Shown piece by piece: positions 1-64,000 of a stretch of 64,000 nucleotides of DNA (positions within the stretch are counted from its first letter, which is position 1; each line of letters starts with the position of its first letter). The stretch is taken from positions 186,001 to 250,000 of the forward strand of contig NZ_JAUCBP010000007.1 of NCBI RefSeq assembly GCF_030362855.1, in the 5' to 3' direction. The stretch is from Neoalteromonas arenosi. Lineage in GTDB: Bacteria; Pseudomonadota; Gammaproteobacteria; Enterobacterales; Alteromonadaceae. The notes beneath the pieces were generated by a model. The model was not told where the DNA came from. It worked only from the letters and a program-made list of their open reading frames with translations, and searched no databases. The position numbers were made by a program, and so were the translations under genes.

Positions 1-1029
1 CGCAAATGGGGCAAAGCCAACAATCAATGAAGGTACGGTGACGTTTCCTGACGGGAACAGCTCTTCGTCGTAAGCTTCCACAGTGATAGGGTTTTCAACC
101 AGCGAGTTATATGCTGCATAAAAACGCTCGCGCAGACCTTTACAGATATCGGCGTCTTGTCGTTCGCATTCGTTAAAAATAAGCTCGTGGTTACGGCCTA
201 TCCAGCGGTGAATGCGCATTAAATCGCCCAAATCATTGGGTACTATGGCATCGAGGACGAGCGCTTTAATACCCTCAGGGTCAACTTGGGTGAGCATTTG
301 ACCTAAATGACTACCGTAACTAATACCCCAAACGTTCCACTGGTCAAAGCCTAGTGCCTCGCGCAGTGATTTTACGTCGCGGGCATTTTCATAAGTGTTA
401 TAGGCGGTTAGATCCACGCCACTAGCGGATGCCGCCGTGAAACAGGCTTGCATACGCTCAGCCGTTTCAACTTCATTTTCAGCCAAGGTAACCGAGATCA
501 TATTCTCGCGGCTGGTGGCTGAGTAGAAGCGGCAGAATTCATCTGAAAAGCCAATACCGCGTTGGTTAAGAATGTACATGTCGCGCGTTTTGGTTAAGTC
601 ATGATCTAAGAAGCGCTCTACATAATATTCTATGCCAACACCAGGACCACCGGTTAAGTAAGCAACCGGATCTTCACGTACCTCAAGTGGCTCTTCCTCA
701 TCGCTTTCTTCAGCCTCTTCGTCTGGATTACGGGCAGAGGCAATGATATGTGCGTAGGTCAGACGGATCATTCGACTATTCGGATCATCGCGATTCTCAG
801 GCACTGACAACATGCCGCAGCGCAAGCGCTCAGGCTCATAATCAATTTCGTCTTTAAATGGGCAGACAACAGTGACTAGATTGGATTCTTCCATCAACTC
901 GCTGATAGCTTCGCTCTGTTGGGCATTTGCCGTGGCAGTAAATAAGAGTTGTGTAAACAGAATGGCTGCTAGCGACGTAAAGGTAGTGCGCGCGCGCAAA
1001 GCACGATAAAGGCGTAGGGTGGTAAGCAT
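1..1029 (-). CDS. Exported alpha/beta-hydrolase, TAP/S33 peptidase-like (partial, 3' end outside window)
   Basis: The gene runs off the left edge, so only the first 343 residues are visible, read from the ATG at 1029. Residues 1-37 form a signal peptide ending in an Ala-rich site (ATANAQQ), so the enzyme is exported. Two alpha/beta-hydrolase hallmarks follow: a GGPG oxyanion-hole motif at residues 127-130 and a nucleophile elbow GISYG with Ser237. An acidic spacer (EEAEESDEEEP) precedes GGPG. This layout fits the tripeptidyl-aminopeptidase-like / proline iminopeptidase group (S33), which trims peptides. The catalytic Asp and His would lie beyond the edge. Peptidase is inferred; an esterase is possible. 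Confidence 0.85.
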   Translation of the reverse strand, partial: MLTTLRLYRALRARTTFTSLAAILFTQLLFTATANAQQSEAISELMEESNLVTVVCPFKDEIDYEPERLRCGMLSVPENRDDPNSRMIRLTYAHIIASARNPDEEAEESDEEEPLEVREDPVAYLTGGPGVGIEYYVERFLDHDLTKTRDMYILNQRGIGFSDEFCRFYSATSRENMISVTLAENEVETAERMQACFTAASASGVDLTAYNTYENARDVKSLREALGFDQWNVWGISYGSHLGQMLTQVDPEGIKALVLDAIVPNDLGDLMRIHRWIGRNHELIFNECERQDADICKGLRERFYAAYNSLVENPITVEAYDEELFPSGNVTVPSLIVGFAPFA

Positions 1030-1197
1030 CTGACGTTTCTCGTTATTTTTGTCAGAATCTACGCTAGCAAACAATCAAGCGTTGAGCAATTTTCCCTAGT
1101 TGAGACTAGCAGCGCCTTTTATAACAATGGGTGTAATGCTTATCTGCATGGATTAGGATAGTGGGTACGCTTTTATCTACCCGTTGTTGTACCCTTT

Positions 1198-2433
1198 ATG
1201 TCAAGTGACCGCTTTATCCCGTTTTTGAAAAAAGACATTGTGCAAATGTGTGCCGAACGCCTCAATCAACATGGCGATAACACCGAGTTTGCCACATTTT
1301 GTACTTTGCTGATCAATCGCATTCACTATGAATATCATCAAAAACTGGAAAGTTTAAAAGATCACTACGCACCTTTTGACCCCGATAAAGTCACGCGCAA
1401 TCTGCGCAGTGTGACACCAGAAGATAAAATAGCCAGTCAAAAAGCCTTCGCTAAAGAATTTGCCGAGCTACTAGACTCAGCTAATTTTGAGCAGATAACC
1501 GATGCCGACTTGCAAGATGCGCTTACCGAAGAGTCGTTGTTCAAAGTGCGCCTTGAAGTGTCGTTTAGCGACTTTGCTGAAGTGGTGTTTTACCGCCGCG
1601 GTGAATCCAAGAAAACCGAAGTGCTGCGCAGCTTTTGGGGGCTTCGCAAAAAGCCACTGACGTTCACCAACTACGATCGCGTAGCGGTTTATATCACCTT
1701 TAAGGACGAGGCTTACTTTAAAGCGCAAAGTAAAACGCCGTTTGGTTTTACCCCCGGCTCAACTATTGTGAAGCTATTTCAAAACGTACCCAAAGCTGAT
1801 TTGGAAATGCTATTTCCCAACAGCGAAGTGCGCATGCGTCCCATTGATAAAGTGGTTATCGGTAGCTCGGCGGCAATCGGTGGCGTAGTGGTGTTGGTGA
1901 CCAAATTAGGCGCTTCGATTCTTTTGCTCGCATCGCTATTTGCCTTTTGGTTGGGCTTAAAAGATGAGGCGGTAGAAGTTACTACCCAGCACTTAATCAC
2001 GCTAGGCATCGGCTTAGGTGTATTCGGCAGCTTTATTTTTAAAGAGTGGAGCAAGTTTAAGAACCGCAAAATCAAGTTTATGAAGGCACTGTCAGATAAC
2101 TTGTACTTTAAAAACCTCGACAATAACTCTGGTGTGTTCCACACCTTAATCGATGCCGCCGAAGAAGAAGACTGCAAAGAAGCCATCCTAGCCTACACCT
2201 TTTTACTTCAAGCACCGAGCGAAGGCTTAACCGACGAGAAAATCGACCAACAAATCGAGCAGTGGTTTAAAGACAAATATGACTGCGAACTCGATTTTGA
2301 CGTAGCCGACGCCCTAGACAAGTTAGTGCGAATGGAGCTCGTCCACTACACCGGCACACACTACACACCACGCCCAATAAATGAGGCCGTGAAGGTGCTA
2401 GACGAGTATTGGGATGGGTTGCACGAGTTTTAG
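1198..2433 (+). CDS. DUF3754 (TMEM143-like) membrane protein
   Basis: A 411-residue protein with a soluble N-terminal two thirds, two hydrophobic segments at about residues 218-255 and 265-282, and an acidic soluble C-terminal tail. The stretch around residues 130-175 (RRGESKKTEVLRSFWG followed by a DRVAVYITFKD segment) is what I recognise as the DUF3754 / TMEM143 signature. No enzymatic motif is visible and the molecular role of the family is not established. No clear Shine-Dalgarno precedes the ATG at 1198 (pyrimidine-rich TACCCTTT), so expression may be low or the start approximate. It is a lone gene, divergent from the hydrolase at 1029. Confidence 0.8.
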   Translation: MSSDRFIPFLKKDIVQMCAERLNQHGDNTEFATFCTLLINRIHYEYHQKLESLKDHYAPFDPDKVTRNLRSVTPEDKIASQKAFAKEFAELLDSANFEQITDADLQDALTEESLFKVRLEVSFSDFAEVVFYRRGESKKTEVLRSFWGLRKKPLTFTNYDRVAVYITFKDEAYFKAQSKTPFGFTPGSTIVKLFQNVPKADLEMLFPNSEVRMRPIDKVVIGSSAAIGGVVVLVTKLGASILLLASLFAFWLGLKDEAVEVTTQHLITLGIGLGVFGSFIFKEWSKFKNRKIKFMKALSDNLYFKNLDNNSGVFHTLIDAAEEEDCKEAILAYTFLLQAPSEGLTDEKIDQQIEQWFKDKYDCELDFDVADALDKLVRMELVHYTGTHYTPRPINEAVKVLDEYWDGLHEF

Positions 2434-2827
2434 GTGCGAATACAGATAAAATAACATTTTAAGCTTCAATCAGTTGGCAATTTAACTATGCTCATCACGA
2501 AATCAGCAAACAGCCTGAGGCAAAAGTGTATTTAACAATAGGGTGAGAGTTGAGAACCTTTTATTGCGTCTTTGCCATTCGATGCTTTACATTTTTGTAA
2601 TGTGTAATACGAAGTTTTTGCCACGCAATTTAGTCTTGTGGCTTTATGGCCAAGTTTTTTAGTTAATCAATTTCAGCTATTTTTTGTTTGAACGGCTTAA
2701 AATTTGGTCAAAATAATCATTTATTTGTTAGTGTAAGCGGCTAAACCCCCTATAACTGCTTAAATTTCCTTGGAATATTTTTTGCAAAAGGTAATTAGAA
2801 TTACCTAACAAAAAAACAAGGAATAAA
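2434..2827. other. Intergenic region, AT-rich
   Basis: About 390 bp without a convincing gene on either strand. It is AT-rich and should contain the promoter for the CPBP protease gene, whose ribosome-binding site AAGGA lies at 2818-2822. I see no strong hairpin terminator for the upstream gene and no repeat I can name. Confidence 0.5.
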
Positions 2828-3703
2828 ATGAATAATAAGTTGAGAACGGTATTTTTTAACACCGAGAATAAACTTCGAAATGGATGGTGGATTGCCATCT
2901 TTCTATTGTTAATTGCAGCTACCCGACCTATCTATAAGCCAATCAAAACGACACTAAGTGAATTCGGTTTACATGAACATGTTCTCGAAATGCTTGCCCC
3001 ACTTCTCATTTTAATAGTAACTGCGATATGTTTGCGTCTTCGAAAAGAGAGCATGAAATCGGTTGGTTTAAAAATCGATGGACGTTGGTTCAAACAATTG
3101 AGTATTGGCATTCTTGCCGGCTCAATGATGATTGTTGCACTGTGCAGTATTGTTTTTATTGGTGGCGGTGTTAGTTTTCAAATCAATCAAAGCTTTAATT
3201 CGTCGATACTTCTCAATAGTTTTTACTTGTTTTTTGTGGGGGCTTTTATGGAGGAGCTGCTGCATCGAGGTTTCTTGTTTCAACGTCTGATCGATGGTTT
3301 AGGGTTTTGGACCGCTCAATTACTCATAGCTACAGTATTTGCCGTTGGTCACTGGACTAATCCTGGAATGGAGGGCGTAGGCCAAGTTATTGGTTCTTTA
3401 GACTTATTTGTTGGCTCCTTATTGTTCGGTTTAGCTTATTATAAGACTAAGAGTTTAGCGCTACCAGTTGGGCTGCATTTGGGCTGGAATTGGTGTATGG
3501 GAAATGTATTCGGGTTCAATGTTAGTGGTCATTCAGCGACAGGAATATTAACGCCGCAATTGAACGACATGCCCAGCTGGTTTACCGGTGGAAACTTCGG
3601 CCTTGAAAGTAGTGCAATTTCAGTTTTGATAGGCATTTTTGCGCTAGTCATAATGTGGCGCTGGTCTGGGATGAATGAGGGGCGGGCACTGGCTGCCAGT
3701 TAG
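2828..3703 (+). CDS. CPBP family intramembrane metalloprotease
   Basis: A 291-residue polytopic membrane protein with about seven to eight hydrophobic segments. It carries the CPBP (CAAX protease / bacteriocin-processing, Abi) motifs in order: EELLHRG with Glu142, Glu143 and Arg147, then FAVGH with His175, then HLGWNW with His217 and Asn221. These residues form the intramembrane metal site in the family, so the enzyme should be active. Substrates cannot be told; relatives process prenylated proteins or self-immunity peptides. The start is supported by AAGGA 5 nt upstream of the ATG. No bacteriocin gene is adjacent, so an immunity role is not supported. Confidence 0.9.
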   Translation: MNNKLRTVFFNTENKLRNGWWIAIFLLLIAATRPIYKPIKTTLSEFGLHEHVLEMLAPLLILIVTAICLRLRKESMKSVGLKIDGRWFKQLSIGILAGSMMIVALCSIVFIGGGVSFQINQSFNSSILLNSFYLFFVGAFMEELLHRGFLFQRLIDGLGFWTAQLLIATVFAVGHWTNPGMEGVGQVIGSLDLFVGSLLFGLAYYKTKSLALPVGLHLGWNWCMGNVFGFNVSGHSATGILTPQLNDMPSWFTGGNFGLESSAISVLIGIFALVIMWRWSGMNEGRALAAS

Positions 3704-4109
3704 GTAGTGTTAAAAAGCTAATTCAAAATTAATAGGAAGTTGGCAGCAGAACCTAAAATGAAGTGTTCATTTAAGCTAAAGGGTTCTGTTGCTGCAGTAA
3801 ACATTTTAAACCCTGCGACCTCAATGCCGGCGAGGGGCCGCTCTGTACGTATAGCTGACACTCGCACTTAATCATTAGTAAGCGGCAAGAAATGACTTTT
3901 AAGAGGTCGCTTGAGCTACGTCAATTGCTATTAACCTTAAAGAGGATTAGCAGTTCGAATGAATACAGTGTCAAATTTTTTTACAGTATATTTTTTTTGA
4001 AAATGCATTATAAGCAAGACACCTTTAAGGTATTGATATTAAATGGTTTATATGAATATGGTGCAAGATTTGCTTGTCGGTGTTAGATGTAATTATTGAC
4101 GAATAAGTA
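3704..4109. other. Intergenic region with nested inverted repeats
   Basis: About 400 bp with no supported gene. At 3743-3795 an outer imperfect inverted repeat (GCAGCAGAACC against GGTTCTGTTGCTGC) encloses an inner perfect stem AAATGAA-GTG-TTCATTT. It could be a structured 3' end of the CPBP transcript or the scar of a small element; no T-tract follows. A 64-codon frame at 3892-4086 has no ribosome-binding site and no recognisable feature and is not called. Confidence 0.4.
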
Positions 4110-4820
4110 ATGCGATATATTCCTGTACTTTTAATTTTATCCTTTATTTCACTAAACGCTTCTGCTGCGTTAATCCATTCATACACGTTTGACGGCTCTA
4201 GTGTTGTTGATAGCACGGGCTCGGTCGATGGTACCTTATTAGGTGGGGCAACGGTCTCAGGTGGAACATTAAATTTGGACGGTATTGACGATTTAGTGCA
4301 ACTAGACGGCGCAATAATTCCATTACTCGGTAGTTCTTTTTCTGTTCTTATCGATGCACAACAACTTTCTCCTCAAAGTGCTCTTTTCGTAGAACTAATT
4401 TCACAAGGATTCAGTGGTGGCGGTTTCTATATTGGGCATGATAGAAATAGAGACATCAGACTTGGTGACACAATCCTTAACACAAGTCTTAAATTTCCAA
4501 GTGATAACAAATTCCACTCTTTTGCTTTAACAACGGGCGATTCATTTACAAGGTTTTACATTGATACGCAGTTAGTTTATACGGCGAATTACAACATTGG
4601 GCCATCAGCTGGAGGTTCTGATACAAGGTTTGGCGCTCAGTTTGCACCATTTGGGGAGTTTTTCCATGGCAAACTTGACAACATCTTTATATATAACGAA
4701 GTTTTATCTCTTGAAGAGATAAAGGAAATTCAAGGAGCAAATGAGGTTCCAGCACCACAAACAATTGGTTTATTGCTAATTGGATTTGCATGTTTATTCG
4801 CTAGAAAGATTAAGTCTTGA
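4110..4820 (+). CDS. PEP-CTERM protein with LamG/concanavalin A-like domain
   Basis: A 236-residue exported protein. Residues 1-19 are a signal peptide ending in NASA-A. The body has the jelly-roll pattern of LamG-type (concanavalin A-like lectin/glucanase) domains: an N-terminal YTFDGSSVVDSTG motif, a GIDDLVQLDG strand pair, and FHGKLDNIFIYNEVLS near the C-terminus. The last 25 residues are a PEP-CTERM-type sorting tail: VPAPQ, a hydrophobic segment and a basic end (ARKIKS). In this family the tail is cut by an exosortase, and the protein usually ends up in the outer envelope or exopolysaccharide matrix. No exosortase gene lies in the window. The ribosome-binding site is weak. Ligand unknown. 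Confidence 0.8.
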   Translation: MRYIPVLLILSFISLNASAALIHSYTFDGSSVVDSTGSVDGTLLGGATVSGGTLNLDGIDDLVQLDGAIIPLLGSSFSVLIDAQQLSPQSALFVELISQGFSGGGFYIGHDRNRDIRLGDTILNTSLKFPSDNKFHSFALTTGDSFTRFYIDTQLVYTANYNIGPSAGGSDTRFGAQFAPFGEFFHGKLDNIFIYNEVLSLEEIKEIQGANEVPAPQTIGLLLIGFACLFARKIKS

Positions 4821-5323
4821 ACAATTTGGCTCTCATTATTTTGAAACAGAAAAATGAATAGCGGCACGTCAAGAAAAGGGTTTGTTGTGAAGTGACCCCA
4901 TAGAGTTGGATTCATTTCTAAGCGCCGGCCAAGGCCTGATTTCGATTTTGTATCGGACTCGGGCTTTTTATTTTAAACATCTTAAGTACCACCAAAAACG
5001 ATAGTTTTGTAATTGCATTTTTGATGCAAATCGAACGACCGTTAATTGTCTTTTATTGCCAGACAAGGCCTTTTTTCAATTGCGTACGTATTTCAGCTGT
5101 TCAGGTTTGATTGGTAGTCAACGGCAAATGCAGCTTAAAAGCAACTATTCAATTTTTTCAGCACGGCAGTTAGCAAGCCTTACAACGAAGCTGATTCGTG
5201 CTAGCCTCTTAGACTCGGTATTACTAACATCGGAAAAGTTAGAAATGCGTTTAACGGTGATAATAATCAATAACCTTGGCATCATAACGTTAATGTAAAA
5301 GAAATAAGAATAAGGCAATCATA
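4821..5323. other. Intergenic region, no supported gene
   Basis: About 500 bp between the PEP-CTERM gene and the truncated periplasmic gene. An 80-codon frame (5056-5298) starts without a ribosome-binding site, encodes no signal peptide or recognisable domain and is not called. An AAGG at 5312-5315 is correctly placed for the damaged start of the next gene. Confidence 0.45.
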
Positions 5324-5601
5324 ATTCGCAATACATCAATACTGATTCTACTGAGCTTTTTTATATTCGCATGCACGTTTCCTAATAACGCATACGCCCA
5401 AGTAAAGAAAAGCACATCGGGCATATGTCATGATTCGTCGAGTGCATCCTATAATCGAACCATGAATTTCGAAGCCTTTAGTACTCTTGAAACTTGCCTT
5501 GAAAGCGGTGGCCGATTATCCAGAGCAAAATCGGCATATCAACAAGCGGAAAAAGAAGCAGCAAGCGAAGGTAGAGCTTTTACCTCTGACTATGACAGGA
5601 C
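5324..5601 (+). pseudogene. Truncated periplasmic protein, probably HNH-endonuclease (DUF1524/GmrSD C-terminal) type
   Basis: A reading frame encodes a clean signal peptide (RNTSILILLSFFIF, then NNAYA) and a mature start VKKSTSGICHDSS. Then come NRTMNFEAFSTLETCLESGGRL and a YDR motif. I associate this pattern with the N-terminal region of small secreted HNH-type endonucleases, whose catalytic half follows the Y-x-R motif. Here the sequence stops at about 5601 where the IS256 remnant begins, so the catalytic half is missing. The expected initiator is ATT (5324-5326), 8 nt after AAGG. That is either an ATG-to-ATT mutation or a very rare start. Both ends are therefore damaged. Family assignment is by memory of the motif. 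Confidence 0.6.
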
Positions 5602-6424
5602 CAGCTCCGCTTCAGCTAGTGAGGCCGCGCCGTAAATACGTTTCAGGTCAGCGGCAATGACCTTGCGCTGTTTCCAGTTCACATAGCGCAGCGAGTGGCG
5701 AATTTGATGTACAATACACAGTTGTATCTGTGTTTTCGGGTAAAACCGCCTCGATGGCTTCAGGGAAGCCTTTTAGGCCATCGCAGCAAGCAAAGAAGAT
5801 ATCCTGTCCGCCACGGCTCTTAAGTTCGTTCATCACAGACAACCAGAACTTAGCGCCTTCGGTTTGTGCCATCCATAAGCCAAGTAACTCTTTTTCACCA
5901 TCGGTGTTGATGCCGAGCTCCAAGTAAACCACAGGATATAATGCGTCCAGTGGACGTCGCTGCCATTGCTTTACCTCATCCAGCTCTTCATTGGTAACTT
6001 GTGAGATAAAGGTTGGTGAGACTTCTACGCCGTAAGATTCTTCGAAATGCGCCTGAATATCACGGGTTGTCATGCCTCGCGCATACAGCGAGATGATACG
6101 GCCATCGAAACCATTGAGCTGCTTGTCGCCTTTCTTGACCAGCTGCGGCTCGAAACTGCCATTGCGGTCATGTGGAATATCCAGCTCGATTTCACCGTGC
6201 ACAGAGCGCACCTTCTTACTGGATTTACCGTCACGGGAATTGCCGGAGTTTTTCCCCTCTGGTGCATGTTTGGCGTAGCCAAGATGTTGTTCCACCTCAG
6301 CACTCAACGCTCGCTCAGCAACCTTCTTGGTCAGTTGCTTAAGTAATCCGGCTTCGCCGAGAATATCGTCAGGGGAGTTACAGCCATCAAGAAGCTGTTC
6401 GATAAGTTTGTTTGATATTGGCAT
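5602..6424 (-). pseudogene. IS256-family transposase, inactivated (internal deletion, frameshift, 3' truncation)
   Basis: Read from the ATG at 6424 (ribosome-binding site AAGGA), the frame begins as a typical IS256/mutator-family transposase: QLTKKVAERALSAEVEQHLGY, then GFDGRIISLYARGMTTRDIQAH, then EGAKFWLSVMNELKSRGGQDI and the DGLKGFPEAI block holding the second catalytic Asp. Three defects are visible. Between YPVVYL and LGINTDG the family normally has about 20 more residues including the first catalytic Asp, so an in-frame deletion is inferred. At about 5730 the frame shifts and the expected IQLCIVHQIRHSLRYV continues in another frame. Finally, homology stops after AEAELVL at about 5605, losing the last third including the catalytic Glu. 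Confidence 0.85.
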
Positions 6425-6485
6425 TCTGCATTCCTTTCAACAGGTTAAGAATGCCACTTACACAGATCTTTTTACACTCTCACGC
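5602..6485 (-). mobile_element. IS256-family insertion sequence remnant (one end only)
   Basis: The promoter-proximal end is present upstream of the transposase. Reading the minus strand from about 6485, a GAGAGTGTAAAAAG-type terminal sequence followed by a TGTGTAAGTGGCATTC block resembles the end of IS256-family elements. The distal end is gone: the transposase sequence joins directly to the truncated host gene at about 5602, with no second inverted repeat and no target duplication visible. A deletion therefore removed the 3' part of the IS together with the 3' part of the neighbouring gene. Confidence 0.7.
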
Positions 6486-6520
6486 TGGGAGAGTTAAAAA
6501 AAGTATCAACTCCCCTCTTA

Positions 6521-6934
6521 CTAAACGCTACCTTCTCTCGGCCAATGCCACGCGAGCCAAATTATCAACGCCGTGAGTATTGTCTCAAAACCGGCGTACA
6601 TTTTGTAAAAATACCAACCATCAGCATAACAAATTAATGCCATCATCACCGTCATTATTGTCCCGACAACAATATTGAGTAGCCTATTCATTTTGGGTGG
6701 CAAAAGGACCGATAAACAAATCATTAAGCTTGTTACCAGCAATATTGAGGATAGTCCCAGAACTATCCCTTGACTCATGCCGCCGAAAAGCGCAGTACCA
6801 TCCATCATAGACTCCAGTTTTCCGGGTCTGTACAAATCAAAATAATCACAATAGATATATAAAGACATGACAGTTCCCCAAATGGCACTGAGCTTTAATT
6901 TGATGTTGATATCAAAGTCACAAAGTTTTGTCAT
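6521..6934 (-). CDS. DUF6326-like four-helix membrane protein
   Basis: A 137-residue protein with four hydrophobic segments. The first loop carries the CDYFDLYRPGKLESMM motif that I recognise from the DUF6326 family of small membrane proteins of unknown function. AGGAGG five nucleotides upstream supports the ATG at 6934. It lies 19 nt downstream of the next membrane-protein gene (stop at 6954), so the two form an operon transcribed away from the AraC-type regulator at 7592. No catalytic or transport motif is visible. Confidence 0.75.
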   Translation of the reverse strand: MTKLCDFDINIKLKLSAIWGTVMSLYIYCDYFDLYRPGKLESMMDGTALFGGMSQGIVLGLSSILLVTSLMICLSVLLPPKMNRLLNIVVGTIMTVMMALICYADGWYFYKMYAGFETILTALIIWLAWHWPREGSV

Positions 6935-6953
6935 GGCGCCTCCTGCTAAACCG

Positions 6954-7427
6954 TTAATACTTGTTACTATTCTCTTGCTTCTTTCTTCTCCACGGTTCTA
7001 TAGGTTGAGTGACGTATTTCCACCAAACGTATCTCCATGGGATCACAAGGCATATTAAACAAATCCCAATTAACGATCCTTTTGCACTGACAATGGCAGG
7101 GATCTCGTCTCCAGCCAGAAATGGAGGCATTGCAACCACCGTCAGCCAAATGGCTTTCCACACCACCTCGTAAATCATAAGGGGTAAAAACGCTAATGGA
7201 CGCAACAGCCCCCCTATTGCAAACAGGGAAAGTGCGAACAACATTGAATGTCCTAACCCTCTCCATGGCGTCCATTCAGACGCACCGTCTAAAATATAAA
7301 GTAACTGATTTTTACCAAGAACAACCACCATTCCAGCAAAAAACAATCGCAGCCCCCATGTTTTCCAAAGAGGTACTGAAGGCGCCCCGTTTTCTTTTTC
7401 GATATCTACAACTGATTTATTTTGCAT
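6954..7427 (-). CDS. Hypothetical four-helix membrane protein
   Basis: I do not recognise the family. The 157-residue product has a short polar N-terminus, about four hydrophobic segments (starting with GLRLFFAGMVVVLG and ending with GSLIGICLICLVIPW) and a basic C-terminal tail (WRRKKQ). The ATG at 7427 is preferred over the one at 7433 because GAGG is correctly spaced only for the inner one. It is the first gene of a pair with the DUF6326-like gene and is divergent from the AraC-type regulator across about 160 bp, so it may be that regulator's target. Role unknown. Confidence 0.7.
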   Translation of the reverse strand: MQNKSVVDIEKENGAPSVPLWKTWGLRLFFAGMVVVLGKNQLLYILDGASEWTPWRGLGHSMLFALSLFAIGGLLRPLAFLPLMIYEVVWKAIWLTVVAMPPFLAGDEIPAIVSAKGSLIGICLICLVIPWRYVWWKYVTQPIEPWRRKKQENSNKY

Positions 7428-7591
7428 ATGCATGCCTCGTTTTCTAAATTCGCTGCTATGCTGCCATCAACAAGGGCTCCAGAAGCATCAAATTTGAAAA
7501 TCGATCTACGAAATGCACAAATAAAGAATAAGATTTTCGAAATTGAAAAAGTTTGATGTAAAATTGCGGTAGGTTTGAAGAGGAATAAGAA

Positions 7592-8638
7592 TTGGAATTG
7601 TTACATATAGCACAACTCTTTGTCATTGTACTCGCTGTTGTGCTAGCTATCATTCATTATCAACTCCGAGAAAAGAACCTTTTTCACTTAGCGTTCGCCT
7701 TTTTCTGTGCATCATCTTCTATGCATATGTCATATATATTAACCAGTGACTTTTGGGCACCCTACCACCATTTGATAGGCTCACTCGGTTTTGCCACCTG
7801 CAGTGGATACTGGATATTTGCTCGAGCGTTTTTCCGTAAATCTAACTCAATCAAACGTCATCATCTGGTTTTTGTCGGGCTGCTAGCCGCAGCAATCATA
7901 TTCAGGCACCTTTTGCGTTTTATTGAACAAATGTGGTTGGCAAATACAGACTGGATCCCCGTGTTAACCACTATTTTATCTGAAGCGATTACTCTTTTAT
8001 CTTCTGGAATGCTCATCCTCGCGTTTTGGGAAGGGTACCGAGTACTGCAAAATGCAACTGCAATACAGCGCAAAATATCCATTATTTACTTATCGACACT
8101 CATTGCAGGAATTGTCAGCGTTGTGTTTATTGCCTCTGCGCTTCCAGCTCATTTCTTAGCTGGCGCAGGACGAGACTGGCTTGTCGTTTTTTCTTATACC
8201 CTGATATTAACAAGTACCTACGCGCTGATTCGATTTCGCAGACAACAGGTCGACTTACAAGAGCAAAATGGCGAACCCTCCGCTCAGGAAGCAGATGTAC
8301 TCGCCGAAAAAATTCATACTTTGTTTGTAGAAGAAAAACGCTTTTTGGAATCGAATTTGCGGGTTGCCGACATTGCTCGCGACTTAGATGTGCCTGAATA
8401 TCGTATCCGAGCCATTATGCTCAATCACTTTAATGCCAAAAACTTTAATCATTACATTAACCAAATGCGCGTTGAGCATGCAAAGACGCTGTTAAGTGCG
8501 GACGACAAAAAAGACTGGCCAGTATTAGTTGTTGGTATTGAAAGTGGCTTTGCTTCTTCGGCTCCGTTTACACGAGCGTTTAAGGAATTTACAGGCTTAA
8601 CACCTGGTCAGTACCGCAACCAACAATTGGCCTCTTAA
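7592..8638 (+). CDS. Membrane-anchored AraC-family transcriptional regulator
   Basis: The 348-residue product has two parts. Residues 1 to about 215 hold six to seven hydrophobic segments. Residues 235-345 are a canonical AraC/XylS double helix-turn-helix domain: LFVEEKRFLESNLRVADIAR, then FNHYINQMRVEHAKTLL, then VLVVGIESGFASSAPFTRAFKEFTGLTPGQYR. A regulator tethered in the membrane presumably senses a ligand or membrane state directly. The initiator is TTG at 7592 with GAGGA 7 nt upstream; no in-frame ATG is better placed. It is divergent from the two small membrane proteins, its most likely targets by position. Confidence 0.88.
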   Translation: MELLHIAQLFVIVLAVVLAIIHYQLREKNLFHLAFAFFCASSSMHMSYILTSDFWAPYHHLIGSLGFATCSGYWIFARAFFRKSNSIKRHHLVFVGLLAAAIIFRHLLRFIEQMWLANTDWIPVLTTILSEAITLLSSGMLILAFWEGYRVLQNATAIQRKISIIYLSTLIAGIVSVVFIASALPAHFLAGAGRDWLVVFSYTLILTSTYALIRFRRQQVDLQEQNGEPSAQEADVLAEKIHTLFVEEKRFLESNLRVADIARDLDVPEYRIRAIMLNHFNAKNFNHYINQMRVEHAKTLLSADDKKDWPVLVVGIESGFASSAPFTRAFKEFTGLTPGQYRNQQLAS

Positions 8639-8872
8639 CAAAAGGCCATTAAACCTGAGTCATGTAGATGGTACCAGTCGGCGGACTTTGATTGGTCGCC
8701 ACGCGATGGGCCGACACTCGGACGGTGCACACTCGCGGGCGGCGGATTTTGAATCCGTCATGCCAACCAACTCTGCCGTTCTGACTTAGGCATCAAGACA
8801 GATTAGTTACTGTTAGTGCATGTTAAAGGTAACTAGTAACCATATGCAGATCGTCGCGGCTTTCACCATGAG
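8639..8872. other. Intergenic region carrying a decayed tRNA-like sequence
   Basis: About 230 bp that contain no protein gene. The GC-rich middle (about 8690-8785) looks like a decayed tRNA and is described separately. The flanks show nothing I can name. Confidence 0.4.
8693..8785 (-). pseudogene. Decayed tRNA-Leu(CAA)-like sequence
   Basis: On the minus strand the order resembles a class II tRNA-Leu. A D-arm-like GGCAGAGTTGGTTGGCA is followed by an anticodon arm (8742-8758) with a seven-base loop TTCAAAA, whose middle CAA is the Leu anticodon. Then come a variable-arm-like GCCCGCGAGTGTGCAC, a T-loop-like TCCGAGT and an end in GGCGACCA. The acceptor and T stems do not pair well and the 5' acceptor strand is not recognisable, so I call it a remnant rather than a working tRNA. 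tRNA-Leu(CAA) genes are known island integration sites. Confidence 0.4.
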
Positions 8873-9358
8873 TCACCCGATAAGACGAATAAAATCCTCT
8901 ACCACGCCTTGGTGAATATGAAGCGGATTGCACTCGTGTATTGCGTAAACCGTACCAATGGCTTCGTCTTTCGAAATAAAACCTTGTTCGGCGAGTTCAA
9001 GTAACAGCTTCAACCCTCGCTTCGTTGGTATGTTATCTTCCTCGCAAAATTTCAGGAGTGCTTTCTCGTTTGTAATACAAGTTATATCCCCAATGCTCTT
9101 TGCTAAATACAAGCAAACCTTGTCTTGAAAAGACAAGGGCCCATGTTGTGCATTTGATGCTTCAAAAAGAACTTCTAGATCCTCTTCAACTACGTCAAAT
9201 CCATACTGCAAACAGTCATCATGACTAAGTTGCTCAACTTCACCTAGAATAACTGAAGGTATAACAACTCTTTCAATCTTCTCTGAATATAACGCCAGCA
9301 TCATTATATCGGCATCGGCATAGTCAATGAGGACATTTGCATCTGTTATTACTGGCAC
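8873..9358 (-). CDS. PIN-domain protein (putative RNase, toxin-like)
   Basis: A 161-residue protein starting at the GTG at 9358 (GGGA 8 nt upstream). The PIN nuclease acidic set can be placed: Asp6 in TDANVLIDY, Glu40 in ILGEVEQL, Asp79 in SFQDKVCLYLA, and Asp91/Asn97 in GDITCITNEKAL. Most PIN proteins are Mg-dependent RNases of VapC-type toxin-antitoxin systems. Here the partner is not a small VapB. It is the HTH-metalloprotease gene directly upstream, which ends 14 nt before this start, so the two are one transcript. Toxin function is inferred from family and pairing. Confidence 0.8.
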   Translation of the reverse strand: MPVITDANVLIDYADADIMMLALYSEKIERVVIPSVILGEVEQLSHDDCLQYGFDVVEEDLEVLFEASNAQHGPLSFQDKVCLYLAKSIGDITCITNEKALLKFCEEDNIPTKRGLKLLLELAEQGFISKDEAIGTVYAIHECNPLHIHQGVVEDFIRLIG

Positions 9359-9372
9359 TATTTATTCCCGAA

Positions 9373-10530
9373 TTAACCAACCCATGAAGACGCCAGTTGA
9401 CGCATTTCTTTATTCTGCAGTCTCAGTATTTCTGCCCCTCGTGAAAGTGAAATATTGCCACTCTCAACTGCCTTTCTTACAAGGAATGGTAAGCGATCTT
9501 CCCTAAAATCAAATACATCAAGATTGAAGGGCTCGCTTGCAGTGGTATACCTATGGTTAATCCTGTAATGGTCGCTTTCAATGCCTACCGGTTCAGTATG
9601 CTTCTGAAGAGATTTACGGTAACGATGTTTAAACTCGATATTGAAATTCATCCAAAGCTTATTTTTCTTTTCAGACGGCATATCTTCAGCGTATCGATAA
9701 AGAACAGTCCTCCAACTGACTTTAAAGACTTTTTTTACCTTTAAGACACGATCCACAAAACTCAAGCCGGCCGCTTCATTCCATTCTCTTTCAAAGGCGT
9801 CTTGTGGCATAAGGAAATGTGATGCAAATTGATCAGCTTCTGCCTCTTGTTCTTCAATCTCGGTAGTTTGGTCAATATCATATGCATTTAGATGCATCAG
9901 GAGGTGACCGAGTTCGTGGGCTGCGCTAAATATCCAAGTTTCTACCGGCAGTCTCTTCCAAGTATTAACGATAACAGCGGGGCCGCCTTCTTCTTGCTCA
10001 CTAACTGACAACCCTAAAAATGAATCAGTTTCCACTTCAATAGAGCGGACCTTAATTCCTCTTGCTTCGAGAAGTCCACAAATATCCATGACTGGCTCCT
10101 TGGGACCCAATCCAAACTTACTTCTGCAATAGTTTGCAAGCTCAGGTATTCCGCAGGTATTACTTTCCTTGTAAGCGTAAAACTCTTGTAAATCGGCTAC
10201 TTGCTTGTCTTGAGTAAGCTCTTCTAGAGAATTAAAGTCATACAACCAAGTAACCACATCAGAAATAATTTGTTCCCTAGTTTTAAGCCTTTTGAGAGAC
10301 CTAAACCGAATATGCTTAAGAGGCTTCACTTCAGCCAGTATTTCTTGAATTGGTACTTGTAGAGCTTGAGCTAGAGCTTTGATCGACTCGGCTCTCGGAG
10401 TAGCCTTTCCACGCTCAAGTTTTTGGTAACCACTAAGAGACATACCAGCCTTTTCAGCTAGATCTGACTGATTGTATCGCGCGTTTGAGCGCAATCGCTT
10501 TAGATTGTGAGCAATAGCTTGATTGTTCAT
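9373..10530 (-). CDS. XRE-family HTH regulator fused to ImmA/IrrE metallo-endopeptidase
   Basis: The 385-residue product begins with a Cro/C1-type helix-turn-helix (residues 5-62: NLKRLRSNARYNQSDLAEKA, then SLSGYQKLERGKATP). Its middle is an ImmA/IrrE (COG2856) peptidase domain with the zinc motif HELGH at 205-209 and downstream EAEADQFASHFLMP supplying the third ligand. This layout is that of self-cleaving or partner-cleaving repressors that respond to DNA damage or phage cues. AAGGAG 6 nt upstream supports the ATG. The PIN gene follows in the same operon, so this is probably its antitoxin and repressor. Confidence 0.9.
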   Translation of the reverse strand: MNNQAIAHNLKRLRSNARYNQSDLAEKAGMSLSGYQKLERGKATPRAESIKALAQALQVPIQEILAEVKPLKHIRFRSLKRLKTREQIISDVVTWLYDFNSLEELTQDKQVADLQEFYAYKESNTCGIPELANYCRSKFGLGPKEPVMDICGLLEARGIKVRSIEVETDSFLGLSVSEQEEGGPAVIVNTWKRLPVETWIFSAAHELGHLLMHLNAYDIDQTTEIEEQEAEADQFASHFLMPQDAFEREWNEAAGLSFVDRVLKVKKVFKVSWRTVLYRYAEDMPSEKKNKLWMNFNIEFKHRYRKSLQKHTEPVGIESDHYRINHRYTTASEPFNLDVFDFREDRLPFLVRKAVESGNISLSRGAEILRLQNKEMRQLASSWVG

Positions 10531-10552
10531 TGCGGTCTCCTTTAGTAATCAT

Positions 10553-10566
10553 AATAACAAATTATT
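10553..10566. promoter_or_regulatory. Possible operator of the XRE-ImmA/PIN operon
   Basis: A short palindrome AATAA-CAAA-TTATT lies 22 nt upstream of the XRE-ImmA start codon in an AT-rich stretch that should hold the promoter. HTH regulators of this type usually bind such a site to repress their own operon. The match is short and could be chance in AT-rich DNA. Confidence 0.3.
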
Positions 10567-10769
10567 TAATAATAGCTACTTTATTGAATCGAGGAGGCTC
10601 GCTATGAACTGTTCAATGGATAATAAGTATTGCGCTAAAAACCAATAGGACCTAAGGAGCAAAATAATTGCTGTTAATGACCACAGAAGACATTCAGACT
10701 CACCAAGATAATAGTCAGAAATAGCTCCACGTTAAGAAGGGCTTAAAGCAGACAGTCAATACATGCTTT

Positions 10770-13700
10770 TCAGTTGTAGTTAGCTAGTCGACTTCTGACT
10801 ATTTCAATGAATCGGACGTCATCGACTTGGAGCGTGTCATTACTCTGCATTAATAACAGTTGCTCAAGGCACTGTTGCCATAAATCCTTAGCCTCTTCAT
10901 GTTTTTCTAAGCTCTCTAGGGTATCTGCCAATTTCCACAAACTTACAAACAAATTACGCTGAAAACCGGCATTTTGCGGGTCTTGTGCAACAAGTTGTTC
11001 TCTAATGGTCAACGCCTGCTGATAGGCCTCAAGGGCGGTATTGGTATTGCCTAAGCGCAGCTGGGTATCGCCAACCTTGTTATACGATACCGACAAATCA
11101 CGCTGAAAACCGGCATTTTGCGGGTCTTGTGCAACGAGTTGTTCTCTAATGGTCAACGCCTGCTGATAGGCCTCAAGGGCGGCTTCGGTATTGCCTAACC
11201 GCAGTTGGATATTGCCATTCTTATTATACGATACCGACAAATCACTCTGAAACCCGGTATTTTGCGGGTCTTGTGCAATGAGTTGTTCTCTAATGGTCAA
11301 CGCCTGCTGATAGGCCTCAAGGGCGGCTTTGGTATTGCCTAACCGCAGTTGGATATCGCCAACCTTGTTATACGATACCGACAAATCACTCTGAAACCCG
11401 GTATTTTGCGGGTCTTGTGCAATGAGTTGCTTAGCTATAGTCAACGACTGCTGATAGGCCTCAAGGGCGGCATTGGTATTGCCTAACTGCAGCTGGATAT
11501 CGCCCAACCTTTCATACGATACCGACAAATCACGCTGAAAACCGGCATTTTGCGGGTCTTGTGCAACGAGTTGTTCTCTAATGGTCAACGCCTGCTGATA
11601 GGCCTCAAGGGCGGCTTTGGTATTGCCTAACCGCAGTTGGATATCGCCAACCTTGTTATACGATACCGACAAATCACGCTGAAAATCGGTATTTTGAGGG
11701 TCTTGTGCAACGAGTTGCTTCGCAATGGTCAGCGCCTGCTGATAGGCCTCAAGGGCGGCATTGGTATTGCCTAACCGCAGCTGGATATTGCCATTCTTAT
11801 TATACGATACCGACAGGTTGCGCTGAAACTCGGAATTTTGCGGGTCTTGTGCAACGAGTTGCTCTCTAATGGTCAACGCCTGCTGATAGGCCTCAAGGGC
11901 GGCTTCGGTATTGCCTAGCCGCAGTTGGATATCGCCAATCTTTTCATACGATACCGACAAATCACGCTGAAAATCGGTATTTTGAGGGTCTTGTGCAACG
12001 AGTTGCTTCGCAATGGTCAGCGCCTGCTGATAGGCCTCAAGGGCGGCATTGGTATTGCCTAACCGCAGCTGGATATTGCCATTCTTATTATACGATACCG
12101 ACAGGTTGCGCTGAAACTCGGAATTTTGCGGGTCTTGTGCAACGAGTTGCTCTCTAATGGTCAACGCCTGCTGATAGGCCTCAAGGGCGGCTTCGGTATT
12201 GCCTAACCGCAGTTGGATATCGCCAACCTTGTTATACGATACCGACAAACCACGCTGAAAATCGGTATTTTGCGGGTCTTGTGCAATGAGTTGCTTCGCA
12301 ATGGTCAACGCCTGCTGATAGGCCTCAAGGGCGGCATTGGTATTGCCTAACTGCAGCTGGATATTGCCATTCTTATTATACGATACCGACAGGTTGCGCT
12401 GAAACTCGGTATTTTGCGGGTCTTGTGCAACGAGTTGTTCTTTAATGGTCAACGCCTGCTGATAAGCCTCAAGGGCGGCATTGGTATTGCCTAACCGCAG
12501 TTGGATATCGCCCACCTTGATATACGATACCGACAGGCCATTCTGAAAACCGGTATTTTCTGGGTCTTGTGTAACGAGTTGTTCTCTAATGGTCAGCGCC
12601 TGCTGATAAGCCTCAAGAGCGGCTTCGGTATTGCCTAACCGCAGCTGGATATCGCCCAACCTTTCATACGATACCGATAGTGCTTGTTGATAGCTGGTTT
12701 CCTTCGGGGAAGTCGCAGCGAGTTCTTTTTTAATCGCCAGCGCTTGTTGATACAGTGCTAGTATTTGCGACAAATCCGCTGTATCACTCTGTGCGAGCAA
12801 ATCCGCTTTTTGAGTTAAAGCAACGGCTTTTTGAAAAAGGTCTTCTTTGCTTTCCATGCTGTAGGCATCTAACTGAGCCAATATAGCATCGATTTGTTCA
12901 CTGACTTGTAAGCGTTGCTCAGTGGGGACATAAGCTCTAAGCACGTCACGCAACTCAAAGTTCATAAACTGTAAATTGCTACTTAATGAGCCAAGCACTT
13001 CATTCGCTTTAGTGTATTGTTGATAAGCAATGGTGCCGGCAATTCCTGCCAGTACGAATAACACGCCAAAGACACCGGCTACAATGCTGACTTGGCGCGT
13101 TTTCTTGCGCGCTAGTTTTAATTGGTGAACTTTGTCTCGGGTTGTCAGCTGCTCAAGCGATACCCCGAGTATCCCTGCAATGATTTTCAGCTTGGCATTC
13201 GCCAATTGCTCTTCATACAGTGTGGCTAAATGCTCTGCTTGCTTGCGGCTTTTGCCTTGCTCAAGTAAGTGTTTTTTATATGCCGAAGGATTGGTTAAAC
13301 CTTTACCACCACCGGGCAGGCGAAAATCAGCCGCAATGGGCTCGGTTTGAGAGCCTTTATTTAGATTGCCATCGGCGTCTAAGTGATACTGCAAGGCTTC
13401 AGGGAAGCACTCCAGTGTAGCTGCACTTTCGGGGTCTTCTATTTTTGATTCATCAATCGACGCATTCGGCTCACCGAGTAATAGGGCTGCCATGATACGG
13501 TCTTGCTTGCCGGTTTGTTTAAAGTGCAGGATTTCTTGATTCACGTATTTGGATTGTGTGGCTCGGGGCGAGCATAACACCACCATAAAGGCAGATTTAT
13601 CTAACGCGCTGGTAATAGAATTACTTAAATCGGCATCAGCCGGTAGCGATACCTCGTCACGAAACACGGGGTAAATCCGCTCAGGAATGACTTCACCACG

Positions 13701-13844
13701 AAGGTTTGTGGTACCAATTAACTCAGGCGGTACATCATACACTTCCAGCTGCTGATGCAGCCACGTGGCCCATTGCCTATCTTGCTCAGTATTATCCGCA
13801 TGCCGATAGGATATAAAGGCCATGTAAGTATTTGGTGACTGCAT
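10770..13844 (-). CDS. TIR-domain / transmembrane / TPR-repeat protein
   Basis: The 1024-residue product has four zones. Residues 6-120 are a TIR domain (MAFISYRHAD, IYPVFRDEVSLPADADL, VVLCSPRA, then KYVNQEI with Glu104 as candidate NADase glutamate). Residues 251-274 are a single membrane span. Residues 389-964 are twelve consecutive 48-residue TPR-like units, and the last 60 residues are a degenerate unit plus tail. In bacteria TIR domains are typically NAD-consuming effectors or signal generators, and TPRs bind partners. The topology suggests a cytoplasmic TIR with a TPR rod on the other side of the membrane. No ribosome-binding site is obvious at 13844. It stands alone, with no neighbour on the same transcript. 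Confidence 0.88.
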   Translation of the reverse strand: MQSPNTYMAFISYRHADNTEQDRQWATWLHQQLEVYDVPPELIGTTNLRGEVIPERIYPVFRDEVSLPADADLSNSITSALDKSAFMVVLCSPRATQSKYVNQEILHFKQTGKQDRIMAALLLGEPNASIDESKIEDPESAATLECFPEALQYHLDADGNLNKGSQTEPIAADFRLPGGGKGLTNPSAYKKHLLEQGKSRKQAEHLATLYEEQLANAKLKIIAGILGVSLEQLTTRDKVHQLKLARKKTRQVSIVAGVFGVLFVLAGIAGTIAYQQYTKANEVLGSLSSNLQFMNFELRDVLRAYVPTEQRLQVSEQIDAILAQLDAYSMESKEDLFQKAVALTQKADLLAQSDTADLSQILALYQQALAIKKELAATSPKETSYQQALSVSYERLGDIQLRLGNTEAALEAYQQALTIREQLVTQDPENTGFQNGLSVSYIKVGDIQLRLGNTNAALEAYQQALTIKEQLVAQDPQNTEFQRNLSVSYNKNGNIQLQLGNTNAALEAYQQALTIAKQLIAQDPQNTDFQRGLSVSYNKVGDIQLRLGNTEAALEAYQQALTIREQLVAQDPQNSEFQRNLSVSYNKNGNIQLRLGNTNAALEAYQQALTIAKQLVAQDPQNTDFQRDLSVSYEKIGDIQLRLGNTEAALEAYQQALTIREQLVAQDPQNSEFQRNLSVSYNKNGNIQLRLGNTNAALEAYQQALTIAKQLVAQDPQNTDFQRDLSVSYNKVGDIQLRLGNTKAALEAYQQALTIREQLVAQDPQNAGFQRDLSVSYERLGDIQLQLGNTNAALEAYQQSLTIAKQLIAQDPQNTGFQSDLSVSYNKVGDIQLRLGNTKAALEAYQQALTIREQLIAQDPQNTGFQSDLSVSYNKNGNIQLRLGNTEAALEAYQQALTIREQLVAQDPQNAGFQRDLSVSYNKVGDTQLRLGNTNTALEAYQQALTIREQLVAQDPQNAGFQRNLFVSLWKLADTLESLEKHEEAKDLWQQCLEQLLLMQSNDTLQVDDVRFIEIVRSRLANYN
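10953..12680 (-). repeat. Twelve tandem 144-bp repeats encoding TPR units
   Basis: The segment is exactly 12 x 144 bp. Each unit encodes a 48-residue TPR-like motif starting LSVSY and containing QLRLGNT and EAYQQALTI. Units differ at few positions, and two alternate types exist (a GDIQ type with TIREQL and a GNIQ type with TIAKQL). Two adjacent two-unit blocks (11660-11947 and 11948-12235) differ by about one base and share a private base change (TTTTGAGGG instead of TTTTGCGGG), which marks the last duplication event. Confidence 0.95.
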
Positions 13845-14115
13845 TGTGTCGTATTGGTTGCGAACTCAAACTTCATTGTTTGCGTTTCAAATCAAGTTGT
13901 CAAATTGGAAACTGTATAGAGTTACCCCTATTTCCATTTCAAAAAATTTCCAATGTTTGAAACCCCAAAATGCGAACGTCGGCTCCTTGTCTAAAAGAGC
14001 CATTCCTAACTGAACAAGAAACCTCTAATCTAACTAGTGGTGATTAATGTATTTGGTGTGGTGCTAGCCTCAAATATCACCATGCCATTTTGATAACTGT
14101 GTAAGGTCTAGTTAT
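13845..14115. other. Intergenic region between TIR-TPR and serine hydrolase genes
   Basis: About 270 bp upstream of the TIR-TPR gene and downstream of the serine hydrolase, both on the minus strand. It should carry the TIR-TPR promoter. I see no clear -10/-35 pair, no hairpin with a T-tract and no reading frame of note. Confidence 0.4.
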
Positions 14116-15753
14116 TTACGCGGGTCTTTTACGTTTCTGGATGACAAGAAAAATAATCAGCAAGATCCCAGCTCCCAGAGCAGCAACAACGGGGAACAAC
14201 CATTGTTTAATCGCAATGGTTTGCTTTAAACCGTTGGCTTGTTTGTGATCCGAATCATATTTAAGTGCTTCATCGACCATCTCTTTGGCTTTTGCTTTAT
14301 CACCCATAGCCATATAGATCCTTGCCATATTGGTATAAGCCATCGCTGAGTATGGTTGCATAACCAGCACTTCTTTGACCCAATTTAAGGCTGTATCCAA
14401 ATCACCTTGTTGTGCGGCAAGAGCCGCTCGAAGGTAAAACAATCGGGGGGTTCTAAAGTCAATGATCTGATTATTGGCATTTAGACTAACTTCCACTGGC
14501 TCTTGTCGGTCGATAATGGTGAATTGATTATCGGTAATATAACTTAGCTCTAGCTTGCCGGTGCCTAAATCAACAAACATATGTTGGTCATCTGAATTCA
14601 AGCTAACCACTTGGCCATTCTCAAGCGAGATGTTCAACTCTTTGTGTTGAAAGCGACTCGGTAAGGCTTGAGGAGTGGCTTTATTATCCTCTCGTATTGT
14701 CAGCATTGGCTGGCTCGCTGGCTTACCTTCAGAAGCCGATACAATACCTTCGAGTATTTTCCGAATTGCGCGTGCAGAAACAGAGTGCTCGAGATAAGTA
14801 TTTGTGCGCAATACAACCACTAGATCACGTTCAGGGTAAACGGCTAACGTATGCCCGCCAACACCTCTGGCGCTGTAGCTACCATCATCATTTACCCACC
14901 ACATGTAACCGTAATGAGGCGGGAATTTATTGCCCATATTAGTTTCGCTAACCGCGCGGGTACTGGCATTAATCCACATTTGGGGGATCAATTGTTGCCC
15001 TCGCCAATTGCCATTGCGCAAATACAACAGTCCGAGTCGTGCCAGATCGCGTGAAGACATGCGGAACTGATCGGCTTGGTGCTCTGATCCGCTCGTTACG
15101 GCATAGCCATCAAAGTCGCGAAAGTCTTGCATTTGCAAGGGCTCGGCAAGATGACGGGCGAAAGCTTGAGGAATTGCTTCACCGGTGAGCTGAGTATAAA
15201 TAGTGCCGGCGACATTGAAATCCCAGTTGTCGTAGAACCAATGAGTCCCTGGGGAATATTGGCCGCGTTCGGGCTTGTTATCTAACATTTGCCCGCCTTC
15301 TGCGGCAGCAGGCAAATATACGCCTGAACGAGATGACAGAATATCTAATAGAGTTGCAGAGCGCTCTTCAGCTGTAAGAGCGCCGTTGTCGTTTATCTCT
15401 ATATCCTGCAAGGTCGCTCGCAGGTTAATATCTGCAGAATGCACACCATACAGCGCACTTAGCATGCTTTTGCTGATCGAGTGAACTAGAAATCTGCGAC
15501 TGTTTTCGCCCCAGTCAACGGCTATGGCACCATCTTTAACAATCAAGAGCCCAGCAAACGCTCGCCGGTTGTAAAACTTCTCAACCTTTGCCAAGCGTTC
15601 AGGAATAAACCCAGCTTGCTCTGGCGAGGCATAATATGACCAGTATTGATTAGGGTAGGTGAGCTCCATGTCAGTTTGCGCAAATGACTGGCCAACTAAA
15701 ACCCCTATTGAAAGAACTGCTAAGCAACACTTGTGAAGCATTGTTTTAAACAT
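14116..15753 (-). CDS. Exported, membrane-anchored serine hydrolase (class C beta-lactamase family) with TPR-like C-terminus
   Basis: The preferred start is the ATG at 15753, which opens a signal peptide (MFKTMLHKCCLAVL to GQSFAQ). An upstream start at 15813 would hide it. The catalytic domain has the penicillin-binding-fold motifs SISK at residues 92-95, YDN (in WFYDNWDFN) and a GGHTLAVYP block near the usual K/HTG position. It is therefore an EstB/class C beta-lactamase-like hydrolase, probably a D-Ala peptidase or esterase rather than an antibiotic resistance enzyme. The last 120 residues carry two helical TPR-like repeats (DTALNWVKEVL, DKAKEMVDEAL), then a membrane span and a basic end. 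It sits between the two TIR genes, but co-function is not shown. Confidence 0.85.
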   Translation of the reverse strand: MFKTMLHKCCLAVLSIGVLVGQSFAQTDMELTYPNQYWSYYASPEQAGFIPERLAKVEKFYNRRAFAGLLIVKDGAIAVDWGENSRRFLVHSISKSMLSALYGVHSADINLRATLQDIEINDNGALTAEERSATLLDILSSRSGVYLPAAAEGGQMLDNKPERGQYSPGTHWFYDNWDFNVAGTIYTQLTGEAIPQAFARHLAEPLQMQDFRDFDGYAVTSGSEHQADQFRMSSRDLARLGLLYLRNGNWRGQQLIPQMWINASTRAVSETNMGNKFPPHYGYMWWVNDDGSYSARGVGGHTLAVYPERDLVVVLRTNTYLEHSVSARAIRKILEGIVSASEGKPASQPMLTIREDNKATPQALPSRFQHKELNISLENGQVVSLNSDDQHMFVDLGTGKLELSYITDNQFTIIDRQEPVEVSLNANNQIIDFRTPRLFYLRAALAAQQGDLDTALNWVKEVLVMQPYSAMAYTNMARIYMAMGDKAKAKEMVDEALKYDSDHKQANGLKQTIAIKQWLFPVVAALGAGILLIIFLVIQKRKRPA

Positions 15754-16094
15754 AGCTGCATCTAAATCCATTATTTTCACAGGCGTAGTCTTACAGATAA
15801 TGACAGCTTGCACAGCTTAACAAATGTAAGGAAATATAATGGGCTACACACAAATATTATCGTTGTAACCCTTATGCATATTAGCGCACCGAATATCCCA
15901 TAATCTCCTCACTCGTCACTCTAAAACACTGTGCGTCACGGGTAGAGCTAATCGCAGTTCATTTAGAAAGGCTTTGTAACCTTGAATTAACTAGTATGAT
16001 AACCTCAAAAAATATTTGTCCGGTCAAACTGAACTGTTTACAAAGTAAATTAATATTATTTGATAAGTATACCTTGACGATAGTGAGTTCATAT

Positions 16095-16943
16095 ATGCGC
16101 CCATCAATCTTGATAATGCTATTTTTATCATTACTAGTTGTTAGCTGCGCCGCTACGCATAATGCAGCAAACAATGGCGTTAATAGAGAAATTGTAGAGC
16201 CTGTGGTTCCGCAAAAGCCCAAGCGCCCAGGTGGCCAGCAACGGGATATTAACACTCCACCTCCGTCTGGAATATTTGGGGGCGGGGATGACCTGGCTGC
16301 GGCGAATCAATATACCTCTAATCCGAGATTTCAATGGCCACCCCCAAGACCTTCAGCGTACACTTTGATTCCTATTTCTGAACTTAGCTTGGAGAATGAA
16401 ACTAAAACTCTTGGTGGCTTGGATAAGACTTTGAGAATCTTACTAGAGCGAGGACAGTATTTTGATATCGGTTATTATTCGATACCCCAACAGCCTGATG
16501 GGTTTGTTATGGTCACTAGGTTGGAAAAGATAAGCGAAGATGGTGAGCCATTCCCACCTTCCGAGCGCTGGGCCGTGAGGGTAAATGAAGGTCGGCAGTT
16601 TTCCATAGCTGACTATTTATCATCTCTTTTTAAGGCTGAAAATGGGTATTACAGGGTGATCGTATTCATAATAAGCGCACATGATTTCCCGGGATGGAGC
16701 AATGATGCCACTATCGCCGAGCAAGCTGAATTGTGGATTTCGCAGGGTAACCCTGCAATAGATAATAGAGCGGCAAATACGGCTTTAACCGACAACCATA
16801 AAGTGTATGCGCTAATTTATGAATTTGAGAAAGGCTGTGAAAATTGTGAGCGGACTGAAGGAACTAATATATCGCAGCTTATTCCTGGTAGATTGCAATC
16901 TAGGCAACATCTCTTAAAGGCCAGAATTTGGAATGTTAAATAA
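16095..16943 (+). CDS. Unknown lipoprotein, translationally coupled to a TIR protein
   Basis: I do not recognise the family. The ATG at 16095 gives a lipoprotein signal (MRPSILIMLFLSLLVVSC, lipobox LVVSC, followed by Ala, so outer-membrane sorting is expected); the frame is open back to 15996. After the lipobox comes a low-complexity linker rich in Pro and Gly (about residues 35-75), then a folded region of about 200 residues with LGGLDKTLRILLERGQYFDIGYY, PPSERWAVRV and a CENC pair near the end. Its last 11 nt overlap the start of the TIR gene at 16933. The two products are thus made together and probably act together across the envelope. Confidence 0.7.
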   Translation: MRPSILIMLFLSLLVVSCAATHNAANNGVNREIVEPVVPQKPKRPGGQQRDINTPPPSGIFGGGDDLAAANQYTSNPRFQWPPPRPSAYTLIPISELSLENETKTLGGLDKTLRILLERGQYFDIGYYSIPQQPDGFVMVTRLEKISEDGEPFPPSERWAVRVNEGRQFSIADYLSSLFKAENGYYRVIVFIISAHDFPGWSNDATIAEQAELWISQGNPAIDNRAANTALTDNHKVYALIYEFEKGCENCERTEGTNISQLIPGRLQSRQHLLKARIWNVK

Positions 16944-17625
16944 AGAAAAAAAAACCAAACGTATATTTATCAGTTACAGGCGAGCCGATACGGGATCGGT
17001 AGCCGGTCGGATTAAGGATGCTATTGAGCGTTATCTTCCCAACGTAAATGTCTTCATGGATGTTGAAACGCTTAAAGAGGGGAAGCGGTTCAAACAGCAA
17101 ATCATAAAATCCATCGATGAGTCAGATTACGTCTTTGTGCTTATTGGCCCTAAATGGTTGGGAGAAGCAGATAAAGAAAATCGTTTACTGAGTGACGATG
17201 ATTTTGTTCGTCTAGAGGTGGCTCAAGCTCTTCGCGCTAACAAACGCGTTTATCCAATCCTTATTAACGACGCCAAAATGCCTAGCACTCAAGAGTTTCC
17301 TGATGATGCACTTGCGATCAGTCAAATACATGCGCTAGAAATACGTCATTCTCGGTTCAATGATGACTTAAAACATTGCTTAAAAAGTATCTTTGGCCTC
17401 AATGACAGCCACTTTAGCAAATCAGGTCTTGGGGATAAAATTAAGGCTATAGGTGCGGGGCTATTGAGCGCCATTGGGTTCTTTGTTTTTCTAGATTTTG
17501 TTATTGGATTATCAATCGGGGGGGCGTTAGGTAAATTCTTCGGCAGCCCAATGCTCAGTGGGGCACTTTTTCTATTGGCATTTTTTGTTTTTTCTAACCT
17601 ATTTTGGCAACGATGGGTCAGATAG
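16933..17625 (+). CDS. TIR-domain protein with two C-terminal membrane helices
   Basis: The 230-residue product is a canonical bacterial TIR domain at residues 8-125: RIFISYRRAD, NVFMDVETLKEG, YVFVLIGPKWL, DDFVRLEVAQAL with Glu95 as the likely catalytic glutamate, and RVYPILIN. Two membrane helices follow at about 173-195 and 205-225. TIR domains with this glutamate hydrolyse or cyclise NAD. Unlike the TIR-TPR protein at 10770, there is no repeat domain. The sensor may instead be the coupled lipoprotein encoded immediately upstream (11-nt overlap). A membrane-tethered TIR with a lipoprotein partner is the kind of pair seen in defence or envelope-stress modules; that role is inference. Confidence 0.88.
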   Translation: MLNKEKKTKRIFISYRRADTGSVAGRIKDAIERYLPNVNVFMDVETLKEGKRFKQQIIKSIDESDYVFVLIGPKWLGEADKENRLLSDDDFVRLEVAQALRANKRVYPILINDAKMPSTQEFPDDALAISQIHALEIRHSRFNDDLKHCLKSIFGLNDSHFSKSGLGDKIKAIGAGLLSAIGFFVFLDFVIGLSIGGALGKFFGSPMLSGALFLLAFFVFSNLFWQRWVR

Positions 17626-17652
17626 CGTCCCTGCGTCACGGTTTTTTGTGAT

Positions 17653-17964
17653 CTAACTTATTTTCTGTTTAACACTTTCTATGTCGATCCATTTAGGAGA
17701 GGTCGCTCTGTAGTATGAGCCGTTATACAGGTATGGCAACGACTTTAGATAGTCTTCCGGTCTCTCACTCGGAACGATCTCTGCGTGTACTTCATGGTGA
17801 GGTGAATAAATCGGACGGTTGAACTGTTCTTCTAAAGCGTCGGTTAATGCATGGTCACCGACGGGTAGATTTATTAACTTACCGTCGGCTATATAGATAT
17901 AGTTACAGATTACCTGACCGTCCTCTGTGGTAAATAGCATTGTTGACGCATAAATTTGTGTCAT
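17653..17964 (-). CDS. Hypothetical protein, 103 residues
   Basis: The family is not recognised. The start at 17964 is chosen because AGAGAG sits 7 nt upstream; the open frame extends back to 18018. The product has no signal peptide or membrane span. It begins MTQIYASTMLFTTEDGQ and contains a conserved-looking PHHEVHAEIVPSERPEDYLKSLPYL stretch. It is convergent with the TIR gene (27 nt apart) and lies downstream of the aspartic protease gene on the same strand, 113 nt away. No function is proposed. Confidence 0.55.
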   Translation of the reverse strand: MTQIYASTMLFTTEDGQVICNYIYIADGKLINLPVGDHALTDALEEQFNRPIYSPHHEVHAEIVPSERPEDYLKSLPYLYNGSYYRATSPKWIDIESVKQKIS

Positions 17965-18077
17965 GAATATCTCTCTTTGTGCCAGTGCCTGAAGGTATAT
18001 TATCATTAAACATGGCACTTCCAGTTATACTAATCGACATTAAGCTCCAATCAATGATTGATTTAACTAGTAGCCTT

Positions 18078-19319
18078 TCATTTGGACTTGAGCGAATACC
18101 CTGCAATTTCTTCAGTAATCACGTTAAAACAAAGCCCATCGCGGGAAATACACAATTTGTGTTGGCCTGCTATTGAGGCAATATCGTTGTATTCGCTAAG
18201 CGTTATAAGTGCTGCTGGCTTACCATCGATTTGCGTGACAATATCGCCGACCTGAATGTCAAAGTGGCTGGACGGCAGGTTAGGGAAGACGTAGCGTACG
18301 ACAAATTCACCACTGCGGATTTTGCGTAGCTCAAGACCGAGTAGGTTGTAGTCGGTGACGTAAGGTTCTTGCGGTACTAAATAAAACGCATCGTTAGTGT
18401 AATCAACAACCGTCTTAAACTGATTCATCAGCGCATTGCCCAAGATCCACCAATCATCTTCATCGTCACTGGGGATAAGGTTGACTTTTACATGCTCAAT
18501 GGCGATATCACCAAGTGTTAACTGCGGTAGGCTAACGCGATCGTGCTCGACTTTACCACTTAAACCAAAGTCAGCGGCGCGCACGCGGGTACCGGTAATG
18601 GCAATATCATTGGCCTCAGGATAAGCGGTGCTTAACTTAACATAATGGCGGCTGCCGGTATCGATAATAAATGATTCAGTCACGGTAACATCGTCGTTAA
18701 ACGCGAGTGTGCCAGTAACCGATACTTTGCTCATAAAGCTGCTCATCTCAAGCATTTGTGCATTTTCCTCGGGCTGGTAAGCATCTGCAGAGAGATAAAT
18801 GGTATTGGCGTTGGCATCAAACTCCCAAGCGAAGTGACGCATCATATCGTGGCCAATTACGCCATCGTATATCGCTTCATCCTCGCGTAAATAATAGTTG
18901 GTTTGAGAAACTGGGATCATCGCCGCTTTCATCCCGTCAAAGGCAACACCGCCTAAGTCAATGCGCTGGATTTCAGTTTGATAAGCCTGACTTTTACCGT
19001 CCTGGCCCCAACCACTCAATGCCAAGTCAAAGCCGCGCGGTAAGTCCAAACGTTGTACCTTAGGAGTATCCATTAAAATCAAAAAACGAGCGCCAGTATC
19101 TAATAAGAACAACAGTCTTTCGCCGTTAACAGTTGCGTACACATAAGGCTTTTCACCGGCATAAAGCGCTTCTAGTGCGACGCGTGATTGTCCGCTGAAC
19201 TGCGGCTGAACATTTGAGTTTATTTGCATCATGCGCATTGAATTAACAACATTACAGCCACTTAAGCTGCTGCAAAGTAGCGCAAAAACAATCAATAAAA
19301 ACAGTTTGGATTTAAACAT
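18078..19319 (-). CDS. Lipoprotein with duplicated retropepsin-like aspartic protease fold and C-terminal PDZ
   Basis: Using the ATG at 19319 (AAGGGA 8 nt upstream), the product has a lipoprotein signal ending in SSLSGC. Two aspartic-protease active-site motifs follow: FLLDTGARFL in the first half and FIIDTGSRHYV in the second. A PDZ-like segment lies near the C-terminus (FDIQVGDIVTQIDGKPA). Two DTG motifs in one chain mean that a complete clan AA active site could form within a monomer. A substrate cannot be told. A TTTCAC-N5-CTTCAC site with a -10 at 11 nt lies upstream (19378-19394), the same arrangement as at the ABC and DJ-1 genes, so it probably belongs to the regulon of the two-component system at 23933. 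Confidence 0.82.
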   Translation of the reverse strand: MFKSKLFLLIVFALLCSSLSGCNVVNSMRMMQINSNVQPQFSGQSRVALEALYAGEKPYVYATVNGERLLFLLDTGARFLILMDTPKVQRLDLPRGFDLALSGWGQDGKSQAYQTEIQRIDLGGVAFDGMKAAMIPVSQTNYYLREDEAIYDGVIGHDMMRHFAWEFDANANTIYLSADAYQPEENAQMLEMSSFMSKVSVTGTLAFNDDVTVTESFIIDTGSRHYVKLSTAYPEANDIAITGTRVRAADFGLSGKVEHDRVSLPQLTLGDIAIEHVKVNLIPSDDEDDWWILGNALMNQFKTVVDYTNDAFYLVPQEPYVTDYNLLGLELRKIRSGEFVVRYVFPNLPSSHFDIQVGDIVTQIDGKPAALITLSEYNDIASIAGQHKLCISRDGLCFNVITEEIAGYSLKSK

Positions 19320-19360
19320 AGGCGATCCCTTTGAAACGTCTGAATTCTTTACTTGTCGGA

Positions 19361-19394
19361 ATGCTAAATGAAAAGCTGTGAAGCAAATGTGAAA
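19361..19394 (-). promoter_or_regulatory. Regulon box A: TTTCAC-N5-CTTCAC plus -10, for the aspartic protease gene
   Basis: On the minus strand TTTCAC (19394-19389), five bases and CTTCAC (19383-19378) are followed after 11 nt by TAGCAT (19366-19361), a plausible -10. The 11-bp period is that of OmpR-family direct-repeat sites. The same repeat and spacing occurs at three other promoters of this locus. Confidence 0.6.
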
Positions 19395-19409
19395 TGAACG
19401 AGTGTTGGC

Positions 19410-19443
19410 TTTCACATCTATTTCACTTGCTTCGTCTTAGTCT
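19410..19443 (+). promoter_or_regulatory. Regulon box B: TTTCAC-N5-TTTCAC plus -10, for the ABC transporter
   Basis: TTTCAC (19410-19415), ATCTA and TTTCAC (19421-19426) are followed after 11 nt by TAGTCT (19438-19443), and the ABC ATPase start codon is 31 nt further on. The repeat takes the place of a -35 element, as expected for an activator-dependent promoter. Only 15 bp separate it from the divergent box A. Confidence 0.65.
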
Positions 19444-19473
19444 TGTTGCCACGCTAGAAAAGGAGCAAGATTT

Positions 19474-20196
19474 ATGTCATCGCACAGCCATTCACTGATC
19501 GAATTACACCAGGTCGGTCAATCATTTGTTACCCATCAACACAGCGTGAGTTTATTTGCGGACTTAACTTTTTCGATTGAGCAAGGTCACTCTTATGCGA
19601 TTACCGGGCCCTCTGGCTCAGGTAAATCGAGTTTATTGATGCTTGCTTCAGGTCTAGAACAACCAACTGCTGGTGAAGTTGTGTACAGCAATCAAGGGCA
19701 CATTCAACCAATTAGCCACATTCGTTCTGAGATTGGTTTTATCTTTCAGCAGTTTCACTTACTCCCTGAGTTCGATGCGTTAAATAATGTGGCGTTGCCA
19801 CTTAAGTTACGCGGTCATAAACAGGCGTTGGCAATTGCCAAGGAGTGGCTCGACAAAGTTGGATTGGGTCACCGGCTTAAGCACAAACCCGCCGAGCTAA
19901 GTGGCGGTGAACAGCAGCGCGTAGCGATTGCCAGAGCGTTGGTTTTTAATCCTAAATTTATTTTTGCCGACGAGCCAACAGGCAACTTAGATGCTAATAG
20001 TGCCGGTGAAATTGCTGATCTATTGTTTGAATGCTGTCGCGACAAAGGTGCTGGCTTGGTGCTGGTAACTCATAGTGACTCGTTAGCCCAACAAACCCAA
20101 CACCAGTTGCGTTTCAATGCGGGAAAATGTGAGAGGGTGAGTGCACAGCAAAGAGCAGAGCACACTGTTGAGCGCGGGAGTAAGCGTTATGCATAA
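19474..20196 (+). CDS. ABC transporter ATP-binding protein (LolD/MacB/YbbA type)
   Basis: The 240-residue ATPase has Walker A GPSGSGKS (about 44-51), a Q-loop in FIFQQFHLLPEFDA, the signature LSGGEQQRVAIARAL and Walker B FIFADEPTGNLD. The FQQFxLLPxxxAxxNV pattern and small size place it in the LolD/MacB/YbbA group that powers FtsX-like permeases working on envelope substrates. AAGGAGC lies upstream of the ATG. Its stop overlaps the permease start by 8 nt, so the two are co-translated. Expression is probably activated through box B. Confidence 0.92.
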   Translation: MSSHSHSLIELHQVGQSFVTHQHSVSLFADLTFSIEQGHSYAITGPSGSGKSSLLMLASGLEQPTAGEVVYSNQGHIQPISHIRSEIGFIFQQFHLLPEFDALNNVALPLKLRGHKQALAIAKEWLDKVGLGHRLKHKPAELSGGEQQRVAIARALVFNPKFIFADEPTGNLDANSAGEIADLLFECCRDKGAGLVLVTHSDSLAQQTQHQLRFNAGKCERVSAQQRAEHTVERGSKRYA

Positions 20197-22687
20197 ACCT
20201 ATTTTACCCTTGGCTTGGCGGCTGTTTTTAGAAGATGGCCGTACCGTAAATCAACGCGTATTGCAGGCCACTCAAACTATATTGATGGTATTCATTGTTA
20301 CGCTCACATTAACCAGTCAATCAGTACAACAGCAACTTGAGCACAATATGGCGAATCTGTTGGGCGCTGATGCTGTGGTAACTCACACCGGTGCATTAAG
20401 TGCAGATGAGTTTGCTTATTTGCAACAAACCAGTAGTGCAGTGATTTATACTCAGAGTTTAAAAACAACCTTAACCCATGCTGACAAATGGCAGCGAGTA
20501 TCTCTTAAAGCTGTCGATGAAAATTACCCGTTGCAAGGACAGGTACAAGTTTCTAATAGTCAAAGTGAGGCCTCTTATAGCGCTGAATTTGCGCCAGCCC
20601 CCGGTGAAATTTGGCTAGATCCTCGCCTATCGTCAGGGCTTGCAATTGCCGTTGGTGATATCCTGACAATTACTGATACTCCGCTAACCGTGACCCACAT
20701 TTTGCATCACGAGCCCGACCGCCTAATGGAAGGGCATAACGTGGATATGCGCGCATTGGTAAATCGTCAAGACTTTACTCAGTTGGGATTTGCCGACGAT
20801 ACTATTGATTACCGTTATTTGCTGAATGCCGATAAAGCGCAAATTGATCAGCTGTTCACCTGGCAGCAACAGCAATTGCCTAGCGCGGAGTTCCGTCATC
20901 GCCAAGGCTCGCATCCGCTGGCGCTTTTTTGGCAGCGCACGGAAAACTTTATCGGTTTGGCATCAGTGATATTACTGTTTATGGCGGCCATTGCGATTTA
21001 CCAAGTCTCGCGTATTCAAATTCGCAAAGAACAGCACTTTAGTGCGGTTTGTATGAGCGTTGGTGCGTCGCGTTTTGAAGGTCTCAAAGTGTCTATTTAT
21101 AAGTGGTTGATGCATATTGCGTCGTTGTTGCCGATAGTCTTGGTGATTGCTACTTTATGCCATTTTGCGATTGTGGATTGGTTATCGGCGACGCTGAGTA
21201 ATCTTACTTGGCAGCCTAATTTTGCAACGGCTGGGCTGGCCTTTGGCGCTTGTGCACTATTGTTGGCGGTATTTCAGTTGCCGGTTTGGTTGTCGCTCAA
21301 GCAAGCGTCGGTTAGGCAGTTAGTGTTTAACTTACCGCATCCACAGCGTGCTATTGTGTCGCTAGGCAGTGCTATTGTCGTTTTAATGGTAGTCACGGCA
21401 ATATATTCCGACAATGGCTTGTTAACAACCATGGTGTTGGGTTCAATGGCGGCGTGTGTAGCATTGATTGCGCTGGTGAGTTGGCTGAGTTTAACTCTAG
21501 GTGAAAAGCTAACTCAGCGATACTCAGGTTTATTTTCTTTTGCGACCTTCATGATGCGTCAGCGCATAGTGAGTAAGTCTACGCAAATTATGGGCGTTGG
21601 CTTATGTGCATTTTTGCTGCTTTTTACGCTGATGCTGCTGCGTGACTTGGGCAATACCATGCACAAATATCAGCGTCAGTACGATGGCAATTTATTTGTT
21701 TCACAAGCCGACAGCACGCAAATGCAGGCCGTTGAGTCATGGGTCTTGAAGCAAGACGGCGAAATGCGCCAGCAAAAACCATTTATGTACGCCAAACTCA
21801 TACGCGTAAATCAGCAATCGTTAGATGAATTTGCAACTCGCCCGAGTGAAAGTTTAGCCACGTTCAAGCGTTCAATTAGATTGCATTGGACCGATGTGGT
21901 GCCGAGTAATAATCGCGTGATCAACGGGCAGTGGTGGGGCATAGCTCCCCAAGAAACGCAAAGGTCACAGAACTGGCAACAGATTTCGGTTGAGCAAGAG
22001 GTGATGACCGACATAGGCTTAACGATTGGCGATCAGTTGACCTTTATGGTGGGCGAGCAAGCGGTTAATTTTACAATTGTTGCTAGCCACGCCTACAAGT
22101 CAGGCGCAGGCTCAATTACCTTCTGGGTGCAAATGCCCACAGCGGCTATCGAGTATCTGCGTGCGCCGCATTACTATATGGCCAGTATTGAAACCAATGA
22201 AGACAGCTTTTCTACGTTGGGACATTTGTGGCAGCAACATCCGACGTTACGAATGGTGTCTATGCGTGAAATGATGGCGCGTTTTGACAATACCTTGACC
22301 TTGGTTACGCAGATTATTAGCGGCTTTGCAATGATGATCATTTGTTTGGCGAGTATTGTAATTGTGTCGTCGGTATTGGCTTATGAGCGCCAAGAGCGCA
22401 AGAAGAATAGTGTGATCATGAGCTTTGGTTTACCCAAACGCACCTGTTTACACATTAACCTCATTGAGTGGGCGCTTACCGGAGGGATCGCCGCCTCTGG
22501 TGCTATGTTTGGTACCTGGTTGGCGGGGGTACTGATTTATCAATCACAGTTTTCGCTCCCTTACGCACCTGACTTTATTTGGTTAGCGGGGACGCTGTTA
22601 GTGATCATGGTGATAGTAATAGCCATTGGCCATTTGGCCAGTCGCAACAGCTTGAGCAGTTCGGTCCGCGAATTATTGGCAGAGTAG
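20189..22687 (+). CDS. FtsX-like ABC permease (YbbP-like, 832 residues)
   Basis: The start at 20189 overlaps the ATPase stop (ATGCATAA); a frame extension to 20141 is less likely. The product has a first membrane helix at about 25-45, a large periplasmic domain (VSLKAVDENYPLQGQVQV, GEIWLDPRLSSGLAIAVGDILTI), and several helices in the middle. A second periplasmic domain and three C-terminal helices follow. This double FtsX layout of about 800 residues resembles YbbP, whose physiological substrate is not firmly established. It probably extracts or moves a lipophilic or lipoprotein substrate. Confidence 0.88.
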   Translation: MHKPILPLAWRLFLEDGRTVNQRVLQATQTILMVFIVTLTLTSQSVQQQLEHNMANLLGADAVVTHTGALSADEFAYLQQTSSAVIYTQSLKTTLTHADKWQRVSLKAVDENYPLQGQVQVSNSQSEASYSAEFAPAPGEIWLDPRLSSGLAIAVGDILTITDTPLTVTHILHHEPDRLMEGHNVDMRALVNRQDFTQLGFADDTIDYRYLLNADKAQIDQLFTWQQQQLPSAEFRHRQGSHPLALFWQRTENFIGLASVILLFMAAIAIYQVSRIQIRKEQHFSAVCMSVGASRFEGLKVSIYKWLMHIASLLPIVLVIATLCHFAIVDWLSATLSNLTWQPNFATAGLAFGACALLLAVFQLPVWLSLKQASVRQLVFNLPHPQRAIVSLGSAIVVLMVVTAIYSDNGLLTTMVLGSMAACVALIALVSWLSLTLGEKLTQRYSGLFSFATFMMRQRIVSKSTQIMGVGLCAFLLLFTLMLLRDLGNTMHKYQRQYDGNLFVSQADSTQMQAVESWVLKQDGEMRQQKPFMYAKLIRVNQQSLDEFATRPSESLATFKRSIRLHWTDVVPSNNRVINGQWWGIAPQETQRSQNWQQISVEQEVMTDIGLTIGDQLTFMVGEQAVNFTIVASHAYKSGAGSITFWVQMPTAAIEYLRAPHYYMASIETNEDSFSTLGHLWQQHPTLRMVSMREMMARFDNTLTLVTQIISGFAMMIICLASIVIVSSVLAYERQERKKNSVIMSFGLPKRTCLHINLIEWALTGGIAASGAMFGTWLAGVLIYQSQFSLPYAPDFIWLAGTLLVIMVIVIAIGHLASRNSLSSSVRELLAE

Positions 22688-22694
22688 AAGCCCA

Positions 22695-22728
22695 TTTCAC
22701 ATTCGTTTCACGCACCGTCGCATAGAGT
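22695..22728 (+). promoter_or_regulatory. Regulon box C: TTTCAC-N5-TTTCAC plus -10, for DJ-1 and the two-component genes
   Basis: TTTCAC (22695-22700), ATTCG and TTTCAC (22706-22711) are followed after 11 nt by TAGAGT (22723-22728). The DJ-1 gene starts at 22757. The two-component genes follow on the same strand with short gaps, so this would be an autoregulatory promoter. Confidence 0.65.
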
Positions 22729-22756
22729 AAACCTGTACTAACAAAGGAGATACTTT

Positions 22757-23887
22757 ATGCGACATTTCATTACCCGAGTGTTGGCGCTTGTTACGCTACT
22801 CAGTGCCAGTTTTACTCAAGTTTATGCTACAACCAATACACAACAAGACACTACTGTGCTTATGGTGGTGAGTGGTTATGGGCAATCACAAGGCGAGGAG
22901 CAACCCGGCTATGAATTTGATGAATTTGCCAAAGCTTATTTAGTCTTTAAAGCGCATAACCTAGCCGTAGATGTAGCCAGTCCCCATGGTGGCGCGGTAG
23001 AAGCTGATCAATACGATCCGAACAAGGCGTTTAACGCCCAAGTGCTGGCAGATAGCGCGATTATGACCAAGCTGAACAACACGCTTGCGATTAGCTCGCT
23101 AGATGCCAACGACTATGACGCAGTATTCGTAGTTGGCGGCAAAGGCGCAATGTTTGATTTACCAAAAGATACTGCCTTGCAGCAAATCATCGCTGACGTG
23201 TATGAACAGCAAGGAGTTATTGCTGCTGTATGCCATGGCCCCGCTGCATTGGTGGATGTTGAGCTTTCTAATGGCGAATATTTGGTTGCCGGTAAACGCA
23301 TTAATGGTTTCACCAACGATGAAGAGCAATTGTTTGGCAAGAAGTGGTTGCCACACTTTGAGTTTTTGCTGGAAGATAAACTGACCGAGCGCGGTGGTGT
23401 GTTCCAGTCGTCTGATATTATGCTCGAACATGTAGCCGTTGATGATCGCTTAGTGACAGGCCAAAACCCCTCATCCACTGTAGGTGTGGCTACAGCAATG
23501 CTTGAAGCTATGGGGATTGCTGTGCAACCTGTGGAACGCTTTAGTGACGATTTGACCCTAGCACAGGTCGCAGAGTTTTTGAGCGGTGATGAAAAGGCGC
23601 TGGAGCAACTGAGCACAGATCCAGAGCGTTATCATTTGGCATTGGCCGGCATGTATGGATTTTATTACCTCAAGCAAGCTGAGGATGAAAAACAGCAACA
23701 ACAAGCGCTGGCATTGATGTTGGTGGCACAAGAGGCTATTAATAACCCTAACCTTGATATTCAGATTGCTAAAACTCAGCAGCTATTGGGTGATACCATT
23801 GCGAGCCAGAAGACTGCTGAAAAAATTCTGGCCCAACATCCAGATTTTGAACCCGCTCAGCAATTGTTGGCGAGCCTGAAACAGTAA
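22757..23887 (+). CDS. Exported DJ-1/PfpI family protein with C-terminal TPR-like extension
   Basis: A signal peptide (residues 1-24, ending VYA) precedes a DJ-1/PfpI/Hsp31-type domain: VLMVVSGYG, ASPHGG, VFVVGGKGAMFDLP and the nucleophile elbow AVCHGPAAL with Cys159 and His160. Hsp31-like relatives act on glyoxals or damaged proteins, and most are cytoplasmic, so export is unusual. About 100 further residues are helical and TPR-like (QALALMLVAQEAI, then SQKTAEKILAQHPDFEPAQQLLASL). AAGGAG precedes the ATG. It is the first gene of a run with the response regulator and kinase and has box C upstream. A role in sensing or repairing envelope damage is inferred. Confidence 0.87.
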   Translation: MRHFITRVLALVTLLSASFTQVYATTNTQQDTTVLMVVSGYGQSQGEEQPGYEFDEFAKAYLVFKAHNLAVDVASPHGGAVEADQYDPNKAFNAQVLADSAIMTKLNNTLAISSLDANDYDAVFVVGGKGAMFDLPKDTALQQIIADVYEQQGVIAAVCHGPAALVDVELSNGEYLVAGKRINGFTNDEEQLFGKKWLPHFEFLLEDKLTERGGVFQSSDIMLEHVAVDDRLVTGQNPSSTVGVATAMLEAMGIAVQPVERFSDDLTLAQVAEFLSGDEKALEQLSTDPERYHLALAGMYGFYYLKQAEDEKQQQQALALMLVAQEAINNPNLDIQIAKTQQLLGDTIASQKTAEKILAQHPDFEPAQQLLASLKQ

Positions 23888-23932
23888 GTTTAATCGGTAA
23901 GTCAGGATAGAAGCCTTAGATAGGATTGCAGG

Positions 23933-24628
23933 ATGACAGAGTCAAACGGTTTACATGTACTTTTGGTCGAAGACGAGGTCAATATCGCCAAAAATATTGC
24001 CGAATACATGGAGCATAAAGGTCACATTTTTGATTTCGCTATGCGCGGTGATCAAGGCTTAGACTTAGCGCTAGAGAGCTACTACGACTTAGTCATCCTC
24101 GATTTAAATCTGCCCGCCATGGACGGTATAGAAGTCTGCTGTGCCTTGCGCGAGAAAGCAGACCGACATATTCCAATCTTGATGCTAACTGCACGCGACA
24201 GTATTGATGACAAAGTCACCGGTTTTAAGGTTGGCGCGGACGACTATTTAACTAAGCCGTTCTCTCTGCAAGAGCTTGAAGTGCGTTGTTTAGCCTTATC
24301 GCGACGTCACCGGTTGCAAACCAGTGACCAGTTAACCTTGGGGCCTTTAGTGATCGATCGTAAGCGCAAGTCTGCTAGTCGCGATGGCACTGCGCTGGCT
24401 GTCAGCAGTATGGGCTTTAAAATCTTAACGATACTGGCCGAAGCTTATCCGCAAGTGGTTAGCCGTTCAGAGCTTACGCAAAAATTATGGGGTGATGAAC
24501 CAACTGAATCTGACGCATTGCGCTCGCACGTGTATCAACTGCGAGCGGTGATTGATAAGCCGTTTGCTAAGCCTTTAATTAAGACCGTATTTGGCGCTGG
24601 CTTTACCCTCGCCATTGATGAAAACTGA
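23933..24628 (+). CDS. OmpR-family response regulator
   Basis: The 231-residue product has a receiver domain with phosphorylation site Asp57 in LVILDLNLPAMDG, an acidic pair in LVEDEVN and the conserved Lys in DDYLTKPFS. A winged-helix output domain follows (about 130-228; VSRSELTQKLWGDEPTESDALRSHVYQLR). Proteins of this class bind direct repeats of about 6 bp with an 11-bp period, exactly the form of boxes A-D in this locus. It lies 45 nt after the DJ-1 gene and 18 nt before the kinase. Confidence 0.95.
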   Translation: MTESNGLHVLLVEDEVNIAKNIAEYMEHKGHIFDFAMRGDQGLDLALESYYDLVILDLNLPAMDGIEVCCALREKADRHIPILMLTARDSIDDKVTGFKVGADDYLTKPFSLQELEVRCLALSRRHRLQTSDQLTLGPLVIDRKRKSASRDGTALAVSSMGFKILTILAEAYPQVVSRSELTQKLWGDEPTESDALRSHVYQLRAVIDKPFAKPLIKTVFGAGFTLAIDEN

Positions 24629-24646
24629 TCAACAGGCATTGATACT

Positions 24647-25915
24647 ATGACCCGAGCAGTACCTAAGTTTCACAGTTTAAGCCGCCGGATTATTTGGCGG
24701 TTTTGCTTGTTTACCCTCATTATTTCCGGCATTTACGGGCTGATTTCGCTGTCGCTGATGTACACCTTAGAAGATACCTTTATTGAGCGAGGGGTGGTTC
24801 AGGAAGCGGATTATTTGACGCAAGGATTTAGCGAGACGGGGCGTTGGCCAACACCGAGAAGCGCGAATATGCAGCTGGTTTTTGCGTTGGATGATTTACC
24901 TGATGACTTTCGCGCTATTGCGATTGAAGAGCCGCAACGCAAAGAATTTTTCGGTAACGAAGGTTTGCACTATCATCTGTATCGATTCAAGGAGCACCCC
25001 AACACCTTTTTAGTGGCTGAAGTCAGCGAGCAGCTACTAGTGCGGCCTATTCGCGGCGGTATTATCCAGTTTTTAGTGATCAGCGGTGTGATAGTTACCG
25101 TGATTGCTTGTTTAATCGCATGGCTTATTGGTCGACGTACCACACGACCATTACATCAATTGGCGAGCCTGGTTAATGGCGTAGCGTTAGATACTTTGCC
25201 GAAAGATTTTGCTAACGATTTTCCGAGGAATGAAGTCGGTATTTTAGCCCATGCGCTGGACCATACATTGGGGCGAATTGCCGCGGCGATGGAGCGTGAG
25301 CGCAGCTTCACTCGCGATGTAAGCCATGAGTTACGCACACCATTGGCGGTGATTAAAAATGCTGTTGAAGTCGCTCAACTCAGCGCCGGTAAAGATGAGA
25401 GCCAACCACTGCAGCGCATTTATCACGCCGCCGAACAAATGGAGCAAACGGTACAAACACTGCTCATGATTGCAAGGGAAGAGCATGGCGCACTAAATGC
25501 TCAGTCTATAGATTTATTACCGATTCTAGAGCGCACAGTTCTGGATAATCGCCTGTTGCTTGAAGACAAAGCCATAGACGTGGAGATTGACGATAGTTGC
25601 CAAGTTCAAGTGCTGGCTGAGCCCAACGTACTAAAAGTGATTTTAGATAACGTGATTGGCAATGCGTTTAAGTACACCCTTGAAGGGCAAGTATCGATTT
25701 CATTTAAAGACCAAGCATTACTCGTGAGCGACACGGGTCCGGGGATCCAGCCCGATATCTCAGCATCTGTGACTGAGCGCGGTGTTAAAGGTGAGCAAAG
25801 CACCGGTCTGGGCTTTGGTTTGTCGATCGTTAAGCGCTTGTGCGAACACCAAGGTTGGCAGTTAGAGGTGCAAAGCACCTCAGGCACACTGGTGAGTTTA
25901 CATTTTAGCAGTTAA
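24647..25915 (+). CDS. Sensor histidine kinase partner of the OmpR-type regulator
   Basis: The 422-residue kinase has a helix at about 18-40, a short periplasmic sensor of about 95 residues, a second helix at 140-162 and a HAMP-like linker (GRRTTRPLHQL to LDHTLGRI). The H-box FTRDVSHELRTPLAVIKN carries His227. An ATPase domain follows with the N-box VIGNAFKYTLEG, DTGPGIQ and GLGFGLSIVKRL. The sensor domain is small and matches no family I can name. It is cotranscribed with the regulator at 23933. Its end overlaps the convergent gene at 25905 by 11 nt. Confidence 0.95.
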   Translation: MTRAVPKFHSLSRRIIWRFCLFTLIISGIYGLISLSLMYTLEDTFIERGVVQEADYLTQGFSETGRWPTPRSANMQLVFALDDLPDDFRAIAIEEPQRKEFFGNEGLHYHLYRFKEHPNTFLVAEVSEQLLVRPIRGGIIQFLVISGVIVTVIACLIAWLIGRRTTRPLHQLASLVNGVALDTLPKDFANDFPRNEVGILAHALDHTLGRIAAAMERERSFTRDVSHELRTPLAVIKNAVEVAQLSAGKDESQPLQRIYHAAEQMEQTVQTLLMIAREEHGALNAQSIDLLPILERTVLDNRLLLEDKAIDVEIDDSCQVQVLAEPNVLKVILDNVIGNAFKYTLEGQVSISFKDQALLVSDTGPGIQPDISASVTERGVKGEQSTGLGFGLSIVKRLCEHQGWQLEVQSTSGTLVSLHFSS

Positions 25916-26630
25916 GGCAACTGCCGATAAATTGATAGTCTGAATAGACATCTGATGACACTTCATCTATCTCAGTAAATAGCGCGAAACTGCCTTGCAT
26001 TTCAAGCTCTACACTTTGGGTTAATATCGATTGATTGATTTTCACAAACGCTAGATTAAGCTCAAGCATATCGATGGTGGCGGCAAACATCGGCGAGAAA
26101 CTATTGGTGTTGGTGATCGTAATCTGTTCGATAAACTCGCCATCTTTGGCAAACGCCAAAATACCTTGTAGGTATTCTGATGCATCAGCGCCAAGCCGCT
26201 CTAGGTACACATCAAATGAAGCTCTAATATAGGCGTTATCTTCAGAGATTACAGTCAAACTATCTGTCTGAATCAGTTCTCTTAATTGCAATGAGATATT
26301 ACTATTGGAATCTTGCTTACGCTGCTGAAAATCGCGTTGTTCATCAGCGCTGGGAGCGCGATTGTTGAGCGCAAGTAGTTGCCATTGCGACGCGTTTACC
26401 CGTTGCGGGTTAAAATGTTCGATACTGCTGGTCTCATCACCTTCTTCATTTTCATAACGGCTGACTTGGAACGACCATTGATTCAGTTGGGTCGCTTCAA
26501 AATTACTGATCGCTTGGTCGATGGTGGTTTTAAACTGATCTACAGCAAGCTGTGATTCGGTCACTGCATTGACAACTGCTGAAGGCGCAACGCTTACGCA
26601 TATGGCTAAAAGTTTTAGCGAAAATCTCAT
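25905..26630 (-). CDS. Periplasmic protein of unknown function, putative member of the two-component regulon
   Basis: A 241-residue protein with a signal peptide (residues 1-22, ending VNAV) and no recognised domain. It is rich in Gln, Glu and Asn and ends in a CLNC pair that could form a disulfide. It converges on and overlaps the kinase gene by 11 nt. Box D (ATTCAC-N5-TTTCAC with CAAAAT 11 nt on) lies upstream on the same strand, so it is probably co-regulated with the ABC transporter, DJ-1 and aspartic protease. Its position and export suggest a substrate, sensor or accessory factor of that system. Confidence 0.75.
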   Translation of the reverse strand: MRFSLKLLAICVSVAPSAVVNAVTESQLAVDQFKTTIDQAISNFEATQLNQWSFQVSRYENEEGDETSSIEHFNPQRVNASQWQLLALNNRAPSADEQRDFQQRKQDSNSNISLQLRELIQTDSLTVISEDNAYIRASFDVYLERLGADASEYLQGILAFAKDGEFIEQITITNTNSFSPMFAATIDMLELNLAFVKINQSILTQSVELEMQGSFALFTEIDEVSSDVYSDYQFIGSCLNC

Positions 26631-26663
26631 GGATAAATCTCTTACTGATTAACGGTATCAATG

Positions 26664-26697
26664 ATTTTGCTTTGGCTAGTGTGAAACTGATGTGAAT
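26664..26697 (-). promoter_or_regulatory. Regulon box D: ATTCAC-N5-TTTCAC plus -10-like hexamer
   Basis: On the minus strand ATTCAC (26697-26692), five bases and TTTCAC (26686-26681) are followed after 11 nt by CAAAAT (26669-26664), a weaker -10 (4 of 6). The site faces the periplasmic protein gene starting at 26630 and lies in the 119-bp gap to the divergent CDF gene, which it might also affect. Confidence 0.55.
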
Positions 26698-26749
26698 TGG
26701 TTGGCTTCTTTTATGTGCTAATCTGAAAGGAGTAGGGGTATGGAGCTCG

Positions 26750-27595
26750 TTGTACGTGAATGTAGCTAAAGTATTGGTAATAGAGGGCTTGGTTAATGCC
26801 TTCGTCACAACCGCAAAAACAATTGTGGGGTTGCACACAGGATCTATGGCCATTCTGGCTGACGCATTCCATTCTGCTACCGATTTAATCAATAACCTCA
26901 TCACCTACTTACTGCAGCGAATTGCGAATAAACCCGCAGATTTGGACCATCCCTATGGCCATCGTAAATTTGAATTTCTCGGTATTTTTATTCTTGCCGT
27001 GCTGTTATGTGCGGTAGCGATTGAACTGCTGATCAACACCTTTACCATCGATAACGAGCCGGTGGAGCAAAGTGTTCTTGGGCTTTGGATCATGCTTATT
27101 AGTTTCGTCGCTAGTGTTGGTATCAGCCTGTTTGAGCGTTATTGGGGAAGAGTGCTAAATTCGAAATTACTGCTTGCAGATGCTAAGCACACCTATGCTG
27201 ACTCATTGACTACCCTTGCAGCTATTATTGGTTGGCAAGCCGCAATCATGCACTTTGGCTGGATTGATAAAGTGGTTGCTGTGGTGATCGTCATTATTGT
27301 ACTAGGTATGGCTTACAAGCTGTTTGTGCAGTCGATCCCCGTATTGGTGGATCAAGCGGTAGTGAGCCGTGATGCCGTGCTGGATACGGTATTACCAATA
27401 GACGGCGTGGAGACTGTAAGTACCGTGCGTTCGCGCTCTTTGGGGGAAGAAAAGGTGGTGGAAATTACCATCACCGTGGACCCAACGCTGACTACTCAGG
27501 TGTCACATAAAATTGCAGATGAAGTCGAGCGGGTATTAGCCAAAAAGCTAGAGGTTCAACGCGTGTTAGTGCATGTAGAGCCGCAACCCAACTAG
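26750..27595 (+). CDS. Cation diffusion facilitator (CDF) metal transporter
   Basis: About 281 residues with six membrane helices and a C-terminal cytoplasmic metal-binding domain. The two conserved transport-site motifs are present: ADAFHSATD (Asp38, His41, Asp45) and DAKHTYAD. The linker HPYGHRKFE is typical. These proteins export Zn, Mn, Fe or Co in exchange for protons; the metal is not decided by sequence alone. The start is uncertain: TTG at 26750 or GTG at 26756, both near GGAG at 26742. An ATG at 26740 opens only a nine-codon frame that overlaps the start, a possible leader peptide. Confidence 0.92.
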   Translation: MYVNVAKVLVIEGLVNAFVTTAKTIVGLHTGSMAILADAFHSATDLINNLITYLLQRIANKPADLDHPYGHRKFEFLGIFILAVLLCAVAIELLINTFTIDNEPVEQSVLGLWIMLISFVASVGISLFERYWGRVLNSKLLLADAKHTYADSLTTLAAIIGWQAAIMHFGWIDKVVAVVIVIIVLGMAYKLFVQSIPVLVDQAVVSRDAVLDTVLPIDGVETVSTVRSRSLGEEKVVEITITVDPTLTTQVSHKIADEVERVLAKKLEVQRVLVHVEPQPN

Positions 27596-27606
27596 CCTGT
27601 TGTAAA

Positions 27607-28191
27607 TTAATAGAGTTTACCTAACACTAACTGTGGATCCGGGTATTTGGCTAGCATCTGCGGTAAATCTTCTGCACTAACCACTCCAGGCATATCGCAT
27701 ACGTCAGGGTTTTCGTAACTCAATTGCAAATGCAGGTGAACTGGCCATCCGCCGTTTTCCTGCGGGTTGCCCATCCATGCAAACACTTCACCTTTTTTAA
27801 CTACTTTCCCGGGTGGATTATGCTCATATGAAGCTTTACTTAAATGACCGTAGAGCGCATAGAGTTTGGTGGCACCGAGGTCATATTCGACGATCAGAGT
27901 ATGCCCGTAATCAAGGGGCAAATCGTTATAGGCACGCTGGCTTATTACGCCGTCGTAAAAGCTGCGTATTTCGGTATTTTCTGGTGCAAAGATATCGATG
28001 CCAATGTGGTTATCGCGTACCCCTTGGTACTGACCTGCATTGTAGATGTCCGGGCGGTGCTCGTTGTATTTGCCAATTGCATATTCGGTTGCAACTGGTA
28101 ATTCCATCGGGCCTTTAGACATATCTAGCACTGCGTAGTCTGCAGGCAATCGCACTACTTCAGCAAATTCAAATGATTCGAATGCGATCAC
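27607..28191 (-). CDS. M23-family (lysostaphin-type) peptidase domain protein, no signal peptide
   Basis: The 194-residue product carries the LytM/M23 zinc motifs: NHIGIDIF (His62, Asp66), YGHL (His116) and VHLHLQL (His152, His154), in the order and spacing of active enzymes. Typical family members cut peptidoglycan cross-links, but they are exported. Here there is no signal peptide or membrane span, so a cytoplasmic substrate or release by lysis must be considered. The GTG start at 28191 has GGAG 7 nt upstream. It lies 42 nt downstream of the methyltransferase gene on the same strand. Confidence 0.85.
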   Translation of the reverse strand: MIAFESFEFAEVVRLPADYAVLDMSKGPMELPVATEYAIGKYNEHRPDIYNAGQYQGVRDNHIGIDIFAPENTEIRSFYDGVISQRAYNDLPLDYGHTLIVEYDLGATKLYALYGHLSKASYEHNPPGKVVKKGEVFAWMGNPQENGGWPVHLHLQLSYENPDVCDMPGVVSAEDLPQMLAKYPDPQLVLGKLY

Positions 28192-28233
28192 GCGCAGACT
28201 CCTTGTGAAATAGGGCCAACGGCCCCTAATAAT

Positions 28234-29055
28234 TTATTGCTTAACAAACTTTAAGGTAAAACGATCGCTTTCACCAATTTGACGGTTGCGCTCTTTTTGT
28301 GCGTCGTCATCAACGTTTAGAGACGGAGGTAATGACCACACACCGTTGGCGTGATCCGCAGTGTCATTTGGATTGGCGTTCACCTCAGAGGCTTCAACAA
28401 AGGTCAAACCATTTGCTTCAGCTATTTCGATAACCCAGCTTTGCTTTACGTACCCAGTGAACACGCTGTCATCACCGTCTTCAGGTAATCTATGACCAAC
28501 GATGCCGAATACACCGCCCGGCTTAAGTACTTCATGCACAGATTTAACGACATCAGCAAAAACGCCATCCCGCTTCCAGCCGTGAACGCTGCGAAAAGAT
28601 ACTACCATATCAGCTGATTCAGGCTCACCTAAGCTGCTTTTCACCGGTGGGTCAAAAGGTAAAATAGTAATCTCACCAAACCGTTCTTTATTGGCAATGC
28701 GCTTTTGATACGCCGCCATCGCACGCGCGAAATAACCAGGTGCGTTTTCACGTTCCATATTAAAGTGTCCGGCAATCAACTGGCCTTCTTCGGCTAAGTA
28801 GGGCCCGAGGATCTCGGTATACCAACCACCACTTGGTGCTAACTCAACCACAGTCATACCCGGTTTAATACCGAAAAAGTCGAGGGTCTCGTAGGGGTTT
28901 CTATACTGGTCACGCACACTCTCATCAGCGCGTTCAGGCGCGCTTATTGCGGCTTTGAGTTGATCATCAGCCAGTGCGGGGTTGGTAAAAGACATCAGCA
29001 CTATGCAGCTGGCGGCAAGTGTCTGAGATAGACGCGCAGTGGTGTATTTAAACAT
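28234..29055 (-). CDS. Exported class I SAM-dependent methyltransferase-like protein
   Basis: A 273-residue protein with an unambiguous signal peptide (residues 1-29, ending NPALAD). The mature part is a Rossmann methyltransferase fold. FFGIKPGMTVVELAPSGGWYTEIL is motif I (ELAPSGG for the usual E/DxGxG), EPESADMVVSFRSVHGW is around motif IV, and VLKPGGVFGIVGHR is the post-motif. GGAGG precedes the ATG. Relatives with this GGWYTE motif are widespread and exported in proteobacteria. How SAM would be supplied outside the cytoplasm is unknown, so the protein may bind something else. Confidence 0.85.
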   Translation of the reverse strand: MFKYTTARLSQTLAASCIVLMSFTNPALADDQLKAAISAPERADESVRDQYRNPYETLDFFGIKPGMTVVELAPSGGWYTEILGPYLAEEGQLIAGHFNMERENAPGYFARAMAAYQKRIANKERFGEITILPFDPPVKSSLGEPESADMVVSFRSVHGWKRDGVFADVVKSVHEVLKPGGVFGIVGHRLPEDGDDSVFTGYVKQSWVIEIAEANGLTFVEASEVNANPNDTADHANGVWSLPPSLNVDDDAQKERNRQIGESDRFTLKFVKQ

Positions 29056-29264
29056 AGATCCTCCGTTGTTTATTGTTGCTTTACTATGCGGTTGAAGTCA
29101 GTATCAATTGTTTGAAAAACGATACGTGAAAATGACGAGTTTCGGTTAACTTTTAGTGAAAAACAGCTCAAAAATTATTACTTTCATCGTTTTTACATTT
29201 CAATGGAACTGTTTACTAACTGTTGCAATCTTAGCAGTAGATAGTTGCGTTACATGGAATCCAT

Positions 29265-29546
29265 ATGTACCCACACAAACTCGGCAAGCTAACGACTCTT
29301 GGTATAGCTGTTGGCATTTTGTTCGTAACCAGCGGATGTACAACTGTCGACAGTTCAATATCTAATACAACATTGGACCGTGAAACCTGTGCTAAACTTG
29401 CTGCAAGGGGCGTGGATTGTCAAAACAATCAATCGCTCGGAACCGCAGCCCTTGCTCATGTTGAGTTTCATCAACAATTGCTGCCGATTCATCAACGAAA
29501 CGATATTCTTGAAGCTGAGTTAGATGAGTATAGGGGCGAGCACTAA
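29265..29546 (+). CDS. Small lipoprotein
   Basis: A 93-residue protein with a lipoprotein signal (lipobox VTSGC at about residues 21-25, followed by Thr). The mature part of about 70 residues has a Cys pair (RETCAKLAARGVDC), a helical middle and an acidic tail (EAELDEYRGEH). Family not recognised. GGA precedes the ATG. It is followed after 27 nt by the next gene on the same strand. Confidence 0.65.
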   Translation: MYPHKLGKLTTLGIAVGILFVTSGCTTVDSSISNTTLDRETCAKLAARGVDCQNNQSLGTAALAHVEFHQQLLPIHQRNDILEAELDEYRGEH

Positions 29547-29573
29547 ACGCTCATTAAGTACAAGAGATGGCCT

Positions 29574-29984
29574 ATGACGACGCCCGCACCGACATTTACC
29601 GTACAAAAATCGGGTGATGTGCTATGGGTGAAGCTTAAAGGGCAATGGAATGTATCTGCCGACCTTAATTACCTAACCCAACTTTCGGCCAACATGGGGC
29701 GGATCCGCAATCAACCCTGGGGCATGATTATTGATATGCGCGAGTGGCTGATTACCGATCTAAAAGTCTCAGCTCCCGCTGTAGATATTGCCAGTATAGA
29801 CCTCGACCGCCGCAATCAGGTTCTCGAGGCATGGTGGCAACGAGAAGTCGGGCAAGCTGATTTTTTGGCACCATTTGTAACGCGTCAAAAATCTATTGAT
29901 TTTGTTCGCAGTCAAGATGAACAGGTGATTTTAACCAGTTATCAAAAACACGGCTTATCAAGTGAGCGGCCTTCTGGCTGGTAG
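29574..29984 (+). CDS. Hypothetical STAS-like protein, 136 residues
   Basis: A soluble protein whose beginning (FTVQKSGDVLWVKLKGQWNV) and middle (GMIIDMREWLI) resemble SpoIIAA/STAS-like domains of single-domain proteins; no phosphorylatable Ser motif can be assigned. It lacks a signal peptide. It probably shares a transcript with the small lipoprotein upstream. Function unknown. Confidence 0.6.
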   Translation: MTTPAPTFTVQKSGDVLWVKLKGQWNVSADLNYLTQLSANMGRIRNQPWGMIIDMREWLITDLKVSAPAVDIASIDLDRRNQVLEAWWQREVGQADFLAPFVTRQKSIDFVRSQDEQVILTSYQKHGLSSERPSGW

Positions 29985-30109
29985 CTGATTTTCTCATTCC
30001 CACACATCGTTATACATTGAATTTATAGTTCACAATTGGCAATCACAATAATTAGCTTGAATACCCTGAGCTAGGATAGTAACTAATCAATTTGTTTGAG
30101 TGGTTTGCA

Positions 30110-31282
30110 ATGCTGAATTTTGAGTTCATTACCGTACCGAAAGTGATATGTGGCAGCGGCAGTTTGAAGCAGATAGTAGAGGCCTTAAATTCACTGCAAA
30201 CTCGACGCCCGATGGTGGTGACCGACCAAGGTATCGTCAACGCAGGCTTGTTAGAGAAGCTCACCGAGCATTTATCTTCAAATGTTCAATTTGTTGTGTA
30301 CGCAGATGTAATTGCTGACCCGCCAGAGCAGATCGTGCGAGATGCATATCAACTCGCTCAACAACAGCAGTGTGACGGTATCATTGGGTTTGGTGGCGGT
30401 AGTTCCTTGGATACTGCCAAGGTAATCGCGCGGTTAGCATGCACGCAAGTGCCCCAGGACGAACAAGACTTACGGGACCTCTATGGCGTCGAACAAGTCC
30501 GAGGTAAGCGCCTGCCATTAATACTTATCCCAACGACAGCTGGAACAGGCTCTGAAGCAACGCCCGTCGCTGTGATTACTACCGGTGAGACTACCAAGGC
30601 TGGAATTGTTTCGCCTCTACTGCTCCCCGATGTAGCTGTACTCGATGCGAGTCTAACGGTAGGTTTACCACGTCATGTAACAGCTGCCACGGGAATCGAC
30701 GCCATGGTACACGCCATTGAAGCGATAACAAGTAGGCACAAACGCAATCCAATGTCACATGCTCTTGCCATTCAAGCATTGGAAAAGCTGTCGAGTCATA
30801 TTGAGTTAGCCTGTGAAAACCCAGAAAGTCACTCGATTAGGCAAGCCATGTTACTCGGTGCTTTTTGGGCCGGTCAGGCATTTGCCAATGCGCCTGTTGG
30901 TGGTGTACACGCACTGGCATATCCGTTAGGTGGGCACTTTCATATCCCACATGGATTGAGTAACGCACTAGTGTTGCCTTATGTACTGCGCTTTAATACG
31001 CCCGCGGCCAAGCATGATTACCAAGCGGTTGCTGATATTATGGGAGTTAGCTGCACACCCAACACGTCAGGCGCTGCGCTAGCGGCTTATTTCTATGAAC
31101 TGTCGGGTAAGCTCGGTATTCCTCAAACATTGCGCGACTGCAATATTCGAGAAAGTCACATCGATATGCTTGCCGATGATGCTATGTTACAAACGCGCCT
31201 GTTGGTTAATAACCCACTTGAAATCAAGCGAGATGATGCGATTGCTATTTACACCGCAGCGCTCAATGGAGACTTATCATGA
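30110..31282 (+). CDS. Iron-containing alcohol dehydrogenase (group III)
   Basis: Using the ATG at 30110 (GAGTGG upstream), the product is 390 residues, normal for the family. Visible motifs are the dinucleotide-binding GFGGGSSLDTAKVIA and PTTAGTGSEATPVAVI, followed by the metal-ligand segment DAMVHAIEA and GGVHALAYPLGGHFHIPHG. These enzymes interconvert alcohols or 4-hydroxy acids and carbonyls with NAD(P). The final ATGA overlaps the start of the thioesterase gene, so the two products are coupled and probably act in one small pathway. Substrate unknown; maleylacetate reductase-like chemistry is an alternative. Confidence 0.9.
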   Translation: MLNFEFITVPKVICGSGSLKQIVEALNSLQTRRPMVVTDQGIVNAGLLEKLTEHLSSNVQFVVYADVIADPPEQIVRDAYQLAQQQQCDGIIGFGGGSSLDTAKVIARLACTQVPQDEQDLRDLYGVEQVRGKRLPLILIPTTAGTGSEATPVAVITTGETTKAGIVSPLLLPDVAVLDASLTVGLPRHVTAATGIDAMVHAIEAITSRHKRNPMSHALAIQALEKLSSHIELACENPESHSIRQAMLLGAFWAGQAFANAPVGGVHALAYPLGGHFHIPHGLSNALVLPYVLRFNTPAAKHDYQAVADIMGVSCTPNTSGAALAAYFYELSGKLGIPQTLRDCNIRESHIDMLADDAMLQTRLLVNNPLEIKRDDAIAIYTAALNGDLS

Positions 31283-31713
31283 GCAATACGAGTGAAGTTA
31301 GCAAAGGCGATTTCTCAACCTTTTATCCCGTGCAAACCCGCTGGGCAGATAACGATGTGTATGGCCATGTGAATAATGTGACCTATTACGCCTATTTTGA
31401 TTCAGTTATTAATCGCTATCTGATCGAGGTTGGCGGATTGGATATTCACGCAGGGGATAGCGTTGGCTTTATTGTCGAGTCAAAGTGCCAGTTTTTTGCA
31501 CCGATTGCATACCCAGAAGAGTTATTAGCCGGACTGAAAGTCACCGAAATGGGCAACAGTTCCGTTACTTATCAAGTTGCGTTATTCAAACAAGACAGTG
31601 AACAAGCGTGTGCACTGGGGCATATGACCCATGTGTTTGTAGATCGCAGCACCCAGCGACCAATTAGAATAGACGGGGCATTGCGTTCTGCGCTGGAGCT
31701 ACTTAAGCACTAA
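31279..31713 (+). CDS. Acyl-CoA thioesterase, 4HBT hot-dog family
   Basis: The 144-residue product starts with the hallmark TRWADNDVYGHVNNVTYYAYFD, in which the Asp near residue 20 is the catalytic residue of 4-hydroxybenzoyl-CoA-type thioesterases (YbgC/FadM group). It hydrolyses an acyl-CoA whose identity cannot be read from sequence. The ATGA overlap with the alcohol dehydrogenase indicates translational coupling. A gap of 98 nt holding a strong promoter separates it from arsR, so it is not part of the arsenic operon. Confidence 0.9.
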   Translation: MSNTSEVSKGDFSTFYPVQTRWADNDVYGHVNNVTYYAYFDSVINRYLIEVGGLDIHAGDSVGFIVESKCQFFAPIAYPEELLAGLKVTEMGNSSVTYQVALFKQDSEQACALGHMTHVFVDRSTQRPIRIDGALRSALELLKH

Positions 31714-31752
31714 ATTTACCGTTTCAACAATAGTTGTTAAATCTCTTTTGTA

Positions 31753-31780
31753 TTGACATATGGATTTTCACATATATGAT
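31753..31780 (+). promoter_or_regulatory. Sigma-70 promoter of the ars operon
   Basis: A perfect -35 TTGACA (31753-31758) and a near-perfect -10 TATGAT (31775-31780) are separated by 16 nt. The arsR start codon is at 31812. This is the best-matching promoter in the window and needs a repressor, which fits the ArsR operator lying over it. Confidence 0.8.
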
Positions 31781-31794
31781 AATTCACATATGTG
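31767..31794 (+). promoter_or_regulatory. ArsR operator
   Basis: Two TTCACATAT half-sites (beginning at 31767 and 31783) overlap the -10, and the second extends into the perfect palindrome CACATATGTG (31785-31794). Position across the -10 and transcription start suggests repression by the ArsR protein encoded immediately downstream, released by arsenite. Confidence 0.6.
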
Positions 31795-31811
31795 GAATAT
31801 CGAATGTGAAA

Positions 31812-32144
31812 ATGTCTCCATTACAGTTTTTCAAATGTTTATCTGATGACACGCGCTTGAAGTCACTGTTACTTATCAGTCAGCTTGAAGAAGCGTGCGT
31901 ATGTGACTTGATCGCTGCGCTAGAGCTAGATCAACCCAAAGTATCGCGTCACTTAGCTGAGTTGCGCAAATGCAATATCGTGCAAGATGAACGCCGCGGA
32001 AAGTGGGTGTATTACCGCTTGCATAAAGAACTACCCGCGTGGGCGCAAGGCGTCCTTTGCGACACCGCCAACAGTAACCCTGATTACTATGCCGCGGCGC
32101 TCTCTAAGTTAAAAGCGTTTAAGCAATCCATATCCTGCTGCTAA
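31812..32144 (+). CDS. arsR: ArsR-family arsenite-responsive repressor
   Basis: A 110-residue winged-helix repressor starting at the ATG at 31812; the frame continues upstream to 31734 but that stretch is the operator. The arsenite-binding pair CVC (Cys29, Cys31 in EEACVCDLIAAL) sits in the recognition-helix region, followed by LDQPKVSRHLAELRKCNIV and the wing DERRGKWVYYRLH. A CC pair ends the protein. Binding of As(III) or Sb(III) should release it from the operator upstream. First gene of the four-gene ars operon. Confidence 0.93.
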   Translation: MSPLQFFKCLSDDTRLKSLLLISQLEEACVCDLIAALELDQPKVSRHLAELRKCNIVQDERRGKWVYYRLHKELPAWAQGVLCDTANSNPDYYAAALSKLKAFKQSISCC

Positions 32145-32161
32145 AACCCTAAAGGACTCTC

Positions 32162-32632
32162 ATGAAAATCTTATATATATGTACTCACAATCGGTGCAGA
32201 AGCATTCTGTCTGAAGCGATCACTAATCACATAGCCGGCGCGCACATTGAAGCGCGGAGCGCGGGCAGCCAGCCATCAGGTGAAGTACATCCGCTATCGA
32301 TTCAATACCTTGCGGAGGCGGGGATTGCTACTACAGAGTTGCGCAGCCAATCATGGGATGAGTTTGAAGACTTTGTACCCGATGTAGTGGTTACTGTGTG
32401 TGATTCTGCGGCTGGTGAGTCTTGTCCAGTGTGGTTTGGCAAGTCGGTCAGAGTGCATTGGGGGTTGGCAGATCCATCCAAACTTGAGGGGAGCGATGCT
32501 GAAAAAGCGGCGGCTTTTAAAGCCTGCATGGATAGCATCCGCCAACGGGTTGAACTGCTTTTACCGCTAGCAAACAAGCAACTATCGGGTAACGAACTCA
32601 AACGTGCACTTTATGAGCTGGGAGCGGAGTAA
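32162..32632 (+). CDS. arsC: Arsenate reductase, low-molecular-weight phosphatase (thioredoxin-type) family
   Basis: The 156-residue enzyme begins with the phosphatase loop CTHNRCRS (Cys7-x5-Arg13) and carries a distal Cys pair in [11 protein letters not shown] that would relay the disulfide. This is the LMW-PTP-like ArsC that reduces arsenate to arsenite with thioredoxin or a similar donor. AAAGGA precedes the ATG. Its stop overlaps the arsH start by one base, consistent with coupled translation. Confidence 0.92.
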
Positions 32633-33348
32633 TGATTCGAGACACTAGTTTACCTAATGTTGACGAGACTCAATTTGCAGCGCCTTCGTTCGAGCGTGCA
32701 CAATCCATTGATTTAGCCCATGCACCACGGATTTTGTTGCTTTATGGCTCGCTTCGCGAGCGCTCGTTTAGTCGCTTGGTCGTAGAAGAATCAGCGCGTA
32801 TTCTTGAGCGTATGGGGGCTGAGGTGAAAATATTTAACCCCGAAGGCTTACCCCAGACAGATACGACTGATGCTGATCACCCTAAGGTACAAGAGTTACG
32901 AGAATTAATGATGTGGTCGGAAGGGCAGGTGTGGTGTTCGCCTGAGCGCCATGGTTCGATGACGAGCATATTTAAAAGTCAAATTGATTGGGTGCCACTG
33001 AACCTTGGTGGTGTGCGTCCAACGCAAGGCAAAACGTTGGCAGTGATGCAAGTTTGCGGTGGTTCACAGTCCTTTAATGTGGTCAATCAATTACGCGTAC
33101 TGGGACGCTGGATGCGGATGGTCACCATTCCTAACCAGTCCAGCGTAGCAAAGGCCTTTCTGGAGTTTGACGACAACGATCGCATGAAGCCTTCTGCGTA
33201 CTACAACCGCATTGTTGACGTGATGGAAGAGTTAATGAAATTCACGTTATTGCTGCGCGGTAACAAAGACCATTTTGTCGACCGTTACTCTGAACGCGTA
33301 GAGTCGGCTGAGCAGGTGAGTCAACGCGTCAACCAACGCTCACTCTAG
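32632..33348 (+). CDS. arsH: ArsH NADPH-dependent FMN reductase / organoarsenical oxidase
   Basis: The 238-residue flavoprotein has the phosphate-binding loop [11 protein letters not shown], the segment [20 protein letters not shown] and a GGSQSFN loop, all typical of ArsH. ArsH oxidises trivalent methylated or aromatic arsenicals to less toxic pentavalent forms. Its presence suggests the cell meets organoarsenicals, which are common in seawater. It sits between arsC and the efflux pump in the usual order. Confidence 0.92.
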
Positions 33349-33358
33349 GGAGATAACA

Positions 33359-34375
33359 ATGGGACTATTTGAACGCTATTTATCGGTGTGGGTCGGTTTA
33401 GCTATTATTGCTGGTATCGCGCTTGGAAGCTTTTTTCCCAAGGCATTTGCCGTTATCGCAACATTTGAATATGCGCATGTTAATTTAGTGATTGCGGCAC
33501 TGATATGGTTGATGATCTATCCAATGATGGTGCAAATCGATTTTTCATCAATTAAAGATGTGGGGAAAAAGCCGAAAGGGTTAGCCCTTACGTTGGTGGT
33601 TAATTGGTTGATAAAACCTTTCACAATGGCGCTGTTGGGCTGGTTGTTCTTTAAAGGGGTTTTTGCCGACTGGGTCGATCCTCAAACGGCGACTGAATAC
33701 ATTGCCGGTATGATTTTACTTGGTGTTGCACCTTGCACGGCGATGGTATTTGTGTGGAGCCAGCTGACCAAAGGTGATGCGAATTACACACTGGTTCAGG
33801 TGTCGATTAATGACATCATAATGATCTTCGCATTTGCACCTATCGCGGGATTATTGTTGGGCGTGACGGATATCACAGTACCATGGGATACCCTGCTGCT
33901 GTCAGTGGTTCTTTATGTGTTGATCCCACTACTCGCGGGGGCATTCACCCGCAAAAAATTGGATAGAGCAGGCGACCATTCGCAGGTAAATAGCTTTCTG
34001 GCTACGCTAAAACCGTGGTCAATGATTGGCCTGATTGCAACCGTTACTCTATTGTTTGGCTTTCAATCGGAGACGATTTTGGCCAAGCCTGAAGCCATTG
34101 TTTTAATTGCAATACCTCTGCTCATTCAAACCTACGGTATTTTTGCTATCGCCTATTTCGTTGCCAAGCGCATGAAGTTACCGCATAACGTAGCAGCTCC
34201 CGCGTGTATGATCGGCACGTCGAACTTCTTTGAGCTGGCCGTAGCCGTAGCAATATCACTTTTTGGCTTACATTCAGGAGCTGCGCTGGCCACCGTGGTA
34301 GGCGTACTAGTCGAGGTACCGGTAATGTTGTCACTGGTGTGGTTTGCTAATCGCACCCGGCATTGGTTTGCGTAA
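33359..34375 (+). CDS. acr3: Arsenite efflux permease, ACR3 family
   Basis: A 338-residue protein with ten predicted helices. The ACR3 signatures are visible: the conserved Cys in [24 protein letters not shown] and the conserved Glu in [16 protein letters not shown]. It exports As(III) from the cytoplasm and does not need an ArsA ATPase; none is present. AGGGAG precedes the ATG. It is the last gene of the operon. No strong terminator is apparent before the peptidase gene at 34510. Confidence 0.94.
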
Positions 34376-34509
34376 TCCTATGCAATTCATCGCACCCAGA
34401 TTAAGTTTATCGAAAACTGATGTTTCCTCGATTATTACGTTATAACATTGAGCAGTTCACAAGCGTCGATTAAAGCGCGCAGAAAATAAAGTACTAACGA
34501 GGAAATAAA

Positions 34510-36687
34510 ATGCCGAATAAACCTTACCGTTTATTGGCTACAGCGTCAGTTATTAGTGCTGCCCTGTGGCTAGGTGGGTGCTCCAAGCAACCTGAAACTA
34601 CTCCGGAAGATACACCGGCGGCGGCAGATACTGCACAAGCTGATACTGTAGCTGCGGATACCAATCCATTTTTTACTGACTGGGATACCCCCTTTGGTGC
34701 ACCTCCGTTTGGTGAGATTAAAACTGAACATTTCATGCCAGCATTTGAAAAGGCCATGGCGATGCATATGGCGCAAATCGACGCGATTGCCAATGATGAT
34801 AGCGTACCAAACTTCGCCAACACCATCGACCAAATGGAACTGGCGGGCGCTGAGTTAACCCGCGTCGCACGCGTCTTCTTCAACTTAACGGGGACTGAGT
34901 CGAGCCCTGAATTGCAAGAGCTACAGCGTCAAATATCACCGATGTTGACTCGCCACAGCAATCAAATTCAAATGAATGAAGCGTTATTCAAACGCGTTAA
35001 GGCAGTCTATGACGCGCGTAACGATTCAGACTTATCCGCTGAACAAATGCGTCTTATTGAACGCTTGTACGATGGCTTTGTGCGCACTGGTGCCAACCTT
35101 GAAGGTGAAGCGCGCGAGCGTCTAGCCGCTATTAACGAACGCATCAGTGCCTTGACCACAGAGTTTGGTCAAAACATGCTCAACGATTCACGCGAATTCA
35201 TTTTGGTATTGGAAGAGTCAGATCTTGACGGTCTACCCCAATCCGCCATTGACGCAGCAAAAGCGCAAGCTGAGTCGCGAGAAATGCCTGGTAAATATGC
35301 GATCACATTGAACCGTTCTAGTGTTGAGCCGTTCCTGCAGTTTTCTGCGCGCCGCGATTTACGTGAAAAGGCGTTCAAAGGCTGGGCGCTACGCGGCGAT
35401 AATGACAACGAATTCGATAATAAAGAAAACGTTGAAGAAATTGTGCAATTACGCGCCGAGCGCGCCAAGTTATTGGGTTACAAGCACCACTCAGACTACG
35501 TGTTGACCAATACCATGGCTGAAACACCAGAAGCTGCAATGGAGCTACTCGAGAAAGTATGGGCGCCGGCAGTTGCTCAAGCTGAAAAAGAGCGTCAGTG
35601 GATCCTTGAGCTAATGGCTGAAGAAGGCGCAGACTTTGAACTTGCACCGTGGGATTGGCGTTACTATGCGGAGAAAGTGCGCAAAGCCCGCTTTGACCTT
35701 GACCAAGCGGAAGTCGCAGCATACTTCGAATTGGAGAACATGATCGAAGCGAAATTCTACGTGGCAAACCGTTTGTTCGGTTTGACGTTCGAAGAGCGCA
35801 ACGATATTCCGGTATACAATCCTGTCGTTCGTGTATGGGAAGTGAAAGACGCTGCGGGTAACGCAATCGGATTGTTCTACGGCGATTACTATGCGCGTCC
35901 TACTAAGCGCACAGGTGCTTGGATGAGCTCATTCCGCAACCAGCAGAAACTTGCGGGTGATGTGAAGCCATTGATCATCAACAACATGAACTTAAACAAG
36001 CCGGCTGAAGGTGAAGCAACGCTCATGACTTTCTCTGATGCGGTTACCTTGTTCCACGAATTTGGTCATGCATTACACGGTTTGTTGTCCAATGTTAAAT
36101 ATCCAACGCTTGCTGGTACTAATGTGCCGCGCGACTGGGTAGAGTTCCCAGCGCAGTTGTACGAACACTTTATTGAACAACCCTATATGCTTGAAAAGTT
36201 TGCACGTCACTATCAAACGAACGAGCCTATGCCTGCAGAACTGCTACAGCGAATTAAAGATGCGGGCAACTTTAACCAAGGTTTTGCTACCGTTGAATAC
36301 ACTGCATCAGCATTGGTTGATATGGCCTATCACCGCATGGAAGACGTTGGTGAAATCGATGTTCGCGCATTTGAAGATGAAGTGTTAACCGCATTAGGTA
36401 AGCCTGAGGAAATCATCATGCGTCACCGCAGTACGCATTTTGGTCACATCTTTGCCGGTGGTTATGACTCAGCCTACTATGCCTATATGTGGTCTGAGAT
36501 CCTCGACGCTGACGGTTTTGACGCTTTCTTAGAAGTCAATGATATCTTTGATGAAGAGACGTCAAAGCGTTTGTATGATTACATCTACAGTCGTGGCGAC
36601 ACACTTAACTACCTTGATGCGTATACCAACTTCCGTGGTCGCGCACCAACAACCGACGCGCTGCTGAGAAACCGCGGTTTCAACTAA
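34510..36687 (+). CDS. dcp: M3-family metallopeptidase, Dcp-like, exported as a lipoprotein
   Basis: A 725-residue peptidase with lipobox-like WLGGC at the end of its signal sequence (about residue 24), an Ala/Thr/Asp-rich linker, and an all-helical M3 fold with the zinc motif FHEFGHALHG (His516, Glu517, His520). The substrate region WVEFPAQLYEHF and C-terminal HIFAGGYDSAYYAYMWSE are diagnostic of peptidyl-dipeptidase Dcp / oligopeptidase A. The lipoprotein form would process peptides in the periplasm or at the outer membrane. A ribosome-binding site GAGG is present. A bidirectional terminator follows. Confidence 0.92.
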   Translation: MPNKPYRLLATASVISAALWLGGCSKQPETTPEDTPAAADTAQADTVAADTNPFFTDWDTPFGAPPFGEIKTEHFMPAFEKAMAMHMAQIDAIANDDSVPNFANTIDQMELAGAELTRVARVFFNLTGTESSPELQELQRQISPMLTRHSNQIQMNEALFKRVKAVYDARNDSDLSAEQMRLIERLYDGFVRTGANLEGEARERLAAINERISALTTEFGQNMLNDSREFILVLEESDLDGLPQSAIDAAKAQAESREMPGKYAITLNRSSVEPFLQFSARRDLREKAFKGWALRGDNDNEFDNKENVEEIVQLRAERAKLLGYKHHSDYVLTNTMAETPEAAMELLEKVWAPAVAQAEKERQWILELMAEEGADFELAPWDWRYYAEKVRKARFDLDQAEVAAYFELENMIEAKFYVANRLFGLTFEERNDIPVYNPVVRVWEVKDAAGNAIGLFYGDYYARPTKRTGAWMSSFRNQQKLAGDVKPLIINNMNLNKPAEGEATLMTFSDAVTLFHEFGHALHGLLSNVKYPTLAGTNVPRDWVEFPAQLYEHFIEQPYMLEKFARHYQTNEPMPAELLQRIKDAGNFNQGFATVEYTASALVDMAYHRMEDVGEIDVRAFEDEVLTALGKPEEIIMRHRSTHFGHIFAGGYDSAYYAYMWSEILDADGFDAFLEVNDIFDEETSKRLYDYIYSRGDTLNYLDAYTNFRGRAPTTDALLRNRGFN

Positions 36688-36688
36688 A

Positions 36689-36718
36689 CAAAAGGCCTGC
36701 AATCGCAGGCCTTTTTTC
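36689..36718. terminator. Bidirectional Rho-independent terminator
   Basis: Stem AAAGGCCTGC / GCAGGCCTTT with loop AATC, flanked by A-rich and T-rich sequence on the two sides. It ends the Dcp-like peptidase transcript on the plus strand and abuts the stop codon of the convergent EEP hydrolase gene (36719). Confidence 0.88.
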
Positions 36719-38122
36719 TTATAGCGCTATGGTTACCCAGACCAGTCGGTGGTCAGACGATACCTCTTTATCGGTACCGCGTTTACCAATGCGGGCATCG
36801 TTCATCAGTAAGCGCCCTGGCTCGCCTTCTGCAGGCCAATACACACCAGTCTCAACGACCGTCAAATCTGCTGAAGGCACTGCATAGTCAGCTTTACTGC
36901 CAAAGGTTGCTGTACGCATCGGCGGGAAGGGGTGGTCACGGCGATTTGGCTCTTCAGTTGCTCCGCTTGAGGTCGGTAAAAATTTGCCATCAATGCGGAT
37001 AACCTCAGGGTGAATATAGGGTTGATTGAGCAGCTGCTGTATGCCATTAAACCGCGAATCCGTAGTGCGGCCCCAAACGGTATCGGCATTTAGATCCCCC
37101 ATAATTACAAAGCTGTCACCACTAAAACCACCAAATTGGCCTTTATCGTCATAGATACCGGCAAAACCATCGATGTAGTAACGCCAGAATTGATTCTCAG
37201 CACTGTTGCGATACTTATTGTTATCGGTAACGGTATCAAACCCAGGCGGTGTTGGGTGCGCTAATAGTGCGTGTATTACTTTATCGCCGTTGGCTGTTGG
37301 AATACGGATTGGCGCATCGACGTGATTTTTTGATGATAACCGGATGGCTTGCCATTCGTCATCGCTAAACCAGTTATCGCCGCATTGCATGCCGTCTGGG
37401 ATCTGCCGACTACCATCACACACATTAATGGTGGGATTAACAGCTTGGGGCAAATCTTTGCGCTTAAAGGTTTGGAAAGTACGTGTATTGGCAGTATCAA
37501 TTTCGTATTTCGACATCAAGGCAAATGCGTAGTGCCCGTGGTAAAACCCAAAGCCGTAGGCATCATTAGGGTTGGTTGGCGAGTAACCATTATTAGCTAA
37601 ATCCATACCCGACGGTAGGCCAGTATTGGTGGCGTAGTTGGCAACAAATGGGTAGGTGATAGGCGCTAAGCTTTTGCCACCATCTACGCTATCGAGATTT
37701 TGGCTAATACTTAGATAATTAGCTTGAAAGCCTTGCAACGCTTGATAATTCTCACCGTAGCCGTCGTTGTTAAATTCGTTAAGCAGTAGCACATCCGGGC
37801 GCACAATTTGGATAATGGCCGCGACATTGCGGATTTGAATGATGCGTTCTGCGAGGCGGTGATCCGCCTCGTTAAGGCTCTTCGTTCGCCAACCGTCAAT
37901 CAACGCATCCTGTTGCGCAACCGACATATTCATAAATTCAATCCACTGAGCAAAGTTTTCAGTGGGATCACCATCGTGAGCAAATGACACATTAAACTGG
38001 GCGAAAGTCACAGATTCTGGTGTTGTTTCTACAACCTCTTGTTCGTGTTTGGCCACCGAGCAGGCAAATAATATGGATGAAAGCACGCTAACGACAGCGA
38101 CTTTAACGGCAGAATTGAACAT
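36719..38122 (-). CDS. Exported endonuclease/exonuclease/phosphatase-family hydrolase (lipoprotein)
   Basis: With the ATG at 38122 the product is 467 residues and has a lipoprotein signal (VLSSILFAC). The EEP (DNase I-like) fold motifs occur in order: SVTFAQFNVSF, DVLLLNEFNNDG, DLNADTVWG and SSDHRLVW. The insertion with GYSPTNPNDAYGFGFYHGHYA is as in large secreted EEP proteins. Substrates in this superfamily range from DNA to phosphoesters of lipids; a secreted enzyme next to a peptidase and a protease suggests nutrient scavenging. A TTG at 38134 is an alternative start. Confidence 0.82.
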   Translation of the reverse strand: MFNSAVKVAVVSVLSSILFACSVAKHEQEVVETTPESVTFAQFNVSFAHDGDPTENFAQWIEFMNMSVAQQDALIDGWRTKSLNEADHRLAERIIQIRNVAAIIQIVRPDVLLLNEFNNDGYGENYQALQGFQANYLSISQNLDSVDGGKSLAPITYPFVANYATNTGLPSGMDLANNGYSPTNPNDAYGFGFYHGHYAFALMSKYEIDTANTRTFQTFKRKDLPQAVNPTINVCDGSRQIPDGMQCGDNWFSDDEWQAIRLSSKNHVDAPIRIPTANGDKVIHALLAHPTPPGFDTVTDNNKYRNSAENQFWRYYIDGFAGIYDDKGQFGGFSGDSFVIMGDLNADTVWGRTTDSRFNGIQQLLNQPYIHPEVIRIDGKFLPTSSGATEEPNRRDHPFPPMRTATFGSKADYAVPSADLTVVETGVYWPAEGEPGRLLMNDARIGKRGTDKEVSSDHRLVWVTIAL

Positions 38123-38171
38123 AAATCTTCTCAACTTAATAAGAACTAGAGATATTAACTATCAGGATAAA

Positions 38172-38207
38172 ACAAAAACGGCGAATTCCAATAATAGAAT
38201 TCGCCGT
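38172..38207 (-). terminator. Terminator of the tricorn-like protease gene
   Basis: An 11-bp perfect stem (ACGGCGAATTC with GAATTCGCCGT, 8-nt loop) is followed on the minus strand by GTTTTTGTTTT-type T-rich sequence. It lies 25 nt past the stop of the tricorn-like gene and before the EEP gene on the same strand, so the two are separate transcripts. Confidence 0.85.
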
Positions 38208-38231
38208 AACTAGCGTTCGCGTAATAAACCG

Positions 38232-41200
38232 TTAGAACTCAGACGGAGCGTCTGGCACAGTCAATTCGCGCTTGGGATTGCGCTCAAGCTCTTTGAGCAA
38301 TTCCTCGACTGCACGTTCTAGCGAGGGATCCTGTCCTTTGTACACCAACTCTGGACGGTCAATAACTTCGATGTCCGGCACCACACCTTCATTCTCTATG
38401 ATCCAGTTACCTTCGTTATCCAAAATGCGGAATGTCGCCGCGATAACTTGGCCGTTATCAACCAGTGATGGGTTACCCGAGATACCGATTAAGCCACCCC
38501 ACGTGCGGGTACCAATCAGTAAACCTAAACCGGCTTGTTTAAAGTAATACGGCAGCGCATCGCCCCCCGAACTTGAATAGCCATTTATCAACATCGCTTT
38601 AGGGCCGTCATGAGCAAGCTGCGGTGTTTGTGTCGGCTCAACACCACGGCGCTTCCAGTAGTTCAGCGGCTTGCGCGCTAACCAAGTGAGCATATGCTCT
38701 GGAATAAAACCACCACCGTTGTAGCGATCGTCGATGATTAACGCGTCTTTAGTGGTTTGCGGCATAAAGGTTTTAAATAGCTCGCGGTGACCATCTAAAT
38801 GCGTATTCGGTAAATGTACATAACCAATCTTGCCGCCCGATAGTTGGTCAACATAGTCCATTCGTGATTTAACCCACTGGCGATAACGCAAGCCTTGCTC
38901 ACTGGCAATGGGCTTAACCAGCACTGTCCACGTATCCCGTTCGTTGGGAGAACTGCTCAGTATCAGCTCAATGGTGCGGCCTTGGGTGTTTTCGAGTAGC
39001 TCGTAAACATTGTCAACGTCTGCCGTGCTCTGGCCTTGGATCGCAATAATATAATCACCGGCACTGGCTCTTACGCCTGGCTCATCAAGTGGTGAACGGA
39101 AGTTCTCATGCCAATTTTCACCTTCAAATATACTCGCAATTTGCGCATATCCAGATCGATGTTTGACTAACTCTGCACCAAGTAAACCGTGTTTTTTGCG
39201 CTCGGCTTTGGGCATATCACCCGATTGAACATAGATGTGGCCAGCGTTGAGCTCACCAGCAATTTCACTGAATACATAATCAAGGTCGACACGATGTGCC
39301 ACTGCTGCAGCCAGTGGTGCATAGGTGTCGCGGATCGCTTCCCAATCTTGACCGTGATGGTTTTCATCATAGAACCAATCGCGCAGCGTTCGCCAACCTT
39401 CGGTGTACATTTGCGCCCATTCTACACGAGGGTCAATTTTGAGCATCATGTCATCAAGCGCGATCTTGTTTTTATCAAGATCTTGATTTTCTTTCGCTTC
39501 AACAATGCTGTACTTATCACCTGAGCGGACTAGCACGTGGTCGGTATTCGCTGATACCACATAAGCATTTACACCATTGGCAACGGTCTGGACTTTACCT
39601 TCTCTGCCTGTGCTGATGATATGTAAAGTTGACCCAGACATTGCCAACACACCATTGTTGGTGCCTGTTAACGCACGATAATCTCCCGCAGGGGCGGCGA
39701 GAACTTCAACGCGCTGTGCAAAACGATCAGCTTGAACCGCATTACTCAACGCGCTCTCACTCTTTTCGTCAGTTGTACCTGCAATCGCCACCTCATCACT
39801 TTGCAAACCGTTAAGAGCTGGCACATTGTCGTTAACCGCAACACCATAGATGCGCGTGGCTTTGTTATATAAATAATCGAACTCGTAACTGCCAAAAGTG
39901 AGATTGAAATCACGCTCTGAGGTGAAGAATAAATAGTTACCGTCGGGTGAGAAAGTAGGATTACGCTCTGAAGTCATGCTGTCGGTAAGGCGCATCACAT
40001 TGCCGCTATCTAGGCTATACAACCACAGTGAGCTATAACGGTTTTCATCGTTTTTAACATAGACCACATCATTGCTATTGGGCGACCATGTATATTCAGT
40101 TAACCCATCCTCGTCAAAGCGCGCGGTATCAATTTGAGTTTGTTTGGCAGTCTCAATATCCAACACCCACAAAATGTGATTGTGATCAGAAAAGAGCAGT
40201 TTTTTGTTGTCCGCTGACCAGATAGGTGTATGGCGCCAAATCGTGCCGTTGCTAGTTAATTGGCGGCTCTCACCGTCGTTGAGACGATCTTTTAGGTAAA
40301 TCTCATATTCGCCAGTGGCATCGCTTAAGTAGGCAATGTACTGACCATCAGGCGACCAACTCGCTGCAATCTCGCGACTGGCAGGGGAGTGTGACAAGTT
40401 GCGCGTGACACCATTGCTTTTGGGTACTGAAAATAGCTCCCCACGCGCGGTGAATAACGCGCGCTTGCCGCTGTTATCAACACTCATCGAATCAATAAAG
40501 CCACTCGCGTTAAGACTGTAAGGCTCTGCGTATTGACGCACGCCAGGGATGTTAATGGTTAACTGAGTTGTCTCATTAGTTTGCGGGTCGAATCGATACA
40601 GGTAGCCACCATTTTCATACACAATAGCGTTAGGACCTGCTGAAGGCCAAAGCACATCGAAAGTCGAATGGTTAGTCAGTTTTACGGGCTCACCGCTGCG
40701 TTGGTACTTGTACAAGTTGAGCGTAAATTCGCGGTCGGAAACGAAGTAAATGTTATCGCCGACCACTGTTGGTTGCTGATCGGTAGCGCGATGCTCAGTG
40801 AGTTGCTCAGATGTATGGTTTTCTAAATCGTAAACCCAAACATCTTGAGCACGGCCACCGCGTGTGCGCTTCCATGTTCGAAACTCACGGTCAATCGGCG
40901 TGTAAACAAATTTAGTGCCATCCGGTGTTAGCATACCTCCACCTGTTTCAGGGATGGGAAGTGGTTCTTCCATACCGCCATTTACCGATACTTTATACGG
41001 CTGTCCCATGCGCACGCCCCAAGGCAAACGGTTGGCTCTAAATACGATGTACTGTCCATCGGAGGTCCAGTCTAAGATACGGTAATCGAAGCCACCGCGT
41101 GGTGGCATTGGGCCGACATCGTTATAAAACGTCAGTTGTTTTACACCCGAGCCATCAGCGTTCATTACATAGACTTGGCGACTGCCATTGTATTCAGCTG

Positions 41201-41450
41201 AGAAGGCGATTTTAGAGCCGTCAGGTGAAAACTTAGGAAACACTTCATAACCAATATGGTCGGTTAAGCGTTGACTTTCGCCAGTAGTGTAGTCGGCAAT
41301 GTAGATATCGCCAGCATAAACAAATGTAACTTTGTCTTGGTGAATGTCAGCAAATCTAAGCAGGCGCGTGTTTTCTGTCGAGTAACTGTGCGCGTTACCT
41401 GCTATGAACGCGAGTAGTAGGGTGAGTATTTTATAGTGTTTTAATCTCAT
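38232..41450 (-). CDS. Exported tricorn-like protease (S41 family)
   Basis: A 1072-residue protein with a signal peptide (residues 1-22, GNAHS). The N-terminal half is WD40/TolB-like propeller repeats (FSPDGSKIAFSAEYNG, WSPDGQYIAYLSDATG, FSPDGNYLFFTSERDF). Then come the C1 segment WFYDENHHGQDW, a PDZ domain (about 770-860) and the S41 catalytic core with DALIIDDRYNGGGF and the serine cluster GYSSSGGDALP (Ser959-961). Tricorn proteases degrade peptides downstream of larger proteases; here it acts in the periplasm. Family length is about 1050-1100, so it is intact. Confidence 0.9.
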   Translation of the reverse strand: MRLKHYKILTLLLAFIAGNAHSYSTENTRLLRFADIHQDKVTFVYAGDIYIADYTTGESQRLTDHIGYEVFPKFSPDGSKIAFSAEYNGSRQVYVMNADGSGVKQLTFYNDVGPMPPRGGFDYRILDWTSDGQYIVFRANRLPWGVRMGQPYKVSVNGGMEEPLPIPETGGGMLTPDGTKFVYTPIDREFRTWKRTRGGRAQDVWVYDLENHTSEQLTEHRATDQQPTVVGDNIYFVSDREFTLNLYKYQRSGEPVKLTNHSTFDVLWPSAGPNAIVYENGGYLYRFDPQTNETTQLTINIPGVRQYAEPYSLNASGFIDSMSVDNSGKRALFTARGELFSVPKSNGVTRNLSHSPASREIAASWSPDGQYIAYLSDATGEYEIYLKDRLNDGESRQLTSNGTIWRHTPIWSADNKKLLFSDHNHILWVLDIETAKQTQIDTARFDEDGLTEYTWSPNSNDVVYVKNDENRYSSLWLYSLDSGNVMRLTDSMTSERNPTFSPDGNYLFFTSERDFNLTFGSYEFDYLYNKATRIYGVAVNDNVPALNGLQSDEVAIAGTTDEKSESALSNAVQADRFAQRVEVLAAPAGDYRALTGTNNGVLAMSGSTLHIISTGREGKVQTVANGVNAYVVSANTDHVLVRSGDKYSIVEAKENQDLDKNKIALDDMMLKIDPRVEWAQMYTEGWRTLRDWFYDENHHGQDWEAIRDTYAPLAAAVAHRVDLDYVFSEIAGELNAGHIYVQSGDMPKAERKKHGLLGAELVKHRSGYAQIASIFEGENWHENFRSPLDEPGVRASAGDYIIAIQGQSTADVDNVYELLENTQGRTIELILSSSPNERDTWTVLVKPIASEQGLRYRQWVKSRMDYVDQLSGGKIGYVHLPNTHLDGHRELFKTFMPQTTKDALIIDDRYNGGGFIPEHMLTWLARKPLNYWKRRGVEPTQTPQLAHDGPKAMLINGYSSSGGDALPYYFKQAGLGLLIGTRTWGGLIGISGNPSLVDNGQVIAATFRILDNEGNWIIENEGVVPDIEVIDRPELVYKGQDPSLERAVEELLKELERNPKRELTVPDAPSEF

Positions 41451-41740
41451 CTGTCATTCCGTTATCAGTGATATCGCTTGAGTTGCAAGGCGATAAATAT
41501 AGTGCACTTAGCCATAAAATGGCGAGTGCTTTTCAACGATCTGTTGAGTTGATGTTCGATGATAGTCGGTTGTTTACAAAGTGCTATGTCATCGGTCTTG
41601 TTAATCGCTTTATTTGACCTAACGCTTATTTAACACACTAAATAAGTTATGTTTTTTTAGCTGTCACAAGATCTACCTTTGCGTTGTTAGTATGTTATAA
41701 TATCACGCTATAAGATTTTCACCGATGGAAAAGTGCGTCA
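41451..41740. other. Divergent intergenic region with Zur box
   Basis: About 290 bp between the tricorn-like protease and the ZrgA-like gene. Apart from the Zur-type box at 41689-41708 I see only AT-rich promoter-like sequence. Confidence 0.5.
41689..41708 (+). promoter_or_regulatory. Zur-type box upstream of zrgA
   Basis: AGTATGTTATAATATCACGC, 32 nt upstream of the zrgA-like start. The core ATGTTATAATATCAC closely resembles the Zur site I recall from the znu promoters of enterobacteria. Related ATGTTATA-containing sites occur at two other promoters in this locus. Zn-loaded Zur would repress transcription. Confidence 0.7.
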
Positions 41741-42346
41741 ATGAAAGTTGTTTTGAATAGGCTAATTCCAATGTGTACCCTGTGCTTGCTTGGCTCAGCT
41801 ACAGCTATCGCACAGCAACCGCATGTGCATGGCGCTGGCAAATTATTCGTTGGTCAAGAAAATCAAACCTGGGAATTGATGTTCGAAATCCCGGCAGCAA
41901 ACGCGATTGGTTTTGAGCACTTACCGACGAGTGATGCGGAAACTGCACGTATAAAGACTTACATCAACGCGGTAGAAAACAACAAAGCCTTGGTGATAGC
42001 AGAAGCAGGTTGTCGTTTACGAGGGGCTGAACATGCAATCGATGAAGTGTTTTTAAGTGCAGTTGATGAGCATCACGAGCATGACCACGACCACGATAAG
42101 CATGCTCATCACCACCAAGATAAACACGAGCATCATGACCATGACGGTCATGAGCATCATGGTGAACATTACAGCGTCGAATTTACACTGACGTTCACGT
42201 GTGAAAACGCGACGAATGAATTCGTTATCAATGTGTTTGACGGTGCGTTTGGTCTGAATGAATTAAATACCGAGTGGTTTACCGAGAGTGGGCAAGGTGC
42301 AACGACCTTAACACCAGCGTCTCGAACCTTGAAGTTTGATAATTAG
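41741..42346 (+). CDS. zrgA: ZrgA/DUF2796-family zinc uptake protein, His-rich
   Basis: A 201-residue periplasmic protein (signal peptide to about residue 24, ATAIA). The mature start QPHVHGAGKLFVG is the DUF2796 signature. A central stretch (about residues 110-145) is dominated by His, Asp and Lys (HHEHDHDHDKHAHHHQ), a zinc-collecting loop. In Vibrio the zrg system joins such a protein to an FtsX-type ABC transporter and a DUF3299 protein, all of which are present here. A Zur-type box lies just upstream. It probably binds Zn in the periplasm and hands it to the transporter at 44598-46519. Confidence 0.87.
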   Translation: MKVVLNRLIPMCTLCLLGSATAIAQQPHVHGAGKLFVGQENQTWELMFEIPAANAIGFEHLPTSDAETARIKTYINAVENNKALVIAEAGCRLRGAEHAIDEVFLSAVDEHHEHDHDHDKHAHHHQDKHEHHDHDGHEHHGEHYSVEFTLTFTCENATNEFVINVFDGAFGLNELNTEWFTESGQGATTLTPASRTLKFDN

Positions 42347-42354
42347 GAACTTTA

Positions 42355-42762
42355 ATGCGAAAAATTGTTGATGCGGCAGATAAAACAGCGATCAGTCTGT
42401 CGATCCTTTGTACGTTGCAATGTTTACTGTTACCCGTTGTAATGGTGCTGGTACCTGCTATTTCGGGATGGCTGGTGTTTGATGATGAAATTTTTCATCT
42501 TTGGCTATTGTTTTTTGTTTTGCCAATTAGCACATTTGCCGTAATTTTTGGTTTTTATCATCACCGCAACGCCCGTGTTGCAACGATCAGCTGTGTTGGC
42601 ATGGCACTACTAATCATCGCTGCAGCATTTGGTCATGATATCTTTGGTGAGGTGGGTGAAATTGGCCTTACAGTGGCAGGCTCTTTGTTTATCGCATATG
42701 GTCATCTGAAGAACTTTTCACTGCGTCGCAGACCTGCGTGCGTGATTACCGAAAGTGCCTAG
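42355..42762 (+). CDS. MerC-domain membrane protein
   Basis: A 135-residue protein with four membrane helices and a CTLQC Cys pair in the first helix (LCTLQCLLLPVVM), the metal-binding feature of MerC. It starts 9 nt after the zrgA stop with a good ribosome-binding site (TTAGGAAC), so it belongs to the Zur-controlled operon. MerC imports mercuric ion in mer operons; in this setting it more likely moves zinc or another soft metal across the inner membrane. Its stop codon overlaps that of the convergent DUF3299 gene in a shared CTAG. Confidence 0.85.
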   Translation: MRKIVDAADKTAISLSILCTLQCLLLPVVMVLVPAISGWLVFDDEIFHLWLLFFVLPISTFAVIFGFYHHRNARVATISCVGMALLIIAAAFGHDIFGEVGEIGLTVAGSLFIAYGHLKNFSLRRRPACVITESA

Positions 42763-43427
42763 TGCGAACGAAAATCGTCTGGCTGGCCGATAAACTCATT
42801 TATTTCAGACACCGCTAATTCATATGCTGAGGTTCCTAACGGGTCCTCGTATAAGCCTTGATTGAGAATTCCAGAAAACAGATATGCCTCGCTCAACGCT
42901 GGCAGTTGAAAGCCCGGGGAGAGTCGCGCGAAAATAATCTGATTGGGTGGCGGTGGTGGAAAATGAATACACGCACCGTAATACGGCACAATAAAAACCA
43001 AACTGGGCGTTTGGTCAGGGTGAAACTCAATTGGCACTACAAACCCCGGAATACTTACCGCTTTCCCATCAAAGTCACTCACGGTTTGCGTAGAGCGCAT
43101 GGCTGCTTGATAGTCTAAATCACTGCTGGCTTCAATCGAACGGAGAATTTTTTCAGTCAGATCAGAAACAGTTTCGGGTTGCTTAGTTTGATATTCACTG
43201 AGTATCTGTTTTTCATACTCGGGAAGCAGCTGTGACCACTGGATGTCGATTCGGTCTGAGTGTACGTATTGAGCTAAGAGGGCTTGGTCATCAGTGGTAT
43301 AAACGCTACCAGAATCAAAGCTCAACATGACTTGCAATGCGCTATCGTTATTGATGACGATATAGCTAACAATCATGCCGAATAACAAAAAAATGAATGT
43401 GAACGGCAGCAGTAATTTATTGCGCAT
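42759..43427 (-). CDS. DUF3299 protein, paralogue 1 (membrane-anchored)
   Basis: A 222-residue protein with one N-terminal membrane helix (about 5-26) and a periplasmic DUF3299 domain. The signature is AVSIPGFVVPIEF, then VFIVPYYGACIHFPPPPPNQIIF. DUF3299 proteins accompany zrg-type zinc transporters; the conserved Cys/His of GACIH may bind metal. Third gene of a minus-strand operon (44499 to 42759). Its paralogue is the first gene of the same operon and shares the PGFVVP and PPPxPNQI blocks. Confidence 0.88.
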   Translation of the reverse strand: MRNKLLLPFTFIFLLFGMIVSYIVINNDSALQVMLSFDSGSVYTTDDQALLAQYVHSDRIDIQWSQLLPEYEKQILSEYQTKQPETVSDLTEKILRSIEASSDLDYQAAMRSTQTVSDFDGKAVSIPGFVVPIEFHPDQTPSLVFIVPYYGACIHFPPPPPNQIIFARLSPGFQLPALSEAYLFSGILNQGLYEDPLGTSAYELAVSEINEFIGQPDDFRSH

Positions 43428-43455
43428 GAAAGCCTTAATTCAAGGGCTAAAACAA

Positions 43456-43905
43456 TTAAAAAGCAACAACCTTTACTTGTTGCACATAGGTGTACGGGGC
43501 GCCATTGCGCTCAGCTGAAACACGAATCTTAACGTAGTGCGTACCTTTGCTTTGCGCTGAGAAATTCAACGAATACTCGCCGTCTAACTGGCCAATGGCT
43601 ACTGGCGCGTCAGCACCTAAACGCAAATCATCCTGGCTGGAGAACTCCAACTGCGCATCGCGATAATCTAGCGGCAACTGATAGTTGATTTTCACCACAC
43701 CAGGCTCATTGACTTTAATCGCCATGGCACGCGGGTGTTTGAGTACGAACCCCTCTTCGTTTGTGGGCGCCTCGGCTTTACTCATCATCGGGTGATTGGC
43801 ACCGAATGCGCCAAACATTGGAGTGTCATGAAATTCGCACGCAAATGTTGCGCTTGTGGCAGCTAGAAAAACTAGCGCAGTTGACGATGTCATTAAGCGT
43901 TTCAT
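43456..43905 (-). CDS. Small periplasmic protein of the zinc operon
   Basis: A 149-residue protein with a signal peptide (residues 1-22, ATFA-CEFHDTP). The mature N-terminus CEFHDTPMFGAFGANHPMM is rich in His, Met and Cys, the kind of segment that binds metal. The rest is beta-strand rich (MAIKVNEPGVVKINYQLPLDY, GTHYVKIRVSAERNG). Family not recognised. It lies between the two DUF3299 genes, 28 nt and 6 nt from them, so all three are co-transcribed, presumably under the Zur box at 44527. Confidence 0.75.
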   Translation of the reverse strand: MKRLMTSSTALVFLAATSATFACEFHDTPMFGAFGANHPMMSKAEAPTNEEGFVLKHPRAMAIKVNEPGVVKINYQLPLDYRDAQLEFSSQDDLRLGADAPVAIGQLDGEYSLNFSAQSKGTHYVKIRVSAERNGAPYTYVQQVKVVAF

Positions 43906-43911
43906 TTCAGT

Positions 43912-44499
43912 CTACTCCTCGTACAATTGCAATGAATCAAGCATAAGTCGATACGCAGATATACCAAGATCAGTTTCACTTTGCTCGATTTTTAATGTGC
44001 CTTCAAACCAAAAGGGTTGCTGTAGTGAATCTAATTCGAAACCTTCGTCGGTTTTTGAATACAGGATCTGATTGGGTGCAGGTGGCGGCAGGTGCAAACA
44101 AGCGCCAAAGTAAGGAACTACAAAAAACTCAGTGACTAGATTGTTTTCATCATTGGCCAACGGCACAACGAAACCAGGGATACGAATCGCTTTATTCTCA
44201 AGTTCACTCACCACTCGATCAGATTTTAACACTTCATAAAAGCGCTTGGTGTCTTCGTCAACGTCTTTCAGATCATTTAAGGTCGACATATTGTCCATCG
44301 ATGATCCGTCTTCAATGCCACTCAATAATTCCGGAGGATTTAAATAGACATTGAGGTCATCAATAGGAAGTAGCTCAATCCATTCAATCGTTTGATATTC
44401 GACCTTATCTTCTGCTTGGATGTTAAACGAAAACAACAAGACAACGCTAAATGCGGCAAATGATGTAAGCAGAAACTTACGGAAAGCTTGTAAACTCAA
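43912..44499 (-). CDS. DUF3299 protein, paralogue 2 (exported)
   Basis: A 195-residue protein with a signal peptide (to about residue 29, FNIQA). The DUF3299 blocks AIRIPGFVVPLAND and FFVVPYFGACLHLPPPAPNQILY match those of the paralogue at 42759. The linker is acidic. It is the first gene of the minus-strand operon and is divergent from the ABC transporter across 98 bp that hold one Zur-type palindrome. It likely works with that transporter in zinc uptake; exact role unknown. Confidence 0.88.
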   Translation of the reverse strand: MSLQAFRKFLLTSFAAFSVVLLFSFNIQAEDKVEYQTIEWIELLPIDDLNVYLNPPELLSGIEDGSSMDNMSTLNDLKDVDEDTKRFYEVLKSDRVVSELENKAIRIPGFVVPLANDENNLVTEFFVVPYFGACLHLPPPAPNQILYSKTDEGFELDSLQQPFWFEGTLKIEQSETDLGISAYRLMLDSLQLYEE

Positions 44500-44526
44500 T
44501 GCTCTTTTCCCCCTGAAACGGTGTAT

Positions 44527-44543
44527 GTATGTTATAACATCAG
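44527..44543. promoter_or_regulatory. Zur-type palindrome between the DUF3299 operon and the ABC transporter
   Basis: The perfect palindrome ATGTTATAACAT (44529-44540) sits in a 98-bp divergent intergenic region, so one Zur dimer site could control both directions. It is 29 nt from the DUF3299 start and 57 nt from the ATPase start. Confidence 0.7.
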
Positions 44544-44597
44544 CCTTATCAATGAAATATATTTGGCCTTTAGCAGTTTTTTAAAGAGTGAATCGCA

Positions 44598-45278
44598 GTG
44601 ACTAACATAGCTATTGATATTCAAAACCTTCATTATCAATATCGCGGTAAAAATAAACACAACCCGTTATTCCACATTCCTAAGTGGCAGGTCGAAGCCG
44701 GGGATACTGTATTTCTACACGGCAAATCTGGCACCGGCAAGTCTACAGTGCTGAATTTACTGTCGGGCATATTAAAGCCCCTTAATGGTGATTTGCATTT
44801 ATTGGGCGAAAACTTCGGTGCTATGAAAGGCGCTGCAACGGATGCGTTTAGAGCAAAGCATATCGGTGTAGTTTTCCAAGTGTTCAATTTGATTCCGTAT
44901 TTACCTGTGCTTAAAAACATAGAACTGGCCGGTTACTTCGCTAACAACAAAACAGACATAGAGTCTGTCAAAGCAATGCTAGCAAGCTTGGCATTACCTG
45001 AAGAGGTTTTGATGCAGCCGGTTAGTCAACTCAGCGTTGGTCAACAACAAAGGGTGGCTATTGTGCGAGCCTTGATCAATTCCCCCGAAATCTTATTAGT
45101 TGACGAGCCTACTTCGGCACTGGATAGCTCGGCACGCGATGCCTTTATGCAGGTTCTGATGGATGTAGCAAAGCGCAAGAATACGACGATGATATTCGTC
45201 AGTCACGACCAATCGTTAGCGAAATACTTTCATCAATCGTTAGATGTTGCATCACTGTTTGCAGTAGAGGAGCATTAA
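44598..45278 (+). CDS. ABC transporter ATPase of the zrg-type zinc system
   Basis: The 226-residue ATPase has Walker A HGKSGTGKST, Q-loop VFQVFNLIPYLPV, signature LSVGQQQRVAIVRAL (Val replaces the first Gly) and Walker B EILLVDEPTSALD. It is of the LolD/MacB type that pairs with FtsX-like permeases. The permease gene starts 2 nt after its stop. The divergent Zur box and DUF3299 neighbours assign it to zinc acquisition rather than lipoprotein sorting. GTG at 44598 is the start used; AAAGAG lies upstream. Confidence 0.9.
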   Translation: MTNIAIDIQNLHYQYRGKNKHNPLFHIPKWQVEAGDTVFLHGKSGTGKSTVLNLLSGILKPLNGDLHLLGENFGAMKGAATDAFRAKHIGVVFQVFNLIPYLPVLKNIELAGYFANNKTDIESVKAMLASLALPEEVLMQPVSQLSVGQQQRVAIVRALINSPEILLVDEPTSALDSSARDAFMQVLMDVAKRKNTTMIFVSHDQSLAKYFHQSLDVASLFAVEEH

Positions 45279-45280
45279 TC

Positions 45281-46519
45281 ATGTTGCTGACTGTTGCCAA
45301 ACTGAGCTTAATTAGCCGCAAGAAAACCGCAATTCTGACGTTTTTATCGTTAACTATTAGTCTTTTAGTGTTGTTCAGTGTTGAGCACACTCGACTTGAG
45401 GCCAAAAACAGTTTCAATCGGTCGATATCTGGCACTGACTTGATTGTTGGTGCACCGAGTGGACAGCTAAATTTACTGTTGTACTCAGTATTCCGCTTGG
45501 GCTCACCGACTAATAATATCAAATACAGCAGTTATGAATTATTAGCGGAAAATCAATTGGTCGATTGGGCTATTCCCATATCCTTGGGTGATTCTCACAA
45601 GGGGTTTCGCGTGGTAGGCACCAATAAAAGCTACTTTGAGCACTTTCGCTATGGCAGTGACCGCGCCTTAACTATCGAGACGGGTGAGGCTTTTAGCGGC
45701 CTATTTGAAACCGTCATTGGCGCTGATGTAGCTGAAGAGCTCGGATATAAAGTTGATGATGAAATAGTCATCGCCCACGGTATTGGCGCGACCAGTTTTA
45801 AAAACCATGACCAAGCACCATTTCGCATCGCGGGTGTTCTTAAGCGGACGGGAACGCCAGTAGATAAAACTGTGCATGTGAGTCTCGAAGCGATTGAAGC
45901 GATTCACTTACCGGTCTCAAAGTTACTTGAATTGGTTGACGATCCCAACGCAGTAGAACTTGAGCCAGCGACAATCACAGCCGTGTTATTGGGGCTCAAT
46001 TCGCGCTTAGCGACTTTTCGTTTACAGCGAGAAATCAATAACTATCCGAGCGACCGCTTAATGGCAGTACTACCCGGTGTTGCGATGACCGAGTTGTGGT
46101 CATTGGTGGGAACAGTTGAAAATATTCTGCGTTTCATTGCTGTGTTGGTATTAATATCAGCCTTATTTGGCTTGTCGACGATGTTGCTCGCGTCCATGCA
46201 TGAACGGCGCAATGAGATAGCGGTACTGAGAATTTTGGGGGCGGGACCCAAGACGATTGTGACGCTCATCTTATTGGAAGCGTTATTGCTGGCAATATTG
46301 GCAATAGTTTCAGCGATTGTGATCTTGACCGGTGCACTATTTAGCCTAAATGAGTTTTTGGCCGCTGAATATGGCCTGTTCTTAACCTGGAATATATTTA
46401 CGCTGGAACTCTTGTACGTCAGTTTGGGAGTGATTACAGCGACAACTATCACAGCAGCGTTACCTTGTTATGAGGCGTATAAAAGCGCGATCTTGCAGCA
46501 GTTGTCGAATACACGTTAA
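45281..46519 (+). CDS. FtsX-like ABC permease of the zrg-type zinc system
   Basis: A 412-residue permease with an N-terminal helix (about 15-36), a periplasmic MacB-type domain (SGTDLIVGAPSGQLNLLLYSVF, FSGLFETVIGADVAEELGY) and three C-terminal helices (RFIAVLVLISALFGLSTMLL and following). This is the standard FtsX/MacB half-transporter layout. With the ATPase 2 nt upstream it forms a complete importer or extractor. A bidirectional terminator at 46541 ends the transcript. Confidence 0.9.
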   Translation: MLLTVAKLSLISRKKTAILTFLSLTISLLVLFSVEHTRLEAKNSFNRSISGTDLIVGAPSGQLNLLLYSVFRLGSPTNNIKYSSYELLAENQLVDWAIPISLGDSHKGFRVVGTNKSYFEHFRYGSDRALTIETGEAFSGLFETVIGADVAEELGYKVDDEIVIAHGIGATSFKNHDQAPFRIAGVLKRTGTPVDKTVHVSLEAIEAIHLPVSKLLELVDDPNAVELEPATITAVLLGLNSRLATFRLQREINNYPSDRLMAVLPGVAMTELWSLVGTVENILRFIAVLVLISALFGLSTMLLASMHERRNEIAVLRILGAGPKTIVTLILLEALLLAILAIVSAIVILTGALFSLNEFLAAEYGLFLTWNIFTLELLYVSLGVITATTITAALPCYEAYKSAILQQLSNTR

Positions 46520-46540
46520 GAGCCGTTAGGTAAAACGCTA

Positions 46541-46580
46541 AAAAAAAGAGCATCGTTGTTGCCAACGATGCTCTTTTTCT
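46541..46580. terminator. Bidirectional Rho-independent terminator
   Basis: A 14-bp stem AAAGAGCATCGTTG / CAACGATGCTCTTT with a 4-nt loop is flanked by A-rich sequence on the left and TTCT on the right. It lies between the convergent permease and TonB-receptor genes and would stop both. Confidence 0.92.
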
Positions 46581-46593
46581 GTCAGGGAGTTGC

Positions 46594-49116
46594 TTAGAAA
46601 GTACCGCGAATACCCAGAACTAAGTTACGACCTGGACGAGGTGCCAAGTCTTTGAGGAATGACGTATGCACACGCGCCTCTGTATCGCCAAGGTTTTCAC
46701 CTTTAAAGTAAACCTCCATGGATTGATTCATCACCGGTAGCGTGTAAGCCACGTCTAGATCCACAAGGGTGTAACCATCAGTAGCCGTTTCGAACTCGGC
46801 AATGCGGTCTTGCGACTGGTAACGAGTGATATCCAGGTTGGCGGTTAAGTCTGAGGTTTGATACGACAAACTTGTCCCAAAACGCATGGGTGACGTACGC
46901 GGTAGGTCGCCACCGTCTTTTAAACGGGCTCTTACGTAGTCAGCGAAACCAGACAGAATAAACTCGTCATTCATCTGCCAGCTAACTTGCGCTTCAAAAC
47001 CGTTTAATATCACATCGTCACGCGCGAATCGCAAAACGGGCAATTCACCTTCATGCTCGTGCTCATCTTCGTGCATCTCGTCGTCATGCATGTCTTCTTC
47101 ATGTCCATGCTCTTCTTCGTGATCATGTCCATCTTCGGCATACAAACCGGTATCTAATTGATAGTAATAGTTATCAATCTGGTTGTAGTACAAATTGAAG
47201 ATGAAGCCAACATCACCTTCGGTTTTACGCCAAGTAAGATCGATATTGGTAGAGGTTTCTAGCTCACCGAAATCAGCGTTAAATTCAAATTCCGTCTCGC
47301 CATCGTGCTCTTCAGGTACAAATAGCGCGCCAATTTCATACGTACCTGTACCGATGTGCGGACCGAACGACAGCAATTCTGCAGAGGAGGGCGCGCGCTC
47401 TGAACGCGATAGGGCAAAACCAACGTTGTAACCGGGTTGGTAATCCCATACAACACCAGCCGATAAGCTAATCGGTGTGAAGCTTTCGTCATAGGAAAAG
47501 AGCTGTGACTCATCGTGGTGTTCGCCTTCATGCTCTCCTTCATGCTCATGCGCCTCATCGTGGTCGTCTGCGTCGTGCTCATCGTGTCCATGTGACTCGA
47601 GTTCCGGCAGAGGCACTGCATCGGCGGTGATATTAACGTGCTCGATACGCGCACCAAATTGGAACAAGAAATCACCGAAGTGGCGTTCTTCTAAAAGTGC
47701 AAGTGCGAGCATTTCTGTTTCTGACGGCGGGGTAAAGGCTTCTTCGCCTTCAGCGACAAAGTCACTGTTTTTATAATGCAGACTTAAACCACCTTTGAAG
47801 TCGTTAATGCTGCGGTGGAACCCGTCTAAGCGAAATTCGACAGTTTCATTTTGGAATACGGTACCGATTTCACCCTCTTCAATTTCAGCGTGCTCGTAAT
47901 CGGTGTAACCTGCGCGCACGTTAACTTGGCGAAAGAAACCATCAGCAAAATCGAATTGTCCTTGAATTTGAACGCGCGTTTGCTCAAGGTCGGCATAAAC
48001 CTCCTCGCCGTGCTCGTGCACACCTTCTTCGTGCTCCTCGTCATGCTCGTCTTCATGGCCGTGCTCTTCTTCTCCGTGGCTGTGACCCGGGATGCCATAT
48101 TCACGATTAAATTGCTCGATTGATAAACCAATATAGCCGTTATCCATCAGGTAGCTAGTGCCGAAAGTAAATCCACTGGACTCTTCCGCGCTATTTTCAA
48201 CGATACCGTCACCGCCGTGCTCGCCTTCGTGATCATGTTCGTCTTCATGATCTTCGTCATGCAGCTCAGCTTCGCCAGGGATCTCGTAATCTTCAGAGTC
48301 GCGGTAGTAGCCATCAAAGTAAAAGGCCAGACTATCGGTTCCAGTAGTAAAGTTAAACGCGCCAAGTTTCTCGTCATCGACAGTGCCAGTTTGAACTAGC
48401 CACTCACCTTGAGTTTCGTTAGTTTTGGGCACGCTCTGATCGACAACATTAACCACACCGCCTATCGCGCCGCTGCCGTAAAGCAAGGTCGCGGGGCCGC
48501 GGAATACCTCAATCTGTTGTGCGGTAGACGCTTCTGAAGCGACAGCATGGTCAGGACCAACGCGCGATACGTCACTGACATCCAAACCATTTTGCGCGAT
48601 TAACACCCGAGGGCCACTGAGTCCGCGGATAACCGGGGTACTTGCGACTTTGGCATGAAAATTAGAATGAACACCGGGAAGGCTTTCCAGCGTATCACCG
48701 AGCGTAGCCGCTTGTTGGCGGTCAAGCTCTTCGCCACCAATTACGCTGACAGGTAGGGCGGATTCCATCGCTGACAAGTGAATCGGAACAGCCGTAACAT
48801 CGATGATTTCAATGGGGGAGCGCTTCAATACAAAGGTCAAGCTTTCGCGGTCTGTATTGTCGAGTTCAACATGGGTGTGTAAATGGCTATAACCCTGAGC
48901 TTTAAAATGTAGCTCATTCAATCCAATCGACAAGCGGTCGAAAGTAAACTTGCCTGACTCATCTGTTTTTACTTCGATATTGCTACCTTCTAACACAATA
49001 TGAGTATTTGGGATTGGCTCGCCTTTTTCATTGACCACTGTGCCTTCCAGTGACTGGGCATTCGCCTGCATAGCAAATGCCGCGCTTAACAATAATGCTA
49101 GCTTTGTTTTTCTCAT
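46594..49116 (-). CDS. TonB-dependent outer-membrane receptor with His-rich loops (ZnuD-like zinc receptor)
   Basis: An 840-residue protein. A signal peptide (to about 21) leads into a carboxypeptidase-regulatory-like domain (LEGTVVNEKGEPIPNTHIVLEG), a plug (VIGGEELDRQQAATLGDTLESLPGVHS, PVIRGLSGPRVLI) and a 22-strand barrel ending in Phe (LVLGIRGTF). Four extracellular loops are packed with His, Asp and Glu (for example HDEDHEDEHDHEGEH and HGHDEHDADDHDEAHEHEG). This loading is the mark of zinc receptors such as ZnuD. Two Zur-type boxes lie upstream. It would bring zinc across the outer membrane for the ZrgA/ABC system. Confidence 0.9.
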   Translation of the reverse strand: MRKTKLALLLSAAFAMQANAQSLEGTVVNEKGEPIPNTHIVLEGSNIEVKTDESGKFTFDRLSIGLNELHFKAQGYSHLHTHVELDNTDRESLTFVLKRSPIEIIDVTAVPIHLSAMESALPVSVIGGEELDRQQAATLGDTLESLPGVHSNFHAKVASTPVIRGLSGPRVLIAQNGLDVSDVSRVGPDHAVASEASTAQQIEVFRGPATLLYGSGAIGGVVNVVDQSVPKTNETQGEWLVQTGTVDDEKLGAFNFTTGTDSLAFYFDGYYRDSEDYEIPGEAELHDEDHEDEHDHEGEHGGDGIVENSAEESSGFTFGTSYLMDNGYIGLSIEQFNREYGIPGHSHGEEEHGHEDEHDEEHEEGVHEHGEEVYADLEQTRVQIQGQFDFADGFFRQVNVRAGYTDYEHAEIEEGEIGTVFQNETVEFRLDGFHRSINDFKGGLSLHYKNSDFVAEGEEAFTPPSETEMLALALLEERHFGDFLFQFGARIEHVNITADAVPLPELESHGHDEHDADDHDEAHEHEGEHEGEHHDESQLFSYDESFTPISLSAGVVWDYQPGYNVGFALSRSERAPSSAELLSFGPHIGTGTYEIGALFVPEEHDGETEFEFNADFGELETSTNIDLTWRKTEGDVGFIFNLYYNQIDNYYYQLDTGLYAEDGHDHEEEHGHEEDMHDDEMHEDEHEHEGELPVLRFARDDVILNGFEAQVSWQMNDEFILSGFADYVRARLKDGGDLPRTSPMRFGTSLSYQTSDLTANLDITRYQSQDRIAEFETATDGYTLVDLDVAYTLPVMNQSMEVYFKGENLGDTEARVHTSFLKDLAPRPGRNLVLGIRGTF

Positions 49117-49143
49117 GATATCCGCTTAAATTCCAAAAGATTG

Positions 49144-49161
49144 GTAATGTTATATTGTAAC
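49144..49161 (-). promoter_or_regulatory. Zur-type box 1 upstream of the TonB receptor
   Basis: GTAATGTTATATTGTAAC, 28 nt upstream of the receptor start codon. It shares the ATGTTATA core with the sites at 41689 and 44527. A position overlapping or just below the promoter fits repression. Confidence 0.65.
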
Positions 49162-49175
49162 TAAATTTATGGATT

Positions 49176-49193
49176 GGTATGTTATATTGTCAC
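49176..49193 (-). promoter_or_regulatory. Zur-type box 2 upstream of the TonB receptor
   Basis: GGTATGTTATATTGTCAC, a second copy of the same motif beginning 32 bp from box 1, about three helical turns. Two boxes would allow stronger repression than at the other promoters. Confidence 0.6.
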
Positions 49194-49471
49194 AATTGCC
49201 AAGTAAACACATTGAACGGAAAAAATGTGCATCCCATCGCGTTAAACCGCCATTTTTCCTGTGGTGGTGAGGAATAGAGCTTTATTTTTGACCCAGTTTA
49301 CTGTCGCGATAATTTTCCAAATACACGGTAGATTGAGTCGGGAAATCTGAAAAAAGCGTGTAAACTGATTTTACAACAGTTCTGTGTACCTATTGTATCG
49401 GCTTGATTATTGCGACGCAGGGTGTGTGGTTTAAAAGAATGAGAAACGTACAGAAGAATTAGAGAATAAAC

Positions 49472-50845
49472 ATGGTTACCAGACGACAGTTTAATCTTGG
49501 TATGGCTAGCCTGGCCTTTACTGGATTATTTACCCATTTCAAAGCACTTGGCGCATCACCTTCGCGCATCGCCATGGCCGCTGAGAAAGCGTACGGCCCG
49601 CTCTTGCCCGATCCCAACGGTATTTTGGACTTGCCTGCTGGTTTTAGTTATCGCGTTATTTCAAAGTTAGGCGATATGATGAGTGATGGCTTACCTGTGC
49701 CCGATCGCGCCGATGGCATGGGCTGTATAGCCATTGATGAAGAACGGGTAGTGCTAGTGCGCAATCATGAGATTGCACCATCAAAAGACTTTGCAGAACA
49801 GCTCAAGCATTTACAGCCATTCAAAAATCAAGCCTACGATAGCATTAACGGCGAATATCCTTTGGCAGGTGGCACGAGCAACATCATATACAACACTAAG
49901 ACGGGTCAAATTGAAGACCAATTTATGTCATTGCTTGGCACGATTAGAAACTGTGCCGGTGGCACTACACCGTGGGGCAGTTGGTTAACATGCGAAGAAA
50001 ACGTCGCAACGGCATCTGAACATCTAGGTAAAGATCACGGTTTTGTATTTGAGATACCGGCATCCGCTACTGGTTTGGTCGACCCCATTCCGCTTAAAGA
50101 TATGGGGCGATTCAATCACGAGGCCACTTGCATCGATCCCAGTACCGGAATCGTTTATTTGACTGAAGATCGGCCTGATAGTTTGTTTTATCGTTTTATC
50201 CCCAATAAGCCGGGCCAACTGCAAAAGGGCGGTATTTTACAGGCGCTGGCAGTGAAAGGTCAGCCACAATTTGATACGCGCAATTGGTCAACACCACAAA
50301 TGCCAATGCTCCAAGCGTTTGACAGTGAGTGGATAACGCTTGATGACGTATATTCAAAGAATGACGACCTTCGTGAGCGTGGTCACGCAAAAGGCGCTGC
50401 CGTGTTTGCGCGTGGCGAAGGTATCCATTTTGACAATGGTGAGATGTATTTCTGTTGCACCAGCGGTGGTGCTGAGGAACTTGGACAAATCATGCGCTAC
50501 GTGCCTTCGTCGGCTGAAGGTACACCAGCCGAAAAAGAAGCGCCGGGTCAATTGAGTTTGTTTTTAGAGAGCCCCGATAAAAGCACGTTTAATTACGGTG
50601 ATAACATCGTTATTGCACCCAATGACCACTTAATTGTGTGCGAAGACCAATATTCCGATACGGTAAACAACCATTTGAAAGGCGTCACCCAAGATGGACA
50701 AACCTATGATTTGGCCGCAGTGCGCTGGCAGACTGAACCTGCAGGCGTATGCTTCTCTCCCGACGGCTCGACATTATTTGTGAATCTGTATTCACCCACG
50801 GCAACCATTGCCATTCAAGGACCATGGGAGCAGTTTAAGGCGTGA
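49472..50845 (+). CDS. PhoX-like (DUF839) Tat-exported phosphatase-family protein
   Basis: A 457-residue protein whose N-terminus TRRQFNLGMASLAFTGLF is a twin-arginine signal. The mature part follows the DUF839/PhoX pattern: GPLLPDPNGILDLPAGFSYRVIS, DGMGCIAID, RNHEI, GRFNHEATCID, YLTEDRPDSLFYRF and CVEDQ-like VCEDQYSD. PhoX enzymes use Ca/Fe rather than Zn, so they work when zinc is scarce. Its end overlaps the start of a COG0523 GTPase by 4 nt, which ties it to the zinc locus. Smaller DUF839 proteins may have other substrates, so phosphatase activity is probable, not certain. Confidence 0.85.
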   Translation: MVTRRQFNLGMASLAFTGLFTHFKALGASPSRIAMAAEKAYGPLLPDPNGILDLPAGFSYRVISKLGDMMSDGLPVPDRADGMGCIAIDEERVVLVRNHEIAPSKDFAEQLKHLQPFKNQAYDSINGEYPLAGGTSNIIYNTKTGQIEDQFMSLLGTIRNCAGGTTPWGSWLTCEENVATASEHLGKDHGFVFEIPASATGLVDPIPLKDMGRFNHEATCIDPSTGIVYLTEDRPDSLFYRFIPNKPGQLQKGGILQALAVKGQPQFDTRNWSTPQMPMLQAFDSEWITLDDVYSKNDDLRERGHAKGAAVFARGEGIHFDNGEMYFCCTSGGAEELGQIMRYVPSSAEGTPAEKEAPGQLSLFLESPDKSTFNYGDNIVIAPNDHLIVCEDQYSDTVNNHLKGVTQDGQTYDLAAVRWQTEPAGVCFSPDGSTLFVNLYSPTATIAIQGPWEQFKA

Positions 50846-51891
50846 GTAAAGTGCAAGCCGTTCCAACTAACATCATAACCGGAGCCTTAGGTGTTGGTAA
50901 AACGACGCTAATCCTTTCGTTACTGACGCAAAAACCAGCAAACGAAAAATGGGCAGTATTAGTTAACGAATTTGGTGAGGTTGGCATTGATGGCGCCTTA
51001 ATGAACGCGCCTGATCAGCAAGTATTTATTCGTGAGGTCCCGGGTGGATGCATGTGCTGTACATCAGGGCTCCCCATGCAAATTGCATTAAATCAATTAC
51101 TCGCCACGGCAAAGCCCGACAGGCTTTTGATTGAGCCCACAGGGCTGGGGCATCCAAAAGAAGTATTACAAACGCTCTCTGAGTCCCATTATCAAGAGGT
51201 TCTGAAATTACAATCTACGCTTACGTTGATCGATGCGCGTAAGTTGCGCAGTCAGCGCTGGCGCGAGCATCCAACGTTTAGAGAGCAGCTGGAAATTGCC
51301 GATGCTATTGTGGTGACTAAATCAGAACATTACGAACCACAAGAAAATCACAATTTAATCGCGCACCTCAAAGAGGTTGGTGTTAGTGATAAGCCTCGTG
51401 TGTACACGCATACGGAGCCGCTCGCGTTATCACTTTTGAACGATTTAGAGCGCCAGTCAGAGCAACTCAAACTAAATGCTCAAGAATATGAGCACCACCA
51501 AAACCATAGCCATGACCACAGTCACCATCATAAGCTCGAAGACCATTATTATCAGCCTTCACCGATTGAACTGGGTGAGGGCTCTCAAGATGTCTATAAA
51601 GTGGCCAATCATGGGCAAGGGTTCTTTTCCTATGGCTGGATCTGTTCTGGTCAACGCAAATTTGAATTAGATAAATTGAAAACCTTATTTGGCGCTATCG
51701 ATACCGAACGATTAAAGGCGGTGATGCAAACTGAGCAGGGCACCTATGGCTTTAATTTAGCTGATGGCTCATTGGAAGTGACTCAACACACCTATGATAA
51801 AGACTCGCGGATTGAGTTTTTAAGTGATGATGAACAACAGGCAATTAAAATTGCTGACCAAATTGAAATTGAGTTAGGTTTACGAGTTTAA
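50842..51891 (+). CDS. COG0523/CobW-family metal-chaperone GTPase
   Basis: The 349-residue protein starts at a GTG overlapping the PhoX-like stop (GTGA). It has Walker A GALGVGKTT, the metal site GGCMCC, the EPTGLGHP loop and a His-rich linker (HHQNHSHDHSHHHKLEDHYY, about 215-235) before the CobW C-terminal domain. The guanine-specificity motif reads TKSE rather than the usual N/TKxD, so nucleotide preference may be altered. Such proteins load zinc onto client proteins during starvation and are frequent members of Zur regulons. The coupled PhoX-like protein is the obvious candidate client by position. Confidence 0.9.
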   Translation: MSKVQAVPTNIITGALGVGKTTLILSLLTQKPANEKWAVLVNEFGEVGIDGALMNAPDQQVFIREVPGGCMCCTSGLPMQIALNQLLATAKPDRLLIEPTGLGHPKEVLQTLSESHYQEVLKLQSTLTLIDARKLRSQRWREHPTFREQLEIADAIVVTKSEHYEPQENHNLIAHLKEVGVSDKPRVYTHTEPLALSLLNDLERQSEQLKLNAQEYEHHQNHSHDHSHHHKLEDHYYQPSPIELGEGSQDVYKVANHGQGFFSYGWICSGQRKFELDKLKTLFGAIDTERLKAVMQTEQGTYGFNLADGSLEVTQHTYDKDSRIEFLSDDEQQAIKIADQIEIELGLRV

Positions 51892-52047
51892 ATTCCCGTC
51901 GATAAGTGTCAGGTTATTTTACAATACTGATTTTTGTTATTGTAAGTAACAGATAAATATATGCTTTTTATTTGGCTTTTATCTTGCTTGAAATTTAAGT
52001 GAATACAACGAAATTTCAATATGTAGAAGTTAGAAGTGAGTAGTAGT

Positions 52048-52758
52048 ATGAAAAAAGTAGTGTTGTTTTTATGTATTAGCGGCTTGCTATCTTTGGCTAA
52101 TGTCGCACATGCCGCATTAATTTCTGTTAATGCCTACAGCATGGTCAACGGTAACACCGGAAGTTACACCTACCATGACGATGATTACAGCGGCAGCGGT
52201 AATCCGCTACTTAACGGTAGTTTTTTGTCGGGTGGCACTGGTAAGTTGACCGATGGCGTTATCGCCAACGATCTGTGGTGTAACACCGAGAGTACAGGAG
52301 TGTGTGGCACTATTGGCTCGGATATCAACGGATTATATGTAGGTTGGTTATATACCGCCCCAACAATTACCTTTTCATTTGACCCAGGTACGCGAATTGA
52401 TCGAGTGGTCATATATGCTGATGATTCAGAATTTAACCGTGCAACGAATGCGGTGCAACCTGGTGCATTTGGTTTTGGTGGTGTTGCCGCACCTGCAGCC
52501 GCGGAAATCTTCGAGTTAGGTCAAACGTTTAACTTAGGCAATGTAGCCAACGGTGGTCCAAATCGTTATGTTATTGATTTCAATGCGATTATGACCAGTG
52601 CATTGACGTTGCGTTTAACTGGCCTGAGTCCTTGGATTTTTGTCAGTGAAATTCAATTCGAAGACACATCACTGCGCGTTGATGCCAATGCACCAGCAAC
52701 AGCGGGTATTTTTGCGTTTGCACTTGCCATATTGGTTTGGCGTCGCAAAAAAAGCTAG
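52048..52758 (+). CDS. Probable PEP-CTERM exported protein with jelly-roll-like domain
   Basis: The ATG at 52048 opens a signal peptide (MKKVVLFLCISGLLSLANVAHA); a GTG at 52036 is an alternative. The body is beta-rich (WLYTAPTITFSFDPGTRIDRVVIYADD, ALTLRLTGLSPWIFVSEIQFED), like discoidin/galactose-binding folds. The C-terminus NAPATAGIFAFALAILVWRRKKS is a PEP-CTERM-type tail of the APA variant seen in Alteromonadales: short motif, hydrophobic helix, basic end. It lies 73 nt from the end of the convergent GH81 glucanase and may be a surface carbohydrate binder. Ligand not known. Confidence 0.72.
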   Translation: MKKVVLFLCISGLLSLANVAHAALISVNAYSMVNGNTGSYTYHDDDYSGSGNPLLNGSFLSGGTGKLTDGVIANDLWCNTESTGVCGTIGSDINGLYVGWLYTAPTITFSFDPGTRIDRVVIYADDSEFNRATNAVQPGAFGFGGVAAPAAAEIFELGQTFNLGNVANGGPNRYVIDFNAIMTSALTLRLTGLSPWIFVSEIQFEDTSLRVDANAPATAGIFAFALAILVWRRKKS

Positions 52759-52781
52759 ATCAGACGCTAATTTATAAGTAC

Positions 52782-52810
52782 AAAAAAGCGGGGTTAGCCC
52801 CGCTTTTTTT
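52782..52810. terminator. Bidirectional Rho-independent terminator
   Basis: GC-rich stem GCGGGG / CCCCGC with loop TTAG, preceded by six A and followed by seven T. It separates the PEP-CTERM gene from the convergent GH81 gene and serves both. Confidence 0.92.
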
Positions 52811-52831
52811 ATAGCCGTTACTCTTGCTACA

Positions 52832-55800
52832 TCACTGTTGCGTAATCGCAAAGCTGTTGGCTTCAGCTACAACTTCAACACCATCACTGAAAGTCACCGT
52901 GCGCTGCGCCGCACCATAGTTATACACTACGTAGGTCATTACACCGTTATTGTTAAATGCTACCGCAGCAGGATAATCAGCGGTTAGCGCGCCGGTTCCC
53001 ATTGCCATTTGACCTAACTGCTCGAAGGTGTGGATCCAATGGTAGGTATGAGCTTTGGTTTCACCGGCTTCTGGCTCATACGGCGCAGCACTTTCATAGT
53101 CTTCAATGCTGCTTGTCGCATCGGTCATCGCCCAAATATTCCACCAAATATCACGCCATTGATCATCGATTAAACCCGACGGGCGGCCATTGTTGGATTC
53201 TTCCAGTCCCAATGTTACATAGTCGCTGAGATAATCCGCATGCACACCTATGTGGAGGTTTAATGCGTTGGTAGGCAGACCTTGGATCCCTAGTATGTGC
53301 GCGTAAGCACCACTGAACCAGGTAGAGAATACCGCTCCGTCACCCCAAACAATGGATGTAGTAATACGTTCATAGCCAGCTGGGAAGTTATCGTTTTCAA
53401 CGTTTCCGCCTAAATAGCCATCAATATTGTTCCAGTATTGCCAGTAGGCTGCTGCGGTTGATGCGTGCAGATAAATACCGCGTTCTTTGATGGCCTCATC
53501 ACCGGTGATCAACCCAAACAAGATCATTGCACCATAGGCATTGGCGGCTTCTGATGTCGACTCATTGTTATTGCCGCGAACAAAATTGACGTTACCAGAG
53601 GCCCACGAAAAGCCATTGGTAGGGTCGAAGTGACGCAGGTAAGGGAACATGGGATCGTCGCGGTCACCGGCGTAGTCTCGGATTAATAGTTTGACCATTT
53701 GGCCGTATTGATCGTCGCCGCACCATGTGGGCTCATGACGGCATATCTCAGCAGCGGCGCGCACAAAATAACCGTAGTGAAAGTGGTGATCATTCAGTTG
53801 TTGGTGCGAGGCGAACGATTCTTCCATGCCGAGTAGGGTGTTCCAAGTCTCGTCGTAGGCAAAATATTTATCGACATCGAGATTATCGTCTGTTTCGGCG
53901 GTAAACCAATCTTCAAGCTCCCCTTTTAGCCAGTCGAGCAATTGTTGCTTGCGGGTGGTTAAGTTGAGGGCATCGGTAATAGCAATGAGCTCAGACACTT
54001 TGCCATAGTTTTTACCTGTCCAATAGGTGTCACGACGGGAATTCCATTGGTCGCTTGGTACAGCCAAAAACTCATCGACTAGCGCGGTAACAGTGGCAAC
54101 ATCAATATCATCGCCAAAGGTTGGTAGTGCTGGTAGGACTCCTACATGCGGAAGTCGATAGGTGAAACTATCTTGCGCAGCGAACTTAGTAATACCACGC
54201 GCACTGCGAATTTGGTAACCCGAGTCATTTAACGTCGAAGTAATATGCTTCCAATGCAGAGGTTGTAGGCCTGCCAACGTGGTCACTGGAGTGCCATTGG
54301 CACCGAGGTAACTCTGGGTGATATCAACGGCTTGACTAGCACTATCAACAGCGTATTCGACGCGCACACTGGCAATCTTTGTGCGTGCGTGTTGCTCAAA
54401 CAAATCAATCATTGCTTGCGCTGGATTAGACTGTGTTGGCAGCAGAGCGACAGTGTATGACTTCGTCGGGTTTGAAACGCCAATTACATTGCTATTTGGA
54501 TTGCTAAAGGTTGTAGCACCATCGCCAGTCACGAGAAAATAATTTGTGTTGCCAGCAACGCTAGTCCAGATCCCTAGACTGTTGTCACCTTCGAAAAACA
54601 CCCCTTTCTCACCACCGTCTTCACGCAGCGTTTTAAGTTGTAAGTCGCCATTGAAAACATCGACAAACACATAAGGAGAGCCGTGGACAAATGTCGCCTC
54701 CATAACGGCTTCACCATTGTTTTGCCATTCCACGGTGACGCTGCCGTCACTGTGTGATTTAGCATAAGCTTGCAGCGCATTAAAGCTACTGTTGCCAATG
54801 GCAATACCGTCAAATACTTCGGCAAATGGGTCGGGGATACGGTAGCCGAAATCAATGCCATAAACATTTAGGCCTCCAGGGATCCCCATCATTCTGAAGC
54901 CTGTGTTATTGACGCGAGCGGTAATGGGGTCAGGTGTGATATAGCCTGCACCGTTTGGATCACCGATAGCCATTTCACCAATAAATGCTACTGAGCCCCA
55001 CCAACGGTGAGCCGCCATGGGTTGCTCTGCAGCTGCACCAACGACTTGAGGAATCAGTGGGGTTGGCTCGCCAATAGGCGTACCGGTAGATGTATCACAA
55101 TCGGCAATACCAGGGGCGACAACACCCGCACTGTAAATCCAGTTGCCAAAGTCAAATACGCAGCGGTAACTCGCGGGGTTAATAGTATCCGAATAACTCG
55201 CCGCGCCAAGTTGGGTTAAGTTGTACTCCACCTCGTTTGGCGGTGGGGGGGCGGGTGAAATCGACGACTCGCCGGTGTAACTTGTCTCAAAGCGCACGTT
55301 ATCGACTCTAAATTGGTTACTCGTGTGCGCTGTGGCCCAGATAACGATGCCTGTGTTGATTTGCGCTAAGTTTAGACCTGCTTGTTCAAGGTCAGCTAAA
55401 GGCACTGTGATAGCGGTCCATTCGCCGTCAACTGCAAAATTAATTTGCTGATCGCCTGACGTACATGGATACACGCAATCCAGCTTCATCGTATACATGC
55501 CATCACCAGCGATGGTTTTTAAGTCAAATAACAACGCACCTTGACGATAGTTTGTCATATCAATAGGCGTTGAAGACTTTACAAAGAATCCGGCAAATGA
55601 GCCGCTGTCGGCGTGTTGAATTTCAAGCACGTCGCCGCGTTCAGCATCGTCAACAGTTTGCCAGCTAATGCTCGGGCATGCGGCGCCACCATCATTACTG
55701 CATTCGGAATAACCAATCGCTTCGTCAAACGCGTTTAGACCACCGTCCCATGGCTCAACGGCAGCGCCTTGACTAAGCACGCTGATACTTTCTGTGTTGC

Positions 55801-56377
55801 TGGAGTCTTGCACTTGGACGAGGCGATTTACAGTTGCGCTATTACCGGCAGCGTCAGTTGCGGTGTAATTCAGCGTGTAATTATTGACTGTCTGCGTATC
55901 AACCGAACCAGTGATGACAACATCCACGGCACCATCAACTACGTCTTGCGCAGTTGCACCGGCTTCGACGTATTCGCTACCGATTTCCAGCGCGACGACT
56001 GGTTCGCCTAATAACGTCACTACCGGCGCTCTTGTATCGGCGACGATTACGGTACGCTCTACCGACGCTGAATTACCTGCGCTATCGCTAGCTGAATAGG
56101 TTAGGGTATAAGTTCCAGCAGAGGTGCCTACACTACCGGTAACCGTTACTGATACGTTACCGTCAATGTCATCGTTGGCAGTAGCGCCAGGATCAGAAAA
56201 CGTTGTACCTTGTTCATGATTAAGAGTGGCTGAGCCATTGAGCGTTATAACCGGGGCCGTTGTATCGGGAGCTGGCGTTGGTGTCGGATTGGGCGTCGGT
56301 GCTGGACTATCAGAGCCGCCACCTCCACATGCAGTTAAAACAATGGAGGCACAAAAGGCCGCGAGCAGGTGGCGCAT
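52832..56377 (-). CDS. GH81 endo-beta-1,3-glucanase (laminarinase), multidomain lipoprotein
   Basis: About 1181 residues from the ATG at 56377 (AGGGA 7 nt upstream). The order is: lipobox LTAC; a Pro/Thr linker; two DUF5011/Ig-like domains (TTAPVITLNGSATLNHEQG and RAPVVTLLGEPVVALEIG); a galactose-binding-like carbohydrate module (about 195-370); then the GH81 catalytic domain. The last has DHHFHYGYFVRAAAEI, NFVRGNNNESTSEAANAYG with the catalytic Glu, and a C-terminal beta domain. GH81 enzymes cut beta-1,3-glucans such as algal laminarin. As a lipoprotein it is held on the cell surface, so the strain probably feeds on algal or fungal glucan. Confidence 0.92.
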   Translation of the reverse strand: MRHLLAAFCASIVLTACGGGGSDSPAPTPNPTPTPAPDTTAPVITLNGSATLNHEQGTTFSDPGATANDDIDGNVSVTVTGSVGTSAGTYTLTYSASDSAGNSASVERTVIVADTRAPVVTLLGEPVVALEIGSEYVEAGATAQDVVDGAVDVVITGSVDTQTVNNYTLNYTATDAAGNSATVNRLVQVQDSSNTESISVLSQGAAVEPWDGGLNAFDEAIGYSECSNDGGAACPSISWQTVDDAERGDVLEIQHADSGSFAGFFVKSSTPIDMTNYRQGALLFDLKTIAGDGMYTMKLDCVYPCTSGDQQINFAVDGEWTAITVPLADLEQAGLNLAQINTGIVIWATAHTSNQFRVDNVRFETSYTGESSISPAPPPPNEVEYNLTQLGAASYSDTINPASYRCVFDFGNWIYSAGVVAPGIADCDTSTGTPIGEPTPLIPQVVGAAAEQPMAAHRWWGSVAFIGEMAIGDPNGAGYITPDPITARVNNTGFRMMGIPGGLNVYGIDFGYRIPDPFAEVFDGIAIGNSSFNALQAYAKSHSDGSVTVEWQNNGEAVMEATFVHGSPYVFVDVFNGDLQLKTLREDGGEKGVFFEGDNSLGIWTSVAGNTNYFLVTGDGATTFSNPNSNVIGVSNPTKSYTVALLPTQSNPAQAMIDLFEQHARTKIASVRVEYAVDSASQAVDITQSYLGANGTPVTTLAGLQPLHWKHITSTLNDSGYQIRSARGITKFAAQDSFTYRLPHVGVLPALPTFGDDIDVATVTALVDEFLAVPSDQWNSRRDTYWTGKNYGKVSELIAITDALNLTTRKQQLLDWLKGELEDWFTAETDDNLDVDKYFAYDETWNTLLGMEESFASHQQLNDHHFHYGYFVRAAAEICRHEPTWCGDDQYGQMVKLLIRDYAGDRDDPMFPYLRHFDPTNGFSWASGNVNFVRGNNNESTSEAANAYGAMILFGLITGDEAIKERGIYLHASTAAAYWQYWNNIDGYLGGNVENDNFPAGYERITTSIVWGDGAVFSTWFSGAYAHILGIQGLPTNALNLHIGVHADYLSDYVTLGLEESNNGRPSGLIDDQWRDIWWNIWAMTDATSSIEDYESAAPYEPEAGETKAHTYHWIHTFEQLGQMAMGTGALTADYPAAVAFNNNGVMTYVVYNYGAAQRTVTFSDGVEVVAEANSFAITQQ

Positions 56378-56402
56378 AAACAATCCCTAAACTGTAAACA
56401 AT

Positions 56403-56434
56403 GTGCTAACAGACACTTAAAAGTCTGTTAACAC
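56403..56434. repeat. Inverted repeat upstream of the GH81 gene
   Basis: GTGCTAACAGAC and GTCTGTTAACAC (11 of 12 pairs) with an 8-nt spacer, 26 bp upstream of the GH81 start. It may be an operator for a sugar-responsive repressor or a hairpin ending the upstream gene; the following sequence is not T-rich on either strand, which favours an operator. Confidence 0.45.
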
Positions 56435-56506
56435 AAGTTCAATGCGCTAGGGTGGGCGCTATAGCTGCTAAAGCGGATTGTAATGCACTTTCAATCGATA
56501 CTTCTG

Positions 56507-58135
56507 CTACCAAGAACCATACATTGGGTTAGGCAACAAGAAGTACTCTTCAGAGTGATTGTCTAGCAATAGATCGATATCTGCACTGTGTTGAAGGACA
56601 CCGGTAAAGTCTTCGATATTGTCGCCTATTTGCATAATAATCTGGGTTGCAGGGAAGTTGCTATGGCGTTTGCCATCGGGTGAGTAACAACTCGCTGTGC
56701 CAGCGGATAGCGCTTGGCGACGACGATCTTTATCGTTCAAAATCGTGGTTTGATTGATAGCTGACTCGTCTTCTTCCACTTTCCCAATCAGGCACGTATT
56801 GTTGACGTTAACATCGAGACCGAGAGCTTTAAGGTTACGCCATGTGTTAGCGTCCAAAGATTGCTCTCTATTGGTGACTAAGGCTACAGAACCGCCGCGG
56901 TCATAGACTGCGCGAATAAAGTCTGCCGCACCTGGTACAAACGTCGCTTCTTCACGTTGCACCCAATCGTTCCAGCTTGCTGGCGAGTAGCTGGCACCTG
57001 ATTGGTCGAGCTCTACCTGATATTGGCTGTTGTCTAATACGGTTTCGTCGACATCCAAGACGACTATCCACGGGCCTTCAGGTAAGCTTTTTGTTGCTAG
57101 TGCTTGCTCGGCCTGTCGGTAGGTTCGACGCGTGAGTAATTGGTATTCACTACTCGTTGTTTGCCATTTTACCGCACTGGTTAGCGGCAATGATTGCATA
57201 TCTAAACTGAGCGTAATTGCACAATGATCGCTAAGCATATTGTCGACCGTCATGTCGTCAAACGGATGCACAGTCACTTGAGTCTGTAGCGCTGAATGTT
57301 CTACGCCACCTAGCAGTAAATGGTCGATAGGCGCAGGGTAGTAGGGATGGCAACTTATTATGTCGGCCGTGGTGATACTGAGGGTCGACGCTGAACCATT
57401 AGAGTTGGTGGTGAGCTCACGCGTCAAATGGTTATAAGGTGCAGAAAGGCGATGATTAAAATCACCCAGTACAACATAGGGTTTACCTGCGCTTTCTTTA
57501 CTCTCAATCCAAGCGTCTAGAATGGGGGCTTGGCGCGCGAACGTTTTACACGAATCAGAATCTGCGCGAGAGTAGTTGTCGACGAAGCAACCACTTTTCA
57601 TATGCAGGTTTAACACGGCCACCGGACCAAGTTCAGTTTCTACCACTATTTCTAAACCGTGACGTAAGCCGCGCGAATCTAACCCAAAATCTGCAAGCGA
57701 ATCCACACTCAATACATTTAACCCTTTGCGCACGGCATAGGCGACTTTCTGCTGGGTTGAGGTAAAGCCATTCTGACGACAGGTATAGGGATCACTATCG
57801 GGACGGCCTGACATAATGATCTGCCAATCACTTGCTGGGAATAATAATTGCGCCGCCTGTGCAGAACCAATTTCCTGTAAGCCAATGATGTCAGCGTCCA
57901 AACGACTTGCATAAATTTGCAGTTGCTCTAGCTCAGCGTCTGTGCGCGGTTTACACCCTTCGGTAATTGGGAAGGCAAGGTGCTCAACGTTCCACGTTGC
58001 GAATGTTAATGAAGAGTCTATGTTGACTGGTGCAACGACGTCGGCAACAGGCGCATTGGCAACACTTTGACAACCAAATGCGCTGATAGACAAAACACCC
58101 GCGACTAGCGGCTTTAGAAAACGATGTTTAGGCAT
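56507..58135 (-). CDS. Exported fusion: EEP-family hydrolase plus class B-like acid phosphatase (HAD)
   Basis: The ATG at 58135 gives a 542-residue lipoprotein (SISAFGC lipobox). Residues about 40-310 are a DNase I-like EEP domain: SLTFATWNVEHL, DIIGLQEIG, VVLGDFNHRLS and LSDHCAITLS. Residues about 345-542 are a HAD acid phosphatase of the class B / e(P4) type with nucleophile motif VVLDVDETVLDNS, LVTNRE and QIGDNIEDF. One chain thus has a phosphodiesterase-like and a phosphomonoesterase domain, suited to taking phosphate from nucleic acids or similar polymers in two steps. The fusion is uncommon in my memory. Shine-Dalgarno weak. Confidence 0.87.
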   Translation of the reverse strand: MPKHRFLKPLVAGVLSISAFGCQSVANAPVADVVAPVNIDSSLTFATWNVEHLAFPITEGCKPRTDAELEQLQIYASRLDADIIGLQEIGSAQAAQLLFPASDWQIIMSGRPDSDPYTCRQNGFTSTQQKVAYAVRKGLNVLSVDSLADFGLDSRGLRHGLEIVVETELGPVAVLNLHMKSGCFVDNYSRADSDSCKTFARQAPILDAWIESKESAGKPYVVLGDFNHRLSAPYNHLTRELTTNSNGSASTLSITTADIISCHPYYPAPIDHLLLGGVEHSALQTQVTVHPFDDMTVDNMLSDHCAITLSLDMQSLPLTSAVKWQTTSSEYQLLTRRTYRQAEQALATKSLPEGPWIVVLDVDETVLDNSQYQVELDQSGASYSPASWNDWVQREEATFVPGAADFIRAVYDRGGSVALVTNREQSLDANTWRNLKALGLDVNVNNTCLIGKVEEDESAINQTTILNDKDRRRQALSAGTASCYSPDGKRHSNFPATQIIMQIGDNIEDFTGVLQHSADIDLLLDNHSEEYFLLPNPMYGSW

Positions 58136-58317
58136 AAAAATTAGCAATGTTAATTACGAAATAAAATGTGCTGCTAAGTTATATATTACGCTGACCAAAA
58201 GCAAGTGATCCTATTATTACAAGGCGTCGATTTAGCTCGATTTTGCCGAGGTTATTGCATGGGGTTTTCCACCGCGATATAAACATAACCTACCTAATCA
58301 GCGTAAAGAGGCAAAAG

Positions 58318-58983
58318 ATGGAAGATATGGATGAGAACAGTCTCAAACTTGGCCAAAAGATCACTGCATTGCTGAACCAAACGAGTCTTTATCAGTTTGA
58401 AGAGGAAATTGCAGCGCTGATTCAGGAAACGCAGCAATGGTTGGCTACCAATCCGGCGAGTAAACGCGAACTTGGCTTACCCTTGAGCGAGTTGCGCAAA
58501 GCGCAGCAAGCCATTGCGGCTAATCCGATTCATTGGGTTAAAGTGCTGGATGGACGGCTGGCGATTGGGCCACGTCCAAAAGAAAAAGTTGTTCAACGAA
58601 TGCATTGGTATGGCGTTACCCATATTTTCACGTTGCAGGCGCAAAGTGAAAAAGCCGAAGTGATCGGCAGTATGGCACAGGCACGCGGATTAGATTGGTT
58701 GTGGTTTCCCATGGCGTCAGCTGTGCCGCCCGAAGAAGCCCGTGAAAATGAGTTGCGTCGATTATTTGAAACGGCCCAAAGTGTCTTACAAAGAGGCGGC
58801 GGGATCTATCTGCACTGTGCTGCCGGCATTCATCGCACCGGAATGATGGCCTACGCGCTCCTGCGTTTTATTGGGCAGTCCCATGATAAAGCTATGGCAA
58901 CCCTTGGCGAGTGTCGCACTGAAACCTTTGAAGGGGTTGGCGCTGAGCGAATTGCTTGGGCTGAGCGGTTTGGACGTGGGTAG
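58318..58983 (+). CDS. Dual-specificity protein phosphatase-like protein
   Basis: Starting at the ATG at 58318 (AGAGG 6 nt upstream), the 221-residue product has a helical N-terminal region of about 70 residues. A cysteine phosphatase domain follows: WVKVLDGRLAIGPRPKE, THIFTLQAQSEKAEV and the P-loop HCAAGIHRTGMMAY (Cys-x5-Arg). No signal peptide. The likely substrates are phosphoproteins or phosphoinositide-like molecules; in bacteria this class is often orphan. The frame extends to 58243 but without a good start. Confidence 0.85.
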   Translation: MEDMDENSLKLGQKITALLNQTSLYQFEEEIAALIQETQQWLATNPASKRELGLPLSELRKAQQAIAANPIHWVKVLDGRLAIGPRPKEKVVQRMHWYGVTHIFTLQAQSEKAEVIGSMAQARGLDWLWFPMASAVPPEEARENELRRLFETAQSVLQRGGGIYLHCAAGIHRTGMMAYALLRFIGQSHDKAMATLGECRTETFEGVGAERIAWAERFGRG

Positions 58984-59034
58984 ACTTATATTACTCTCAA
59001 TCGCGACAGATGTATTTCAGAATGGAGACCAGTG

Positions 59035-59469
59035 ATGAGAACACAACTTTACATTTTGATTTTCACTTTTATTTTTTTGACATTTCTAACCAAACCTTTA
59101 CATGCATCAGACCATGGTTGGCAGGTTGTAAATGATGGTGAAGGCTTTGCACTGATGAAAGGGGCGGAGAAATACCCTATTGACTTTGACGTCGGCACAC
59201 CGCGGTATTTGGAAACGATTCAATTGAATGAAAACTTTCACGCAGTTGTGTATGCGAGCGGAGATGTTGGTACCTCAACAATCATTCGTATCCAGCGCGC
59301 TCTGCTATTTAACGGCGAACGGTACCTAGACAATGTACCTTATCTGTATATCGATCTGCGCACTCAGAGTGAGCTTGGACCTAAATGGGAAATATCAGCA
59401 GACAAGATAGTGATTACAGACCACGAATTAGGTGGGAAATGGGTGTTTGAGCATCAACAAAATAACTAA
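59035..59469 (+). CDS. Hypothetical exported protein
   Basis: A 144-residue protein with a signal peptide (MRTQLYILIFTFIFLTFLTKPLHASD); GGAG upstream fits the ATG at 59035, with a GTG one codon earlier. The mature part is beta-rich (HGWQVVNDGEGFALMKGAEKYPIDFDVG, ISADKIVITDHELGGKWVFEH). Family not recognised. It lies between the phosphatase and cca on the same strand. Confidence 0.65.
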   Translation: MRTQLYILIFTFIFLTFLTKPLHASDHGWQVVNDGEGFALMKGAEKYPIDFDVGTPRYLETIQLNENFHAVVYASGDVGTSTIIRIQRALLFNGERYLDNVPYLYIDLRTQSELGPKWEISADKIVITDHELGGKWVFEHQQNN

Positions 59470-59575
59470 CTATGCAAATTCAACACTTTTCCCTAAGGTT
59501 TTATGATTAGTGCTGCACTTTTATCGGGCAGCAATGGTATTCTTTGTTCTTTGAAATCAGCTTAAGTAATCTCCA

Positions 59576-60808
59576 GTGAGTTTAAACGTATACCTCGTCG
59601 GCGGTGCCGTACGCGACCAACTAATGGGCAAAGATGCCCACGATAAAGACTACGTTGTGGTAGGGGCGACGCCTGTGCAGATGAAAAAGCTCGGCTACCA
59701 GAGCGTCGGCGCTGACTTTCCCGTATTTTTGCATCCAGAAACCAAAGATGAATATGCGCTTGCCCGTACTGAGCGTAAAAGTGGTCGGGGTTATCACGGA
59801 TTTGTGGTTGATGCGAGTGAGTCGGTTACTCTCGAAGAGGATTTAGCGCGGCGCGATCTAACCATTAACTCGATGGCTCAAGACGCTAGCGGCAATATCG
59901 TTGATCCATTTAACGGTCAGCAAGATTTGGCAAACAAAGTCCTCAGACACACCACCGAGGCCTTTTGTGAAGATCCGGTGCGAGTGCTGCGTGTCGCACG
60001 CTTTTTAGCTAGATTTGGTGATGACTGGAGCATCCATGCTGATACCTTGGCATTAATGCAGCAAATGCAAATTGACGGTGAATTAGATCACTTAGTTGCA
60101 GAGCGCGTTTGGAAAGAAATGGAAAAAGCCTTAGGCGAGCCTCATCCAGACTTATTTTTTAAAACCTTGGATGGCTTGGGCATATTTCCTGAGATTGAAG
60201 TCATGCATGGTGTTGAGCAACCACAGCAATATCATCCGGAAGGCGATGTATTTATCCATACCATGCTGACTCTGCGTCGCGCTGCGGAACTGGGGTTTTC
60301 GCGCGAGACGGTATTTGCGTGTTTGACTCACGATTTCGGTAAGCCAGTTACCTATCAAATGCACGGAAATTTGCATGGCCACGAACAAGCCGGTGTATCT
60401 GTGGTTGAAGCGTTTTGCGAGCGTTGGCGGGTACCCACCCGATATAAGCAGTTAGGCATGCTCACCAGTGAAAATCACACCCGACTGCACCGTATGTTTG
60501 AATTAACACCGAAGAAACTGCATCGGTTAATCATTACCTCAATGAACGCACTCGAGCATCCTGAACGGTTCGAGCAGTTTGTGCAAGCCTGCCAGTGTGA
60601 TGCGCAAGGTCGTGGCGAAACACTGCGGGAAAAGCCTTATAAACAAGCAGACTTTGCTCGAACTCTTGTCAATGATATGAAGGCTTTTGATAAAAAAGCC
60701 GCGGTGCAAGAGGCATTGAGCCGCGGTCGAACCGGCCCAGCAATTGGGGAAGCGGTGCGGGTATCTGAGATTGATTGGATCCGGCAGTACATAAAGCAAA
60801 AGGCATAG
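59576..60808 (+). CDS. cca: CCA-adding enzyme / tRNA nucleotidyltransferase with HD domain
   Basis: The 410-residue enzyme (E. coli Cca is about 412) starts at the GTG at 59576. The class II nucleotidyltransferase motifs are intact: VYLVGGAVRDQLMG, DKDYVVVGATP with the DxD pair, RRDLTINSMA and EDPVRVLRVARFLARF. The C-terminal HD phosphohydrolase domain (FIHTMLTLRRAAELGFS, CLTHDFGK) gives the phosphatase/2',3'-cyclic phosphodiesterase activity of the gammaproteobacterial form. It adds or repairs the CCA end of tRNAs and is a housekeeping anchor for the region. Confidence 0.97.
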   Translation: MSLNVYLVGGAVRDQLMGKDAHDKDYVVVGATPVQMKKLGYQSVGADFPVFLHPETKDEYALARTERKSGRGYHGFVVDASESVTLEEDLARRDLTINSMAQDASGNIVDPFNGQQDLANKVLRHTTEAFCEDPVRVLRVARFLARFGDDWSIHADTLALMQQMQIDGELDHLVAERVWKEMEKALGEPHPDLFFKTLDGLGIFPEIEVMHGVEQPQQYHPEGDVFIHTMLTLRRAAELGFSRETVFACLTHDFGKPVTYQMHGNLHGHEQAGVSVVEAFCERWRVPTRYKQLGMLTSENHTRLHRMFELTPKKLHRLIITSMNALEHPERFEQFVQACQCDAQGRGETLREKPYKQADFARTLVNDMKAFDKKAAVQEALSRGRTGPAIGEAVRVSEIDWIRQYIKQKA

Positions 60809-60834
60809 TAGGTCCGATTGACCTACTATGCATC
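60804..60834. terminator. Hairpin between cca and the convergent TerB-like gene
   Basis: A perfect 11-bp stem CATAGTAGGTC / GACCTACTATG with loop CGATT overlaps the cca stop codon. The run of T after it is short (CATCGACTTTT), so it may be a weak intrinsic terminator. Confidence 0.6.
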
Positions 60835-60842
60835 GACTTTTG

Positions 60843-62078
60843 TTATTCCTGCATGCTATCGATAATGGCTTTAAATTGAGCCTCTGTTAAACCAAGCCCG
60901 GCAGCGATTTGATTGATAGCCTGAACTTCTGAATCGTCTGCTTGCCCATCAGCCCATGCGACCATCAGGGCTGTTTTAATCACTAACGCTCGGCCTTCGT
61001 CACTCAGGTAGTGACTGGCTTTAGCCGCAAAATCTAAGATATTAAAGTCCGAGCTAAGTCCTTCTATTGCAGCTTGTACTGCTTGGGTGTCAACGTCTTC
61101 ACCCGTGACCTTGCCGCACAAATCAGCGATAGTATCTATTTCTTCTTGCTCAACCACACCATCCGCTTTCGCCATATGACCGAGTATGGTGAGTAGAATT
61201 TGTTTCACTTCCATTTCGGCAGGAATTTCGACGCTGGGCGCGTTACTTGAATCCTGCACAAACTCGTGAATAGCTTGGTCAACAACAAGGTCTTCAACCA
61301 GGGTCTTCTGATCGATTGATAACTTGTCTTTTTCGATCTTACGGATATTTTTACGCAGTGAAATAGCATGTGTTTGGCCACATTTTTTACACCACTCTTC
61401 ATCAATTGAATAGTGCTCTCCAGCCTGATTGACCTCATGAGCGGTAACCGGTAGAGCGTCCTTGATAAAACTTAAGTCACCTTGCAGAAATTGATTTTTC
61501 ATAGCCGCTTCATCATCCGCATTGAACAGCATCAAGTTATTGTCTTCCTCTGCCCAGTTATTGCAGTTTTCACAATAGACGCGACTTGAAGAATAGGTAT
61601 AGGCCATGTAAATCGGTGTCACTATCAAACCCAAAGCTTCTAAACCCCACGCGATCCATAGCATGCCTCCGTCAAAGGTAGAGCCTTTGACTTCAAAGTA
61701 ACCAACCTCGGCGATGTAATTGGCTGACTCCCACAAAAAGATGGGATTTAAGGCGAACTCTGCAATAGTGTAATCAGATAATTCAGCATAGAGTTCTGCG
61801 TGCGACATATAGGTAACACTTATGCCTAAAAATGCACCAATCAGTAAGCTAAGACCGATATTCCGGACATGTCCTATAACTATCATTTGCCGTGCCAACC
61901 AGCCTAAACCGAAACTCGCGCCAGCGAAAATAACTAAACTTAGATAAATGATGGGGTTAATGAATAAGGCCATGGTATAAAGCCAACTGACTAACAAGGC
62001 GCCAACAATAGCAACTGGAATGACAACAAATGATTTAGGGCCAATCTTGCCGGAAGGTTTGTATACTGCGTAGCTCAT
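60843..62078 (-). CDS. Membrane protein with zinc-ribbon-like Cys pairs and C-terminal TerB-like domain
   Basis: The 411-residue product starts MSYAVYKPSGK. It has about four to five membrane helices in the first 165 residues, a cytoplasmic middle with two Cys pairs (CENCNNW and CKKCGQTH) that could form a zinc ribbon, and a helical C-terminal domain from about 290. The last has two TerB-like acidic repeats (ILGHMAKADGVVEQEEIDTI and MVAWADGQADDSEVQAINQI), the metal- or partner-binding signature of TerB/DjlA-type domains. It is the third gene of an operon with the FHA-ABC ATPase (20 nt away). Role unknown. Confidence 0.82.
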   Translation of the reverse strand: MSYAVYKPSGKIGPKSFVVIPVAIVGALLVSWLYTMALFINPIIYLSLVIFAGASFGLGWLARQMIVIGHVRNIGLSLLIGAFLGISVTYMSHAELYAELSDYTIAEFALNPIFLWESANYIAEVGYFEVKGSTFDGGMLWIAWGLEALGLIVTPIYMAYTYSSSRVYCENCNNWAEEDNNLMLFNADDEAAMKNQFLQGDLSFIKDALPVTAHEVNQAGEHYSIDEEWCKKCGQTHAISLRKNIRKIEKDKLSIDQKTLVEDLVVDQAIHEFVQDSSNAPSVEIPAEMEVKQILLTILGHMAKADGVVEQEEIDTIADLCGKVTGEDVDTQAVQAAIEGLSSDFNILDFAAKASHYLSDEGRALVIKTALMVAWADGQADDSEVQAINQIAAGLGLTEAQFKAIIDSMQE

Positions 62079-62098
62079 GCTTTTTCCTATTTTTATCG

Positions 62099-63517
62099 TT
62101 ATTGATTTGAATGGGTTTTTTCAACATATCGCTGATAATATTCAGATGATTTAAACCGCTCATACCACTGCTGGGGTTCAATCAATCGCTTCGAAATATC
62201 GTTTTCGTCGGTCATCTCTAATATGTCAAATATGACCTTGGGAGAGTGGTGCGGTGAAATACGTTTTTCTGTGAAATACTCGATCGCGTCAGGTTGTGAT
62301 GGACCGTAATAGGCCATATAACCACCGGTGTCCAAGACCAATAAATAATCCATCATTGCCAACGATTCAATATCAGGGGTATGAATCGTTAATACTACGC
62401 CCGTGCCATTATCAGCTAGAGTGCGAAAGACCTGCATAATTTTGCTCGTATCCCCTGCGGAAAGGCCAGAGCAACATTCATCAGCAAATAAGAACTTAGG
62501 TTCCAGTACCATTTCCATCGCAAGGTTTACACGTTGGCGCTGGCCTCCACTAATAACATTGGCTCTGTGGTTTACTACGTGTGTTAAGCCAACCATTTGC
62601 ACAATTTCCAATGCACGTTTCGTAAGTGCTTCATTTGGCCATGAGATTGGTAACCGTAGCTTACTAGCGTACTCAATATTTTCGAGTACGGTTAAGTAGT
62701 CTTGGACAACATCGAACTGTGGTACGTATTTTAATTTCCGGCTTAAGGTCTGGTTCTTGAGCAATGACCGACCATTCAAATGGAGTTTACCCTCACTTGG
62801 TTCTTTTAAACCGCATAAAACCTTCATTAATGTTGATTTACCAGCACCGCTTGGGCCAATAATTCCTACAAAAGAACCTGAATGTAGCTTTAAATTGATG
62901 TCATGTAAGATGCTTCTGCCAGACTCTGTTTTGACAGATAGTGCTTTTGTTTGCAAGACGTCATTTTCCGCGACACACACTTCGAGTTCATTATTGCTGG
63001 CATCAAGTGAGAAATCATACCTGTCAATGCGGATGGTTTTTTCACTCAAAGTTTTGCTTGGCCGGTCATTCATCGATATTTGCCAACTCTTGTCAAAGCT
63101 GATGCTGCCGGCCAGCCAATCAAGCGTCGGGGAATTCAATTGGATATCGCACTGAGGATTAGCTCCGAGACTGTACCTTCTAGACGGCTCGAGTTTATAG
63201 TAATGAACATTTTTCTTTGAGAAATTGGAGGTCAGATCTTTACGACCCTGCTCAAGCGCTTTTTCAATATCTTTTATACAAAAGCTGACTTTTTCAGACC
63301 CTAAACACAACTTTCGAGTTTTATCGACTCTAGCAACCGAGACAGTTTGTCGATTGACTAACAATATACTTGTCTGACTGATATCGCGGACCAAAAAAGA
63401 GCCATCATCTAGCTTCATAATTAAGACATGCTTTTCTGCGACCAGATGATGATCAATTTGAAATAAGTTTTCAGCACTACTGCCTATAGTAAAGCTTGCT
63501 GGTAACGAATCCCCCAT
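62099..63517 (-). CDS. FHA-domain ABC ATPase (ABCG-type), no permease domain
   Basis: A 472-residue soluble protein. Residues 1-85 and 105-180 look like two FHA-type phosphothreonine-binding folds (FQIDHHLVAEKHVLIMKLDDGSFLVRDIS; YSLGANPQCDIQLNSPTLDWLAG). Residues 190-430 are an ABC ATPase with Walker A GPSGAGKST (221-229), signature ISGGQRQRVNLAMEM and Walker B FLFADECCSGLS, closest to the ABCG/WHITE group. Those usually carry a fused permease; here the chain ends instead at 472. The membrane partners are probably the two neighbours. The gene begins one base after the stop of the upstream gene. Confidence 0.87.
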   Translation of the reverse strand: MGDSLPASFTIGSSAENLFQIDHHLVAEKHVLIMKLDDGSFLVRDISQTSILLVNRQTVSVARVDKTRKLCLGSEKVSFCIKDIEKALEQGRKDLTSNFSKKNVHYYKLEPSRRYSLGANPQCDIQLNSPTLDWLAGSISFDKSWQISMNDRPSKTLSEKTIRIDRYDFSLDASNNELEVCVAENDVLQTKALSVKTESGRSILHDINLKLHSGSFVGIIGPSGAGKSTLMKVLCGLKEPSEGKLHLNGRSLLKNQTLSRKLKYVPQFDVVQDYLTVLENIEYASKLRLPISWPNEALTKRALEIVQMVGLTHVVNHRANVISGGQRQRVNLAMEMVLEPKFLFADECCSGLSAGDTSKIMQVFRTLADNGTGVVLTIHTPDIESLAMMDYLLVLDTGGYMAYYGPSQPDAIEYFTEKRISPHHSPKVIFDILEMTDENDISKRLIEPQQWYERFKSSEYYQRYVEKTHSNQ

Positions 63518-63518
63518 G

Positions 63519-64000
63519 CTAGCAACCTTCAGATAATCGTTTAGAGGTAATCATTAAACCTACTTTTGTAATTAAGAGACCTAAAATGCAAATAGCTAAC
63601 AATGCAACATAACATTTCCACAAATGATAATGAGTGAACAACAGAGGCCTGCCTTCAACATTGGCTAAGAAGTCTTGCCATAAAGCGAGCCTGACTCCCG
63701 CGAGATGTTGACCTTGCTTGACATCTTTGACGATTGACTCAACATTTCGCCTAAAATTTTCATTAATTTTGCTTACAATATTTGTAGTAGTTCTCTCATC
63801 TAATTGCTCGAGTAATTGGACAGCTCTTGCTTTATCTGTCGACTGTAGTGCAGATAAAATATCTCTATAAAGAGGATTTTCAGGGCGGAAACGTAAGCTA
63901 TTACTAAGATGTGTGATGATAACTTTACTCGCGGTGGGATAGATTACACTATCGCTGAGTAAGTACTCGAATGAAGCTTCATCGGGTACCTTAACCTGAG
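63519..64000 (-). CDS. Membrane protein, C-terminal part (runs off right edge)
   Basis: The last 160 codons of a gene entering from the right; it ends at TAG (63519-63521), one base before the ATG of the FHA-ABC gene. The visible part is helical and polar (YRDILSALQSTDKARAVQLLEQLDE, VSKINENFRRNVESIVKDVKQ). It ends in a single membrane helix (CYVALLAICILGLLITKVGLMI) and a short basic tail. The orientation suggests an exported or periplasmic domain anchored C-terminally, or the last helix of a permease-like protein for the ATPase. Family not recognised from this part. Confidence 0.75.
   Translation of the reverse strand, partial: QVKVPDEASFEYLLSDSVIYPTASKVIITHLSNSLRFRPENPLYRDILSALQSTDKARAVQLLEQLDERTTTNIVSKINENFRRNVESIVKDVKQGQHLAGVRLALWQDFLANVEGRPLLFTHYHLWKCYVALLAICILGLLITKVGLMITSKRLSEGC

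Follow-up and report, generated by a model that had tools for sequence, protein, structure and literature searches.

Four promoters in the 64,000-nt stretch of Neoalteromonas arenosi DNA analysed here (the window) share one architecture, a TTTCAC-N5-TTTCAC direct repeat followed after exactly 11 nt by a -10-like hexamer, and comparison of the sequences indicates that the two-component system encoded next to them very probably controls all four as a small regulon. A re-scan located all four copies where the preliminary description had placed them. The ASP promoter (19361..19394, minus strand) carries the ColR-like box TTTCACATTTGCTTCAC at 19378-19394 with one mismatch and the hexamer TAGCAT; the ybbA-ybbP promoter (19410..19443, plus strand) has the exact box TTTCACATCTATTTCAC at 19410-19426 and TAGTCT; the dj1-RR-HK promoter (22695..22728, plus strand) has the exact box TTTCACATTCGTTTCAC at 22695-22711 and TAGAGT; and the UNK promoter (26664..26697, minus strand) has the box ATTCACATCAGTTTCAC at 26681-26697 with one mismatch and CAAAAT. 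With at most one mismatch allowed in the repeat and the hexamer written as YANNNT, four copies were found in the window where 0.01 were expected, and none of 100 shuffles of the window reached four matches to the full architecture. Outside the window, the 3.74-Mb genome contained no full-architecture match at this threshold, and a control pattern matched once. The bare repeat gave 14 window matches at up to two mismatches, compared with 7.8 ± 2.7 in the shuffles, 4 of 100 of which reached 14. At up to one mismatch it showed no genome-wide excess (42 matches, 39 for the reversed control pattern), which rules it out as a genome-wide regulon signal. What exceeds chance is the clustering of repeats with a -10, rather than the bare repeat.

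At none of the four sites did a sigma-70 scan call a correctly oriented -35/-10 pair. With 11 nt separating the second half-site from the downstream -10, a dimer would stand in place of the -35 element. We infer that the phosphorylated ColR-like regulator binds TTTCAC-N5-TTTCAC as a head-to-tail dimer that replaces the -35 and recruits sigma-70 polymerase, in a PhoB-like class II activation. It would activate the genes for the YbbAP-like type VII ABC transporter, the exported Hsp31/DJ-1 enzyme, the regulator itself and its kinase (autoregulation via the dj1-RR-HK operon), the LolA-like periplasmic protein UNK and the aspartic-protease lipoprotein. OmpR-type regulators can also repress, and a protein bound beside the -10 could block polymerase; the boxes might then be repressor sites at which the regulator keeps the units off until a signal releases them. 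This seems very improbable to us, since no -35/-10 pair was called at the sites and the fixed 11 nt between box and -10 is the spacing expected of a -35-replacing activator, if the geometry reasoned from PhoB promoters applies here. One paper terms PhoB a dual regulator and mentions strict spacing (PMC10294691).

The repeats were conserved in orthologous loci, one of the two points on which the preliminary description had made its reading depend. The architecture was present in 32 same-family promoters in nine genomes, 28 of them exact and 4 with one mismatch, and in all 32 position 2 of the -10 was A and position 6 was T. Box and -10 were near-invariant, whereas none of the 20 columns preceding the box exceeded 0.27 bits except the A directly before it (0.46). 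In 31 further genomes, picked by DJ-1 score, a box occurred at every DJ-1 promoter (22 exact, 6 with one mismatch, 3 with two); YANNNT stood at 11 nt in 28 of these, the other three lacking the pyrimidine at -10 position 1. Relocated UNK, ASP, YbbA-like and DJ-1 genes retained a box of their own, and the box preceded most ASP homologues where the regulator was present, unlinked ones included. Chance repeats combined with shared ancestry, the boxes being simply conserved intergenic DNA, would fit the lack of a genome-wide excess of the bare repeat and the kinship of the genomes. We give this explanation next to no credence, given the low-information flanks of the near-invariant elements, the same box at other positions when targets move, and its patchy presence within genera.

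The individual rows from relatives also included sites that depart from the common pattern. Of the 43 extra full-architecture rows, 14 fronted other genes and one fronted no ORF, and the exact bare repeats that fronted none of the families considered here were mostly intragenic or lacked a -10; one exact repeat (G027:C14:4125, locus L145) had no downstream ORF reported. The ybbA gene of G073 had no box, and in that genome ybbAP sits between the DJ-1 and regulator genes. For G015 ybbA, where repeats overlap, the copy with a -10 was used. The G129 ybbA row was dropped as a locus-edge artefact (in L368 its promoter has an exact box), the G143 UNK row was truncated at the edge of its locus (L353 shows an exact box there), and the second L385 row duplicated the L332 site. 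The UNK, YbbA and DJ-1 matches in L375 (95 aa), L381 (85 aa) and one L385 row (116 aa) were made via short ORFs only.

The preliminary description had named the regulator at 23933 as the one that governs the four units, and the conserved boxes, the relocated targets, the 31 further genomes and the co-occurrence of box and regulator support this at the level of sequence. Among 147 genomes, the 31 that encoded the regulator at 61% identity or more held 99 exact sites (mean 3.2 per genome, sites in 31/31), and 94 genomes without it held 12 (mean 0.13, sites in 12/94), close to what the control pattern gave (15 over the 147 genomes). The examination of the 128 exact sites covered all but six (G002:C18, G069, G114, G115, G141 and G151), all of them in genomes without the regulator at E <= 1e-70. 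Box numbers tracked the adjacent regulator over the 147 genomes and inside 16 mixed genera, and in a within-genus permutation, by which alone kinship was handled, 0 of 20,000 trials reached the observed co-occurrence, which is not fully independent because box and regulator often share one gene block. The ASP homologues agreed: full architecture was found in 20/23 rows from genomes with the regulator at 50% identity or more and in 1/7 rows from genomes without it. Three of the latter had some box, namely G002 (full architecture, one mismatch), G018 (exact, without a -10 at 11 nt) and G031 (one mismatch, without a -10), and G002 and G018 encode a regulator paralogue at 48-49% identity. An alpha/beta hydrolase gene in G088 had an exact site, and that genome gave no regulator match at E <= 1e-70.

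We consider it improbable that another OmpR-family regulator, of CreB, PhoB or paralogue type, binds the boxes, with the adjacent pair as a bystander or as one that only shares the sites. Such regulators are numerous in the genome (49 scored matches among 71 candidates), the box resembles PhoB sites of E. coli (for example TTTCACATTTCTGTGACA), and the published cre/blr tag of the CreBC/BlrAB systems, TTCACN6TTCAC, fits it and shares its core. The correlation of box numbers with the adjacent regulator and the scarcity of the architecture at ASP genes of genomes that lack it argue against this. CreB, to which the cre-tag match had pointed, was rejected as the regulator type: the window regulator is 33% identical to CreB and scored 132 bits with the CreB equivalog model (cut-off 273), CreB fell outside the clade described below, and Pfam detected no CreD domain in the window neighbours scanned.

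The regulator encoded adjacent to the boxes (23933..24628, plus strand) has a receiver (Pfam Response_reg, E 6.2e-27) and a C-terminal winged-helix DNA-binding domain (Trans_reg_C, E 1.8e-15), and its gene adjoins that of a HisKA/HATPase_c sensor histidine kinase (24647..25915, plus strand), about 100 residues of which form its periplasmic part. These features make it a response regulator of the OmpR/PhoB type. It was 47% identical to a Pseudomonas ColR (locus L175, assigned by synteny). Among the matches listed, a contig search with the regulator alignment and two generic peptide patterns gave broad OmpR-type sequences, named ColR-like relatives included. In a tree, the window regulator and Pseudomonas ColR fell into a 44-row clade (support 99/96) that excluded eight E. 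coli regulators; the relatives had been picked by similarity, and the tree shows membership of this clade and no branching order inside it. The footprinted ColR sites of Pseudomonas putida include TTTCACGTTTTTTTCAC. Relative to the ColR consensus YYNASNNYTTTTTSAC, the four window sites were off at 1, 2, 2 and 2 of 13 positions and two footprinted ColR sites at none. With a ColR-like regulator and a box that is nearly the one footprinted in P. putida, the switch is of an already known type. With ColRS of P. putida and ColRS/VgrRS of Xanthomonas the window system shares the regulator clade and a direct-repeat box of 11-bp period, and the published ColRS regulon, in which membrane genes abound and one footprinted site is at gloA (lactoylglutathione lyase), resembles the one proposed here. 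It differs in its neighbours, which are DJ-1, ybbAP and UNK rather than a divergent PAP2, downstream methyltransferase or LPS kinase gene, and in its spacers, which lack a T-tract. In the window a boxed promoter precedes the regulator gene; P. putida ColR reportedly does not regulate its own expression.

The transporter genes encode a YbbA/LolD-like ATPase (19474..20196, plus strand; 43% identity with the canonical YbbA of this genome) and a YbbP-like type VII permease (20189..22687, plus strand; Pfam FtsX). The latter is a divergent paralogue: it shares 22% identity with the canonical YbbP encoded in this genome and scored 189 bits with the NCBIfam YbbP model (cut-off 999). A canonical-like ybbAP and a divergent tesA-like gene lie elsewhere in the genome, with no box there at up to one mismatch. 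E. coli YbbAP-TesA reportedly pulls hydrophobic compounds out of the inner membrane (PMC12646458). It shares with the window a type VII ABC ATPase and permease beside a co-located exported hydrolase, but the window has DJ-1 in the position of TesA. This DJ-1 protein (22757..23887, plus strand; Pfam DJ-1_PfpI, E 1.8e-14) has a signal peptide by eye and a C-terminal extension. It belongs to the DJ-1 superfamily, with the nucleophile-elbow Cys159 in AVCHG that was invariant in 11/11 rows, and its nearest solved relatives were ThiJ/PfpI 4p5p, 1u9c, glyoxalase III 4lru and YDR533c. HprSR-hchA of E. coli likewise combines a DJ-1-superfamily gene with a two-component system, but HprR lay outside the 44-row clade, and among DJ-1 relatives HchA is further removed than the Hsp31/YDR533c group.

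The minus-strand ASP gene (18078..19319, starting with ATG at 19319) encodes a retropepsin-type aspartic protease (Pfam Asp_protease_2, E 5.6e-17) with two D-T-G motifs and, by eye, the lipobox LSGC. For the proposed "aspartic-protease/PDZ lipoprotein", Pfam detected no PDZ domain at E <= 0.001, although the C-terminus looks PDZ-like by eye. UNK (25905..26630, minus strand; signal peptide by eye) matched no Pfam family at E <= 0.001 (its weak matches began at E 0.11) and no PDB sequence at E <= 1. Its AlphaFold2 model aligned with 3bk5 (Z 9.1, rmsd 5.1 Å, 174 residues aligned) and with several LolA/LolB/LprG/RseB entries, and its best Foldseek match was a DUF1329 protein (E 2.8e-4). The predicted fold resembles the open beta-barrels of LolA, LolB, RseB and LprG, at an rmsd of about 5 Å and with no sequence match.

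The job of these products is most likely envelope maintenance. A hydrophobic molecule would be lifted from the inner membrane by the transporter and carried or sensed by UNK, while DJ-1 and the protease, joined in some genomes by alpha/beta hydrolases of the regulon, would degrade or repair hydrophobic or damaged envelope material. A doubtful extension is that the products work as a single, physically connected line that repairs damaged lipids or lipoproteins of the envelope, in which the LolA-like carrier would receive these molecules and also report to the kinase, as RseB/MucB-type proteins do in their systems, and DJ-1, the aspartic protease and recruited alpha/beta hydrolases would finish them; if true, the regulon would add to Cpx, Rcs, sigma-E and Bae a separate, dedicated envelope stress response. 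The second YbbAP-type transporter, the exported Hsp31/DJ-1, the LolA-like modelled protein and the aspartic-protease lipoprotein are kept together in many related bacteria. The claim that no system of this composition had been described held for the protein set, which we did not find in the literature searched (among the matches listed); the switch is of the known ColR-like type. As a compact conserved envelope regulon, it offers an operator good enough for target prediction in new genomes and unites under one switch the questions of YbbAP-paralogue cargo, exported DJ-1 substrates and the signals of ColR-like systems outside Pseudomonas.

As to the signal, a model of the sensor domain (pLDDT 83) matched no solved structure at E <= 0.001, a result that does not point to a new fold. 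ColS has an ExxE metal motif in its periplasmic part (PMC4074579), and in the window kinase this motif (FExRE in ColS) was missing at the aligned position. We withdrew an initial statement that the sensor lacks the metal motif of ColS, since ExxE occurs, as EVSE, five residues before the aligned position in 5 of 12 kinase rows (the window kinase and 4 of 11 relatives). EVSE was not retained in the remaining seven. From its sequence, the window kinase may sense metal.

The four promoters share the direct repeat TTTCAC-N5-TTTCAC (the box) and a −10-like hexamer, YANNNT, that begins 11 nt behind it. The four copies lie where the preliminary description had placed them, with no or one mismatch and a distance of exactly 11 nt to each hexamer. 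The bare repeat was common, with 14 matches at up to two mismatches in the window versus 7.8 expected and 42 genome-wide at up to one mismatch versus 39 for a reversed control pattern. The full architecture, at up to one mismatch, gave four matches in the window versus 0.01 expected, and the genome scan with repeat and spacing that had been proposed (3.74 Mb, up to one mismatch) returned only these four (control pattern, 1). When sigma-70 promoters were sought with a simple scan, no −35/−10 pair was called on the right strand at any of the four sites; one minus-strand call (22700-22672) overlapped the DJ-1 box. The boxed units begin with the aspartic-protease lipoprotein gene (ASP, 18078-19319, minus strand), after which come the genes of a YbbA/LolD-like ATPase and a YbbP-like permease, then those of an exported DJ-1-class protein, of the response regulator (23933-24628) and of its kinase, and last that of UNK, a periplasmic protein for which Pfam gave no match. 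For the ATPase, permease, DJ-1, regulator and kinase, no NCBIfam equivalog among the matches listed, the best 25 per protein at most, reached its cut-off. The best solved relatives of the DJ-1 profile include ThiJ/PfpI proteins 4p5p and 1u9c, glyoxalase III 4lru and yeast YDR533c.

Conservation was followed in 20 regulator neighbourhoods, of which eight with a regulator 67–76% identical form the close subset. All eight keep the YbbA-YbbP-DJ1-RR-HK block (RR, regulator; HK, kinase) and carry the box before ybbA, DJ-1 and UNK, so that both the gene order and the repeat anticipated in relatives were found there. Relocated genes retained their own box (UNK of G015 and G032; ASP of G001, G021 and G015). 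Together with the window, nine genomes provided 32 boxed promoters (ybbA, 9; DJ-1, 9; UNK, 9; ASP, 4; a second DJ-1 gene in G032, 1), 28 with an exact box and 4 with one mismatch. These sites were chosen by the repeat and its place before a gene and not by the −10, except for one chosen among overlapping G015 repeats; the second base of the hexamer was A and the sixth T in 32/32, and the first was T or C in 31/32. The 20 columns upstream of the box held at most 0.27 bits, except for the A just before it (0.46). In the ybbA promoter of G015 (L064:15101-15150, minus strand) the 11-bp half-site stands head to tail about five times instead of twice, giving four overlapping matches, as if the operator had been enlarged by slippage. 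The YbbP homologue of G049 (L065:11810-14268, minus strand) matched in two overlapping pieces, which may reflect a frameshift or an error in sequencing.

Where the regulator relatives were weaker, in the seven genomes G024, G020, G016, G029, G014, G018 and G025, most promoters examined had the box with 0–2 mismatches. No box was found before DJ-1 of G025, nor before the regulator gene of G024, G029 and G014, which in at least G024 sits directly behind DJ-1. In G016 the unlinked genes of a YbbA-like ATPase and of an alpha/beta hydrolase have a box of their own, and so have, in G020, those of DJ-1 and of a beta-lactamase-family protein. At the paralogous regulator loci L074, L075, L076, L078 and L079 the regulator and DJ-1 genes have no box at up to two mismatches. 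This sister regulator clade (L074–L080, seven loci) adjoins kinase and DJ-1 genes, and L077 and L080 have at least one box; the pairing of regulator and DJ-1 may be older than this operator.

Within the family, 51 of the 147 genomes had a match to the DJ-1 profile at E ≤ 1e-80. Every genome not used above whose match was at E 1.3e-135 or better was then taken, 31 in number, and the DJ-1 promoter carried the box at up to two mismatches in 31/31 (exact in 22, one mismatch in 6 and two in 3). YANNNT stood at 11 nt in 28 of them, and the other three kept the A and the T of positions 2 and 6. Before ybbA the box was exact in 19 of 21 cases; G129 was a locus-edge artefact, with an exact box found in the fetched locus L368, and G073 was without box. 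UNK had the box in 7/8, the eighth being cut at the locus end and showing an exact box in L353, and ASP in 5/5. Across the 147 genomes there were 128 exact full-architecture sites versus 15 for the reversed control. The 31 genomes with a regulator of at least 61% identity held 99 of them, at least one in every genome; the 22 with a 50–60% relative held 17, in 9 genomes, and the 94 with no regulator match at E ≤ 1e-70 held 12, spread over 12 genomes (0.13 per genome). For the 16 genera having both kinds, a within-genus permutation, which handles kinship at genus level only, reached the observed 81 sites in 0 of 20,000 runs. Since the targets and the regulator often travel together, ASP was examined alone (30 homologues). 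With a regulator of at least 61% identity, 15 of 18 had the full architecture, 2 had an exact box that lacks YANNNT and 1 had no box; with a 50–60% relative, 5/5 had the full architecture at up to two mismatches. The seven classed as being without regulator comprised one full architecture (G002), two boxes without −10 (G018 and G031) and four with none, and in G002 and G018 a 48–49% regulator paralogue is present. The box architecture is conserved, dispersed and linked to the regulator; to this extent the claim of the preliminary description that the adjacent regulator activates all four units is supported, and binding and activation are what we infer from it.

Around exact sites, 36 further stretches yielded 43 entries: 28 before a ybbA, DJ-1, UNK or ASP homologue (three resting on short ORFs and one a repeat), 14 before another gene and 1 before no ORF. 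Boxed alpha/beta hydrolases occurred in six genomes (L144, L348, L370, L380, L382 and L386), the last of these, G088, being a genome without the regulator; boxed beta-lactamase-family proteins occurred in two (L149, L363), and single cases were an S41 peptidase (L371) and an amidohydrolase (L355). The recurring theme of these extended targets is hydrolytic enzymes, several with a signal or anchor sequence by eye.

A Pseudomonas ceruminis relative of the regulator (L175) is flanked by a divergent PAP2 gene and by kinase, methyltransferase and LPS-kinase genes. This arrangement is the one described for colR (PP0901) in an excerpt of PMC2689224, and the L175 regulator was therefore treated as ColR. 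The window regulator shares 47% identity with this protein and 33% with E. coli CreB. In a tree of 53 sequences it grouped with ColR and Xanthomonadaceae relatives in a clade of 44 members (99/96), leaving CreB, QseB, BasR, HprR, CusR, PhoB, PhoP and CpxR outside, a test that is partly selected because CreB and PhoB sit on long branches and the relatives had been chosen for their similarity. Inside this clade the window regulator belongs with those of the related loci to a group of 21 (98/89). Its helix segment SDALRSHVYQLR is close to that of ColR, SDSLRSHVHQLR, and the footprinted ColR sites in the excerpt of PMC2689224 include TTTCACGTTTTTTTCAC (PP0737) and CTTCACACTTTTTTCAC (gloA). Against the 13 positions of the ColR consensus, the window boxes are 1, 2, 2 and 2 off, whereas the PP0737 and gloA sites are 0 off; the cre/blr tag TTCACN6TTCAC, as given in part of PMC4689548, has the same core as the window box. 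The switch is thus already known in kind, from ColR. The composition was not found described in open-licence full texts among the matches listed, in agreement with the earlier statement that no described system of this composition is known.

A second ybbAP in the same genome is canonical-like (YbbP model score 616 bits, which also falls short of the equivalog cut-off), is accompanied by a divergent GDSL-type, TesA-like gene and has no box at up to one mismatch; its ATPase shares 43% identity with the window ATPase, and its permease 22% with the window permease. In Stenotrophomonas rhizophila (L168), ybbAP and a tesA-like gene are divergent, and behind the latter lies a ColR-like regulator/kinase pair; the scanned part has no box at up to two mismatches. 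In an uncultured Kordiimonas record (L181), ybbAP is divergent from a regulator/kinase pair, and the degenerate boxes TTTCACCTTCATTTGAC and TTTGACGTCTGTTTGAC, at 9897 (minus strand) and 9941 (plus strand), point towards ybbA and the regulator; TAATCT or TATGCT stands 11 nt behind each. Judged by their sequence, these sites are a putative TTTSAC version of the same operator. Both loci link ColR-like systems with YbbAP outside the family.

ColS, the partner of ColR, senses Zn and Fe via a periplasmic ExxE motif, according to an excerpt of PMC4074579. ExxE was not at the ColS-aligned position in the window kinase or its relatives; E-V-S-E stands five residues before it in the window and 4 of 11 relatives and not in the other 7, and an H-Y-H motif is invariant in 10/10 close kinase sequences, window included. 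The modelled sensor part (pLDDT 83) had no solved match at E ≤ 0.001. An AlphaFold2 model of UNK from nine sequences (pLDDT 80) was closest to 3bk5 (Z 9.1, rmsd 5.1 Å, 174 aligned), followed at Z 8.6 to 5.6 by Porphyromonas LolA3 and LolB, LprG, LolA, LolB, MucB and RseB among porins and other barrels; in Foldseek the best match was a DUF1329 protein (E 2.8e-4). The predicted fold probably resembles the LolA-superfamily carriers, and only probably since the Z values are near those reached by unrelated models.

PhoB-type activators bind in place of the −35 and recruit the polymerase, the same geometry as proposed here. On the most likely reading, the kinase would detect an envelope disturbance and phosphorylate the regulator, which would directly bind the repeat in place of the −35, recruit polymerase and thereby activate the four units, its own included. 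Strict spacing is mentioned for PhoB-type activators in a part of PMC10294691. The functions of the products are putative as well; a paralogous transporter whose partner position is taken by a DJ-1 enzyme, together with a LolA-like protein and hydrolases, suggests that the regulon serves to remove or repair envelope material that is hydrophobic or damaged.

A CDF-type cation transporter gene (26750-27595, plus strand) adjoins the cluster; a scan of the 20 orthologous loci at E 1e-8 did not find it there. The window also encodes a TIR-domain protein (16933-17625, plus strand; Pfam TIR_2, E 3.7e-13), directly preceded by an ORF with no Pfam match (15996-16943), and the two may be a signalling or defence pair.
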